This document shows positions 1 through 64,000 of a stretch of 64,000 nucleotides of DNA, piece by piece (position 1 is the first letter of the stretch; each line of letters starts with the position of its first letter). Source of the stretch: Cytidiella melzeri (taxonomy: Eukaryota > Basidiomycota > Agaricomycetes > Polyporales > Irpicaceae); the NCBI GenBank assembly GCA_022592445.1, contig JABYQR010000186.1, forward strand, positions 1 through 64,000, in the 5' to 3' direction. The notes under the pieces are model-generated. The model was not told where the DNA came from, searched no databases, and saw nothing but the letters and a program-made list of their open reading frames with translations. The translations under genes and the position numbers were made by a program.

Positions 1-3
1 GGC

Positions 4-1720
4 CTAGAAGCTGTCATTGTCTGAAGGATGGAGTTGTCTGTACTTGTCGGTCACAAAACGAATTGTGTGTGAATGGCGATGCTCGATATGAGCTGCCAGC
101 TTCACGTCTGCAGGTCGCAAATGGACCACAATGTAGTCCTGAGGACGAACACATGGTTAGATGGGGATTCTGGAAGTGTTGCAATGCCGAGGGGGAGACA
201 CACCCTGACTTGAAGATCACCCGACACAAACGAAGGTACAGTGACATCATCGTTGCAAGACAACTCCCCTTCCCAATCCAGGGCATACATCTCCTCAGTA
301 TCCTGCGTTGCGTTTGATGAACAATACGGGGACCACGCCGGTGGGTATTCGACAGGAGATAATGTGCCTTCTCCGAGCACGACATGTTTATTTGCGCTCA
401 CCCCTTTCACCTTGACGACAATATCCCGGAGAAGGTAGACACGTACAACCGGTGATCGAGGCCTCTGTCGTGTTTCGGATGTTGGACGGTGCGAATCCGG
501 CTCGGGGATGGCGTCTCTGTTCCATAACATAGCCCAGGTAAGGGACGGTATGCGTTGATCAGAGGAAGCCAAGATGTTGTCAGATGGACTCAATTTTTGA
601 GTAACAGCCATCCCCAAGAACAGACGAAGCGATCCCGTCGACGCTCTTAGTTGAAGGTGGAATGGGATCGTATCAGTAAGCGCGTATATCTGAGCGCGAG
701 GGATGAATAGCTGCAAGGCGGGTGATTCAGCGAAAGCGATCAATAACAAGAGATAGGTGCTTACATGACAGTCCATTGGGCTCTGGGTCTTATCCTTATG
801 GGGTACACTTGAGGATACTTGATACCACTCTTCGGGAGCCGTTTTGAGTGTGGAAAAGAAAGGGAGTAGAGAGTCCGCTATGGGCAGATAGGGTCTCGAC
901 CGCGGCCTATAGTTGATGGGAATGGCTAGTGTCACGCTGTTTACACAGATGGCGTTAGTTTTCGAAGTGAGGGCACGAGAGGAAGGAGAAAAGCTACTTG
1001 TCATACTTCATACGAGAAGCACCGCGTGCCGTTGTCAGGTTTACAGTCAATGTGTATTCGTTCCGTGCAGAGAAACCAGGTTCGCCCGAAGACTTGACAT
1101 CGAATGATGGTGGCACGATAACAGGACTAGCATATGCCCTGTCCACGAACTTCAGAGGGAATGGAACATGGAAATCGATTTTGCCAGTGGGTGATAGACT
1201 ACCATTAGAAAATGTTCATAAATCATGAGTATCGGAGAACATAAGACGCTCGTGAGTTCCTATGTCTGCTATGGAAAGCTTCTGTCGACCTTCGAGCTGT
1301 GCAAAGCTGGACTGAGCTCACCGTGGGCGCTCCAAGATTGAATCATTATCGACTCACCTTGATCAAGAGCGCAATCGCAGCGTGTTCCCCAACCGCGACG
1401 CTCCCTTTAATGATCGCGTTCTGTCTATAGGTAGGAATCCCTGCACCGAACTCTTGCTCGTGCAACGTAACAGTGAGATTGCCCGTCTTGACTGTGAATT
1501 CGCCGCAGGGGATCGGCGACTGAGAGCGACCTGAAGTCTCAAGGCTGAGTTCGTCCTCAGATGGCTGAATGGCATATGAGGGAACGGAAGTGAGTGAAGG
1601 GGAGTAAGAGGGTGGCGGGGTCACAGGATTCGCTGAGGCAGTCAACTTCATCGACGCCGGCTGCGTTGAGAGCTGTGGAAGATCCATACGGAGTAGGTAT
1701 GGAAGTATGTGGCTGCGCAC
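4..1720 (-). CDS. Arrestin-like protein gene with one in-frame stop
   Basis: Five exons can be joined on the minus strand: 1720-1358, 1296-1007, 936-765, 710-204 and 138-4 (TAG at 6-4). All four introns are GT-AG, 54-70 bp, and phases agree, giving 489 codons. The product looks like the basidiomycete arrestin-like family: a PPPSYSPS-rich N-terminus, then GEFTVKTGNLTVTLHEQE, PINYRPRSRPYLPI, TAPEEWYQVSS, a C-terminal-half signature IYALTDTIPFHLQL, and DWEGELSCNDDVTV. Proteins of this fold are usually cytosolic adaptors; no specific role is known here. Codon 148 is TGA (1218-1216), where relatives have tryptophan in a DLW-like motif, so the gene is either a recent pseudogene or carries a base error. 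The third intron is a multiple of three with no stop and could be retained. Start is the first ATG of exon 1; a second ATG 12 codons on (MDLPQL) is possible. Confidence 0.75.
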
Positions 1721-2323
1721 AGGTGGCCGATTGACTTGCTCATTATTGCTGAGCCCTGCTTATAAAATGAGAGCCTGAGAGAGCGGTTGATGAGCTGCGC
1801 GAATGACTCGTGTCACCTCGCAGTCATAACGTTGCAGGAGAAATATGACAATCGACTTCGGAAGTACGCTGAAGTAGCTGCGACTCTGACGAATCCGTTG
1901 TGAGTGGTTGATGACCAGGTTCCAACACTATAATATTGACTGCGTACCTCGTAGTTTGAAGTCTAGGCTCATGCTACATTGTAGTATTCGGATAATCTCC
2001 GAGTCGTATTGCGGCTGCGTATATGTATTACGTAAGCAGGTGCGTTCTGCAAGGCAGATCCTCACGTAATCGGCATTGTACTCTCTGAGCAACTACCACT
2101 CGCAGCTCACATCCTCAGTCACAACGGATACTGCAAGTTTTTGCTCTAAAACCACTGCACGCACGGCCGACGGGCCTTTCTGATTTACCAGGTTTCACGG
2201 CGTACGCATCGCACTGTGTGCGTTCCGGAGCTCAAGCGCTCACCTTGGACGCTTCATCAAACCACCCAAGATTTGACTGTTTGGCCGTGCTCTGTATTGT
2301 CAACCTCCCATGCAGCGGCAGTC
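1721..2323. promoter_or_regulatory. Divergent intergenic region
   Basis: About 600 bp separates the start of the arrestin-like gene (minus) from that of the oxidoreductase-like gene (plus), so it must hold both promoters. No coding signal or repeat was seen. No convincing TATA box was identified. Confidence 0.5.
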
Positions 2324-3114
2324 ATGTTATGCCAAACTACTCGCCAGACTCTTTCCCTCTCTCCACGCAGAATCGTTACTCATCATCGCCGCTCCTCCAC
2401 TACCATTCCACCGCCCTTTGTACCCTCCACGAAAAATCCAACCCGTGGCGGACAGGATCTCGGCAATCGTTATCGTAGACTCGAGAAGGCATTGCGGGGT
2501 AAGGACTCGTATCAGCGTAACATCAATGAGTTATCGGAGGATGGTACAACACTTCCGCTGGCTAGTAGACGGAGCACACGAACATTCTTGGGTTACCTGA
2601 TACCTGAAGAGCCAAAACCTCCGGCGTCAGAGGGTAAGACTCTTACGCTTTCCTGAAGTATCTCGTTTAGCTCACCACCTGTTTGAGATTGCTGCATGTC
2701 CGGATGCGCCATATGTGTCTACGATCTGTACGAAGAGGCTATCGACGAGTACAAGAAGGCGGCAGACAATCTTCGCACATCGCTTACTATGCTGCGCATA
2801 CCGCAAGAACAATGGCCTGAAGAAATTCGACTGCAGGAGTTAAAGGCGACGCACAAACCTACCGCCAGTCTTAGCGCATTCGAGGAACTCGAGGCTCGAT
2901 TGAGAGAAAGGCATGCAGCCACATCAAAGTCCGAGCCTGCCGGTCTGTAGACTGTCGGAGTAGTAGGGCCGTCAAGACGCTAACTCCGTGCGTTGGCTTT
3001 GCAGCGGATGATCAGCTTTCGCCTCGTCGGCGTATGGTTCCGAGGAATGCATTGGGAGCCGGAGTGGGATCCATGTATGAGGGACTGCGTTGGGCGTTAT
3101 TCAGTAATCGTTGA
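2324..3114 (+). CDS. Oxidoreductase-like domain protein, probably mitochondrial
   Basis: Exons 2324-2633, 2688-2942 and 3005-3114 give 225 codons in frame. The core GAT-TGC-TGC junction restores the diagnostic motif DCCMSGCAICVYDLYEE of the oxidoreductase-like family (the OXLD1-type N-terminal domain). The motif is followed by a helical acidic segment and a C-terminus GSMYEGLRWALFSNR. The N-terminus (MLCQTTRQTLSLSPRRIV) is rich in Arg and hydroxyl residues with no acid, as expected of a mitochondrial presequence. The biochemical function of the family is not established. Start: the ATG at 2324 is the first in frame that gives such a presequence. The last intron uses a weak donor (GTCTGT at 2943); if it is not spliced the protein ends at the TAG at 2948-2950 (about 190 residues). 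Confidence 0.75.
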
Positions 3115-3496
3115 GTAAGTCGGACCAAACACCGACTTGTCGCATATAGCTGACTGTTGTGAATTAGAAATACTTCGACCGGAGCGCAAGTTATCCCGAA
3201 TGCATCGCTGCTCGTCTTCCGTATAATCTGCAGCTTTCGTATCTATTCCTGAGTCTGCTCGCCACTCTTTTGAGCACGATTCAACTCGTTGGCTCCCCCT
3301 CGGAGTTCGACCGCGCATCCTAGAGCGGCCACGGTTCATTGCCGCCTCCGCCTCACCTTTTTGACAACTGTCAAACTCGCAGCATCTGCCTAACCTCCAA
3401 GCAAGCCTTAACGTCACGCCGTGGAGGTGGTCTGTAGCTCTGATGCTTCATCTCCCATAGCCAGGAAAATGTAAATTGCCTCACGTCTCCCACCAG
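3115..3496. other. No gene seen
   Basis: Between the oxidoreductase-like gene and the first retroelement remnant. Minus-strand open frames here have low-complexity, Arg/Ser-rich translations with no recognisable family. Probably spacer or decayed repeat. Confidence 0.4.
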
Positions 3497-3788
3497 ACAT
3501 CGGGGCACAAGACCTTCATTGCCTCTCTCATTGAGTTGGGATATGACTTCAATGGAATCCTCATCTATTGCGACAACCAAGGCACCCCTCTCTGACAATC
3601 CTGTCACTGAGAAGCACTCCATACACATTGATATTTGCTATCACTTCATACATGATGTTCAAGAGCGTGGTCTCATAAAGGTGTACTATGTACCCACAGA
3701 TCAAAATCCAGTTGATATTCTTACAAAGAATCTTGGACGTGTCAGGTTCACCAAATTCCGGCACATGCTCAACCTCTACATTAAGTAA
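3497..3788 (+). pseudogene. Copia pol remnant (RNase H C-terminus)
   Basis: Translation gives the end of a Ty1/Copia RNase H domain: ELGYDFNGILIYCDNQGT, then after a one-base frameshift near 3585, NPVTEKHSIHIDICYHFIHD and VPTDQNPVDILTKNLGR, ending in TAA. The order CDN...KHIDI-YHF...ADILTK is standard for Copia elements. Nothing of gag, protease, integrase or RT lies upstream, so the element is truncated at its 5' side. It is followed directly by a polypurine tract and LTR. Confidence 0.85.
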
Positions 3789-3801
3789 ACGCTACAGCAT
3801 C

Positions 3802-4210
3802 TGAAGGGGGAGTGTTGAATGGTTCAGCACAACCATCAGGTGCCATGGTTCTGTGAGTGCATTGCCACTCTGTGCAGCCAATCATGGCAGCACATTCACA
3901 TGTCTCCTATCACGTTTGTGACAGTTATGGGCTACCCCTGTAGCACCTCATGTGTATATAAACCCATGTAGTAGCTACTCTACCCTTTATCCATTCTTAA
4001 ACCAGAACTACCACCTCACGCTGCACTCTGCCTCTACACCCACAGGTAAGTATAGATCTGCCTGTGCAAGGTAGTAGGGCCTATGTCCAATAGGGCATTA
4101 GCTCCACACTTTGTCTATGCATCTCTTCTCCATCTTGTTTCTATAGATTAAATAGTAGCTGTAACCTCGCTCAAAGTCAAACCTACTGAAGATGTTTATG
4201 CTCGTATAGT
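3802..4210 (+). mobile_element. Polypurine tract and left part of a Copia 3' LTR
   Basis: A purine tract (GAAGGGGGAG, up to 3812) precedes an LTR starting TGTTGAATGG at 3813. It holds a TATATAAA box at 3955-3962 and, about 80 bp further on, a strong splice donor (CAG/GTAAGT, 4046) with a likely acceptor TATAG near 4146. The LTR is cut at 4210 by the insertion of a second Copia element. Its remainder resumes after that element (from 21814), where an end near ACTCA at about 21836 is possible but not proven. Confidence 0.6.
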
Positions 4211-4937
4211 TGTTAAAACTATATAATATAATATGATATGATATGTAGTTTCCCATGCCTTATTACAAGGACGCTTTGAGGTAGCAGAGTTTCCACAGTC
4301 TTGATATGGAAATTATGCAGCCGTACATGGCAACTCAAGTAGTAACCATCACTGTTAGAAGGCTATGCAAGTAGAGGAAAGCGTTGAGAGAGTAAGACTG
4401 AGGGGGATCACACAGTGGGAGTTGGGGATCAAAAGTGCTTATCGTTGCATTGATCAGTTTAAGTCTTATATACGGTAACTACGGCGCTCGTACATTAAGC
4501 GTCTAATTTAATATAGTCAAACAATCACATTAGCTGAGACGTACAGATATGGGTTGTAGTAGTACTGCACATATATGTACACCTGTGTTCTAGTAGCATA
4601 GGAAATGACATGGAAAGCATGTAGTACAACTCCAGAGGATGCCTAAAGCATACATCTGAGGACAAGTACTAGCATGAGTCATTTACTGATTATGTATGCC
4701 TCTGGTACAAGTGCTGAGCCTAGTCATACAATGAGTCATGCACTCATAGCATGAGTCATGCATGAGTCATGCACTTAGTAATACAGTAGAATAGCTGAAG
4801 TAGACATGTATAGTAGTTGCTTACATAAGTAGATACAGACATGTATATAAGCAGAGCTGCTGAAGCAGCAAGAAAAATAAGACTCATCTTCGAAGCTTAA
4901 CAGCCTCTACCCCTCGCACATATATTCCACTTTGTTA
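4211..4937 (+). repeat. 5' LTR of the Copia element
   Basis: Begins TGTTAAAACT and ends ACTTTGTTA, matching the 3' LTR at 21290-21808. It has about 170 bp (roughly 4360-4530) that the 3' LTR lacks; the short repeat ATCAC at both edges suggests a deletion in the other copy. It also has extra tandem units around 4741-4770. A TATATAAG box lies near 4845. Several substitutions separate the two LTRs, so the insertion is not recent. Confidence 0.8.
4675..4770. promoter_or_regulatory. Four TGAGTCAT boxes (Gcn4/AP-1-type) in the LTR
   Basis: TGAGTCAT occurs at 4675-4682, 4732-4739, 4752-4759 and 4763-4770, all upstream of the LTR TATA box. The 3' LTR has only two copies (21577-21584 and 21634-21641). 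TGAGTCA is the consensus of bZIP factors such as Gcn4 and AP-1. That these boxes drive the element is inferred from position and number. Confidence 0.5.
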
Positions 4938-5438
4938 TGAGCCCCGGCTTTTAGCTTAACTACATCCACACTCTCAACGACATCCATCAACCAGTATCCC
5001 CCAAGCTTTCTTATAAGTAAGTTTCTCTACTTTACTTTGTTTGGCCACATAGTAGTAGTAGAGTTGTACTGGTTGACTGCCTCAGCTTCAAATACAATAT
5101 TCCCAACTGATTTTCTACAGCTAATTCCCTTACCTACTTGCCCCTTGCGTACGCACTCCCAACCCAGCTGAATACTTAAGCCACCCTTGGTGGTTCTCGA
5201 CTTTAACGAGTTGTGCATTACGCGGAATCTGCCTAACATGCAGTGTAAAATCCGGTGGTGGAGGAACAAGCTCCCACTTGTACAAGTGGTAGATCGGCGG
5301 AGTAGTACAATAGGAGGGTAGTGTTGAGTGGCACTCTAAGCTCGTGACTTAGAGGCCTAGGACCTTCGTGTTGGCGCACGTCAGTCAGTCCTGGAATTAG
5401 AAATCGCCGCTTTTTGTAGCTGTAGAATTTCTTGAGGC
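4938..5438 (+). other. Retroelement leader after the 5' LTR
   Basis: Starts ATGAGCCCCGG directly after the LTR, where a primer-binding site is expected; the match to a methionine-tRNA type site is poor. A GTAAGT donor lies near 5015. No coding region seen until 5439. Confidence 0.4.
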
Positions 5439-6101
5439 ATGTTGTCCACTTTTACTTTTGGTATCACGGAGATTGTGGACTCTCCTATACTTCGTGGTGT
5501 TTCTTACATGCGCCATTATGTTTTTGTCGTATCATACCAACTGGTAGAAGTCAAAGTTGCAAGTGGTCATACTCGTCTTGAATCACTTGTGGAAAACTTT
5601 TACTCACATTCAACTTTTCCATTAGCAATCCCCAGGACTTTCTCAAGGAAAGTGTTGTGGATTGAGTACGACGACAAAAATCTTATACTTTCGATTCTTT
5701 CTTCCAGACCGTTATTATTTTTGAAGATGCCGAACAACTCTCGCCGCACTTCCCGTCGCATCAATGCCTGCTTCGCTCCCCATTCTCCCAATGATCCCTA
5801 CCGCGTTCATGACTACACTTGGTTTGACCGTATGGGTCACCCCATCGTTATGGAGATAAGGAGTTCACCAACTCCCATCTCCATCCGTATGAGTCAAACC
5901 GACGCTCAGGATGCTAGGATCAATGTCAACTACGTTGACAGGGACGGAGTTCGGCGCATGGGATTGATGGAGTATAGTCTTCTCGGTCGTCACGGCTGGG
6001 ACAGATTTAGGCAGAGTGACAGGCAAAGGCACTGTCACAGATTTTCAATGTTTCTACAAGACTTGCCTTACCAGGCAACGGTATTATTGGGAATTATTTA
6101 A
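5439..6101 (+). CDS. Unrecognised ORF inside the retroelement, interrupted at its 3' end
   Basis: An open frame of 220 codons from ATG 5439. The best protein-like part starts MPNNSRRTSRRINACFAP and continues DYTWFDRMGHPIVMEIRSS and INVNYVDRDGVRRMGL. Near 6010 an overlapping frame (GTVTDFQCFYKTCLTRQRYY) looks at least as good, so a frameshift is likely. The reading breaks into a GCGCTTAT-type repeat at about 6098, as if something inserted here. I do not recognise the family. It lies where a pre-gag or gag-like ORF of the Copia element would be and may be the left half of the ORF seen at 15685-16253. Confidence 0.35.
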   Translation: MLSTFTFGITEIVDSPILRGVSYMRHYVFVVSYQLVEVKVASGHTRLESLVENFYSHSTFPLAIPRTFSRKVLWIEYDDKNLILSILSSRPLLFLKMPNNSRRTSRRINACFAPHSPNDPYRVHDYTWFDRMGHPIVMEIRSSPTPISIRMSQTDAQDARINVNYVDRDGVRRMGLMEYSLLGRHGWDRFRQSDRQRHCHRFSMFLQDLPYQATVLLGII

Positions 6102-6205
6102 GCGCTTGTCAAGCGCTTATCCAGCGCTTATCCGGCGTCTATTTAAGCGCTTATCCAGCGCTTATCTGGCGCTTATCAAGCGCCTATTCCGGCGCTTATT
6201 CTCAG
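6098..6205. repeat. AGCGCTTATCC-type tandem repeat
   Basis: About ten imperfect 10-11 bp units with core GCGCTTAT or GGCGCTTAT, each containing the palindrome AGCGCT or a near match. Two more units occur at about 6762-6790 (AAGCGCCTATCTAGAGCGCTT). Clustered short palindromic units like this are common near transposon ends, but no matching second end with a target duplication was found. Confidence 0.6.
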
Positions 6206-6741
6206 TGCCTATCAATTGATGCGCTGATGCGCCTCCTGTCTCTGATGCGCTGATGCGCTCCTTTCCTTATCTGTGTATCACATGATAGAACTCTCTGGAA
6301 CATTGTAACATGCTGGAACTATGATGACATAGTATAGAACATTCCATTAGATGATGTCATAGTTCTTAGAACCTTCTGGAAAAGTCTAGCCTTGTCTTAG
6401 AACAAGCTAGAACAAGTCTAGCCTTGGAACTGGGTCATGGGGTCAGGTCATGGGGACAATTGCTATTGGTTGATTATTGAAGTGGCACCACTAGGGCATA
6501 GGGCGTGCTTAGTAAGGTAGATTACTTTGCTTACTCATGTAGGTATTAGGGGTCTTAGGGTAGTACCTGGGGTCCTCCCCTTCATGTATATATAGAGGCA
6601 CTCCTGAGGGCATATCCCCTCAGTCTTATCCACTCTGTTGATCAAGGACTACTTCGTACTCCCCAGTACTCACTCTCACCAACACTCTACTCTCTATCTT
6701 ACTATTGACATGGATAGTCCAACAGACCGGATTTTTCCAAC
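6206..6741 (+). repeat. LTR-like promoter fragment
   Basis: Non-coding, with a TATATATAG box at 6587-6595 followed by a pyrimidine-rich leader (ACTCACTCTCACCAACACTC), the layout of the other LTRs in this block. It contains local direct repeats (GTCTAGCCTTG-type at about 6386-6425). I tested several TG...CA boundaries and found no matching target duplication, so whether it is a complete solo LTR is open. Confidence 0.35.
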
Positions 6742-7016
6742 ATTGTCATAAGTTTATAGCCTTAAGCGCCTATCTAGAGCGCTTATTTTCTGGCTAGGAG
6801 TATTACCAGACCTAACCCTAACCCGGGTCACGTGACATCCTGCCTTATTTATCAATAGTCCAGACCCAAACCCTAGACTCAGTCTGGAGCGGTTCCAGAT
6901 CAACCTAGGCTATTGTTTTATTGTTCCTCTTCCATTGATAGGGATTCCCCAAGGATTCCCCAGGGATTCCCCCAGTTTCTATTGTTCTATTGTTCCTATT
7001 CTATTGTTCTATTGTT
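6742..7016 (+). repeat. Left half of an LTR-type region split by the A/B element
   Basis: Starts near TGTCATAAG and ends in several copies of CTATTGTT (about 6990-7016). The same CTATTGTT-rich sequence resumes at 13883, immediately after the A/B element, and joining the two sides gives a continuous repeat-rich sequence. This supports insertion of the 7017-13882 element into a pre-existing LTR-like region. The 5' boundary is tentative. Confidence 0.4.
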
Positions 7017-7037
7017 CTACACCACCAAATTGCTCGG
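7017..7037 (+). repeat. Left terminal inverted repeat of the A/B element
   Basis: Begins CTACACCACCA and has TTGC and CGG further in, matching the right end at 13862-13882 in inverted orientation with three mismatches. Preceded by TGTT. Confidence 0.65.
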
Positions 7038-7233
7038 CTGACCCGTTGATATCCAGCAATGAGATGCGGGGCTGCCAAATAGCAACATACATGGCCATCC
7101 CTCAGAGCGTCAAGCGAGATCGCAGCACTGATCTCTTTGCGCAGTTCACTGGCTCTCCTGGGAGCTCCCGATCGACGTCCTCCGTCACTGACTTCAAGAT
7201 CCATGGACAATATTATTTTCACAGTGGCTTCAG

Positions 7234-10200
7234 TTAAGCTACATCACCCTCGGCCAACCGGCCAACCTTCGACGGACCTGGTGCTGCAGGCAGCGTCATC
7301 GCTGCCTGCTTCTTCTTCTCTCTTGTATTCTTTGCCTTTGCCTGTGTCTCTGCTCTCTTCGCCGGACCGCTGACTTGTAAACCTTCTGCTATCTGCCGGT
7401 GAAATGCTTCCCAATCTGGGACTAAAGCAACAGGCGTTGTCAGGCTGCGCGGAAGGATCGAACGAACCAGATGGGCATTGTGTAGGGCGTGCATATTCAG
7501 TATGTAGCGGCCATCATCGCGATGCACAACTGATTTTACTGATATTTTTGTTCTCAGCCGTTCTTGTATGACAACTTTGTCTGAGTCGGCCAGTTCGCAT
7601 TGCCCGGTTCTGCAATCGTGCTGAGCATTGAAGATGAACTGAATTGACTGTTGAATCGGTGAGCATTGCTGTAAGCAAACATTGGTTACTGTAACTTACC
7701 TTGGGATTTACTGCATAGACTTTTTGCGAGCGGCTTAATATAGGCATGTTGAAATGCTCGTCTCGATGATTGAACACGTCGAAATGTTCAACCAGTACCA
7801 TCGCTTTGTCTGGTGAGTCATTTGCGTCCGCGTGCTGCGCTATTCTGAGAATTCTCCCTGCGTGCGCGTTCTAGGCCGATATCGTGTCAACGGCCTTCAC
7901 GACTGGCGGGAAACAGGTATTCAAGTACCTCATCGAAGTTGAAAAACACCCAAGAGTTCTCCTTACAGATGTCGTGCGACTGCAAAATAACTGCCTTCCC
8001 CTGGATCCAGGGACCTTCGCGCTGTTCGTCTAGTTCAATGCTGGCTCCGGTTACCACCGTGTGAGAGCCAGCCACTTGAAAGAGCTCGCCCCATGTCCAT
8101 GATTGCCGCTTGCGAGCGGGTGCAAGATGTATAATACCTGCTTTATAACATCAGTTTGTGGATGCCATGCTTGTGCAGATCGTACCGGCTTCAACGTTTG
8201 AAGTATCGGCCCAACCCAGCCGACGCTGTAGCTCCGGGCTGCACCGTAAGAATTCTCGGACATTTTTACCGGCGCGAATGTACCCTCCCTTTCCATCTTT
8301 CCACCAGCCGCCACTTACTTGGTGTTTAAAGCGCTCCATGCCCCCCAAGGTTGTAGCAATATCTCGACTGGGTGCCAGGTGATTTGATAGAATGCTACAC
8401 ATCCGGAAGACGGCATTCCAGCATTCAAAGACCTCGGTTGAATACAGAATTGCGGGGCCGAAGCGACGTATGTCGTCAACCAGATGTGTGAGGATATGCA
8501 GCTTAGCCCTTGTAATTATACGCCGCGGGTCAAACATCGCCCATGCGTCGAGTAGGTTGCCAATCAAAATGTCGAGGTCAGTCTATATTGAGGTGAGCAG
8601 TTTGTCAAATCACTATGAAGGCAGATTACGGTACACACAAGATATTGTTCCATATCCGCAATTTCCGGGATCCAGAGATGCGCCCCAAGTTCCCCGGTAG
8701 CCTTCCATACATCGAAGATTGTGTCAGTGCATAAGTCCGAAAGATGAAAGACGGCTAGTTGTTGAAGGCATTTGAAGTGCTTCCCAATGAGGGAATTCTT
8801 GTATTGCACCAAATACTTTGCTCTGGGCGGGGCGATGCTCAGTCCGTCGATGTCAGTTGCCTGTAGACGAACAGCAAATAATTCCTCCTTCTTCTTATCC
8901 CACGGACTGCTGGTTTCATGCCAGACATATTTGTCGTTTCCGAGCAGGAATGAGTGAAGGATTTCGACGGCCGTGTCATGGTGTGGGTCGATTCCTGGGA
9001 TCATGTTGTCAGCAGGCGTCGGACAAATAAATCACTTGTGGAACAGACGAGCACCTCAACGACTCAACAGTATGTTGTAGTGGAATCCTGGAATCAAATC
9101 CCTGGGCCGCTGGCCGCTGTCTGCCTCCGGGGGCAAATCAACGAACCAATTCCAGAGTGAGTCCTGGATTGTGTCTATGACCTCAAGCCTGACTGCCTTT
9201 CGAGCATCGCCTTTAAGTCCCTTATCGTTCAGCCGTGAATCCCGAGTTGGAGGGTCTTTCAGTAGATGATCCTGTTGTTCACGGGCCGAGGCAAGAAGAT
9301 GCTCAACCCAAAACTGTGCAAGCTTGTCTTTGACGCCTGTCCGCGTCTGGATGCTCTGTACTGCATCCTTGTTACCCCGGCATGCGACTCGAAGCTGTTC
9401 ACGAATTACACATGCTGTATCGTCCGCATTGCGGGGAGTTCCGGGCTAGAAATCATCCAGTGCGCTTATGAGCATTCGCTCCTGAAACTGTGCCACCGAG
9501 TTATGGCGTACTTACATGGTACAAGGCCTCGTACCCTTCGTCAGTCTCTTTTTCAGCATCCGCCCCTCTGACTGTATCACGACGGCAGTTCCGGTTGCCT
9601 TTGACCCCAATGTGTGAACAATCCTCTGATTGTTGCGGGTTGTCTGCAGGAAGAAGATGTTCGGTGATTTGAAAGATGACATCCTGCCCCAGTTGGCAAT
9701 CATACGCATCATGCCAGGCATCATCAGTACTGCAAGTTGCATGCACACTAGATCAGCAAGCAAGTGTTGTCGTCTGGTGGTTGTCACTTACAAATCACTT
9801 GATACGCCAGCCAGTTGTTCAGACGACGATGCAAAGGTTGAGGTGGATACAAACCGAACGGAAAACTCCTGGGCAAGTTTCTTGTGAGGAATACAGGTGT
9901 TCTGGATGTAGACGTTGGTATGTGCATTGTATTGTTTACTGACATTGCCTGAAACATCGTCGCTCCAGGGCATTGCACGCAATCGAAACATTGGCCGGCC
10001 ATCGGCTTTGATGCGCGGAGGATTTACTGTTTCTGATGTCCATGGAAACAAGGATGACTCTAGCAAGCACATTCTTTCTTGAGCCTGCCAGTGGAGTATG
10101 CACAGAATATACGCATGTAGAAAAGTCACTTTCTGAAACTCATTTTTCAGGTCGAGAATATTTTCACGCAGCTTGCTTGCTCGAACCCGTACCACACTTG

Positions 10201-11696
10201 GGTCTGCAACAGAAAATAGTTTTGCCTTCCAGACGATAATCAGTATCAGAGCAAGTGCAAGGAAGTATTGCAGTTGCTCGCCTGGGAATCATAAGTGACA
10301 GGATAAGCCTCTGTGTATACCTCTCCATTGACGGTAATCCATTTAACAGGCATCACAAAATTCCGGTCATCGACTCTTGCTAATTCTTTGATGAAATAAT
10401 GTCGATGAGGCGCATTCTCCCAGTCGGTCCACATTGGTGAAAGTTCGTCGTAAGAGAGTTCTTCCACCCATTTTTTTCCTTGCCAGAACTCGCTGACTGG
10501 CCCTGCGACTTCAGGATAGATATGCAAGAGTGGTCTCACAAGCGGGTTTGCAAAGTCCTATGGCGAGTTTATTAGCTTGCTCTCTTCAATATTCCTGAAA
10601 GCATATCTACCAGGGCGATCAGCTTTGCAGGGTGGTTGGAAAAGAAATGATTTCCCAGCGACGAGGTATGATGCTCTGGTTGAAATTCGAGATTTTGATT
10701 CATTGCAGCCTGCTTCTTCCGCAGTAGGGCGAACGTCGGTACATCCGGAGTTCCGCACTCTTGCATTACCCATATAATGGCTTTGAGGTGATCGTCAGAT
10801 AATCGTAAGCGCGGCAAATTATCCAGCATATCAAGCATAAACAGCTAAGGTCCTTCACTCAACCTATTGCTCTGTAAACAGTGAACCATGGCAACTTACC
10901 GTCTTCGAATTATGCGGCACCCAGTCATCATTCTGTGGCATATGAAGCTCTTCGATGATGGGATCTTCCCCATCTTCATCATCGATCCCTGCATATCATA
11001 AGTGAAGTAAGTCACTATCTTCCTTCTCTCCAAAAAGTCAACAAATGCTTACCCAGCAGACGGAAGGCAGCTTCTATTTCAGTGAGGTTGGCATCCTCAC
11101 ATTCATCGTCGATACCCAGATCAGTGACCGAAGATGCTGCACAACCAAAGACACCTTGATCCTCGACCAGTCCTAAAAATTTGAGCTCTTGCTCAAGGGC
11201 TTTGCGCCCATCAACCTCATTGTTTCTCAGACTTGGGCCTGCTGAGAAGACAATATCCTCGCCATTCTCATCCAGGAAGTGAGACTCTTCAACTGTCATG
11301 TTATGGAAAGGGTCGTCAAAAGGCGGATTCAATGGAGATTCAGGAAGCCCCATTTCAATATCTGTGTCGAATTGGCCAAACAACTGCAGTGCAACAGGTC
11401 CAGAATTCGCCGAGCTTCCCCTGCCGGCTGAATCGACGCCCGTAGATTGTTGCTGTGCAGCCTGTGTCTCCGCTTCTTTGGCACGTCGGTGTGTAGCCGT
11501 CTTTATATGGGACACTTTTGAGCTTCTTTTCATAACAACATCTTTCGTCAGGGAGTGTTTTGTACAGACTTTGCACCGTATGTAACCTGATTGCTCGGGG
11601 ATTTCATCGAAGTCTGTTGATTGTAATGACACCCGACACAGAGAATAACTAATCTCAATACGGACCTGGCAGTTCTTGTTTCCGCGAAGGAGGCAT
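7234..11696 (-). CDS. Gene A1: large zinc-finger protein, transposase candidate
   Basis: Multi-exon gene read from ATG 11696 (MPPSRKQELP, exon 11696-11666; then 11613-11053; 10988 onward) to TAA at 7236-7234. The N-terminus has a CKVC...H...H zinc motif (BED-like). Later blocks are MLDNLPRLRLSDDHLKAII, DFANPLVRPLLHIYPE, SEFWQGKKWVEEL, DDVSGNVSKQ, EFSVRFVS, AVEILHSFLLGNDKYVW, LIGKHFK, RRFGPAILYSTE and a C-terminal QHDC...LNMHALHNA region. All have counterparts, in the same order, in gene A2 (52.6-57.6 kb). The product is roughly 1,100-1,300 residues; not every intron was resolved. One intron (10281-10226) appears to be GC-AG. No stop codon was seen inside the exons checked. Shares a 205-bp divergent promoter with B1. 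Function unknown; a transposase role is inferred from the flanking inverted repeats. Confidence 0.65.
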
Positions 11697-11901
11697 GTGC
11701 GCTCTGCAATGGTGTGGACTTTGCGCTGCAGAACTGAAGGAACAATGATTCCAGCGTAAATGCACGTGATGAATAACTTAAATGTTCGTTTTCAGGATAC
11801 ATTTTTTGCCCAAGTCCAACCACTTCATTCTTCTTTATCACCCTTTGCTTTCACTCTTTCTTTTTCTCTGCCCGCTTTCTCTTTTCTCTTTCATCTTTAC
11901 C
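11697..11901. promoter_or_regulatory. Shared divergent promoter of A1 and B1
   Basis: Only 205 bp separate the two start codons. The B1 side is pyrimidine-rich (TTTCACTCTTTCTTTTTCTC), a common feature just upstream of fungal start sites. No other motif identified. Confidence 0.45.
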
Positions 11902-13234
11902 ATGGTCCTGGCTGCTCCTCCTTCTATTGATGATCTTCTCAACAGAGCATCAATGTCGCCTTCGCCTCCACCCCCATCCTCTCACCGCAGCAGCTCCCCG
12001 TTGCCAAACCAGGCGCCAAATGATGAGGAGGATTCTTCTGTTGGCTCCGACGGACTCCGAGAGGGTTCTACTACTTCTGCCCCCTCACATTCGCGCAAGC
12101 GTCCTGCAGACGACCTGGAGCAGTTTGCTAAGTCTCATGGCCGCAACGTGAGACTTAAGGGTGATGCGCAAGAGGACTTGCGAAAGTTCTCAGCGGTTTG
12201 TTCATTTTAATTAGACGGGTTTCCCTGCTGACTCTTGCATGCTTGCAGTTGACGTTGGAACAGCAAATGGTCTGGGTCGCAGCTCGATTCCTTGCACAGG
12301 AGACCAAGCTTGACTCCATGCAAGTTGAGTCTGTCTATCAGATACCACCGAAGCTGGACGTATGTGCCAGTGCCCTCCTTCCTCCTTTCAAGTCTCAAAA
12401 TTTTGCCTATGCCAGGATCGCATCGAAACTTACACATTCCTTATGCTCGTAAGCCCAAGCATCTCCGCTTATGTCACCAATGATGGTCCGGTGAAATCAC
12501 TCATTGTAAGGTCTCGGAGTTCATCTTGCAGTTCGGTTCTGCTCACCCTTATGCTCCAGAAACACCTTGAGAAGACTCCGTCTTGGGGACTTACAGCGGA
12601 GGTGCAAAGTAACAAGCACAAGAAGAGAGTAATAACCACGAAGATCCGCTCGCGATTCAGTCACTGACGTAACAATATCAAGAAATTAGTATGTGTTCAA
12701 TTTCCCCGTCGTGCCGGTTCTAATCCCATACAGCTTAGACAATCAGTTTCTGCGCCGGTCATGGATATTGTCGCTCTATGTGAAGCCGTCCTTGCGCTTG
12801 GGGAAAAGGTCTCTACTGCCAAGCCTTCAATACAGTTAGCGGCACGATTCGCCTTCCTTGTGAGTTCATCAGCACGGACTGGATCTTTCTGCATGCAGCT
12901 TGAACTGACACATTGCATGTGTGATTTCAGCACAACGTTTATTGCACCAATATGGACACTCAAACCAAGAAAGTGGGAGACAACTACTGGAACCTCGTTG
13001 ATGCGAAGCTGGAGGAGATCAGAAACACAAAGGGGCCGGACGTGGACAAGATATCTCAGTGCGTAACATCTGACTCCTTGAACTCGTCAATGGTACTCAA
13101 GTTACCCTTTCAACAGAGCCTTTGGTATTATTCTTTGGGAGGATCGGAAGGTGTTTGGGAACATATCCCTCACCGAGCTGCCGGCCACATCGACAGATGC
13201 TTTTGACGGCGACAACGATGACGACGACACATAA
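11902..13234 (+). CDS. Gene B1: accessory protein of the A/B element, with in-frame TGA
   Basis: Seven exons (11902-12195, 12249-12359, 12416-12505, 12560-12688, 12734-12859, 12931-13058, 13117-13234) join in frame to 332 codons. Layout: a Ser/Pro-rich N-terminus (MVLAAPPSIDDLLNRASM), a basic stretch, LTLEQQMVWVAARFLAQETK, FLMLVSPSISAYV, AARFAFL, and DNYWNLVDAKLEEIRNTKG, ending in an acidic tail DGDNDDDDT. The exon-by-exon layout matches gene B2 (57799-59233), including the FAFL exon end and the YWNLVD/FWKYVD motif. TGA at 12665-12667 lies in frame (codon 201) in the segment equivalent to B2 NAMTRHRSDIKAI, so this copy may be dead or have a base error. It belongs to an expanded Agaricomycete family with no known function (possibly the one catalogued as DUF6698, from memory). 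Confidence 0.65.
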
Positions 13235-13861
13235 CAAGTCATCGCTCCTCCATTTTACTCTTCGCATACGGTACATGATCGTGCACGGTATTTGCATGCC
13301 ATTCACTTACCACTCTCATCATTTTAATGCACTATCCTTCCTCCAAACACACTATTAGAACGCACTTAATTCATTTACATTCGCGAGTACCATTACCGAT
13401 GTAATTACGAGTTGTTAATGAAATATTCCCCTGCTGTCGAGCACACCCCGTATATGTCCAACCCACAAAGAACTGTGGTCTATATCAGTGAGATCACAGG
13501 AGGCATTCTGGAAGCTTGACCAAAGGTATAATGAGATCGTTCGGGGATGACAGCGGGCAATCGCACCGAAAACGCTTGGAGGTCGTGACGAATGACAGCG
13601 AGAGGTCGCACAGGATTGAACAGGGAAATCCTGAAGAAGGCTTTGGATGATCGCCCAGGAAGGTAACGACACATCGAGACTGATGGAATGAGGAGGACTG
13701 GTGCGAGAGCCCGAGGCGATCATCGTGCAACATCATAGGATGGGTGCCCTCCCAGAATCTCCAGGAAGCCTATGATCTGAGTGCCAGGGATATCGGACGT
13801 CAAGGCGGTGAGATCTTAGTCATATGATCTGGATATAGAAGCTAGGATCTCACGCCAACCT
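13235..13861. other. Non-coding right end of the A/B element
   Basis: Lies between the B1 stop and the right inverted repeat. Minus-strand open frames at 13415-13736 overlap each other in several frames and show no family. Probably 3' UTR and subterminal transposon DNA. Confidence 0.4.
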
Positions 13862-13882
13862 CCGTGCAAAATGGTGGTGTAG
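13862..13882 (-). repeat. Right terminal inverted repeat of the A/B element
   Basis: Ends TGGTGGTGTAG, the inverted form of the left end. Followed by TGTT at 13883-13886, the same four bases that precede the left repeat. Confidence 0.65.
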
Positions 13883-14330
13883 TGTTCTAGCTCTATTGTT
13901 CTCCGTACCCTGGTCCTTGACAGTTACTCAGGTCCTTGACAGTTACCCTGGTCCCTTATTGTTCTATTGTTACTCCAGCCCCACAGTTACTTCAGTCCCT
14001 AGTGTGGGAACTTGTGCACAGACCACCCAGCCCCAGTATATAAAGTAGACCTTACCCTCCCTAGCTCTGCATCTTGACCTCTCTGTCATTTGCACTGCTA
14101 GGTGAGTTACTGCATGTAACTTAGTATCATACCATATTAACTCTGTCATTTGCACTGCTAGTATCTGGCCTTTGTGCCTACTTGCCTGCTTATCATTGAC
14201 TCTGACCTTGTTGTCGTTGTTGGAGATCCCTTTCCTCTTCCACCATCATCCATTCCACCCTTGTTTAGGGTTTAGCAGCATAACAGCAGTTGCTCCGCGA
14301 CAACTATCTCCCCTTCAAGTTTAACAACTA
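13883..14330 (+). repeat. Right half of the LTR-type region with promoter and leader intron
   Basis: Resumes the CTATTGTT-rich sequence cut at 7016. It has a TATATAAAG box at 14037-14045 and a duplicated 21-bp unit with an intron-like sequence between (see next entry). An end near CTCCGCGACA (about 14303) resembles the end of the solo LTR at 19198 (CTCCGTGTCA). The exact LTR boundary is not settled. Confidence 0.45.
14081..14161 (+). repeat. 21-bp direct repeat flanking a leader intron
   Basis: CTCTGTCATTTGCACTGCTA plus G occurs at 14081-14101 and again at 14141-14161, exactly 60 bp apart. The first copy is followed by GTGAGT (donor); the second ends in CTGCTAG (acceptor), preceded by ATATTAAC (branch-point-like). 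Splicing would remove one repeat copy precisely. Confidence 0.7.
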
Positions 14331-14411
14331 TCTGGTGAGTGTAACCTTAACTGTTACAGGCACCTCCGGGGGGTTAATCGTATTATCAATGAAGCCAATC
14401 AAGAGGCGGAA

Positions 14412-15468
14412 TTGGACTTGTACAGACGAAGGCCTCGTAACGTCAGCGCGGAAATCAGGGCGCATCAAACACAAACTTCTTCCAGGGTTAATGCTGCACC
14501 TCCTCGTCGATCTGCATTGCTGTCGCACCCTCATCCTCATCCTCATCCTACTCCAATGCCACCGCCTTTTGTGAGTGCAGGATTATCGCTTTGGGACATG
14601 GTTGCCCAAGCATTAAATAATTTTGCATCTCCACAGACTTCTTCAACTATGGTCAATCCGCCTACACCGTCATTCCGGATATTGTTAATGGTATGAACGG
14701 TTTAAATATCAGTTCACCAGTTTCTCATGATTCTTCAGAACCAGTAGTCCAGGCTGCTTCAGCTGCCGAGCCTACTTCGGTTCCGTCCTCTACTACTCAG
14801 GAGGAGGGACAGGTTGAAGATTCATGGCCAACGGTTTTGCTCCCCAACCAGTCATTCCCACTTTTTCATTTGACGACTGGGTCCACGTTGATCGTACCGA
14901 CACTAGGCCAGCTTTGCCTGTCTATCCGTGTGGTATGGTTTATGGCGTGGATGGACCAAAGGGGGAGGTATTCAGGCCGGAGCAAGTTTGTTCCATCCTC
15001 GCCATGCAACACGTCAACCATCCCAACTATACGCCCAATGAGCTGGTCTTACGCTCTAAGGGACTTGTTGATACAATGGTTGTTAGCATGGGCAACAAAT
15101 GTGAGCACTATCGTGAGATGGTCGAGGAGTTGGAGGAATTTGCAAAGTCCCAGCGGATCAAGGAGATCACAGCCTGTGCCCGGATCAACCTCAAGCTCAA
15201 GAGGGGACAGTGGCTGGACTGTGACAACATATGGAATACGTACTTCATCTCAATTGCAGACTTTCACACAGCGATGGAGGTCTTCAATGGTCGCAATCAT
15301 CTTAGCAATCACCAGCTGGTCTGGCTGACTCAGAGATGTATGGAGAAGAAGGAAGATTGGATGAGTATCTTTCATAGGGAGGAAGAATTCAAAGGTAAAA
15401 TGAAGGAGGTAAAGATTGAGCCCACTGAGCTCGAGCCTTCTTTAGAGCCTGGATTGTCTTCTCTTTGA
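14412..15468 (+). CDS. Unrecognised protein, probably gag-like ORF of the nested LTR element
   Basis: The 3' part (14824-15468) is a clean 214-codon frame: FSFDDWVHVDRTDTRPALPV, VYPCGMVYGVDGPKGEVFRP, HVNHPNYTPNELVLRSKGL, CARINLKLKRGQWLDCDNIW, FHTAMEVFNGRNHLSNHQLV, then a Lys/Glu-rich tail to TGA 15468. Upstream frames (14412-14570, LDLYRRRPRNVSAEIRAHQT, and 14693-14830) look like the start of the same protein separated by introns or frameshifts. I do not recognise the family. Its position just after an LTR-type promoter with a spliced leader suggests the first ORF of an LTR or non-autonomous element. Other possibility: a captured host gene. Confidence 0.4.
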
Positions 15469-15684
15469 ACGGACTCTCTGTAAATCAAACTATACCGCGC
15501 ACTGTATATTATAAAATATCGTGATGTGTACTCTTATACTTGTTACAAACGGTCATTTTTCATTAGCATAGTCCATAGTGTACTTGTATACTTTCTCTAT
15601 CTCTCTCTTGTTCTGCTTCGAGTCACAACCATAACGTAGCGCATTCTGAAGAACTTTTATGACTTTTCTTTACTTAGTTTGTAA
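15469..15684. other. AT-rich spacer
   Basis: Short non-coding stretch after the ORF above, T-rich, with no motif I can name. Probably the 3' end of the inserted DNA; the return to Copia sequence lies here or just upstream. Confidence 0.35.
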
Positions 15685-16253
15685 CGTTGTACTCTGGCTT
15701 CTTTAGCGTGTACAAATTCTGAATTGCACCTCTTTGACTCAGAGAACTTTTGTGACGTCGACAGTGTTGCAAGACCCTGTGATACACAACCGTGCCCTAA
15801 CCGCTATAGATATTTGTTTGAAGCAGATTCAAACAAAGTTTATAGAATTATTGCATTGGTAACACAGGACCGGTATCTTGAACTCTCTGAACATCAGAAA
15901 GAACTCATTAGAGGTTACATAGGATCTGTACTGCATCTTGACGTACCTGCTTTAGTCACTGCATACTTTCAAGACTTAGTAAATCATCGAGAATCAGAAC
16001 CACAGAACAACAAAACAGAAGTAGTGATAGATCAGGAACCATCAGAGATCATCACAGGCACAGCTTACATTGGTGACACATCCAATCAATCTCTAGATAA
16101 GAACTCAGATTCCGGAGAAAATACCGAAGTCAAAGATCTTCTAGAAGAAACTTCTAAACAGACGTCATCACCTGTAATTGCACCTGTAGTACCTCATATC
16201 TCTGAAGTGTACATTCCATACTACGACTTGATCCTTGATTGCTTTTGGTTATA
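15685..16253 (+). CDS. Pre-gag ORF of the Copia element (5' end missing)
   Basis: Open from 15685 to TAA at 16252-16254, overlapping the gag start codon by one base. The product includes ENFCDVDSVARPCDTQPC, RYRYLFEADSNKVYRIIALV, SEHQKELIRGYIGSVLHLD and a Ser/Glu-rich tail. No ATG opens it, so its beginning is upstream or was removed by the insertion that split the element. Possibly the right half of the ORF seen at 5439-6101. No family recognised. Confidence 0.4.
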
Positions 16254-17004
16254 ATGGCTGAACCAGGAAAGATTAGCGGTAGTCAAATGATTGTCTTTGA
16301 CAGTTCAAACTACAAGAAATGGTCCACCGCTATGATTGGCTTGTTCAGATATTCAAACACTTGGTTAATTGTGAATGGAACCGAAAAGAAACCTATCTTA
16401 CCTGCAGCAGCTACCAGTTCAGGTTCTGGTACGACTACTGCACCTCCTGACACTTCTGATGAGAAGAAGGAAATTAAGGATTGGGAAATTCGGAACCAAC
16501 GCGCTTTAGCTTATTTCAATATTTACCTTGACATTACTTTGCAATCCTATCTTGAAGGAGAGGATTTGGCCTCCGAAGTGTGGAAGAAATTGAAAACAGA
16601 CTTTGAAAAGACATCAGTCTTAGCAAGCTCTGTTGTGTTCAGAAAATCTACTTAGCTCAACTTTTGATGAGTCTAAGGATATGAACGTACAAATTCAAGG
16701 CTTCCATACTAAGATTGGAGATACCAAAGTTGCTGGGTTAGACCTTGATGATCAAATTAAAGTTCATATTCTTTTGTGGGCTTTACCAACGTCATATGCA
16801 ACTGCCATTTCTGCATACATTGGCACTGTTGCAAAACCCGAAGAAATTAAGTTTGACACGCTCAGCCCCAAGATACTTGCGGAAGAGTTACGTCAAAAGG
16901 GTTCAAACAGTGAAAATGCGAATTGGATTACGCAGACCACGTGTTTACCGAAGGAAAAATGCAAGAAGTGTGGGCTTTCTAACCACACTACGAGTCAGCA
17001 CTGA
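16254..17004 (+). pseudogene. Copia gag, broken
   Basis: ATG 16254 opens MAEPGKISGSQMIVFDSSNY, typical of Copia gag (UBN2-type) proteins: SNYKKWSTAMIGL, then WEIRNQRALAYFNIYLDITL. A one-base frameshift near 16645 separates it from DESKDMNVQIQGFH...VHILLWALP. A zinc-knuckle-like CKKCGLSNHTTSQH ends at an in-frame TGA (17002-17004), after which a basic linker (Lys/Gly/Gln-rich) continues to about 17170. Confidence 0.85.
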
Positions 17005-18439
17005 GATAAAGGGAAACCTAACCAGAACAAGTCTCGTGGTAATGGAAATAATCAGCAAGGATCTTCTACCAACAACAAGCAGGGTAACAAGGAGAATAAA
17101 GGAAAGAAAGGAGGACAACAAAAGAAGTCCAAAGGCAAAGGCAAAGACAAAGCGACTGTAAATAATCTTCAAGTAGATACCAAACCTGTCTCGAGCACGA
17201 TAATGAAATCATCAACGTTTCTCTTTATTCCACGTGTGAGACTGAAAGCGTTGAATGGCTCATTGACAGTGGTGCTACTAGTCACATTACCAATGAAATT
17301 GACAACTTTATCTTGTGTCAACCAGCAATGGTAGCAGGTACATGCTCTGTAGCAGGTAAAGATATGACTGTCAAAATATTGGGAAAAGGAACGGTTGTAC
17401 TTGACACAATCCTTGTGAAAGATAAAATACATCGCACAACTTTGAACAATGTCCTCTATATACCAGATGTGACTTCAAGATTCTTTTCTCCTTCTAAAGC
17501 ACTGCAACTAGGATGCACTAGCAGTGTTACATCGAAAGGATGGACAATTTATAATGAAGGAAAAGAGATTATAAATGGTCAACCTGATCATGCCGGACTT
17601 TATTGGATTAAAGGACGTCTAGTCAGGAAGATAGACTCAATTGATAAAGTTAGTTGTAATTATTATATGTTGTGGCATAATCGACTAGGACACCCAGGGA
17701 ATAAGATTGTCGAAAATCTTCACAAAGGAACAAAGGGATTAAAAGAAAAGATTCCTATTCCATCAACAATTTCTCTTTGTCACAGATGTCAAGTTGGAAA
17801 AGGAAAGAGACAACCGTTTCCACCATCTATGTTGAGAGCTACAGAAGTCCTTGAATTAACTCATTCCAATCTCATGGAATATTCTACAACTTCTATTGAT
17901 GGTTACGAATACGGTATGACTTGTCTTGATGATGCTTCTAGTCATGGGATGCTCTTTTATCTCAAGCACAAAGATGAAGCGTTCACAAGATTTAAAGAAT
18001 ACAAGTCATGGGCCGAAAACCAAACAGGAAAGAAGATGAAGAAGTTCAGATGTGATGGTGGAACAGAGTTCATTCATAATGAGTTCAAGGATTATCTGAA
18101 GAGAGTTTTCTGGGTATAAAACCAGATATCTCAATGCTTCATGTATTTGGATGTCGTGCATACGTCCATGTACCAATCAAGAGTCGTCAGAACAAGTTGT
18201 CACCAAAAGCAACTTCTATGATATTCGTTGGATATGAACCGGGTGTAAAAGGTTACCGGTTCTGGGATAAACAGCGAATCGTTATTGCTCGCAATGCAGT
18301 ATTTGACAAGACTCATTTCCCGTATCGTAAAGATATTACTCCTTCCAAACAACCTTTAGTTGGCGATAACAGTGATAATAACACTGTTCCTCCACATGAT
18401 AGTTTTTCACCTTTTGAAGACAATGATGAACAAGGTCAC

Positions 18440-19198
18440 TGTCATGGATGGCCTGACTAGCCCTTAATTTTCGCAATTTACCTCTTGTTTTTATCTATAA
18501 AACTCCGGGCTGCAGCTCAGCTGCAACCTTCTCTGCACAAACTCCTTTTGCAAATCTATTAAGCACCCGTATCACGTGGCTTAGACGCTCCACACGGTCA
18601 CATTACTTGCTACTACGTCACACTGGCATATGACTTAGATTAAGTAAGCCCACATGGCTACAAGCACATGGCTCAGCCCATAGCTAGAGTTTGATGTCAT
18701 AGATACCATTCACATGGACTCCTTTTGTTCTTTCCCTATTGTTCTCTTTATGGAAGGATGTTCTCACAGGTGTGGGAATGGAATACAATAGTTGGTCTCC
18801 TTTTAGATTGATTTTCTCACGAGTAGAGTTCTTGGCAAGGTCTAGACAATAGCTGTTGTTCTCCTTTAGGTAGTTCTTTTGTTCTTCATTCACATGGCTT
18901 CTTGCAAAGCCTGCCCTTAACATGGTCTGTGCGCAGGTCCCTGAAGTCTATATAAGCAGCTACATGTACGCTCCTAGCCCCCATCTCGACCTCTTGGTCT
19001 TTACTGGGCTAGGTAAGCAACACCCCTCTTGTACTACATAGCGAGTAGTATCAATACTAACTTGGTCTTTACTGGGCTAGATAACTTGTATAAAGTCTGA
19101 TAGCTGGTGAGAGCACTGTGCTAAACGCCTGCCACCACCTCCTTGTCAATATCCACATTGTGTCCCTGTCTGTCTCGTCGAGCCCTGTCTCCGTGTCA
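18440..19198 (+). mobile_element. Solo LTR inserted in the Copia pol gene
   Basis: A 759-bp sequence starting TGTCATGG and ending CCGTGTCA, flanked by GTCAC at 18435-18439 and 19199-19203. Removing it with one GTCAC rejoins pol in frame (EQGH then QDSDDGDDD), which proves the boundaries. It carries a TATATAAG box at 18949-18956 and a leader intron with a duplicated 20-bp unit. No coding sequence. It resembles the LTR-type region at 13.9-14.3 kb in layout and end sequence but not base for base. Confidence 0.9.
18993..19080 (+). repeat. 20-bp direct repeat flanking a leader intron
   Basis: CTTGGTCTTTACTGGGCTAG occurs at 18993-19012 and 19061-19080. The first copy is followed by GTAAGC (donor at 19013). 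The second is preceded by a perfect TACTAAC branch point (ends 19061) and ends in GGGCTAG (acceptor). Splicing would remove exactly one copy. Confidence 0.7.
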
Positions 19199-21289
19199 GT
19201 CACCAAGATTCTGATGATGGAGATGATGATCATCCAGAGCACCAAGCACCTACTCATCCTTCTCGACAACAGCAGCAATTCCATTCAGCTCCGGTTCTTG
19301 ACAAAGAACCACAACCACAAATCAAACGAGGACCTAAGCCTAAACCACCTTTGCCACCAACCATCAACCAGAACAAACGTTCAACTGCTGGAAAAAAATC
19401 CTAAACTTGCCATGCGGCCGGTGGATATGCAGAAAGCTTTAGAAAAGCAAGTGGCTAAGGACAAAAAGGAAGAACAAAATGACTTTTATTTGAGAGCTGA
19501 ATGGAACTCGAGAACACGCGCAAGATCTCCAATTGCAGGGCCATCCAGATTATGGATACCTTTGCAATCAGGAACGTCATCACGTCAACCCTCGAGATCA
19601 CCTTCCGTTGAACCGGGTCCAGAACATCAAACTCTATCAGGAGGCTTAACTGATGATGATGATTCTGCAGAAATTGATGACGAGACTCTTAATTCAATTA
19701 CTGCTTATTCAATCAATGAATATCCACAGATGTGGAAGCAGGCAATGAAAAGAGATGATTGGGATCAATGGTTTGCTGCTGCAAAAGACGAAATTGATTC
19801 TCAAATGAAGAATAAAACTTGGAAGCTTGTACGACAACCAGACACATCATGCAAAATTGTGAAATGCAAATGGGTCTTCACCATAAAATCTGATGGTTGA
19901 TATAAAGCGTGTCTTGTTGCAAAAGGATTCACCCAAGTTGAAGGAATTGATTACCAAGAAACTTTCTCACCAGTCGCACATTTTGAATCCATACGCATGC
20001 TACTAGCTATAGCTGCACTCAAAGATTGGGAAATCGAGGCATTGGATGTGAAAACAGCTTTCTTTTACGGCAAACTGGATGAAGAAATCTATATGGAACA
20101 ACCAGAAGGTTTCGTGGAGAAGGGAACGGAGAACCATGTTTGTTTGCTTAAGAAAGCAATTTATGGACTTAAACAAGCTTCACAAACATGGAATATCAAA
20201 ATCATAACACTCTGATAGAATTAGGCTTTGACCGGATTCATTCAGATGCTGGTGTTTACGTGTATCGGCAACAAGGGGGGAATTTAATTCTCATTCTATA
20301 TGTTGACGATATATTTCCGATAGGAAATAGTAAACTTGCTATGTCTGCACTTAAGAAAAATCTTATGGATTGCTATGAGATGCGTAACTTAGGAGAAGCT
20401 AAGCTTATTCTAGGCATGCATGTGCAGAGAGATTGTAAAGCTAAAACGATTCTACTTGACCAAGAGTCGTATATTCAAGAGGCTTTAAAACAATTTAATA
20501 TGGCAAATGCTAATCCTGCTTGGGCACCATTACCTTCAGGTGCTGTACTACAGAAGGCAGATTCTGACTACAAAGCAGATTCTGGTTTACTGAGACAGTA
20601 TCAAGTGTTAATTGGCACGCTTATATATGTTATAATTGGTACTAGACCAGACATTTCATATGCAGTCATACATCTTTCACAGTACATGTCAAATCTGACT
20701 GACCACCATTATAAATCAGCTAAATATATACTGAGATATTTGCTTGGAACGCAGTCCTATGCGATCAAGTATAATGGATCAAGTAATGCTGGTATTATTG
20801 GTTATTCGGATGCAGACTGGGCTGAGAATAAAGACGACAGACATTCGACAACAGGATGTGTATTTCTTTTGGCTGAAGGAGCAATTTCCTGGACTTCTAC
20901 AAAGCAGAAAACCGTTGCTCTATCATCAATGGAATCAGAATACATGGCCTTGTGCAAAACTTCTAAACAATGTAATTGGTTGCGCACCGTGCTCAAAGAA
21001 TTGGATTTAAAACAGCAAGAGCCTACCATTCTATGCTGTGATAATCATGGTGCTATTTACTTCACCAAGAATCCAAAGATAGAGTCACGCTCAAAGCATA
21101 TTGACATTCGATATCATTATGTTAGAGAGTTTGTTGAAAATAAGAATGCCAAACTATATGCAGTTCCAACTGAAGAACAGATTGCTGATATCATGACAAA
21201 GTCATTGGCATTTCAGAAGCAATCATACTTCCGTGGGAGATTAGATCTAATTGATCTAAACACTCACTAATGTAACGGTTAAGTGGGAG

Positions 21290-21808
21290 TGTTAAAACTA
21301 TATAATATAATCTAATATGATATGTAGTTTCCCACACCTTATTACAAGGACGCTTTAAGGTAGCAGAGTTCCCACAGTCTTGATATGGGAATTATGCAGC
21401 CGTATATGGAAACTCAGTAGTAACCATCACGTAAGCTGAGACGTACAGATATGGGTTGTAGTAGTACCGCACATATATGTACACCTGTGTTCTAGTAGCA
21501 TAGGAAATGACATGGAAAGCATGTAGTACAACTCCAGAGGATGCCTAAAGCATACATCTGAGGACAAGTACTAGCATGAGTCATTCACTGATTATGTACG
21601 CCTCTGGTACAAGTGCTGAGCCTAGTCATACAATGAGTCATGCACTTAGTAATACAGTAGAATAGCTGAAGTAGACATGTATAGTAGTTGCTTACATAAG
21701 TAGATACAGACATGTATATAAGCAGAGCTGCTGAATCAGCAAGAAAAATAAGACTCATCTTCGAAGCTTAACAGCCTCTACCCCTCGCACATATATTCTA
21801 CTTTGTTA
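21290..21808 (+). repeat. 3' LTR of the Copia element
   Basis: 519 bp, TGTTAAAACT to CTTTGTTA, preceded by the polypurine tract AAGTGGGAG and followed by the target duplication ATAGT (21809-21813). Shorter than the 5' LTR by one internal deletion and fewer TGAGTCAT units. Confidence 0.85.
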
Positions 21809-24595
<2,787 letters not shown>

Positions 24596-24769
24596 CCGAG
24601 GAATCGTAATCCACTGACAGTTCTAGGGTGCCGCTCAAGATGCCTCCCAACCGAGAGACAGCCCTCCGACAGGTGACAATGCACACTGTACAGTACGACG
24701 AATATATATCAAAGTATGCCGACTATGGAGCTTAGGCTGATTTCAAACCCGCACGAATAGTGGCGCTGC

Positions 24770-26790
24770 TCATGAGAACAGGTCTACGAGTATCGTAATG
24801 ATGCCAAGCCCTGTAGGGAATGTCAGTTCGGACAAGTGAATTTGAGTCATAGCTGACCAACCGATTTCAACAACGATGAGCCATATGACAATCGTCTCCA
24901 GCCTTTCCGCATGGCGACTTGATACAGTCTCCTTGAGCAGCTGCAGCATATCTTGTAGAACCTGGCGCTGAGTCAGTAATAGCTCCAGGGTATCAAGTAG
25001 AGAGATGCAATACCTCTACGCGCGTATTGAGTAGATTTATCCGTTGAGGTATCTCTAAGTAGCTTCGGGCCGCATCGTAAAGGGGTTGTAGATCAGGATA
25101 TGTCTGTAATGATGAGCGTTAGCGGGGAGAATAGAAACGTCAGGTTATCACGAACGCACCCAGAAAACTTCCTAAATAGCCGAGCAGAAAATGTTATGAC
25201 GGACGGAGTCATTACCAATCAAACAGCCCATACCGGTGAATCGAGGACAGAGCCCACGGAATTGATGTTTGTCCGGAGAAGAAACAGTTCGCCAATCTGT
25301 TTCATGATTTCTGACAATACCAGCAGTCAGCCATGCTTCATCACAAGAGACCAGTCTCTCCATCACATACCCTTGTGTGGTATGTTGATCTTGCCAGTCT
25401 CACTAATTATTTCAGGAATGTCCTTCGTCTCTTCAATCGTGGAAGAGATTAGTTCTTCAAACTATCGCCGCGATGGGCATGCTTAGAATTGGAAGACAAA
25501 ATCCACTGTTTGCCATGACGTACAAGCGAGATCTTGACAGACTGAGACAGCGCGTGTGAGAGCGATAATTTTGTCCTGAAAAACTTATGAGGGGAGCAGT
25601 ATCGTAAGAAACAACAGGACCAACATGTAGCTTGAGCCTTTGCGCAAGGTTATGACGTCGTTGTATATCCTATAGAGTGTACTGTTTAGTAGGAACTCCA
25701 CGAAAGGAGCGACGCTCACCGTGAGTAGTTTGCGAAGTAAAAATTTAGATCTTCCATCTCAATGGACTCTAGAGCTGTTTTCAAATCGTCAATTGAGTAC
25801 TTGAATGGTAAATACCATCCTTCGCACCAAGCTTGTCCACTTCAAAACGCTTACTAAATGCAACAGGTTAAAATACTCCCAAGTCGAGTGGCGCAGTAGA
25901 AACTCACATTGAAGACAAGAATCGCTTCTCCTCAGCCTCGGTCATGCCCCAGATCACTATAGTGCCGTACTGGAAAAGAAATATCTCGGCCACGGTTGGA
26001 ACTTCCTCAAACTTGCTCTTCTTCTTAGGTCTTGACATGCCCCCTTGTGCATTGTCAGCAACCGCGGTCTGCGGGCCACTCGAAGTGTCCTCTTTTGAGT
26101 TTGGGGCGAGCTCGGGTATGCCGAGCAAATCTCCCTCTCCACCCGTGGTTTCAGATTCTGCGGCGGATCTAGGATTGGAGTTGAAATGGACATGGCGAGA
26201 ACCTGATGGTTCATATGCATAGGGCGTGTAGATGACTTCGTCTATTATCCGTGGGTTCGTATGATACGTGGAGCGACGTGCGTTGAAGAACCGCATGAGC
26301 TCGGGGAAACGATAGGACCTGATAGAAATGTTGTCAGCCATGTTCTAGACTTGGCAAGGCGCATATGAGACTCACGAAGCAGTTGCATACGCAGTTACTC
26401 GAGGTAACGACTTGGCTTTCTTCTTTGTCAAACGTAAGGCATCCCTCCGCGCGGTACCCGCAGGGATCAAATCGATTTGGTTGTATGCCTGTTCGTAATG
26501 TTACGAGAGAGAGCGTAACGCGGTAAGAAAGACCGAACCTCAACGTCCTCAGTATCTCCCTCGTCGTCTGCTCCATCTTCTTCACTGTCTTCCCCAGTCG
26601 CTTCGCCTTCTTCCCGCCTCGGTGGACCCTCGGGCTGTGGTTCCGTGCGGTCCTTGGGAACAGGTTCGGGCTGCTCAGGAAGAACCTTGAGTTTACCTGC
26701 GACCTTTGTTGACCTATTGGCACCACGAGCTTTTGGTTCCGTCAATGGCGCTCCTGTTGGTGGAAGTCTTGGAGGCTGACTGGCGGACAT
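24770..26790 (-). CDS. RMD1: RMD1/RMND1 family (DUF155) protein
   Basis: Thirteen exons on the minus strand give 458 residues: 26790-26539, 26488-26376, 26318-25908, 25853-25816, 25774-25720, 25669-25625, 25575-25524, 25461-25371, 25310-25234, 25171-25160, 25103-25014, 24961-24862, 24810-24770. The product has a low-complexity acidic N-terminus (EEDGADDEGDTEDVE), then AYNQIDLIPAGTARRDALRL, EVIYTPYAYEP, VAEIFLFQYGTIVIWGMTEA, IEMEDLNFYFANYSR, RIYNDVITLRKGSSYMTKLS, VKISLFEELI, IGELFLLRTNINSVGSVLDS and a C-terminal hydrophobic segment VIWLIVVEIGLGIITILVDL. Relatives are membrane-anchored and, in animals, mitochondrial and needed for translation in the organelle; the fungal role is less clear. One exon is 12 nt (EVFW). 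Ends 175 bp from the GH1 stop, convergent. Confidence 0.9.
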
Positions 26791-27103
26791 CTCGAACGTC
26801 GAGGAGACTGTTCAAGTCGCGACCAGCCTCAAATGTAGCGCTGACCTCGATGAAGGTCTAGCGTCTGGCACGAAACGTCACACTTCGTCACATTCCGGAC
26901 GCAGCCAGCTTCAGCGTCGACATGTTCCTCGACCACGACGACCTTAGCAGTTAGTGCGGTACGACACCCTCGAGAGAGTCGTCAAGCGGGATCTGGGACA
27001 TAAGCCTGGTGTAAGTAAGTCTTGCCGCGCTACGAACTGCGGCGTTGCCCTCACCTCCCTCAGGACAATCTATTCAGACTAGCATCGTGCCCTCTTGTCA
27101 CAG
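26791..27103. promoter_or_regulatory. Divergent promoter region
   Basis: 313 bp between the start codons of the RMD1-type gene (minus) and the DNAJC11-type gene (plus). No specific motif identified. Confidence 0.45.
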
Positions 27104-30100
27104 ATGACAATCCCGCCGTCTTCCCAACAAGGTGCAGACGCTTCCAGCCCTGAACACTACTAGTACGTGTTTTTGTCTTGTATCGGTCGCGGCTAACAGA
27201 ATGTAGTACTGTCTTCAATTTGCCGGTCACTGCTTCTGGGGAAGAAATAAGGGACAGATACAGACAACTTTCGCTAATCTTTCATCCGGACAAGCAGCCC
27301 GATGAACGACTGAAGGAAATCGCCACTCAAAAGTTCCTACAACTACAACAAGCCTACGAAGGTGTGTTCAACTGGTCCGCACATTTCGAAACGAACCTGA
27401 CATTGTTAGGCTTCAGTTCTGTCTGACTCTACTTTCCGGTAGGTCGTCCTGATTGCGCCCCAATTCACACGCTTATGCGCTATATAGGCAAGCTTATGAC
27501 CTATATGGTGTAGTCATTTCTCCTGTTTTCACTGATTTTACAATCTAAATGGGCTGTAGGGCTGCAAGGCGTTGAGTTGGTGCGAAAGACCGAGTTGGAT
27601 GGCCTCCCTTCAATTGAGGTTCGTTGTATGGTGATCGCCGACGAATTCTTCTTACCCGCGTCCAGTTTCGAGCAGAACTCGCTCGAAGAAAAGCTTACCG
27701 CGACTATATGCGAGGACAACAAGTCACGCAATCCTCGGGAGCAACTACCATCGCATTGAATGCCACGTCCCTATTCGAAGAACTTGATACCGACCTTTCT
27801 CCGCTTCAGTCGATATGGCTGAGGTTGACATCAATTCAAGCGAATTCGATGAGACTGCGAAATTCTTTCAAAGTGAGCTGGTATATTAGTGCAAACCCTA
27901 TCGGTACACTCACATTACGCATCTGGCAACTAGAAGTCACTTGGTGCTCACACAGATGTGACCTGCTCATCTACTGTTTATGCAGGCATACGAGGTACAC
28001 CTGGGAGACGAAGAGCAGCTCTCGGAACTTCGTTTACAGGATTACTCACGCACCAGCTATCTCCAAATTGGAGCGTCAATGTCAGTGCTTCGCTCGGTCG
28101 CACAAAGCTCGCCTCACGCTTTCCTTAGGTTGCAACTGACTTCCTCAAAACGGCGAATCTCAGGGCTAGTACTGTCTACGACGACGGCGACAATCAACTT
28201 GGCCTAGAAGCTCATTTAAGTCCAATTCTCCCCATGCTAACTCCTGGAAACTCCAGGTTCACCCTGCAAAACCGCGTATCGTCATTGGTCCCTCCTGTCT
28301 CCGTGTCATATGGCCGCCGTCTATACCCAAATTCCCAAGGATTAGCTACCCTTACCGTTTCCACAGCTGATTCCATCCCAGCCCTGTCACTTGCATTTTC
28401 CACGGGCGAAAGCGCGTGGGACGGATTCGAGGACAAAGATGAGCTCGAGTCTGGAGCTTCAAGTTATTTGCCGTCTTCGTACGGCTTCTCATCCTGGCGC
28501 GCACGGTGGACGATCGGTATACAGCTGCAAGGGGCTCTGCCTTCCCTTTTTGCTGCGTGCGGCATTGCTTTCGAAGAGCTAGGGCTACGACTGTATGGCA
28601 GCCTAGACAGCATGAGTAGTCTCACATTTGGTGCCGTCTGGAATGCAGTGCAAGATGCAGTGGCATCTGGACCGCTAAATCTTTCTGCTCAGATCACCAT
28701 CAGCCTCTCGGAAATCTCACTGAGACTGAAGTACGTCGTATGGTTGTCTTGATGACATGTCTTGTAGTTAAATCATTGCCCAGGGTCACCTATTACAACC
28801 AAACCGTGCAAGTGCCTATCATTCTGTATAATGGTTACGACACCACAGTGGCGTTCTGGACGACGATTGTGCCCTCAGCGTCAGTGGCGCTAGCGTATTG
28901 CTTCGTACTCCGGCCTCGACAGCGGCGTCGAAGGGTTGAGTACGTCGGCTATACGGGGAATTGCCACACCAAAATCATACTCACTCAGGTAAACAGGTTC
29001 TTTCGCCAGGCACGTACCGAATTACGTGAAGCCCACGCGGTCAAGATACGCCCTGTTGAGGAAACCGTTTCTCTTTTGCGTGAAGCTGCGGGGCGTCACA
29101 TGAAGGCAGAGGCGTCAGTAGATGGTAAAGATCATTTGGTGTTGTTGAAGTCGCCTTCTATCGGCGTTCGCATTAGAGTTAGGCTCAACAGTTTATTTGA
29201 CAGGTTTAATAATCACTGGCGCGCAATATGGGCCTGCCGAAAGAGACGAAGCGGCGAGAGGGCTCGACATCGACGTGACCATCCCTCTGCAAGTCTTGAC
29301 CAACAACAGCCAGTTGTTCATTCCTGGACGGAGAAGTAAGGTGGGTCTTCCATATCTTCCTCTTTCTTCGCCGGTCTGGCAGCGTCTGTTTGTTCGTCTT
29401 TGGTTTATCGGCGATTTGGGTGTATGGTACTCCATCGTCCGAAAGGATTCCACGGCTTTGCTGTGTTGTCAACGGTTCATTGAACAGTTCGTCGGCATCC
29501 AAATGACTGTGTGACTCTACCCTCGGAAACTGATGACGGGATTTCCCAACGGAGGAAGTGCTTCAGTCAATTGCATGGACGCGGAGCGTCACGAGTTTCC
29601 GGGGCTGAGAGTTGCAAATGGGTGTGCACGATGTGGACGCATCCTTGTCGTTTTGTCTCCACTTGGACATGTTGACGTGCAGAGTCGTGTCAGCAGCCCG
29701 AGGATAACTCGAGCCGATCGTTGATCTTCACTTTTATCTCGTAATAAACTGTGACTGAACTCAGAAGCCAGAGAGTTAATCTTCGGCCTCTACGGCTGCA
29801 GTAGAGCCTGTGAGAAAATGAAAATGACGTTCTAGATGACCAATGTCGTGTTGATGTGTTCATCTCGAGCCCTTGTCTATTTTCACAGGTTACATGTTCC
29901 GCTGTGGCGGTCGCTCTATAGTCGGTGCCTCGTTAACTGACTCGTTGTGTTAGGCTGGACTGCCAGGTTTCTATGACCCCGCTCCCTCACTTGCGAAAAC
30001 CTTGCGAATCCATTATACGTTCCGCGGACGGCCTCATTATGCGGAACTGCCGGACCATATGCCTGTCGTACTTCCGCTGGAAGGTGGGTTTTGCTCTGTT

Positions 30101-30174
30101 GTTGCTGCTATTAATTGGCCCTCGGACTGAATGTATGCCGTAACTTGCGAAATATAGATCACCTCGTTCGGTGA
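27104..30174 (+). CDS. DNAJC11-type J-domain protein
   Basis: Thirteen exons (27104-27162, 27207-27361, 27417-27438, 27488-27507, 27560-27618, 27666-27872, 27934-28080, 28129-28730, 28784-28939, 28997-29124, 29204-29340, 29954-30083, 30158-30174) give 612 residues. The N-terminal J domain carries YRQLSLIFHPDKQPDERL (HPD present) and VLSDSTFRQAYDLYG. It is followed by FRAELARRKAYRDYMRGQQ, LLTHQLSPNW, VSYGRRLYPNSQGLATLTVS, SSWRARWTIGIQLQGALPSL, TIVPSASVALAYCFVLRPR, ITGAQYGPAERDEAARGLDI and a C-terminus GLPGFYDPAPSLAKTLRI...HYAELPDHMPVVLPLEDHLV. This matches DNAJC11, a mitochondrial J protein linked in animals to the MICOS/SAM bridge; that role is inferred here. A TAG in the longest frame near 28126 is removed by an intron (28081-28128). 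Intron 11 is unusually long (613 bp). Confidence 0.88.
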
Positions 30175-32442
30175 ATCGCACTGGTGTGTGTCACCGGTCG
30201 TACGACGCAGAAATCCCTGCGAATGAGCCACATACTCAGCGGACTGAGATGAAACCCCCCACTTCCACAACAGCGGATCCTCGTGTGGGATCGACCCCGC
30301 TCGCTGCTTGTCATGACGGTGCAAATGAAATATAATGATCGACGGATCACACGTTCCCACCCCGTATTCGTGTTTGAAGGGCGCCCCCCTCAATACAAGT
30401 TGACCCACTTGAAGGATAAGTGTTTGGTTTCGAGTTGGATGTGCCGACGCAAGATCGTCGACAATTTTGACCCTGTCGAACGGTGATGTCTGAGACCAGA
30501 CATGAAGTGTTTCGCGTTCTCGGAGAAATGCGAAGCGGCGAAGTTCTGATGTGTGGCAGAGAGAGGATGGCGAGCCCACACATCCACCCTGTCCGGCGGC
30601 AATAAGCAGCGGGACGTCTTTTTCCGCTTACCGTTCGTTTTACCAGGTGGATGGGACGGTTGAGTGTTCTTTGCAGCAGTGCCGAACCACAACTAGGACC
30701 ACGGTTGCAAAGGAAGCGACTTTGAGGGGGGTGGGTGCACGCCTCACGCGCAACTTGCCGATCCTGGCAACAACCCACGTAACCCCTTTGGTCTTGTACG
30801 TGTTGTTCCTTTCTGTCTCTTCGTGCAGAACAGGCAGGTACGGCCTCGTGTGATTGAAAGGTGCGCCGCATATCCTTATAGGTTTTGTTATTCCACGCTG
30901 ATGAGTAACGTTGAACGATCAGTGGTGCGTGGAGACACCGCTGGCTGATTACCCTGCTGCTTCGATAGCTACTTTGACAAGCACTCACGTAAGGAGTGAG
31001 ACGAAGAATAAAATGTCCTCCTTCGTGATTACCGTGTCTCTTCCGAAATGAGCATATGGGTCGTGCCCGGTGAAAGGCTACTTTGACCGAGGTGAGTCGG
31101 GCTCTGCTTGTTTCTTCGGTTGTTGTGGTTTCGCGACTGACTAGTGACCACGGGGGAGGAACATTGGCTCTATGTGAGTTTCCATATGTGGAACTTACGA
31201 CATGTTTGTTTACGGCTGAGCCCGGCGGGATTGTCGGGGACAGAACTGAGTCCCCCGCGAGTCCGCGACATGGGAACGCAAAAGAGACGCGAGAGCTGTC
31301 AAATGTGGGTTTTTCTCTGTTGTTTGAGCATTGTTCGACTTGATCACATAATGTATGTGTATGACGGGATCTTCTGATCCAGAGTTACATATACTTATGG
31401 CGGTGCGTGTTTGAAAAGGAGCGTATTTTTAGGTGAGAAGGCACGAAGTGAGGGAGAGAGATGCTGTCTGCTCATTCATTGTTGCATGTAGGACTCCGAG
31501 GAGATATGCAAAGTTTCCCACCTTTTGGCCACCCTTGTCACCAGATGGGTAAACTCCGCCCTGGCTCCCCAAACGAGAGGTGGACGTCGTGGCTGACAAG
31601 TCATCGGGAGCTGTTTCCATGTAAAGGAAACACGGGCCAAATGCCGGGATGAGCGCTGAGCGAGCACGGAGCTTCTCCCGCGAAACTTTCTGACAGCGTG
31701 CGATAAGCGTGGCACAGAGTTGCAGGTGTCATGATCTGTCCTCTGCGAGTTTAGCGTTTTTGAGAACCGGCTGTATCGAGCAGGCCAGGCCCAGGGGAGC
31801 GGAAGGGAGAAGGAGGAGCGACCGCGAGGTGTGGCGTAAAGATTTTGAGTCCCGTGATGAGTTGAGAGTAGTGTAAGACCGCGTTTTGCATTGCTAGGCG
31901 GGCGTCCCCGAGCTGTCGGGCCAGTGTCAGAGACGTTCCAAAGTGGCAGCTGCCAGATTGGCTCTGCTCTGCTGAACCGAATCTGCACGCGTACTGCGAT
32001 CTGCTCACTTTCGGCGGAACAGGGACTCTCCCACGGGAAATCTTATCAGTTTGATCAGATTGCCTGTTCGTGTTTCGGCGATGAATTTTCGCGGGAGAAT
32101 CTATGGAAATATATATACGTCCTCAGTGTTATATTTCACAAATAGATAATTATAATTGCAAGAGAGCGTCTCAGGTAAAATGGTAGGCTAATCAACTAGA
32201 AAAGAGTCTAACGAGATTCAACGTCGGCTCGCCATTCGTCCATGCGGCCAACTCAATGCAAACTCTAACGGGTCAACAAACGCCAGATTCGGGGATCCCC
32301 ATTCCAATTTAGCACTCGTCCCTGGTAAAGCACCACCGTCTACCCGGCGCTTCCACAAAACGCATAAATATCACTTCGCGCCCTCTGCTCGCCATTCCCT
32401 CCCTCCCCGCACCCACCGCGTCGCGTCTCACCGCCGTCCGCC
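30175..32442. promoter_or_regulatory. Long intergenic region upstream of the WOPR gene
   Basis: 2.27 kb without a convincing gene. The longest open frame (minus, 30988-30347) is Arg/Ser/Cys-rich with no family likeness and overlaps other random frames. Close to the WOPR start the sequence becomes pyrimidine-rich (CCCTCCCTCCCCGCACCCAC). A large 5' region is in line with a developmental regulator under complex control, but no sites were identified. Confidence 0.45.
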
Positions 32443-33888
32443 ATGCAGCAGCCGACCCTCGTCAATGTCCGCGTCAGCTCAACCCGCGACGCCCTACAAA
32501 TATTTTACGCCGTCGCCCGCAGAGTCCTCCCCATGATCACCCGTCGTCTCGACGCAGAGGAGCGCAGGGCAATTGGCCCCGGAAATGTCTACATCTGGGA
32601 AGAGCGTTGTGCAAACGCAGAGGTAACAGGATTGGGCATGGAGCGATGGTTAGTCTTTTTGCTTTTTTTTGTTTGTTTCTGCCGCATATAGGCACTCATC
32701 CCGACGCTCTGTATGCGCAGGACGGACGGCATATCCTGGTCCGCTTCCAGAATCGCCCAAGAGTTCCTGTTCTATCGCCAACGAGACACAGACCCAGAAT
32801 CGAGCCAGTCCTCGGCCCATTGGGCGAACATCATGAAGTGAGCAACCCACAACATTCACCTGCTCACTGCACCTCACCCTTCCCTCCAGCAGACGTGACC
32901 CTCGCACAGGAGGCAACACCAGCCCCAGATCAGAAGTGGATCGCCTCATCAAGCAAACCTTCAGCGTCCATGTCTCGTTGCCAGACGATCGTCCTCGTGG
33001 TGTAACCAGAAAATGGCATCTCAGTCAGTGGACTTTTGAGACATGTACGAAAAAAATGATGTCACACTGACCCTGAACACAGCTGCGTACTTTAGCCAAG
33101 CCACCCTTGATTCCCTCAACACAATTGACATGATACCTGGTGTAGGCGACGTGTCCGTTCCGCCAGGTTGGTTCAAAAATGCCCGTGCGAGCAAAGGCCG
33201 TGCAGGCGAACGTCCCCGCGAAGAAAGCCCTCCTAGCTGGCCTGAATCCTGGACCGGCGTCGAAGTCCCCACAGACCCTTTCAGACCACAGTATTCTCTC
33301 GACGGACCGGTTCTGGGCATACATGAGGAAAAACATCCTTGGGTAGCACCGCATGGCCCAAATCATGTAAATCATCATCATCAACCTGTGCAGGAGTACT
33401 ACTCGGCTCGCGAGGATTATACCCGACATCACCCCTATGATGTACGTGTGCACTACCATCATCCGCCGCCCACTCTGCCACCGCCATCTTCTACCACCGT
33501 TGCCCATCCGACACGTCTGCCTCCTCTCGCGGACGCTGGTATAGACACCTACCGCGATGCTTCACCATTCACAAGCCAGTCGTCTTCTTCCGCTTCGTCA
33601 GAGCTAGGCTCGTCGCCACTACCTAGCACAGCACTTTCATACGGTGCCCCTCCACCACCACCACCACCACCAACACTACCAAGAGCATCCCCTTTGTTAG
33701 CACATCTGTCCGCCGCTGGCGCAGGACGCCCTATAGCTTCTGACCGAAATTTGGTCCCGCTGTCCGTGCTAAAAACGATCAACCCCCCTGTACGCGATCC
33801 GATGGCTGAGGATTGTCTGCGCCGTCTGTCGAACACGCCGAGACTCGAATCGAGATGGTCGAATTTGCGTACGGCGCTGCCTTCATGA
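32443..33888 (+). CDS. WOPR-domain transcription regulator (Gti1/Pac2 family)
   Basis: Exons 32443-32648, 32721-32837, 32890-33023 and 33083-33888 give 420 residues. Both WOPR boxes are present: VSSTRDALQIFYAVARRVLP, MITRRLDAEERRAIGPGNVY, WEERCANAEVTGLGMERWTD and SRIAQEFLFYRQ, then after a short linker LIKQTFSVHVSLP, RKWHLTAYFSQATLDSL and VSVPPGWFKNARASKG. The C-terminal half is disordered and Pro/Ser/His-rich, with a run of eight Pro coded by a CCA repeat near 33650-33670. Members of this family (Wor1, Ryp1, Gti1, Pac2, Sge1) bind DNA in the nucleus and control morphological switches; the target genes here cannot be inferred. Start is the first ATG and gives a short N-terminus before the domain (MQQPTLVNVR). 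Confidence 0.92.
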
Positions 33889-36401
33889 TGATCCCCACCC
33901 GCCGCGGCCATCGTCACTCGAATCTCACCGCCCGTGTGGCGAAGCAGTATGGCGTATGCTGTGACCAAGCTGTACCTCTAACCACCCTCACGGTCGTTGG
34001 TTCATTCATCCGAGTGTTTTCCCGTCAAGACGACGCAGATTATCAAATTTCTGCAATCCCTGCTCCCCCCCTATCCCCCTCTAACATGCACGCGCCCCAC
34101 AACTCGGATCACACGTACCAGCTTTTTTTTTTCTTCTCACTTTGCTGATCATCTGCGGGATGATTTACCCGCCGGACCACACAAGCCTATCAAAGAGTCT
34201 CACTGACCCTTTACGTGTCAAACACGCAGACTCTTTCTAACGCAAGGAACTGAAACGGACTGTCAAATGTAGCACATCACTCATCTCATCGTTTATTATC
34301 ATTATACATCTTTCCCACATCACTCATCGCTCATCGACAATCACTCAACCCCGCCACCAATAATTTAGCCCATGGACTCCCTGTTCTTCTTCTATTTTTT
34401 TTTGTTTATTTGTTTGTTTGTATGACATTGCTATCGTCAATATTTCGCTGTCCACTGGTAGTCACTAATTGTATATGTGTGTTTCCTGGAAGAGAATAAA
34501 TAGGACGTGGACGAATTATTTTCACCAGCAATGCAGAGGCTGTTCTTCTTCGACAGGTAGAATGGAGATTAGTAGTATAGAATGGGTGGATGACGCCGAT
34601 TGTCATTGTATGCCTGCATTCCTTTGTTATTGTTATTGTCTGAAATCATTTTACTGTTGGGTGTGCAGCAACTCGCCGCTTGCGTTTACTTCAGGTTCAG
34701 GTTCAGGTTCAGGTTTGAACAAGATCATCCAACGTCTGGGCCAAGCTCGTAGTGCACACTACTTACTTACCCCCATTTTTTTTTAACTTTAACTCATTTC
34801 CACCCACTTTCGGAATACCAGTGGAAGGAAATTTGTGTGAATTTGATTGTAACGTACGTACTACCCGTTTGTTCTGATCCCGCCTTTTTTTGGGGGGGCG
34901 GGGGGTGGGGGAGAGAAAAACTTTCAAAAAACCGTCCATCTTGTTTCATAGTTGCGTGTACGATACGATACTTGGGAGTGTTCAATGGTAGCTAAGTTAG
35001 TTGTGGTCATAGTTGGCCCTGCCTGCTGTGCAGTGCAGGGATTACAGTACAGTACAGTACAGTCACGGTACAGTGGATACTTTTTGCAACCCTGGATATA
35101 GCCTGTTTCAACATGATCAGCCCCCCCCTCCCTCCCTCCCTCCCCCGGCACTATGTAGCATGTGGGTTTTGAGAAACAAGGTGGTAACGTCTACTTGAAA
35201 ACTAACCGATTGGACTCCAACTCTAATCGACCATGATCAATCAGTCTAGATCCAGAAAGGTACTAAAGCGAAGGGAAGGGGAAGGGGAAAAACAGATTAT
35301 TGGTATTGAATTGTTTGAACGAACGCCTGTACTTACCACTGCTGGTAGTTACCCTAGATCTGTTTTTGGTACCACTGGCAGAGGTGTTATGATAGGTCGT
35401 TTTTAATTGTTGTAATTGTGACAAAATCAATTGCGCTGGTTGCAAACGACTTCATTGAAAGAGAAAAAAGGTAAGGTGTCTCACTTCGGACTTTCAATGC
35501 GACCAACAAAAGAATTTTCTCCGCGTATGGCGGAATGCTAGCCGGCGGGAGGACAACTCAGGAGTGAGTGAGTGAGTAATCAGGGCAGCAGCTCCACTGC
35601 TGCAGGGATGTCAATCAAATGTGGGCCACTAACCAGTACTGCCACCCGGCCGCGGGAAGGGAGCTGTGTTTTTTAATAAAACTGCCTCAAACGATAGAAT
35701 GATCTTGTTCCAGGTACCGGTGCAGCGATGGCGATGCAACCGTTGGCATTGAGATCACACAGGTACGAATTTAATTTCAGGTGCGAGCCGTGTATCATAC
35801 TTGTGCTTAATAACGCTTCCCCCGCCCTCAAAGCAAATACAATACTAAGCAGTGGGTGTACGGCACCCCGCGAGGTCAAATCTACGCTAGAACCAGGGAT
35901 CGCAATAGATAAATGCAAAACGTACAAGGCACAACTTCGAAACAAGGTAGGTAGGTCGGCAATAGCCTGCCGTTTTAACGTGACAGCAAGCGATGCAAGA
36001 CAACTCAGGGAAGAACACACACGCGTAGCACTTGAGCAAAACTGCCTTACGCGGCTATATTGTGGTCCTACGAAAAAAAGACAAACGTCAACGTATGTAG
36101 CCGCAACAGTTTCGTCTTTGCTCTTTTTTCTTTTTTCTTTCAGCCGCAGTTTACCGTAACCGCTCACAGGGTATCCCTGCCCCTACGTGCCCTCGTGCGG
36201 ATACCCGTACTCCACGTCCGATCCTGTGCGAGCGTCCTTGGCCCACAAAGTCGAAACTTGCTTCCAGACCTTGAGCACGCCCGTTCCGATGCTAAGCGGC
36301 GCGTAAGAGGCCGAACGGGAAAAAAAAAAAAAAAAGCCATCAATAACGAACCCACATCTTTTCTGCGGTGTGTAGACGCAAGCGCCGAGGGATCATTAGA
36401 C
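33889..36401. other. Gene-poor region with simple repeats
   Basis: 2.5 kb between the WOPR stop and the MutY stop (convergent). Holds several simple repeats: GGTTCA units near 34690-34715, CAGTA units at about 35045-35064, a CCCT run near 35128-35152, GAGT units near 35560-35577 and a 14-base A run near 36322. Long open frames at 35673-36167 occur on both strands over the same DNA and have no family likeness. No gene supported. Confidence 0.5.
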
Positions 36402-38632
36402 TTACTTGGCTTCGGGAACATCCTTCATCAGCAGCCACCTCGCCGCTGCTGCTCTCTGCTCTTGCCGTCCTCCTTTCCCCTCCAAACACAACTCATCACC
36501 GTCACCTTGACCATCCACGAGCTTTCCATTCGTCCTCGCAGACGGAGCCGGCAACGTGGTTTTCTGCTGTCGCTGCTTGTTCTTGCTCTTGTTCTTCTTT
36601 TGACCACCAGCCGCGGACCGTGTGGTGGCTGAGGCCTTTGTTTGCTGCAATTCTCCTTCTTCTTCTCCGCCGATGTTATCGTCAAAAGGCCGAAATGAGG
36701 GGGGATCGCTCCCCCCTCCGCCCTCCAGGACGACCCACTGGACCCGGTACGTCTTCTTAATGTGGGAGAATACGTGAGTGACGTCCCCTGCGGACTCGAT
36801 CTTCACTATCCGCAGATGATCCACCGTTTCTGCTGGCGGCGACTGGGAGGTGTCGATAACAGCCCGAGTAGACCGTCCCCGCTCAGCAGTCCGATCGTAT
36901 GGATGCACAGGTGCGGTCAACAAACCGGACAGCAGCCGGTGCGGTAGGTCTCGCATAGCCTGCGCCGACAGCGTCTCGAGAACATTTGGGACCGTCGGGA
37001 ACTCGTGCAAGCCCGCCAACAGACCTGGACAAGCCAGCGAGATTGGGGAGGGAGTGATTTTCGGTGAGAAAAGAGGCCGTTTGTTGTCAAAAGACGCGCT
37101 CACCTGCATCCGATCGCTTGATGAGCAGGAACCACCGGTCCTGACTGCCTGGCTGATGACGCCACTCCACGACGTTGACAATGTCAAGTTCCTGCCGTGC
37201 CTTCTTCCGTTCTACCTTCATGGGGAAGGCCGTGACCGAGAGAGGAAGAGGTAGCGGTTCGCATATGCTACATAGATCCTCTATGTCTGGAGTTGCGTGG
37301 TCCCCTTGGGTATTTTCAGAGGCGCTCGGTATCTGTAATATGCAGAAGAAACAAGAATTGATAGGGGATCGCCAAGGAATGAAGGAACACATACTTTGCC
37401 ATTAGGGTGTTGACAATGCTGGTATGCTCCGCACCACGCTCGGAGGGGACATGAATCACAGTCAGGATCTCGCGGTCTGCAGACAGTCGCACCCAGCTCA
37501 ATGAGCGCTTGGTTTATATCACCCGCTCGTGTACTCGTGCGAACCATTGATTCTGCGCCTGCCCACAAGACGTCCAGAGTAGCTTTCGCCTTTGGGTTTG
37601 CATGTATGGCTAGTACACGGCCAAGTAATCGGTTGACATTGCCATCTAACTTTGAGTCAGATTGTCAGCGAGCATCTCCCCGATCCGTCACTGCCGTTCG
37701 GAGCGGCGGACAATGTCAGGGCCTGTCTGTACGTACCACAGGAACACATTCATTGTAGGCGATGGAGCAGATGGCGCCAGCGCTGTAACGACCTATCCCT
37801 GGAATTTTAGCTTCCATCTCTTTGGCGTTGTCGGGCAGGCGACCGTCTAACTCTGCGACGACCTTTTTTGAGGCGCTCAGCAGGCGAGCCGCGCGTGAGT
37901 AGTATCCCAAGCCTTTCCACAGTGCGTTGACGGTCTCGATATCGGATGCGGCCTGTAGGGAAAACCAATGTAGATGGAACATTGATATGAGGATATCCAA
38001 GCCGTGATAATCTTTGAGCACGGACTTACGAGATGCTTTATCGTAGGAAACCTGTCGGCAGCTGAATTAGAATTATGACAATGGCGCGCCACGAACTTTG
38101 CGACGCCCGGCGGAAGCGAAGAAGCTAGACCTTACCTGGTCATCCACCTGTTGTAGTACGGTATGACTGTCACGACTTGAGTCTGCTGGAGCATTATCTC
38201 GGATATCCAGACCTGCATGATAGATAAATAGGTACCATAGGAGGCTTAGTTTTTTTCTGTGAGGTTACGGCACGACAGCGACAGTATCATGCGCACCTCG
38301 TATGCCCTTTGAGCTCGCTGGTCGCGATCTAGTGCGGCGTTATAAGGTCTGCGCCATGGCATACCTCGGTGTTCGTGAACGCCAGCGTACCAGGCGAGTA
38401 GGCTTTCGCGAAGAGGCGCTGGGTCGGAGATGACGTGGATAGATGTTGGGTGGGAGGATGCGATGGCGACCGTGTCCTGGTCTGCTGTGTCTGAGTTGTG
38501 AGGTCGCCGTTTCTTTGCCTGAACAGCGTTGGCCCGGTGTGTGCAGCGCTTTTTTGCGGGAGGAGGCGCAAAAGACGCGTCGCTGTCCTCCGAATCCGAG
38601 TGTACGGTCACTACCCGTGTCCTTTTTGCCAT
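36402..38632 (-). CDS. MYH1: MutY-type adenine DNA glycosylase
   Basis: Seven exons: 38632-38297, 38212-38136, 38051-38030, 37952-37737, 37649-37395, 37332-37104, 37024-36402. The enzyme removes adenine mispaired with 8-oxoguanine in base excision repair. Visible parts: a basic, acidic-patch N-terminus, [12 protein letters not shown] (catalytic Glu), the helix-hairpin-helix [25 protein letters not shown] (catalytic Asp), and the iron-sulfur loop [17 protein letters not shown] with C-x6-C-x2-C-x5-C spacing. A NUDIX-like C-terminal domain follows ([20 protein letters not shown] ... [20 protein letters not shown]). It is interrupted by a Lys/Gln-rich insertion ([13 protein letters not shown]) near the end, absent from most relatives. 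All key residues are present, so it should be active. The first exon carries a nuclear-signal-like [19 protein letters not shown]. Confidence 0.93.
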
Positions 38633-39222
38633 CGGACGTGCTGGTCGACCCTCGTTAGCTGCCTGAACAACGCGACGCAGTGGCAGGGACGTACCAGTTC
38701 AGCGTAGTGGATTCAACGTACTACAAGTTTGAACGCTGAAACGCGCTACATCATATTGTGACGACTCGCGACAGCCGTGACATGAAAGTCACGTTTGTTT
38801 ATTCTGTCATGGCCAGCAAGTCTGTCAAGTGCGTATCATTTGCCACAATAATTACTTAACCAGCGACGTTCGTCTCTGTACTGAACCAGAAAATAAAGAT
38901 TCAAGTACACTCTTAGAACTTCAAGAAACCATCAGGTCACTTCTGCCCACTCGCGCCCACAACCACGATAGCCTTTGCCACGCTCCTCGGTGGTTTCAAC
39001 TCGGTATTTGCTGGAATACGTGTATTCTTTGCGACGTGTTTGAGTGTGGCCAGCGAGAGTGTTTCAGCACCGCCCGGATTGATGTTGATGCCACTTTCTC
39101 ACGCCCGCCGAACCGCCACGTCGACGTTGGCTGCGGCGTCTCCCAACTTTGAACTCGACGTTCATCCAACTCTCTCCCTCTCATTCCTTCCCATTTTCTT
39201 CATCTTTGCCACTCTTCGCCAA
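38633..39222. promoter_or_regulatory. Divergent intergenic region (MutY / SURF4)
   Basis: 590 bp between two start codons. The SURF4 side is C/T-rich (CTCTCCCTCTCATTCCTTCC). No other feature seen. Confidence 0.45.
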
Positions 39223-40531
39223 ATGACATCGCGCATAAACATCGCTCGTCCTGCTGGAGTCTCTGGAGGCTACCAGCCGGATCCACATGGTTTTGGCAAC
39301 TCACGCCCCTCGGGCGGATACAGGGCTGCAAACCCCGACGACCCTCTCGAAAAATTTCGCATGTTCGCTCGTCAAGTTGAAGACAACATCGACATCTCCG
39401 CACAACCGCTAAAGCCATACTTGCCTGCCATTGGCAGGTTCCTCATCGTCGTCACTTTCCTGGAGGATTCAGTGCGAATTGTGACACAGTGGTCTGACCA
39501 GCTCTGGTATCTGCAAAGGTGTGTGTATATGCGCTACACGCTTACTCCCCTCCATCTCATACCCGGAACGCTCCTCCCTCCCAGACATCGTCACTTCCCA
39601 TGGGGTCTCTCGCACATCTTCCTCGCTCTCAACGTCGTGGTGAGTGTGCATGGAGCCGGTTGAGCGTACCCGGATATTGACGTTCCCATGTCTATTAGTT
39701 GATGTTGGTAGGCGCTGGCTCTGTCATTGCAAAGCGTTATGCAGAATATGCTACCATCGCTCTCACATCCGTGGTCATCATGCAAGCTCTCGGTTACGGT
39801 CTTATCTTCGATTTAAGCTTTTTCCTTCGCAATCTGTCCGTAATGGGAGGACTCCTCATGGTCTTTAGCGACACGATCTACACCCGTGGACGAGCATCGT
39901 TTGCCGGCATTCCCACTCTGAGCGAGACTGACCGCAAGAAATAGTGCGTTTTTTTGACTGTACGAGCTTTTGACAAGTCTCTCATCATGGCTCGTATTCT
40001 CTTGCAGCTTTCTCTTAGCAGGTCGTATTCTGCTCATCTTCCTGTTCATTGGCTTTGCTTTCCGTGGAGAGTGGAGTTTTGCACGGGTTTTCGTCTCACT
40101 CGTCGGTCTCGCCGCATGCACAATGGTTGCTGTCGGCTTCAAGGCAAAATGGGCGAGCGCGTTCCTCGTACTCGTGCTCAGCGTCTTCAACGTCTTTATC
40201 AACAACTTTTGGAGCATCCACAGTGCACACCCTCAACGTGATTTCCTCAAGTGAGTTCTGCTTCGCCGATCCTGAAAGTCTAACCTGGTTTCTGATATGT
40301 GACGTCACTAGATACGACTTTTTCCAAACCTTGTGTATGATCTGATGTTGGTTATGTTTACATGTATTGAACTGACTCTCTTCGTCTTCCAGCGATTGTC
40401 GGTGGGTTGATCCTCCTGGTCCAGATGGGTCCCGGTACGTTTTTGGCCTGCACTCGGTTAAGTTGATGTTCTCAATCAGTTGGTCATGCCTAGGTGGTCT
40501 CTCTGTCGACGAGAAGAAGAAGATATACTAG
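39223..40531 (+). CDS. ERV29: SURF4/Erv29 family ER cargo receptor
   Basis: Exons 39223-39518, 39585-39639, 39699-39943, 40008-40250, 40312-40334, 40393-40434 and 40494-40531 give 313 residues. The protein is a polytopic membrane protein that loads soluble cargo into COPII vesicles at the ER. Family blocks are MFARQVEDNIDISAQPLKPY, LPAIGRFLIVVTFLEDSVRI, QWSDQLWYLQ, YATIALTSVVIMQALGYGLI, FLRNLSVMGGLLMV, GRILLIFLFIGF and FWSIHSAHPQRDFLKYDFFQ. The C-terminus ends EKKKIY, whose last four residues (KKIY) fit the dilysine ER-retrieval signal. Start: the ATG at 39223 follows a pyrimidine-rich leader and gives the usual soluble Gly/Asn-rich N-terminus. Confidence 0.95.
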
Positions 40532-40858
40532 GCGTTGGTGTCTGGGAGCACGAAACAAGTCGACTTGCGGCCACGAGTGTACGTGACTAACATAACAACC
40601 ATTAAACGGGACAAGGCAATAGTGCTATGCACGATGATAAACGAGTACCTGTTTTCATTCTTATATATTTGTAATGCACGTTTCTCTCTCCAAACGTCAT
40701 GACTCGAAATACATAAACGACATGAATCGTGGTGGCAGAACTAGCCACCGTCCCGGCCCGGGACTTGCCGGCTAGGAGTGAATGAAACTTTTGCAGCTTT
40801 GCTTGTAAGCTGCTGCTGTGGACTAGCACAGCGCAAGCTGCCGTTACTACTCACAAGC
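40532..40858. other. Short intergenic region
   Basis: 327 bp between the SURF4 stop and the NOL10 start, same strand. It must hold a terminator and a promoter; nothing specific seen. Confidence 0.4.
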
Positions 40859-43554
40859 ATGAGTACACTACCAGACCCCAACTCGGTGAAGGTCTACACA
40901 GTCAACGGTGCTGCCTCGAGCTCGTCTTCGGCCTTACCAGACTGGCTCACTCGAAAACGCGACGCCAAGTCGAAAGGGAAACGCGTCGTGCGAGAGCACA
41001 TCGAAGGCACCCTCGAGCTCTTGCAGCACTTTGAGTTCCCGGAAGCAAGCAACCGAATCAAGGTGACCAGGGATGGGCACCACGCCGTCGCCACTGGCAC
41101 GTACAAGCCGCAGATGAGGGTGTGGGATCTGGACCAGCTTTCGCTCAAGTTTGAACGACATTCGGATGCGGAGAACGTCGATTTCCTTGTGAGTAAGTCT
41201 TTGCACTGCCATTTGAGAGCTTTCGAATATGCCTTTTCCCCCTTGGAGACTCATGCAAAGGCGTTTTCTTTTCTCTTTTTGGGTTTGCGTACTAGATGCT
41301 TTCAGATGACTGGACAAAGTCTATCCACCTGCAAAACGACCGTTCTGTCGAACTGCACTCCCAGGGCGGGTTGCACTACAGCACGCGAATACCCCGCTTC
41401 GGCCGTGCCTTGGGATACCACTTTCCTTCGTGCGACGCTCTCGTAGCTGGGGCCGGCTCGGAGGTGTACCGTCTGAACCTCGACCAGGGGCGGTTCATGA
41501 GTCCATTACAGCTCCAGGACGAAGGAGGAGACGAATTACTGGGTGTGAACGTCATTGATATCAACCCTGCGCACCAACTCTTCGCGTTCGGCATCGAGGG
41601 CAACGCGACAGTGCAATTTTGGGACCCGAGGTCGAGAACGCGAGTCGGGCTGTTGGATCTGCCTGTGAACAGGTTGCTGCCTGCAGGGAAACCTGCGGCG
41701 TCGACGCTTCCGGGTGTTGTGGATGATGTTGGGTCGGATGTATCTGTTACTGCGATCGCTTCGCGCGTGGACGGACTCTCGTACGCTATTGGGACGTCTA
41801 CAGGCCATACCTTGCTTTATGATATCCGATCTCCTCGTCCTTCAGCTATCAAAGACCAAGGGTACGGTTTACCTGTGAAGGTAGTCTCGTGGATTGAAGG
41901 TGGCAGCCGCATGGCGGGAGACGGATTGATACTGAGTGCGGACAAGAAGGTCATCAAGATATGGGACAGACATTCGGTGCGTTCAAAACACGCTTTTGCT
42001 TTTCTCTCCTCCAAAACCTGTTGACATGCCTTTGCTATCGAAGCCAACGACGAACTTCACTTCTATAACACCAGCCGCAGACATCAACGACGTATGTCAT
42101 GTGCCTGGGAGTGGTTTGCTCATGCTCGCCAACGAGGGTATCCAAATGACTAGCTACTTTATTCCCCAACTGGGCCCGGCGCCGAAATGGTGCAGCTTCC
42201 TCGAGAACCTCACAGAGGAGATGGAAGACCAGACGACGCGGACGGCGTATCAAGATTACAAGTTTGTCGAACGGAGTGAACTTTCTAGGTCAGTTCAACA
42301 CGTACTCTAATGTTCAGCTTCCTGTTCATTGTTGTTTTACTCCTCAGTCTTGGCTTGGACCACCTCGTCGGTACACCGGTTATAAAACCATACATGCACG
42401 GCTACTTCCTCTCCCTAAAGCTCTACGACACCGCGCGTCTCATTGCCAACCCGTACGTGTACGAAGAACATCGGGAACGTATGGTGCAGGAGAAGATGGA
42501 CAAGATGGCCGAGACGAGGATCCGGGCTCGGAAAGACGGGGGTGGTGTCAAGGTCAACAAGGCGTTGGCAGAAAAGATCCGGAAAGAGGAGGAACGAGAG
42601 AGGAAGAGGCAGGAGAAGAAGAAGGTGGCGCGGAAGGAGCGGGCTGGGGAGGACGGGGATGGGAATGCTATGGTGGTTGATGAAGTAGAGAACACGACGA
42701 ACGAGACAGGAGCCAGCAGTCTACTCAACGATCCTCGCTTCAAAGAACTGTTTGACAATCCTGACTTTCAGGTTGACGAGCAGAGTCGGGAGTTTGCGTT
42801 GCTCAACCCTTCTTCTGTGGCTCAGAGGCAGAATCTGCTCAATGCAACGGGGAGGAAGGGACGGACGAAGACGGCTGTGGAAGAGGAGGAGGAAGAGAGC
42901 GACAAGCCTTCGTCTGATGGTCTTGGCAGTGATGAAAGCGAAAGCGACGGAGAGTCAAGTAAAAGTGGGAGCGAAGACAGTGATGCAGCAGGAGGTATAT
43001 ACCTCTCTTTTTTATTATGTGATATTTTTTTCTTCTCACTGACGCTATTGCGCGTAGAACTCTGGACGGACGACATCCGTGCCCGAATCGCCGCGCGAGA
43101 CAGCGGCATCAGGGCACAGCGGAAGGCTCGCCAACAACCGCGTCATCCGAGCGTTCGCCTCGTACCTTTACAAACCCAGCTTAACGGCCGCGACGAGCGA
43201 TTCAACAAGAATGCTTCTTTCGGACAACGTCGCACGGCTTCTCATTCAACAACAAATTCGAAAGGGAAAGACAAGATGCGCGACATGGATTCGGTGTCGT
43301 TCGGCGCAGACGGGGGCATGGAGATGACATACATCCCGTCGTCGGGTGCCGCGAACGCAGACTCCGTCGATGGCGGTGCTTCCAACCGAAGCAAAAAGCC
43401 TCAGCGAAGAAAAGGTGTCGAGTCGTTTGGGGCAGGCATGGAGAAGGGAGGCGAGGAGCCTGAGCTCGGGCTCAGCGAGAGCGAACGTAAAGGTCGCACG
43501 CAACGGAGAAAAGGCATGCGGAGCGGTAGTAAAAATACATTCAGACGGATGTAG
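40859..43554 (+). CDS. ENP2: NOL10/Enp2 ribosome-biogenesis WD-repeat protein
   Basis: Five exons (40859-41188, 41296-41976, 42044-42288, 42348-42994, 43058-43554) give 799 residues. Acts in the nucleolus in early 40S (SSU processome) maturation. The N-terminal WD40 region has the family signature IKVTRDGHHAVATGTYKPQM, WDLDQLSLKFERHSDAENV, YRLNLDQGRF and ADKKVIKIWDRHS. The next segment reads LVGTPVIKPYMHGYFLSLKL and YDTARLIANPYVYEEHRE. The NUC153 motif is NDPRFKELFDNPDFQVDEQS. The tail is highly charged (EEEEEESDKPSSDGLGSDES) and Lys/Arg-rich (KGMRSGSKNTFRRM), as expected for a nucleolar protein. The gene ends 195 bp before a convergent neighbour. Confidence 0.94.
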
Positions 43555-43749
43555 ATTGTTTGTAGGTTGTGCTATGTAATGCTCTTTCGGCTGGCGTTTT
43601 TGTTTGAGTTCGTGGGTGATGTCTATAAGTTATCACTGTAGTCGTAACGATATAAATAATGAAGAAAAAAAATCCGGTGTCATGAAACGAAGAGAAAGAA
43701 GAAGAAAAAAGGTGAGGTCCTATAACGCCCTGGGCCCACACTCTTCTGG

Positions 43750-45452
43750 CTATTTCCTGCTTTTTGCCTGTAAACCGCTTACGGGGAGTAACCCTCCGCG
43801 AGGCTCGAAAGGCACGCTAGTAGGATTAAGGTCTGACCTAAGTCCTCGTGGCTCAAATGCGGGTGCACGACTTGACAGGTTCGATATCGACGCGGGAACG
43901 GGGGAAAGGCTCGAGGAAGAGCCTGACGTGCTGCCGTTAGCTGAAGGGGGTGTTTGCCTCCAACTCGGGACGGATTGGCTGTGCGTATGGGCAGGGTGGA
44001 GCTTGACGACGCCTTGTCTTGACAGAGGGAGGTTCGCTCGACCAGGACGTTGTATTGGATCTGGGCGGGCGATAGGCTGTACAGGTTGGCGTGACAGACT
44101 TGCAGGATGCGAATGCCGTTTCTGTTGCGTTTGCGGCTGCGTCTGGGCTTGGCTGGGAGGTTGCTGAGAAGAAAAAATGCTGTCCTCGCGTGTTGGAACC
44201 AGCTCGTAATCCTCGGAAACGTTCTCTTCAAAGCTATAGCCATACGGATCGTTCTCTACGCGCTCACGCTCCTCTTCCAGCCGACGTAGTTTCTCTTCGA
44301 GCTCGTTGATGATCCCACCTGGTGCATCCAGCTTCTCGCGTCGAGTGGTGAGCCTATCCAGACGCCCCGAAAGAGCCACAATCTCAGCCTGCTTGGCTTC
44401 TGTCCTCTTGTTCTCCCTCGCCTCAGCTTCTTCTCTTCGCGCTCGTGTCAGCTTCGACTCTTGTTCCACCTGCTGCCACTGCACCTCCAGCTCCTCTTTG
44501 CGTCGCAGCAGCACCGGCAACGCATCTTCAAGTTCCTGAACGTGAGCTTGTACTTGCTCGGCCGCAGCTAAAGCCTGTCGAGCAGCCTCCTGCAACGCAC
44601 GAGCTTTTTGACGCGCCCGGAGCTCTGCCGGTGCGCTGCGTTCGGATGCACGTTTTAGGGCCTCAATCTCCGCACGTACCGCTGCGTCTGCTTTTTGTGC
44701 ATCTCGCCGTGCAGTCTTTAGGGTACTTGTGAGTGTTGTATGTTCGTTGTTGAGTAAGGATAGTGTATGGTTCAATTGTAAACGACGGTCTTCGAGCGAA
44801 AAGGAGGGCGGTGTTTCTGGGCCGTCGAGGTCTGCTGGTGAAGAGGTTGACTGAGGAGAGGATGGGTCGGTCGCAAGAGTTGAGAGTGTGGTAGGAAAGC
44901 TTTGCTCAGGTTGTTCGGGTACCTCGTCTGTTGAGATATCTTGAGAGGCGTCCAGATCTGACATATTCGAAGCATCTTCTATCATGGTTTGAAACAGGTG
45001 AACAGGGCGCGAGTGGGCGCAAGGGTACACATACCGGTCGTGATCTGGCTCCGCAAGGTCTTCTCATTTGGCACAATACCCAGCTCGACGTCGTACTGCC
45101 TACCAGGCATGAGCCCGAACAAGATTATGATGGCCTCGTCTGCCTCATCGTCGATCTTCATGAGCACTCTCTGCCAAGGCGTACCGTTGACTTTGACCGA
45201 CAGACCCTTGGATAACACGTCTGATACAATCTGGATACGTCGCCCGCTGGAACAAGCATGTTCTTCAATGTCGCGATCGTCGTCGTCGTTAGTGATTCCG
45301 AGAGATGCGAGGGACTGCTCGGTCGTCGTCGAATCGGCACCAAGAGGGGATGAAAGGACGAATGTCGCTGACACGGACGTAATCTCCCGCACAACTAGAG
45401 ACAATGTTGGCCGCCACGGTCGGATAGAATGCCATTGCGAAACACCGTTCAT
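43750..45452 (-). CDS. Coiled-coil protein with N-terminal beta-type domain
   Basis: Two exons, 45452-45035 and 44978-43750, give 548 residues. The N-terminal exon (SLVVREITSVSATFVLSSPL ... WQRVLMKIDDEADEAIIILF ... LMPGRQYDVELGIV) reads like a fibronectin-III-type fold. The middle is a long coiled coil (about residues 220-370: EDRRLQLNHTLSLLNNEHTT ... EELEVQWQQVEQESK ... LEEKLRRLEEERERVENDP). The last 180 residues are disordered and Ser/Pro/Gln-rich, with SFEPRG-like repeats near the end (AFEPRGLRSDL, PFEPRGGLLPV). It looks conserved in Agaricomycetes from memory, but I know no function. It could be a scaffold; that is a guess from architecture only. Confidence 0.75.
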
Positions 45453-45500
45453 CTTTTAATTGGTAAGACTAGCAAGAGGTAGTAAGGGGGCGAGTAGCTT

Positions 45501-45917
45501 TCAGCGTTTGCGAGGGCGTAGAGATGGGTCCAGATGCGCGCCCAACTCCTCCCCACTAATATCAGACAGTTCACTAAGCTCTAGTTGCGGTTTGACCTGT
45601 AGAAGGAGACTGGCCTCACCTGCGTGAAGTAACTTGATGATGCCCGAAGGGCTAATGCGGTACCAAGTCTGAACCTCTGCCAAGCCTCTACTGTGTTCGT
45701 GACAGCCACCTATAAACTGATCTTCGTTGCAGGATATAATCCACTTGTTGTGATGAAAAGAGTCGTGCGGATGGTCGGTGAAGGTACTGGCAGCGGAGAT
45801 GAGGGTAAGGAGGAAACGTTCGAATGGGCGCTCCGTCGCGCCCTTTTCCTGATTTGGGCCTCCCCGACGACTAACCAAGACGGCATTCGCAGAACAGCAG
45901 TCAGTGGCTCGCAACAA
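45501..45917 (-). CDS. Small unknown gene
   Basis: A minus-strand open frame of 138 codons with protein-like content: DSFHHNKWIISCNEDQFI, AEVQTWYRISPSGIIKL, ASLLLQVKPQLELSELSDIS and a basic end LDPSLRPRKR (stop at 45501-45503). The stretches between these blocks look like short introns (for example GTGGCTGTC...GGCAG at about 45710-45680), so the real protein is probably shorter. No in-frame ATG opens the long frame, so the start is unresolved. Tail-to-head with the coiled-coil gene. Family not recognised. Confidence 0.45.
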   Translation of the reverse strand: MLRATDCCSANAVLVSRRGGPNQEKGATERPFERFLLTLISAASTFTDHPHDSFHHNKWIISCNEDQFIGGCHEHSRGLAEVQTWYRISPSGIIKLLHAGEASLLLQVKPQLELSELSDISGEELGAHLDPSLRPRKR

Positions 45918-46388
45918 TGTGGCTCGTCGTGATCAGCTAGCTCCGCGAGTTCGTGTTTTGCCTCGTCTCTTCAACTCGCCTTACACATACACCAGCACTA
46001 CATGTAAGTGCGCATTGCTACCAGCCGTTGTATCTGAATTCAGCACTCCAGAGTTCTGACGTTCGACGGTCACTCAGTATAGGGCAAGTCCATATCTCTA
46101 CAGCTATTGACACTGGTCGCGTACGACGCCCTGCCTCAAGTTCTGCAAACATCGCGCTCTCTCGTAAGTCATGATGAACAAATGGTGTCTGCCGAGTCCT
46201 CGCTTCCGTGTCCTTTGCAACGGTGATACGCTCAAACTGTATGTGGGACTTGTTGGTTTCAGATGGAAAATCAGAATACTGATAAATACAACGCGGTTGA
46301 CAATGACTATATATGCATATAAACACCGCATAAACTCATCCTATACTGTCGTCCCCCCACCTCTTCATCCACACCTCGTCAACACCAG
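45918..46388. promoter_or_regulatory. Divergent intergenic region upstream of nitronate monooxygenase
   Basis: About 470 bp with no clear gene. Close to the start is a TATATGCATATAAA-like AT-rich element (about 46309-46323), about 65 bp before the ATG, which could serve as a TATA box. Confidence 0.45.
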
Positions 46389-47620
46389 ATGCAACAACCC
46401 ATCCGTACCGCGTTCACTGACCTCGTCGGTACGATTCATCGCAACTCCTTTGTCTGCCTCGTCTTCTGGCTCACCGCAAACCGCATCGCAGGTACCAAAA
46501 CCCCCATTGTGGGAGCACCGATGGGCTACGCGTGGTCAGCAGAGCTAGCGTACGCCGTAGCATCCGCAGGCGGGTTTGGCATGATGGGAGCATGTGCGGC
46601 AAGAGCCTCCTAGCTAGTAGTAGCCCTCGCATCGTTCACTCATCTCGTCGTTCCCGTCTACTACTTACAGCGCTGGACACTCCCGAGCAGCTACGCACAA
46701 CCCTAAGAACCATCCGCAAAAACCTCGGTGTCGCACGTGATGATCCCCTCCCCATCGGTGTCGGTTTCCTCGCGTGGCTTCTGGACAAGACAGAGGTGAC
46801 AGAGTCTCCGAGGATACCTGCCGTGCTGGACGAGAAGCCCAAGGCGGTTTGCTTTGCGTTTGGCAACGACCTCGGTAAATATATCCGATGCGTGCGGGAA
46901 TACGAGGACAAGCGTGAGCACAAGACTCTTGTATTCGTCTGTATAAATACGGTAGAGGAAGCTGTACGCGCAGCGAATGAGTGGAAGGTGGACGTGATTA
47001 TTGCACAGGGTATGTAACGCGTACTGTCGGTTCTCGAGTAACCTCACCGATTATGCTCAGGCTTCGAGGCTGGCGGACACGGAAGCTCTTACGCGCCAAC
47101 GACGTCCATCCTCCTCGCCGCCGTTCTAGCCGCACTACCCAATGGCCCGCCTGTCCTCGCCGCAGGTGGCATCGCAACAGGCGCACAAATGGCATCCTTG
47201 CTCGCTCTAGGTGCTTCAGGCGTCGTACTCGGCACACGTCTCCTCTTCACCAACGAATGCCAGTACACACCAACCCAAAAATCCATTCTCCTGAACGCAA
47301 ACTTGAATTCGACAATGCGTGGCGTGTGCTACGACGAAGTTAACCGAATCGTGGGTTGGCCGGACAGGATTGACGGACGGGCGATCGCGAACGATGTATG
47401 GGCGGATTACAAGGCGGGTTTGCCGTTGGAGGAGCGCCTGCGCAAGTTTGACGAGGGCAAGGAGAAGGGTGAGGCGAACAGAGTGGTTGTTTGGGCAGGC
47501 GCAGCTACCGCGCTCACCAAGGAGATCAAAGATGCGGCAGACGTTGTGATTGAAGTTCACGAGGAGGCGGTTAGGCGTATCAAACAGGTTTCTTCGTTGC
47601 TCGTAGCATCCGAGTCATGA
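46389..47620 (+). CDS. Nitronate monooxygenase (2-nitropropane dioxygenase family)
   Basis: Exons 46389-46428, 46492-46593, 46671-47009 and 47061-47620 give 346 residues. The flavoenzyme oxidises alkyl nitronates and protects against nitro-toxins such as propionate-3-nitronate. Family blocks in the TIM barrel are TKTPIVGAPMGYAWSAELAY, ASAGGFGMMGA, PIGVGFLAWLLD, VDVIIAQGFEAGGHG (FMN phosphate-side glycines and the conserved His), LAAGGIATGAQMASLLALG and ASGVVLGTRLLFTNEC. Length is typical of fungal members. The 40-nt first exon is supported by frame and by a family-like N-terminus. Divergent from the small unknown gene; convergent with the DJ-1 gene, whose stop is 72 bp beyond its own. Confidence 0.92.
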
Positions 47621-47692
47621 ACTTTGGTTTTGTTAGAATACAAGTACAATTGGATTATTCACAATTTGGGCATTCGAATCCTAGCTGAGAGC

Positions 47693-48703
47693 TCAGGCGA
47701 ATGTATTCGGGGGGAAGATCATCGGCCCAGCGACCTCTGCACGTTTCTCCTTCCCGCAGAGTAGCTCGACGAGAGTCAAAGCAAAGAGAAAAGTGGTACC
47801 TGGAACGCAGCTCAGCTATGATTACGTCCCCGTGTGAGGACGACTTACCAGGCCCGCGGCTGCAATCTCATGTTCTCAGTCATGACACAGGACCAATCCG
47901 TGGCGGCTTACCTTGTTACTAGCTTTCCGGATACGACCACAGGGTCTTCAGAGTATTCAAAGTCTGTGACGTTGATCTATCGTTCGTAAAGAGAACATGA
48001 CCAAATGACTGCCATTGCCGCACCGTTGTCAAGTTGGGCTTTCACGCTCGGATGAGACGTCAGCGGCTGCCTGGCAAGTCCAGAAGTCAACGCAGTCAAG
48101 ACCCCTTGAAAAAAACAAAAACACTCAGTCAGTCAGTCGAGGCGACGAGCTCGAAGCATGAAAGAAACAGCAAAAAAAAAGTAAAACGATTTACCAGCGC
48201 AGATCATACCGACGTATTTGTCCTTTTCGAGAAACTGTCGAACGGCGTGTTGAACGTGCGAGCTTTGCGACAACCGTTCTGCTCCTTTGGCACCTCCAGG
48301 GATGACCAGGAGATTAAACTTGTCCTGTGAAAGGGTATAATTCGATCGTGTTCCTCTTCACCATCATGTTGCATTTTCTTTTTTCTTTTTTCCCGACAGA
48401 CGGGGATATGGGGGCGTGGATGCTTACCGGGGTGACGACCTCAGGCGAAAAGAACACGTCTGGTCGGATGAGAACCCCACGAGAGCATTTCACGAGCTCT
48501 GGGAGACCGGGTTTGCTAATGCTAATATGTTCGTAGTTTGAGACGCATACTGAGCGACAGTCTACTCCGGCTCTTGTGAGTGTGTCCCAGGTGATGGTAC
48601 TGTTTTATCGATGAGCATTGAGCTCGAGCTCTGGTCATGGTCGCAACACTTACTACTCCATCTCTTCTGTCCCTTCTGCAATCAAAATGGCTGCTTTCAA
48701 CAT
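47693..48703 (-). CDS. DJ-1/PfpI family protein
   Basis: Seven exons: 48703-48654, 48599-48428, 48324-48195, 48104-48024, 47963-47912, 47859-47849, 47799-47693, giving 200 residues. Start MLKAAILIAEGTEEMEYTIT matches DJ-1 proteins, and the conserved Glu of the first strand (GTEEME) is present. LLVIPGGAKGAEQLSQSSHV and MICAG (nucleophile-elbow Cys) follow, then LTSHPSVKAQL, DFEYSEDPVVVSGKLVTSRG and the C-terminal TTFLFALTLVELLCGKEK. Members act as redox-sensing chaperones, deglycase-like or glyoxalase-III enzymes; which applies here cannot be told. Exon 6 is only 11 nt, needed to read TSRGPG in frame. Confidence 0.92.
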
Positions 48704-48910
48704 GATTACGCCTCTGCTGTGTTCAAACTTTGGTTGGTACAGTCGGGAAATTGGTCAGTAGAGCAAGTGTTATCATGCGTACATTAAGGTTAGGTCAATG
48801 ACGTCAACCAGCATCGCACAATATTATAACTGTAGAGTAGAGTACACAGTAGTAGTGTCCGAATGCAACCACCAATGTTTTGTCCCTCCCCGGCAACGCT
48901 GCCTCTCTAA

Positions 48911-50337
48911 CTATTTGCGCTCAGAAAACGACTCTACGCTGCGCCCGTCTGCGACAGCCTCGGTCTCTGACTTTATACTGATTTTGATGTGTTGCATCGG
49001 ATGAGACCTGGTGCTTTCGCCGATGCCGGGCGTGACGGACGGGTGCACCTCGGACGAGCGTCCTACGTTGCTCATCGTTTCTGACGAGCGGAACGCGATA
49101 CGGATGGTGATCGCGTTGAACGTGATACCCTAAACACACACAAGAAAGAAACATCAGTGTTGGGAGAAAAAATAAATAAATAAAAAACAAGGACCAAAGA
49201 AATAAAACAGTGTAAGACGTACGACAAGGGGAGTTACGATCTCGAGGAGGATGTACTGAGCGTTGAGGTTGATGGCATACATAACCAACAGAATGAACTC
49301 TGTCAGGAGCTGCAGCGCGGCGGACTCGACGAGGATGCGAACGACGGGGAACAGACCTCCACCGCCGTCCGCCCGGTACCTCTTTGTCCGTCTGTCAGTT
49401 TGCCAGATGCGGAAAGCCATGAGGGTGGTAGTGAGGAAGGATTGGATGAAGGACACGGCGTAAAAAGTCGATATCCAGGAGAGGAGTCGAGGGTCGAACA
49501 CCGTCGAACCTGTAATCTCGCTCGGGTACAGACCGCACACTGCGTATCCGGAAACTGCAAAAAAAAAGTGCCCAGATTGTGGTTGGTTTCAGTGTTGTTG
49601 TTTGTAGGCTGGTATATAAAAGAAAAGGGAAAGGGAAAGAAGGAATATATTGGATACGTACTCATGCCTACTATGAGCAGAACGGAAGGGAGAAGAACCG
49701 CCTTCCAGTTACGACCCCATATCACGTATGTTCTGTAAATCTAGAGAGCACATTGTGTCGGTACATCCCTTCTCGTGGCTGGACGACATGACATGATGGT
49801 AACTCACGGCTACCGCATCTCCCAGCATCTCCTGGGTAGCATAGATGGTGTCTTTGAACACATGATGCCACGGAGCGAGCGCACCAATCCATGCCGCAGG
49901 GCCTCCAGGGTCACTTCTGTGAACAACGTAGCCCTGAATCATACGGTAGCAGTTCATGGCTAGAGAGTTCAACAAGTAAGAACGCCTTGGAATATGTTAC
50001 GACAGACGATGTCTTACTCACATACGTGGATGGCGGACAGTATGAACATGACGATACCGATGTAAAACATGATCTTGCTGTGGCCATCTTGGTGCCTTCG
50101 GAGCGTGACGTTGATGTACAAGGACGCAAGGAAAAGGCAGAGTAGGAAGCCTAGTAGTAGTCGGTAGCGTCGATATTGCCAGATTTAGATGAAAAAAAAA
50201 GCTGTCACGAACCAAATACGACCGCCTGTAGAGCACACAGGTGAGATTTTGCGTCGAATAGAGCAGGACAGACCGAGCGTTACCTCAAGCCAGATGGACA
50301 CGATAAATACCGTGTCGAGATCTAATTGGTAAAGCAT
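48911..50337 (-). CDS. Seven-transmembrane protein of an Agaricomycete family
   Basis: Seven exons: 50337-50284, 50225-50213, 50150-50022, 49959-49808, 49740-49662, 49554-49223, 49129-48911, giving 325 residues. Hydrophobic segments are spaced as seven helices: LDTVFIVSIWLEAVVFGFLL, KIMFYIGIVMFILSAIHVSM, WHHVFKDTIYATQEMLGDAV, WKAVLLPSVLLIVGM, SWISTFYAVSFIQSFLTTTL, RILVESAALQLLTEFILLV and ILLEIVTPLVGITFNAITIR. Between them lie RRHQDGHSK and YRTYVIWGRNW loops typical of this large, uncharacterised mushroom family. The C-terminal tail is Ser-rich and cytosolic-like. A receptor role is often assumed but not shown. Exon 2 is 13 nt. Confidence 0.85.
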
Positions 50338-51605
50338 GGCAAACGAGTGTACGCGGTCGGTGAGGGTGGGCAAGCGCTGTTTTGTTTCTGTGAGGGTCAA
50401 CGTGAAGAAGCCGACACTGCGCCGCTCCTCCTCAAGTGTCCTGGGTAGCCTGAAGAAGCAAGGCAACGAGGAGGGCAACAGAGAGCGAGAGAGAGAGAGA
50501 GTTGGAGGGGAGAAAAATTCGAAAAGCGCGAGGATCTGCTCGACTATAAACATGAACATTCGCCTGTACGGCATTCATGGTTCTCACCATTCGGTTATCA
50601 ACTGTGCAACAACTGGTGACCCTGTTTGCAATCTGTTTAAATCTGGGGGATCCCGGCGGATGAACTGCTGAGCGTCCCCATCACGACGTGTAGCCAAAAT
50701 ACAAAGGCGCAGCCATTTGGAGGTCGCGTTTTGCGTTTTGGTTACCGTTTTGCCTGGAAAAAGGTGCACTGAGGGATGGTTTGGACTGCCAGCGACGCCT
50801 GGACTAGCAAGCAAGCTGGAAGACGGAGATGACCTCCATCCTCGTGCTTGTGGTGCACAAACCATTGGCTGTGTTCGTAAAACGCGGTTAGATTCGGTGA
50901 TACTAAGCTATAGAGAAGAACCGACGTCGCACAGGTTCAAGTTTGACTTCGGAAATATCGGTAGCCAACGTTAGATGCGGATGTAGTATGTATGTACGAA
51001 CTTGTCGAGGTACAACGTCCAGAGTGACAGAGACTAACTGCAACGGTTTTCGTAAGCGCAGTAGATTCAGACTGACACCCGTGTACGATATGTCGCCGTG
51101 CCGCATATATATACTCAGCGAGCCTATCGCCGCTGCTGGCAACGCTAAATGTCGCGGAGAACTGCAGAATGATGCAGATTCAAATGAGCGTTGATACTAC
51201 ACTCCCAAGCGAATGCGATGTCGGGCGGATATGAGCGCGGGGTATGTCGTCGCGGCGACGAAAGGAGGGAATGTGGCGGTCTGAGGGATGGGCGTGCAAC
51301 GAAAAAAATAAATATCACTGAGATGGGTGTGAAACGTCGCTCCGACAACCAGCCCATCATATAATCTGTCTATAGCCAGTTTATCTAGACCAGCAATAAT
51401 GGACATCCAGCGTACATAATTATCAGGATATGCACAGTTCAACTATCTGACCACCATATTATGTGTGATTGAACATGCACAGTGCGAGCAGAAGCCGCGA
51501 GAGACTCGGGCAATAGACATATTGATCTCACTTTGCTTGAGCTGGGATGGACAGCGCGGAACGAACAAATGACATATTCAAAACAACAACAACGTGTAGA
51601 TACAG
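50338..51605. other. Intergenic region
   Basis: 1.27 kb with no convincing gene. Contains an AG/GA simple repeat at about 50483-50502. Open frames on both strands are short and unrelated to known families. Confidence 0.45.
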
Positions 51606-52361
51606 CTAATTTAAAGTACAGTCATACAACGCGAGCTGCCCCTGTAGTTCCGTCCAAATATCCCTGCGAATCTCCTCGCGCGTACGTGTAGCTACAGTTT
51701 CAGGTAGGAGTTTCTGTGCTGGGCCAGGGGCACGCTTCGGCTTGAAGCGCGCCATCCAGGAGTCGAGGAAACTGCCTTCGAAAGGAATGCTGGTGTTCCA
51801 ATCAGGCCAGTTGGAGCCAGCAGGAAACTCGGGATAGGTGCCGACGAACGCCATCCAGTACAGCGAAACACCCCACGACCACTGGGGATGTGTCCGGTCC
51901 AAGACGGTCGTGAGGAGCCAACGCTCGACGCCGTTGAGGAGCGATTCCCAGGATGCGAACGACTCGCAGTTGAAATGCTTGAGGGTGGTTGCGAACGTAA
52001 GCGGGTAGTCGGTCTCCTGTGCTGAACGTGTGAGGTACATGTCGCTCGACGCAAAGTGCGATGTACTTACTGGTGGGAGGGTGACCGCAAAGTCATAATC
52101 CGCCTCTTCGCCTTTCACCTTTGCGGGGCGCACTGTCGCCGTGAGGAAAGCAGCAGCCTCAGGAGGCACTGCAACTGTTACTGTGAGGGGCTGTGAGAAT
52201 GTCAGTGATTGAGCAAAGCGTGAGTATCGCAGAGGGCTTACCACAGAGTCCAATGCGCGCGATAAGCCGTGGATTTCGATCCACAAGGGAACACGGCGGA
52301 AGTCGTCAGCCCCTTCGCCGTGTTGGGGCGGTCCAGCATTGACCATGAGAACGGTCGCCAT
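51606..52361 (-). CDS. Unknown 216-residue protein
   Basis: Exons 52361-52242, 52190-52071 and 52016-51606 give 216 residues. Start MATVLMVNAGPPQHGEGADD; then VPLWIEIHGLSRALDSVPLT, VTVAVPPEAAAFLTATVRPA, TDYPLTFATTLKHFNCESFA, WSWGVSLYWMAFVGTYPEFP and a charged C-terminal half with TREEIRRDIWTELQGQLALY. The second intron (52070-52017) is 54 bp, in frame and stop-free, so a longer form retaining it is possible. No family recognised; no signal peptide or membrane segment. Confidence 0.6.
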   Translation of the reverse strand: MATVLMVNAGPPQHGEGADDFRRVPLWIEIHGLSRALDSVVSPLRYSRFAQSLTFSQPLTVTVAVPPEAAAFLTATVRPAKVKGEEADYDFAVTLPPVSTSHFASSDMYLTRSAQETDYPLTFATTLKHFNCESFASWESLLNGVERWLLTTVLDRTHPQWSWGVSLYWMAFVGTYPEFPAGSNWPDWNTSIPFEGSFLDSWMARFKPKRAPGPAQKLLPETVATRTREEIRRDIWTELQGQLALYDCTLN

Positions 52362-52638
52362 GGTCGAGGAGGAGGAGAGTGGGAGATGTGGAGAGGGCTG
52401 GCAACGCTGAGCAAAACGTTGACAGAGGGGAGAAAGCCAACGCCAAGGGAGTTCGCACGGTCACGTGCGCTTCTCCGTCGATCTCAAACGCATCGATGGG
52501 CTCGTACAGTCCTCTCCTTTCTCTACGACGTGTGCACGAAGCTTGAGACACATTGCAAAAGGTGAGTAAAACAGTCTTGTATTGCACAATCTGACCCAAC
52601 TTACGTTGTGATTGTGCTACCTTTGCTCATCAGTCAGC

Positions 52639-55600
52639 ATGTCCGCAAATACTCCAGCTTATGGCTTAGACCCTACAGGTGCGTACTTGAGATTGGCTCT
52701 GTTTCTCTACACACGTCAATAATTTCTACACAGTGTGGTCTATAGGCCCCAAGGACCAAGTGACGTGCTTATTGTGTCCGAGCCCCACAAATGGTCTTCC
52801 ACTCACAATGGCACGCCGCTACGCTCAGGGCCATGAATCTACAGCCCGGCATCAGCAGCGCCTCCAGTACCGTCAGCAGCTACAAGAGGCCAACATGGAG
52901 CGCGCGAAGCTGCAAGATACAGAACTACAGAGGCAAGAAATGCAAGGAATTGAGGAGTCTTCAGACACATTCCAGGAGGAAGAGCACCTGGTGGACACGT
53001 CTCAAGATCCAGTCCCATTCGGTGAGCTCTGGCAACCCCAAAGTCGTGAGCACAGTGTTGGCGTGTTAGAGGTGAATGAGGAGGAGGGGGAGGGGGAGGA
53101 GGAGGAGGAGGAGGAGGAATTTGCTGCTGATAGTGCTGAGCGCGATGAGACATTGGATGCGGACTATGAGCTGTTTGAGGATGATTTGCAAGATGAGCAC
53201 GTAGGCAGCGCTATTGAGCAGGATACCATAGGAGAAGATGAGCCGTCCTATCTAGGTATGAGGTATTACATGATGAAAATGTCCTGCTGACAATTCATCA
53301 TAGGCATACCAGCGTTTTCACACTCAAGTCAGCCATCTGCTCAGGATTCATCGTTCTTTCCATGGCCGTCCAAGTCAGTAAGTATGAGTGAGATCCTACG
53401 GTCAGATAGCTACTAATTTCCATCAGCTCTTTCTCACAGACCTCTTGTTAACATCTCCGCGTCTGCGGTTCTCGGATGCACAAATCAGTGCAATGCTTAG
53501 ATGGGCCAAGGCATTACACGCACGTGACGTTCCGACCTTGTACGCTATCAAGAAAATGCGCCAGGACCTCCGTCGTCTGGTTGGAGATCCCACAAAGAAG
53601 GTTGTAAGTCCTAGTGGCAATATCTTCTACATCAATGATATTGGGGCTGCGGTTGCAAAGGTACGGATTGTATATCTTGTAATCAAATCTCAATCTGAAC
53701 CTGTTTTAGGATTACGCAAATCCTTTGACTCGATTTGCAATGTCCGACTTTCCTGAAGACCGTGGAGGATATATGTCTGAAGCACAGCATGGTTTCAAGA
53801 TGCTTCGCGATGGCCCTGAAGGCATTGTCACGCCTGCTGTAAGGGTTGAAGGAAAGATCTTTTTCACTCAGGAGCTGCTTCAGCGATCCGACACGTCCTA
53901 TTTTATACCGGAGCGGTTCTTTGTGGATTGTTGTAGTTCACGACGAGACCCAATCCCAACTGCTGGAGGCACACCAGAGACACTTACAGCATTAGGCCGT
54001 AGCGTTTCTTGGACTGAGGTAAGGTACATCTTCAATTGGATGTATTTTTGCTCACTGGTTGATTAAATATAGCGTGGTTTTGTTGTGAGCAACCGACAGA
54101 TGCTATGTCCTGTGGCTACCTTCAAGGTTCCCTTTGACAACTTGTATGGGTCATATCCTGAACATGTCCAGCTGTTCTCTGGTATGTCTCAATAAACCCA
54201 CTTAGTGACTTTCTCACTTAACTTAATTTGCACAGATGAGTCTCGGAAATACGCCGAAAAAATGCCAAATCCCATTCGACAACTTGCCAAGGGCAGGATG
54301 TGCTACGCTGTCCCAGTCATTGTGTTCATCGATGATGTTTCTGGCAATGTTTCAAAGCAGTGGAACAAGCATCATGTTGTCTACGCCTCTAACGCAAACT
54401 TGCCACGGGAGATGATAGAAAAGGAATTCTCGGTCAAGTTTGTCTCATCGTCACCACATGCGTCTCCAATAGAGCTTGCAAAGGCTGTCTGTGACTCCAT
54501 AAAGTAAGTACAGTCCTGAATTCTGCTGCAGAAAAATTATACTGGTACTTTTTACTTACTTCTCAAATAGTTCAGCAGCCCAGAATGGTGTTGAGGCCTG
54601 GGACTGCAAGTATGACGAAGAGGTTTTGTTGCTTCCATATGGCTTTTTTTTTGGTGGCGACAATCCCATGCAAGCAGAGGAATGCAGTCACAACGGGCTT
54701 GGTTGTAATCTCTTTTGCCGAACTTGCAAAGTTGGTGGTACCAAGGCTCATAAAGCCTCAGAAGAAGGCTTTCTTGAGTTATTCTCTGTATGTTTCTTTC
54801 TCTCTATTTTCTTTTCAAGAGTCAAGGTTGGGAACCTGATTTTTTGTGCTACTGTAGGAAGGCCCACTTCGAACACCACATGAAACAGACGCAGAAATTC
54901 GAAGACAGCTCAGCATGTCTGTTCTCCCTGGAGCTCAGAGCAAGGTTGACAGCGCACGTCAGGCCACTGGTGTTTGGGACTCAGGACTTCACAGCATCAT
55001 TCATACCTTGATTGAGATGGGTAAACAGCTTCGGAAGGCACGGCCAGACAATTCCCAGGCATCTGAGGATGCAATACGAAAGCAGCTTGAGACAGAGCTA
55101 GATCGCCTACTTCAGCCACATTCCGTGGATGACTGGATTAACCCATTGCTTGGACTAGCCGGTCAGTTTCCACAATATTCATGTTACCATTGATCTCATA
55201 TATCATTCAAGGAGTTAACATTCACATGGATACACCTACTGAGATACTACACACAGTGCTGCTAGGTGTTGTCAAGTACTTCTGGGGCCAGACTGTTCAT
55301 ATCATCGAAAAAGCAAAGTCGCTTGCTTTACTTGAAGCACGAATGGAGTCACTCGCGGTGCATGGCCTCAATCTCCCTGCGTTTGTTCCAGCATACATCT
55401 GCCATTACCGTGGGGGTCTTATTGGAAAGCATTTCAAGAGCCTTGCTCAAGTAATGCCATTCCTCATTCATGACCTAGTTCCTCAGGATGTACTTGATGG
55501 ATGGAATGTGATTGGAGAACTGGTTGTTCTTCTCTGGCATACAAGTATTGAGGACCGAGAAGTATACTTGGCATGTTTCATTTTATTTTATGGTGTTGCA

Positions 55601-57623
55601 CTATCTCATTGCTGCTGTAGGCCCATCTATCTAGGACCATTCAAGACCTTCTCAATATCACTGCAAAATGTGCACCGAGCATTCTCATCACCAAGCCAAA
55701 ATTCCACTTCCTAGTCCATCTTCCAGCATACATCCGCCGTTTTGGCCCTGCCATTCTCTTTTCGACAGAACGCTATGAGAGCTTCAACCACGTATTCCGG
55801 CTTTCATGCATCCACAGCAATCGGCAATCACCCAGTCACGACTCCTGTAAGACCTTTGCTGCACAGGACGCTGTCAAGCATGTGGCCCTTGGTGGATTCT
55901 GGTATGATGCCGAGAAGAAGACTTGGAGATCTGCAGGTCATGGAGTCCGGGACTACATGAGGGATCATCCAGAAGAGAAAGCACACCTGGGTTATAAAGA
56001 AACCAAGCCTGTTATTTCTGGTATGATTCTGAAGATGCTACACTATCTCTGTGACTATACTGATAATTATGCTAGGATCTGCACACCTACCCAAGTCACA
56101 GCAGAGACATTCGATGTCTGTTACATGGGCACAAACATACTCCTCAACAGTCACTAGCAGCTCACCCTCAGCTCAACTTGCTGCCCATGGACTGGACACA
56201 CGACGCTACTTCAAGGTTGAGTCTATGACTCTCATCAACGGCGATAAAGCTGTCACTGGGAAAGATATTCTTGTTAAGTATGGTGATAATCAGGTGAGCT
56301 ATCTTAGTTTTGGTAAATGTTTCACTATTATTGAATCTTCTCCTGCTCTTAGTACAAGTTTGCACGTGTTATTGAGATGCTGGTGCCACTGGAAAATGTC
56401 TCCCAAGTTTCTCACATCTCTGTTCAGCTGTTCAAGATAGAGGACACACGACATGAGAAGCTTCGAGTCCCTCGACTGACCTTGACACAAGACACTGCCC
56501 TTCTCACACTCCAGGTATGTTGAACTCAATTGTACAGCTGTATGTGCTCAGTCAGGGATTATTGCAGGACATCATATGTGCAGTCAATACCCAGCACAAT
56601 TGCACAGACTCGGACTCCCAATGCATAGGAGTGACATTGCATCCTACTCGGCAAGAACGCACCTTCACAGAGCATCGTACCAAGCAAATTGCTCAGCATG
56701 CAGAGACACCTCACTTCTTACTCAATATCTACTCAATTCACAACTACGAGCAGATTGCTAAAGCTCTTCCTTCATCGCTACGACGGGCTGAGCCAGTTAT
56801 CCCTGACACAGCAGTTTTAGAAGTGCGGAAAGCAGCTGTGAAGCACATGGGAGCTCGAAAAGCTGCATCAAAAGCTGCACTTCCACCTTCCAGCACCACA
56901 AGGATCACAACACCGATCACTCCAGCCGCGTTCAATGTGTCCAACGTCGTGACACAGCCTTTACCAGGTACCTACACTCCTTTTGCCTCTCAAGAGAGTG
57001 AAGCAAACAGGGGTAAGTGCCAGTGCGTAAGGGTACACCCATACACACACTAATAATTGTTTTCATGACATGCAGATAGCAGGGTTGTGACTGCACGACC
57101 ATTTGAAACACCCCAACGGAGCTCATCCAAACGAGGTGCAAAGCGCAAGGTAACAGAAATGGATGTGAGTTCCAGATCCTGCAATTATAGTGCATGCTCT
57201 CATTTTCTGTGGGCAGAAGCAAGCAGGCGGAGGTTTTCAAGCTAATCCAATCGCTTCCAGCTCTCAATCTCAACATCATGAGAGCTATACTGGTGCTGCA
57301 TATGCTGATTCACAGTGGCAGCGTTCACTTTCTTGGCCAGCAGCACAGCCAGGTCCTCACATCTCTGAGTCCGGGGAATTACCCACTTCCCACCTGCATT
57401 CATGCCCCCATCCCAATCTACATTCTCCTTTCCTCACCCAACACACACCATAAACACGCAAACACCATTTCCGCTGCCGCACCCGTCACACACCATTCAA
57501 GACATACCAATCAACCAGCAAACACACCCTTCAGGGCCTCCGGAGCCTCAATCCTTCAATCGCTTCTCGCGCTGGACCCATGCATCGCCGTTTGGGCCCA
57601 ATAACGATAACAATAATATGTAA
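52639..57623 (+). CDS. Gene A2: large zinc-finger protein, homologue of A1
   Basis: Multi-exon gene starting MSANTPAYGLDPT (exon 52639-52678) then 52734 onward. Blocks in order: a zinc motif VTCLLCPSP...GHESTARHQQ, a Glu-rich linker (EEEGEGEEEEEEEEF), LTSPRLRFSDAQISAMLRW, DYANPLTRFAMSDFPEDRGG, DDVSGNVSKQWNKHHVVYAS, EFSVKFVSSSP, a Cys/His cluster ECSHNGLGCNLFCRTCKVGG, DTPTEILHTVLLGVVKYFWG, GGLIGKHFKSLAQVMPFLIH, YIRRFGPAILFSTERYESFN, and NTQHNCTDSDSQC...HFLLNIYSIHNYEQI. The C-terminal 150 residues are low-complexity (Ser/Pro/His). About 1,250-1,300 residues; introns are short GT-AG and no internal stop was seen. Each block has its counterpart in A1. The EILH-LLG region and long Cys/His clusters recall CACTA-like transposases, but that is inference. 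No terminal inverted repeats were found around this copy. Confidence 0.7.
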
Positions 57624-57798
57624 TAATGTATTGTAGTTTAGAAATAGAGGCTCATGTTCACTTGTGTCTCTCGCAATCTCATTTCCTGTGGCCTCATTGT
57701 TGACCAAACAAAGGTAAACATTGGTGCGCTTATATCGATTTGAGCGCTTGCCATGTTTCTCCAGGTCGCGCTGGTTGCTCGTCGCTCAACGCCCTTCG

Positions 57799-59233
57799 AT
57801 GAGTGTCTTCGACGACCTCTTCTGTGCTAACGAGCACCTGTCGCTCAATACCACCGCGGCCTCAAGCCTGTCTTTCCCTCCCCCGTCTCTAAGTTATCAT
57901 CCTGCCAGCACTAGCGAGACGGACGATGGACTCGACCACGTTCCACACCTTTCTCGATCGGATGGCACCGAATCCACCTCCTCGATCAGCACTGGCCCTT
58001 TCCCCGTTGGCTCTATCCGTCGTCGCCGCCGTGACAGCTCCCCCGATATGGGACCCGAACGCAAGAAGCAGGCGTTGTTGTTCGCGCGCAGCAGATGCTT
58101 AGAGTACCAACTCGAGGAGACCGCAGCTGACTATTTCAGCCAGGTAAGTGCTCACCTGTCGTGATACCATATTGCTTACCCATTCGCATCACAGCTCGAT
58201 GCTGACCAGAGGAGCATTGAGACTTACATCCTTGTCAAGGCCCACTTCTTGTCGAAGACCACGGAAACGCTGCAGTCCAAGTCCTACAAGGTGCGTATCG
58301 CTCACCATTGCGCACCAACTGACCAATTCTCAAGCACCTGCAGGCGCACGTTCAAGATCAGGTTTTGGTGGTGATGGTGACTCCGAATATCCCGGCCTAC
58401 CTCAAGAACGCGGTCGATATTGTCATGGTGAGTCGCGCGATATGCTACATACGCTGGCACTGACCACATTCTAGAACTTCATCAAAGAGTCCCCCGAGTG
58501 GTTCAAGCTCGACCGTGCAACCCTGCACTCCATGGAGAAATGGAGGATCATTCGGACGACCGTCAGCAACGCGATGACCCGCCATCGTTCGGACATCAAA
58601 GCCATCGTAAGTTCACTCATTTGCTCTTCGACGCGCGCAATTTGGCACACACTGATCATTACTATCACACTACAGATCGCAGCCTCGCTCGTCTCGAGCA
58701 CGGACAAACTCAAGCCCCGCACAGGGGCTCAGGACATTATCGCCATGGTCAACGAGATCGCGCCGGAGTACATCAATACCGACTGCTCTCACTACACTCG
58801 CTTCGCCTTCCTTGTAAGTGTCACATCAGTACACTCCCTATTGCGCTAACCCCAACCTTCAGCGTCAGTGTTACCTCAAGCATCGCCAAGTTCAAGCCAA
58901 CGCCACCGAAGGCACAAGCACCGCCGATGCACGCGCCAAAAAGGACGACAGCTTCTGGAAGTATGTCGACGACGAACTCCAGAAGGCAACCGTCCAGACC
59001 AAGGCGAAGTCGACTTCCGATGCCCAGGCCGCGGCGCTGCTCAAGGAGTGAGTTCGCCCTGACTCTCGGGTAGTGCACTGGCATACTAACACCGCCTCAG
59101 GTACTTCGACCTGTGTCTCAAGGCTGACCTCCGCTTGTTCACCATCCGCGACGGAGCTCTTCCCTCTGGCCCTGCTGATCTTCTGCCAATTCAGCGCGCC
59201 GTCAGCAACTTCATGGCGTCTGTCGTGGTCTGA
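57799..59233 (+). CDS. Gene B2: homologue of B1
   Basis: Seven exons (57799-58143, 58195-58290, 58344-58427, 58475-58606, 58676-58813, 58863-59047, 59101-59233) give 370 residues without a stop. Layout as in B1: a Ser-rich N-terminus (MSVFDDLFCANEHLSLNTTA), a basic patch IRRRRRDSSPDMGPERKKQA, ARSRCLEYQLEETAADYFSQ, VLVVMVTPNIPAYLKNAVDI, EWFKLDRATLHSMEKWRIIR, CSHYTRFAFL, DDSFWKYVDDELQKATVQTK and LFTIRDGALPSGPADLLPIQ. It starts about 175 bp after the end of A2 on the same strand, so the pair is in tandem, unlike the divergent A1/B1 pair. No catalytic motif visible. Function unknown. Confidence 0.75.
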
Positions 59234-59760
59234 TCGCGGTCGGCTTGTTCTTCGTTCTTGTTTGTGTTCGTTTCCGCCTGCGCTATACTCTCGCTTCCTC
59301 GCTCTCGTGTACTGTCGTTTCGTCCATTGTCGCAGATAGCATAATCGCATTCATTTCTAATATATCGTGTCGGTGCGACGGTGTGACAAAAAATATATTC
59401 TAATGCATACTGTCGGTGCGACGGTCTGGAAACCAAAACCACTCTACAACTGGTGCACACCGCGAGCACCAAGGCTGGACATTCGCTACAACTGTATTCA
59501 TCTTGTCGTCACACTGTCTACCGGTCCTACAGAGCAAGTGTAGGCACGATCTGACTAGGACATCGGTGTGCTATCCCGAGGAGTATGTCGACAGGATCAA
59601 ATATTGTTTTGTCGGAGTGATGCTCGCGCGGGACATATCGGCGCGACGTGATGAAACGCTGTACAGTACATACACACCAAAACATACTCCAGCACCCAGG
59701 CTTCGCCTGGGCGTGTACAATTGCAAAGGAACCCATCTCTGCTGAGCGTAACTCATTCTC
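59234..59760. other. Intergenic region with a short direct repeat
   Basis: Follows the B2 stop. TGTCGGTGCGACGGT occurs at 59368-59382 and again at 59411-59425, 43 bp apart. Looser relatives (TCGGCGCGACG) appear near 59638. No gene seen. Confidence 0.5.
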
Positions 59761-59769
59761 TTGCGCTCA

Positions 59770-60700
59770 TCTTCAGCTGCTGACGACTGCCCGCCTCCAA
59801 ACATGAACCCCTCCACCTTCACAACAACAGCAGATCGAACAGCGCAAGAGAATTTTTCTGCAGGGATTCAACAACCTCATGGTGTCGCCCGGTACACCTC
59901 TGCTTCCATACCCACCCACAGTCAAACCCTCGGGCTCACCTTGGAGAACCCTCGTCATCTCGAACTCGGACATAGAAGCCGTTCGATGTTGATTTGTCCG
60001 AAATGTGGTTCCTTATGGAACAGGCAGGCGCTGGTGCGAAGGTGTGTGCAGTTCAGTAAGTCTTCATGAACCCGCCATCATTCCGTAGGTCAAGGAACAG
60101 AGCATGTGGCCGCAGTTGCTTCCTCACTTACCTCCCGTAACAGTTCAGGGAACCAAATGGGCAAGCCCAGGCCACTGCCGCCGCCTTACGACGTTACCAA
60201 GTGCATCGCTACTATTGAACCGCTTAGGGGTATGTACTGCAAGAATTGCCCAGCGCGAGAGCGCCAGCGAGATTGTCAGCAGAGAAGGAAACAAGGAGGG
60301 ATGCCAATGCCCGGGGTTAGCCACCATGAGAGGCACGTCTAGGACAATACCGTCGGTGGGCACATTGCCAGCTATATGTGGAAATGAAAGCCCAGATTTG
60401 ATGGGACAGTCTGCGGCGGCGGGCAGCGCTCTATAACCAAAGTTACATCACTCGTTGGTCTACAGGATTGACGCAGACGAGTTAAGGTCCTCAAATGCCA
60501 GCAGATGGTGCGCTTGATAGTCATGCGCTAGATTCCATGGATGCTACAGGTACAGAAGGTATCAGTATGCCGATGGCCACGTCTCGGTCGAGCGGCTCGG
60601 TGTCAGGCCTGGAAGCAGACGGCCGCAGACGGAAGGTTGAGGAGTTGGAAGAGCGCAATAGCAAACGTGCGAGGAAGAAAACAGGTAAGGTTGTCCTGTG
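59770..60700 (+). pseudogene. Broken ARID-domain (Swi1-like) gene fragment
   Basis: One frame reads QQQQIEQRKRIFLQGFNNLM then SPWRTLVISNSDIEAVR. A one-base shift later (about 59980) the next frame reads FDVDLSEMWFLMEQAGAGAK, and after an intron-like gap (GTGTGT...CCGTAG) VKEQSMWPQLLPHL. Together these follow the ARID fold of fungal Swi1 (SWI/SNF subunit): Gln-rich start, DVDL-x-x-MW helix, and a W-x-x-LLPHL helix. Further on, a second open stretch (60495-60690) ends GRRRKVEELEERNSKRARKK, like the basic region that follows ARID in these proteins. The frame break and lack of a continuous ORF point to a decayed paralogue. Confidence 0.5.
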
Positions 60701-60701
60701 A

Positions 60702-61370
60702 ATCCCAGAGGTCACCTTTTTAAGGACTATTTATCGCATATAGGAGATAACTGATCCGCGTAATGATTGTCAACCTGTGGGGACGCCTTTTGGGCGTTAC
60801 TGATTGTTCTATCAGGCCGTACAAAGTGGATATAACGGGCAGATTGCTAACATGACGCCACCACGAAGATACGCCAATCCTCGCGGCAAAAGGCAACTTA
60901 CACTCCGTATGCGTGAGGAGATTCTACTGGTAGGTGTATCTTCAGACGGCCTCCTAGTAGGCCTCAAGCCAGTATTATCGCCCTTCTTTCTTGCAGCAGC
61001 GGTCATCTGACGCACGATTGGAATTCAACGGAGCTAAAATCGTGCTTGACGACGCACGATCGTTCGCCACTGACTGTGAATCTTACGATCCTATCAGGCG
61101 AGCTTGCACCAAATAAATGGAGCTTCCCATCGTTACCCTGGCCGCATGGTATGGACAGAAGAACAGAACGCATTCTCCCCATTGCATGTCTCACTGCTTC
61201 AATTTCCAGGTGACAGGCTATCGAGGACGTCTAACGCGTAGCAGAATCCAAGATTACGTTCTCGCGTCTTCGAGTGACAATCCACCTGGATACTGCCGCA
61301 AAGAGAATGTGCAACTCACGCAAATCTGAGGCACGGTGGTCCCGCAGTCATAGTTGAGAAAGGTGCATTC
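60702..61370. other. No gene supported
   Basis: A short basic frame (MTPPRRYANPRGKRQLTLRM, from 60853) may be a further relic of the broken Swi1-like gene. Otherwise nothing recognisable. Confidence 0.35.
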
Positions 61371-61483
61371 TTCGCACCAGTACTGGCTTTCCGGTGGCTG
61401 AGTACCGGCGTGCACGCAGAAAAGGGGTGCACACGTGTGGGAGGGTACTCAGCCACCAGAATCGACAAAGACAATGGTGCGAA
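61371..61483. repeat. Nested inverted repeat (hairpin)
   Basis: Outer arms TTCGCACCA (61371-61379) and TGGTGCGAA (61475-61483). Inner arms GGTGGCTGAGTACC (61393-61406) and GGTACTCAGCCACC (61444-61457), perfectly complementary over 14 bp. The 37-nt loop contains GTGCAC twice. It could be a small inverted-repeat transposon relic or a structured RNA; no target duplication was identified. Confidence 0.65.
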
Positions 61484-64000
61484 ATGATGTAACTCAACAC
61501 TGACCTCCGTTCTGTAACAGGGTTCTTGTAAGTGCTACCCTTATTCTGGTAAGCAAGTCACCGCAGTTGGTGGTATCTTCCTGGGTGCGTGGAAGGACGT
61601 TTTTACCTTATGAGCAATGTTATCCCGTATCTCTCGTTCTACCTCCACAGCCTCCATGCATGCCGCAAAGTTCTGTCGTAGTCTGTCGTACTCACGTGTG
61701 GGTTAAGTTGCAAGTGAATAGAATTCCGTCGTGACCCATCGCACTCTACAGTGACTGTATACGTCCCTACAGTTAGCGGCAATGTGTGCGTTGACCGCGC
61801 TCCGAGACACGGTCTCCACTATTTTCCCTCAACCTTCCAACTGAATTCAACCGCAAGTTGCCCTTTAGCCCACTCACTGTGACGGCGGTGAACCGTAAAT
61901 TGTATGTCGTACGACGGCTGCAATCCTACAGACGCCTCAGTACAAGCAAGGTGGCTTCCTCTCTAGTAGGATCTTCAGTGTGGAGGTTTGGAAGGACATT
62001 TGCGGCGATATGTGATCGTGCCCGTGCGTTTTCGACGACTTGAAGCCCTAGTCCGGGACATGAGGCCGAACGTGAGCTTGAGCTGGCGTGCCTGGCTAAG
62101 CTTAAGTCACTGGGAGATGAAAGAGCCGTGCATCAGCAATATCCATCATAGCGATCAAACAGTCCGAATCGACACAGCAAAATAAGAGGAATAGTTGGCA
62201 ATACAAAAGCGGGTGTGATACAGAAGAGTGTCAGCTGGACATGGTCGAAGTGGATTTGAGCTCAATGCCTGCGGCCCACGTGTGCTGCCATCGCAGCCTC
62301 TCTGCAACCGTCGCAAGCTTCTTGTATGATATTCACCACCTTGATGTAATCTCTGTACGTCTGATAAGATTTGGCATATGAGTCAGATCTATACCACACG
62401 TTAGAAAGTAAGTCGATGCCATACCGTAGGACATGAGCAATTTCGCGCAGTCTTGTGCACATGTGCCTTGCTTAGAGCACAGTGTTCATAATTGCAGTCG
62501 TACACCTCGCCTGTGTAGTATAGCAGGACGTTATGCTTCGTGGAAGCAGTCAGCAATGCGTGTTATCTATAGAATGATTGAACACACGCCGCAGCCTCTG
62601 TGGCGGTTCACTAGACTGTTGTACATGCAGTTAGAGCGTGCAATAATTATAGGGTAGTCACAACTGTAACACGTACCATTCTTGCTGACACATCACCGGT
62701 TGTGGCTTTGTACTACCCGCGTGATTCTTGAATTCAAAGGGGTTTGGGAGCTGTAAGCAACACTCACACTTGAAAATATGAGGGGAAAGGACAAAAAGCC
62801 TCACAAGAGTAGCGTTGTCTTATATGACAGCATTGTATTCAAGGCGTGTTCCTTTTGATCTCTTGACCAAGCCGCTGACGAGATCTCGGGTTAGGAGGAT
62901 GCGGAAAGCGAAGTAGAAGGCATCACGAGTTGATCGCGCTGCCAGCTTTCCGAACAGGAGAGTTCGCGAAGCCGTCGACCCATACGACTTGAGATGTGCA
63001 TATAAGAATGCGAAGAGGAGATATATGTGAAAAATCAAGTCGGGTGATCCAGGATAAGCAGTCGGTGGCAGAGCAGGTCCATTATCGATGAGTTCCATAG
63101 AAACTACGACGCTTCCTCATCGTGTATCATGATGGCGGAGACGGTGCTGGTCCAGCCGTTCGTGAGACATAGCGTCCTGTGTATTTACGGATTTGAGGAG
63201 AATTTCCGGCACAATCTGTCGGCGAGCACTCGGATTGAATGAGATAAAGACGGCGGTGCTGCCGAAGGTGAAACGCTACAAGCGTCGTGACTGGTCCCCC
63301 CAACATGTTGGCCCGTAGGACCTTGTGTACCTGGTGATCGAGGGACATCTCTTGCGATAAGACGGAGGTTCACGCAGCTGTAGCGAGCCCCGACTGGACA
63401 CTAAAACTGCATAGCTCCGGCCATGAGGCCTTTTTCCTCGAGTTGATAGCAGCGGTGTCGGCACGAATGACCGCGCGTTCCGAGTACACGCGACGCAAGA
63501 CGCTATGTCATCACCTGGTGGTTCATCACTGCATACTTTGCGCCATACGCATTGAATGCATGAGATGTAGAGGCAGCCTGATACTGCATTATAGAACTTC
63601 GGGAGCCCTACATGAATGTGAATGTCAATATACTTCAAGTATGATGACGTAAATGACGGGCACGCAAAGGAGCAAAGCGATGTGAAAGAGTAATGGTTCA
63701 ATTCCACCGCAGGGTACCTACCTAATCCAGTTAGACGACATGGGTACGACGCAGCTTGAGACTAGCACAGCTCACCACTTGGAAAAGGGTGACGAAGTGA
63801 CGAACAGAAAGAGGCGTTCGCAGAACACAGCAGGGGCGCGTGTATCATCTTGAATCAGAGATGAGTTTGTCACCGTTGAGCGTCGAGGGGACCCAGAGGA
63901 AGTTGCTAGCTGACCACTACAAGGCGCCATCAACTGCAACATTGTTCAAATAGGAAACATTCTCAATCAGCTTGCGCACAACGCACCAACGATGATGCAA
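61484..64000. other. Gene-poor end of the window
   Basis: No convincing gene. The best open frame is minus 63098-62820 (MELIDNGPALPPTAYPGSPD ... IYLLFAFLYAHLKSY), which could be an exon of a membrane or degenerate protein; no family recognised. A second minus frame (62462-62262) contains VWYRSDSYAKSYQTYRDYIK and may also be a relic. Frames at 63127-63707 overlap on the same strand and look random. Confidence 0.35.

What the first reader, a model, noticed from the sequence alone, without database searches (positions are those of the whole stretch)
7017..13882. A two-gene DNA transposon candidate: divergent A1 and B1 between inverted repeats
Seen: ends beginning CTACACCACCA, identical at 18 of 21 positions in inverted orientation, exactly bracket two divergent genes with nothing else of note inside. 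TGTT lies outside both ends, and the flanking CTATTGTT-rich DNA is continuous if the element is removed. Known: BED-like zinc fingers are common at the N-terminus of transposases. Inferred: A is the transposase and B an accessory factor. I know of no described superfamily with this pair.
Basis: partly seen in the sequence, partly recalled or inferred. Interest (0 to 1): 0.88.

Follow-up and report, generated by a model that had tools for sequence, protein, structure and literature searches.

The report
Mushroom transposon with RAG1-like transposase
This is a real two-gene jumping DNA element of a wood-decay mushroom whose main protein is predicted to fold like RAG1, the enzyme that cuts antibody genes in vertebrates, and it belongs to a large family of mushroom proteins that the protein-family database searched here does not name.

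Summary
The element is a DNA transposon of Cytidiella melzeri, proper limits 7020-13879; one other whole copy and two cut by contig ends exist. The target duplication is not TGTT but TA: single-TA empty sites were found for 5 of 11 insertions in 4 families, so the ends are CAC...GTG. All 12 two-ended elements examined (five families) carry A and B between the ends, eight divergent, four in tandem. A matches no Pfam family, but its AlphaFold model (pLDDT 82) matches RAG1: Foldseek rows 1-33 are all RAG1, though with large overall rmsd. Invariant D212 and E639 and near-invariant D297 are placed as in a DDE transposase; ExxExxNxxFR repeats RAG1 around E962. A also has a C-terminal BAH-like domain, by fold only. 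A therefore sits near Kojima's CMCT clade (CACTA/Mirage/Chapaev/Transib/RAG), most like 'ESTA' (TA duplications, RAG1-like) of rust fungi; ESTA membership could not be tested. B accompanies A in all six families seen but has no recognisable domain; its accessory role is inferred. The window copy carries CpG-type mutations and a stop in B.

The parts
7018..7019 (.). left TA target-site duplication
   Evidence: single TA at paralogous empty sites C172 and C62
7020..7037 (+). left terminal inverted repeat, begins CACCACCA
   Evidence: same end in C401, C283, C476
7020..13879 (.). element proper, 6860 bp
   Evidence: limits from the copies and the empty sites
7234..11632 (-). gene A: predicted RAG1-fold DDE transposase with N-terminal CCHH (BED-like) finger and C-terminal BAH-like domain; 12 coding exons in the hand model; true start codon not settled
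   Evidence: (P0001 = BC835DRAFT_1284746)
11902..13233 (+). gene B: conserved second protein, 7 exons in the hand model; in-frame stop at 12665-12667 in this copy
   Evidence: (P0121 = BC835DRAFT_1419177)
13862..13879 (-). right terminal inverted repeat, ends TGGTGGTG
13880..13881 (.). right TA target-site duplication
51197..59717 (.). second, distant member of the same element kind in the window (family F2; the first C is target), ends TACACTCCC...GGGCGTGTA, genes A and B in tandem on plus, extra gene C 51606-52361 on minus

Best explanation
A cut-and-paste DNA transposon of the CMCT/RAG kind. Shown: the element is bounded by CAC...GTG ends, duplicates the target TA (preferred target C-TA-G), and carries genes A and B. 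Well supported by prediction and conservation: A is a DDE transposase with the RAG1 fold (D212, D297, E639). Inferred: A, probably as a dimer and helped by B, pairs the two ends, cuts next to CAC/GTG and joins the 3' ends 2 bp apart across TA, after which repair makes the TA duplication. Inferred from fold only: a C-terminal BAH-like domain of A reads chromatin and may bias where or when the element acts. B is a co-inherited partner of unknown fold; I think it most likely an end-binding or regulatory partner of A.
For: Copies with the same ends. In families F3 and F4 TACAC...GTGTA lies within 0 to 5 bases of the limits of homology between copies. Empty sites with one TA for 5 of 11 insertions in 4 families. 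C before or G after TA in 17 of 22 positions (P 3e-7 against 0.2465; background next to TA in the window 0.21). A and B inside 12 of 12 two-ended elements; 12 of 17 weak B matches lie next to A matches. Fold. Conservation of the catalytic residues; RAG1 letters checked. KLHxxxH-x16-E spacing in 32 of 33 A homologues (loose pattern) and 2 of 3 Plavaka frames.
Against: No sequence search links A to a known transposase: no Pfam match, no PDB sequence match. In the Foldseek rows for RAG1 the overall rmsd is 10-24 and TM 0.19-0.27 by query length, so the agreement is by parts; the residue-by-residue superposition of the catalytic residues on RAG1 was not seen. Profile comparison with Plavaka is weak (score 30.0, 0 of 60 shuffles reach it) and with Transposase_21 not better than chance (21 of 60 shuffles reach it). 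The second cysteine of the C(2)C motif is D in the window's A and in 21 of 33 homologues in all. BAH has no sequence support. No movement was observed. B was found only in this species.
Confidence: 0.87

Rival explanations
1. A new superfamily unrelated to CMCT/RAG that merely happens to insert at TA (as Tc1/mariner does).
For: No sequence match of A to Pfam or PDB families; TA duplication.
Against: Foldseek rows 1-33 are all RAG1 with probability 1.00; VIA-align adds a RAG1-like protein and HzTransib; CAC...GTG ends; H(3)H and ExxExxNxxFR spacing.
Confidence: 0.07
2. The element is an Agaricomycete branch of the already named ESTA lineage (EnSpm-like with TA duplications, RAG1-like transposase), so only its host range and gene B are new.
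For: TA duplication and RAG1 similarity are the two features given for ESTA in PMC12730594; both met here.
Confidence: 0.45
3. A and B are two host genes that chance inverted repeats happen to flank; no transposon.
For: The 18/21 TIR alone is no rarer than in shuffled sequence.
Against: Same limits in copies, empty sites, and A+B within 12 of 12 two-ended elements of five families.
Confidence: 0.01
4. B is not part of the machinery but a passenger such as an anti-silencing or regulatory protein.
For: No domain found; B evolves fast (21-30% identity to the first row); gene order relative to A differs between families.
Against: Present in 12 of 12 two-ended elements, across A proteins only 43% identical in the exon compared.
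Confidence: 0.35

Closest known systems
[quoted passage not shown]
   Same: TA duplication; transposase similar to RAG1; basidiomycete hosts
   Different: The three families of the text are from rust fungi and carry a TET/JBP gene (others without it are said to be in its Data S1, not seen); BAH-like domain and gene B not mentioned in what I read; sequence relation untested
Plavaka (PF18759)
   Same: KLHxxxH-x16-E block; weak profile match; many copies in the same genome
   Different: A does not match PF18759; Plavaka ends are TGT..ACA or CATCA..TGATG (PMC12730594)
EnSpm/CACTA (Transposase_21, PF02992)
   Same: CAC..GTG ends, DDE
   Different: 3-bp duplication there, 2 bp here; no PF02992 match
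RAG1/RAG-like (RAGL) and Transib transposons
   Same: RAG1 fold by prediction, ExxExxNxxFR at the catalytic E, ends beginning CAC (recalled for RAG), second gene beside the transposase gene (RAGL)
   Different: TA instead of 5-bp duplication (5 bp recalled); genes divergent or tandem, whereas RAGL genes are convergent (abstract of PMC7204232 in a search listing); B shows no Pfam domain

Membership tests
CMCT clade (PMC12730594) | DDE catalytic residues in an RNase H-like core | tested here: met
   D212 33/33, D297 30/33, E639 33/33; predicted RAG1 fold; superposition of the three residues not seen
CMCT clade (PMC12730594) | C(2)C between second D and E | tested here: inconclusive
   C316 in 31/33; residue 319 C in 11/33, D in 21/33 including the window's A; CRTC in family F2 (alignment)
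CMCT clade (PMC12730594) | H(3-4)H between second D and E | tested here: met
   H615 30/33, H619 30/33; spacing block in 32/33
CMCT clade (PMC12730594) | 5'-CA..TG-3' ends and TSD of 2 to 5 bp | tested here: met
   CAC..GTG, TA
CMCT clade (PMC12730594) | placement in the clade's transposase tree | not tested
   no aligned set of CMCT transposases at hand
ESTA | TA duplication | tested here: met
ESTA | transposase similar to RAG1 | tested here: met
   by fold only; no PDB match by sequence
ESTA | clusters with ESTA transposases | not testable with these tools
   ESTA sequences are in supplements, which could not be opened here
Plavaka | PF18759 match | tested here: not met
Plavaka | ends TGT..ACA or CATCA..TGATG | tested here: not met
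EnSpm/CACTA | 3-bp duplication | tested here: not met
EnSpm/CACTA | PF02992 match | tested here: not met
RAG/RAGL | RAG1-type catalytic core | tested here: met
   by predicted fold and motif
RAG/RAGL | convergent RAG2-like partner gene and 5-bp duplication (the latter recalled) | tested here: not met
   A/B divergent or tandem; TA duplication
BAH domain | BAH fold | tested here: met
   [not shown]
BAH domain | sequence match to BAH | tested here: not met
Tc1/mariner | mariner-type transposase | tested here: inconclusive
   no Pfam match, and none among the listed fold matches, which does not exclude it

The most novel reading that the evidence does not exclude
A widespread, unnamed mushroom transposon lineage in which a RAG1-fold transposase carries its own BAH chromatin reader and works with an obligate second protein B, an independent parallel to the RAG1/RAG2 pair that would steer integration or activity by histone marks.
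Probability: 0.3. Interest if true: 0.82.

Novelty: new variant of a known kind. Interest (0 to 1): 0.66.

Why it matters
428 database proteins match A at E 0.001 or better; the 120 listed are mushroom proteins, almost all called hypothetical or uncharacterized and one a transposase, and they are now candidates for RAG1-fold transposases. Ends, duplication, target preference and gene partner are defined, so the family can be annotated. If the BAH-like domain reads histone marks, it is a transposase with a built-in chromatin sensor and a partner protein, which bears on how two-protein recombinases such as RAG1/RAG2 arise.

Tried and rejected
TGTT as target duplication: rejected, since C401 lacks it and the empty sites show TA. 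Zero duplication with TACAC ends: rejected, since leaving TA out raises mismatches from 8-13 to 107-125 in 301-302. Coding frame across the C730 junction as support for TA (written in my notebook): withdrawn, since a frame stays open with one TA and also with none. Plavaka and Transposase_21 as the family: no Pfam match of A. CTACACCACCA as a high-copy end: no enrichment. RAG1 or BAH by sequence: nothing. B by profile search: only Cytidiella proteins (which scored only 7,999 candidates). tblastn of A against plasmids: no match. An automatic exon finder gave poor gene models and was replaced by hand models. An alignment with C401 in the wrong orientation was discarded and redone. Of 17 loci fetched with long flanks, behind 78 exon matches of A, 12 have both ends; C17, C126 and C26 show a left end but no right end in the stretch fetched, C283 and C476 end with their contigs. 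The structure of B could not be predicted: the machine was busy at all 7 attempts.
Full report
Observation. The arms 7017-7037 and 13862-13882 match at 18 of 21 positions. Between them lie gene A on the minus strand and gene B on the plus strand, both rich in introns. The arms alone prove nothing: 3 of 6 Markov shuffles contained an equally good pair, and the first 11 letters are not enriched in the genome (56 sites, 60 for the reversed control). The host is Cytidiella melzeri, from the names of the proteins that match A and B; the assembly has 49.7 Mb in 731 contigs.

Copies and limits. A second complete copy, C401:13048-19911, is 99% identical and starts and stops at the same letters. C283 (96-97%, in two pieces around a foreign insert of about 440 bp) and C476 (99%) start at the same end and run off their contigs. 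The flanks of the copies are unrelated, and TGTT is absent from C401. One search lists 78 matches of one A exon in the genome. I fetched 17 of these loci with long flanks and found TACAC...GTGTA at both ends of 12: C97 and C401 (family F1), the window's second element, C101, C85 and C50 (F2), C233 and C292 (F3), C223, C176 and C239 (F4), C730 (F5). The other five lack one end: C283 and C476 by contig end, C17 and C126 (F6) and C26 because no right end was seen in the stretch fetched. For F3 and F4 the ends lie within 0 to 5 bases of where the homology between copies stops; for C730 they rest on the motif alone.

Target duplication. I joined 150 bases of each flank across one TA for 11 insertions (C50 was not among them) and searched the genome. 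Repeats that contain the same site without the element were found for C97, C176 and C239 (letters checked: 8 to 13 mismatches in 301-302 with one TA, 107 to 125 with two or none) and for C85 and C292 (letters checked). That is 5 of 11 insertions, in 4 families, each with a single TA. The searches scored only 40 candidates each and one part of the second query was mistyped, so the other six are untested rather than negative. The element is therefore CAC...GTG, 7020-13879, with TA duplicated. The base before TA is C in 10 of 11 and the base after is G in 7 of 11; at the empty sites of C97, C176, C239 and C85 the C is native to the target. A coding-frame argument at C730 did not discriminate.

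Gene content. tblastn of A and B proteins into the 12 two-ended elements finds both genes inside all 12; eight are divergent (F1, F3, F4, F5) and four are in tandem (F2) (the B queries include proteins spliced from some of these same elements, so this shows location and completeness rather than independent discovery). A less circular measure is, counted by eye: of 17 B matches outside family F1 at E up to 1 (three of them below 0.002, the rest 0.008 to 0.22), 12 have an A match within 6 kb in divergent orientation, three more lie 12 to 14 kb from one in the same arrangement, one is not so arranged (C361) and one contig has no listed A match (C666). Family F2 carries a third gene, C (window 51606-52361, minus), found in its copies C101, C26, C50 and C85 and in no other locus over 8 kb that I held, nor in the first 51 kb of the window.

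What B is. B has seven exons in my model and matches no Pfam family and no PDB sequence. The database B of the window and five hand-spliced B proteins of families F2-F6 align at 21 to 30% identity to the first, with 25 invariant columns. Database searches found B only in this species, but they need shared 5-residue words and B diverges fast, so absence elsewhere is not shown. Its role is inferred from co-inheritance.

State of the window copy. In columns where C97, C401 and C283 all have letters, 45 changes are specific to C97, of which 36 are C to T or G to A and 28 of those 36 at CpG. B has an in-frame stop at 12665-12667 that C401 and C283 lack. This is the pattern expected of methylated DNA, and this copy is probably no longer autonomous. 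The start codon of A was not settled.

Comparison with the known. I read parts 1-4 of 7 and searched passages of Kojima 2025 (PMC12730594). It defines the CMCT clade by D, D, E with C(2)C and H(3-4)H, CA..TG ends in most cases and 2-5 bp duplications, and names ESTA for rust-fungus elements with TA duplications and RAG1-like transposases. The present elements meet the ends, duplication, D/D/E and H(3)H, and only partly C(2)C. They are not Plavaka (other ends, no PF18759) nor typical EnSpm (3-bp duplication). ESTA is the closest description; its sequences could not be opened here. Profile comparison of A with Plavaka frames gave score 30.0, above all 60 shuffles (maximum 27.5); with Transposase_21 frames it was within chance (21 of 60); Plavaka against Transposase_21, accepted relatives, scored no better. 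Searches of the open-access library listed no paper whose title or shown abstract describes this pair; passages of two Marasmius oreades papers mention Plavaka, and one a CMC family, without such a pair. Repbase and subscription papers were not searched, so the family may exist there as an unnamed EnSpm or CMC entry.

Verdict. The novelty lies in the lineage, the constant partner B and the possible BAH reader, not in a new chemistry.

Noticed in passing
window 51197-59717: Second member of the same element kind, 8.5 kb, with A and B in tandem and an extra 251-aa gene C (51606-52361, minus) without Pfam match; 99.9% identical to a copy at C101, so probably recently mobile.
   Followed up: partly
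window 59690-59717: The right end of the second element holds a near-terminal palindrome CCCAGGC-TTC-GCCTGGG, not seen in the terminal bases printed for the other families.
   Followed up: no
L014 1762-2200 (C283:38282-38720): About 440-bp foreign insert in one copy of the element, with a 4-base overlap at its ends that looks like a target duplication of another element.
   Followed up: no
L057 1266-8391 (C730): The flanks of this insertion read as an open frame through the junction with one TA and also with none, so the insertion may break a gene, but it does not help to fix the duplication.
   Followed up: yes
window 7020-13879: Excess of C to T changes at CpG in this copy, as expected for cytosine methylation and deamination.
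   Followed up: yes
flanks of C97, C176, C239, C85, C292: Five insertions sit inside other multi-copy repeats of the genome.
   Followed up: partly
[not shown]
   Followed up: no
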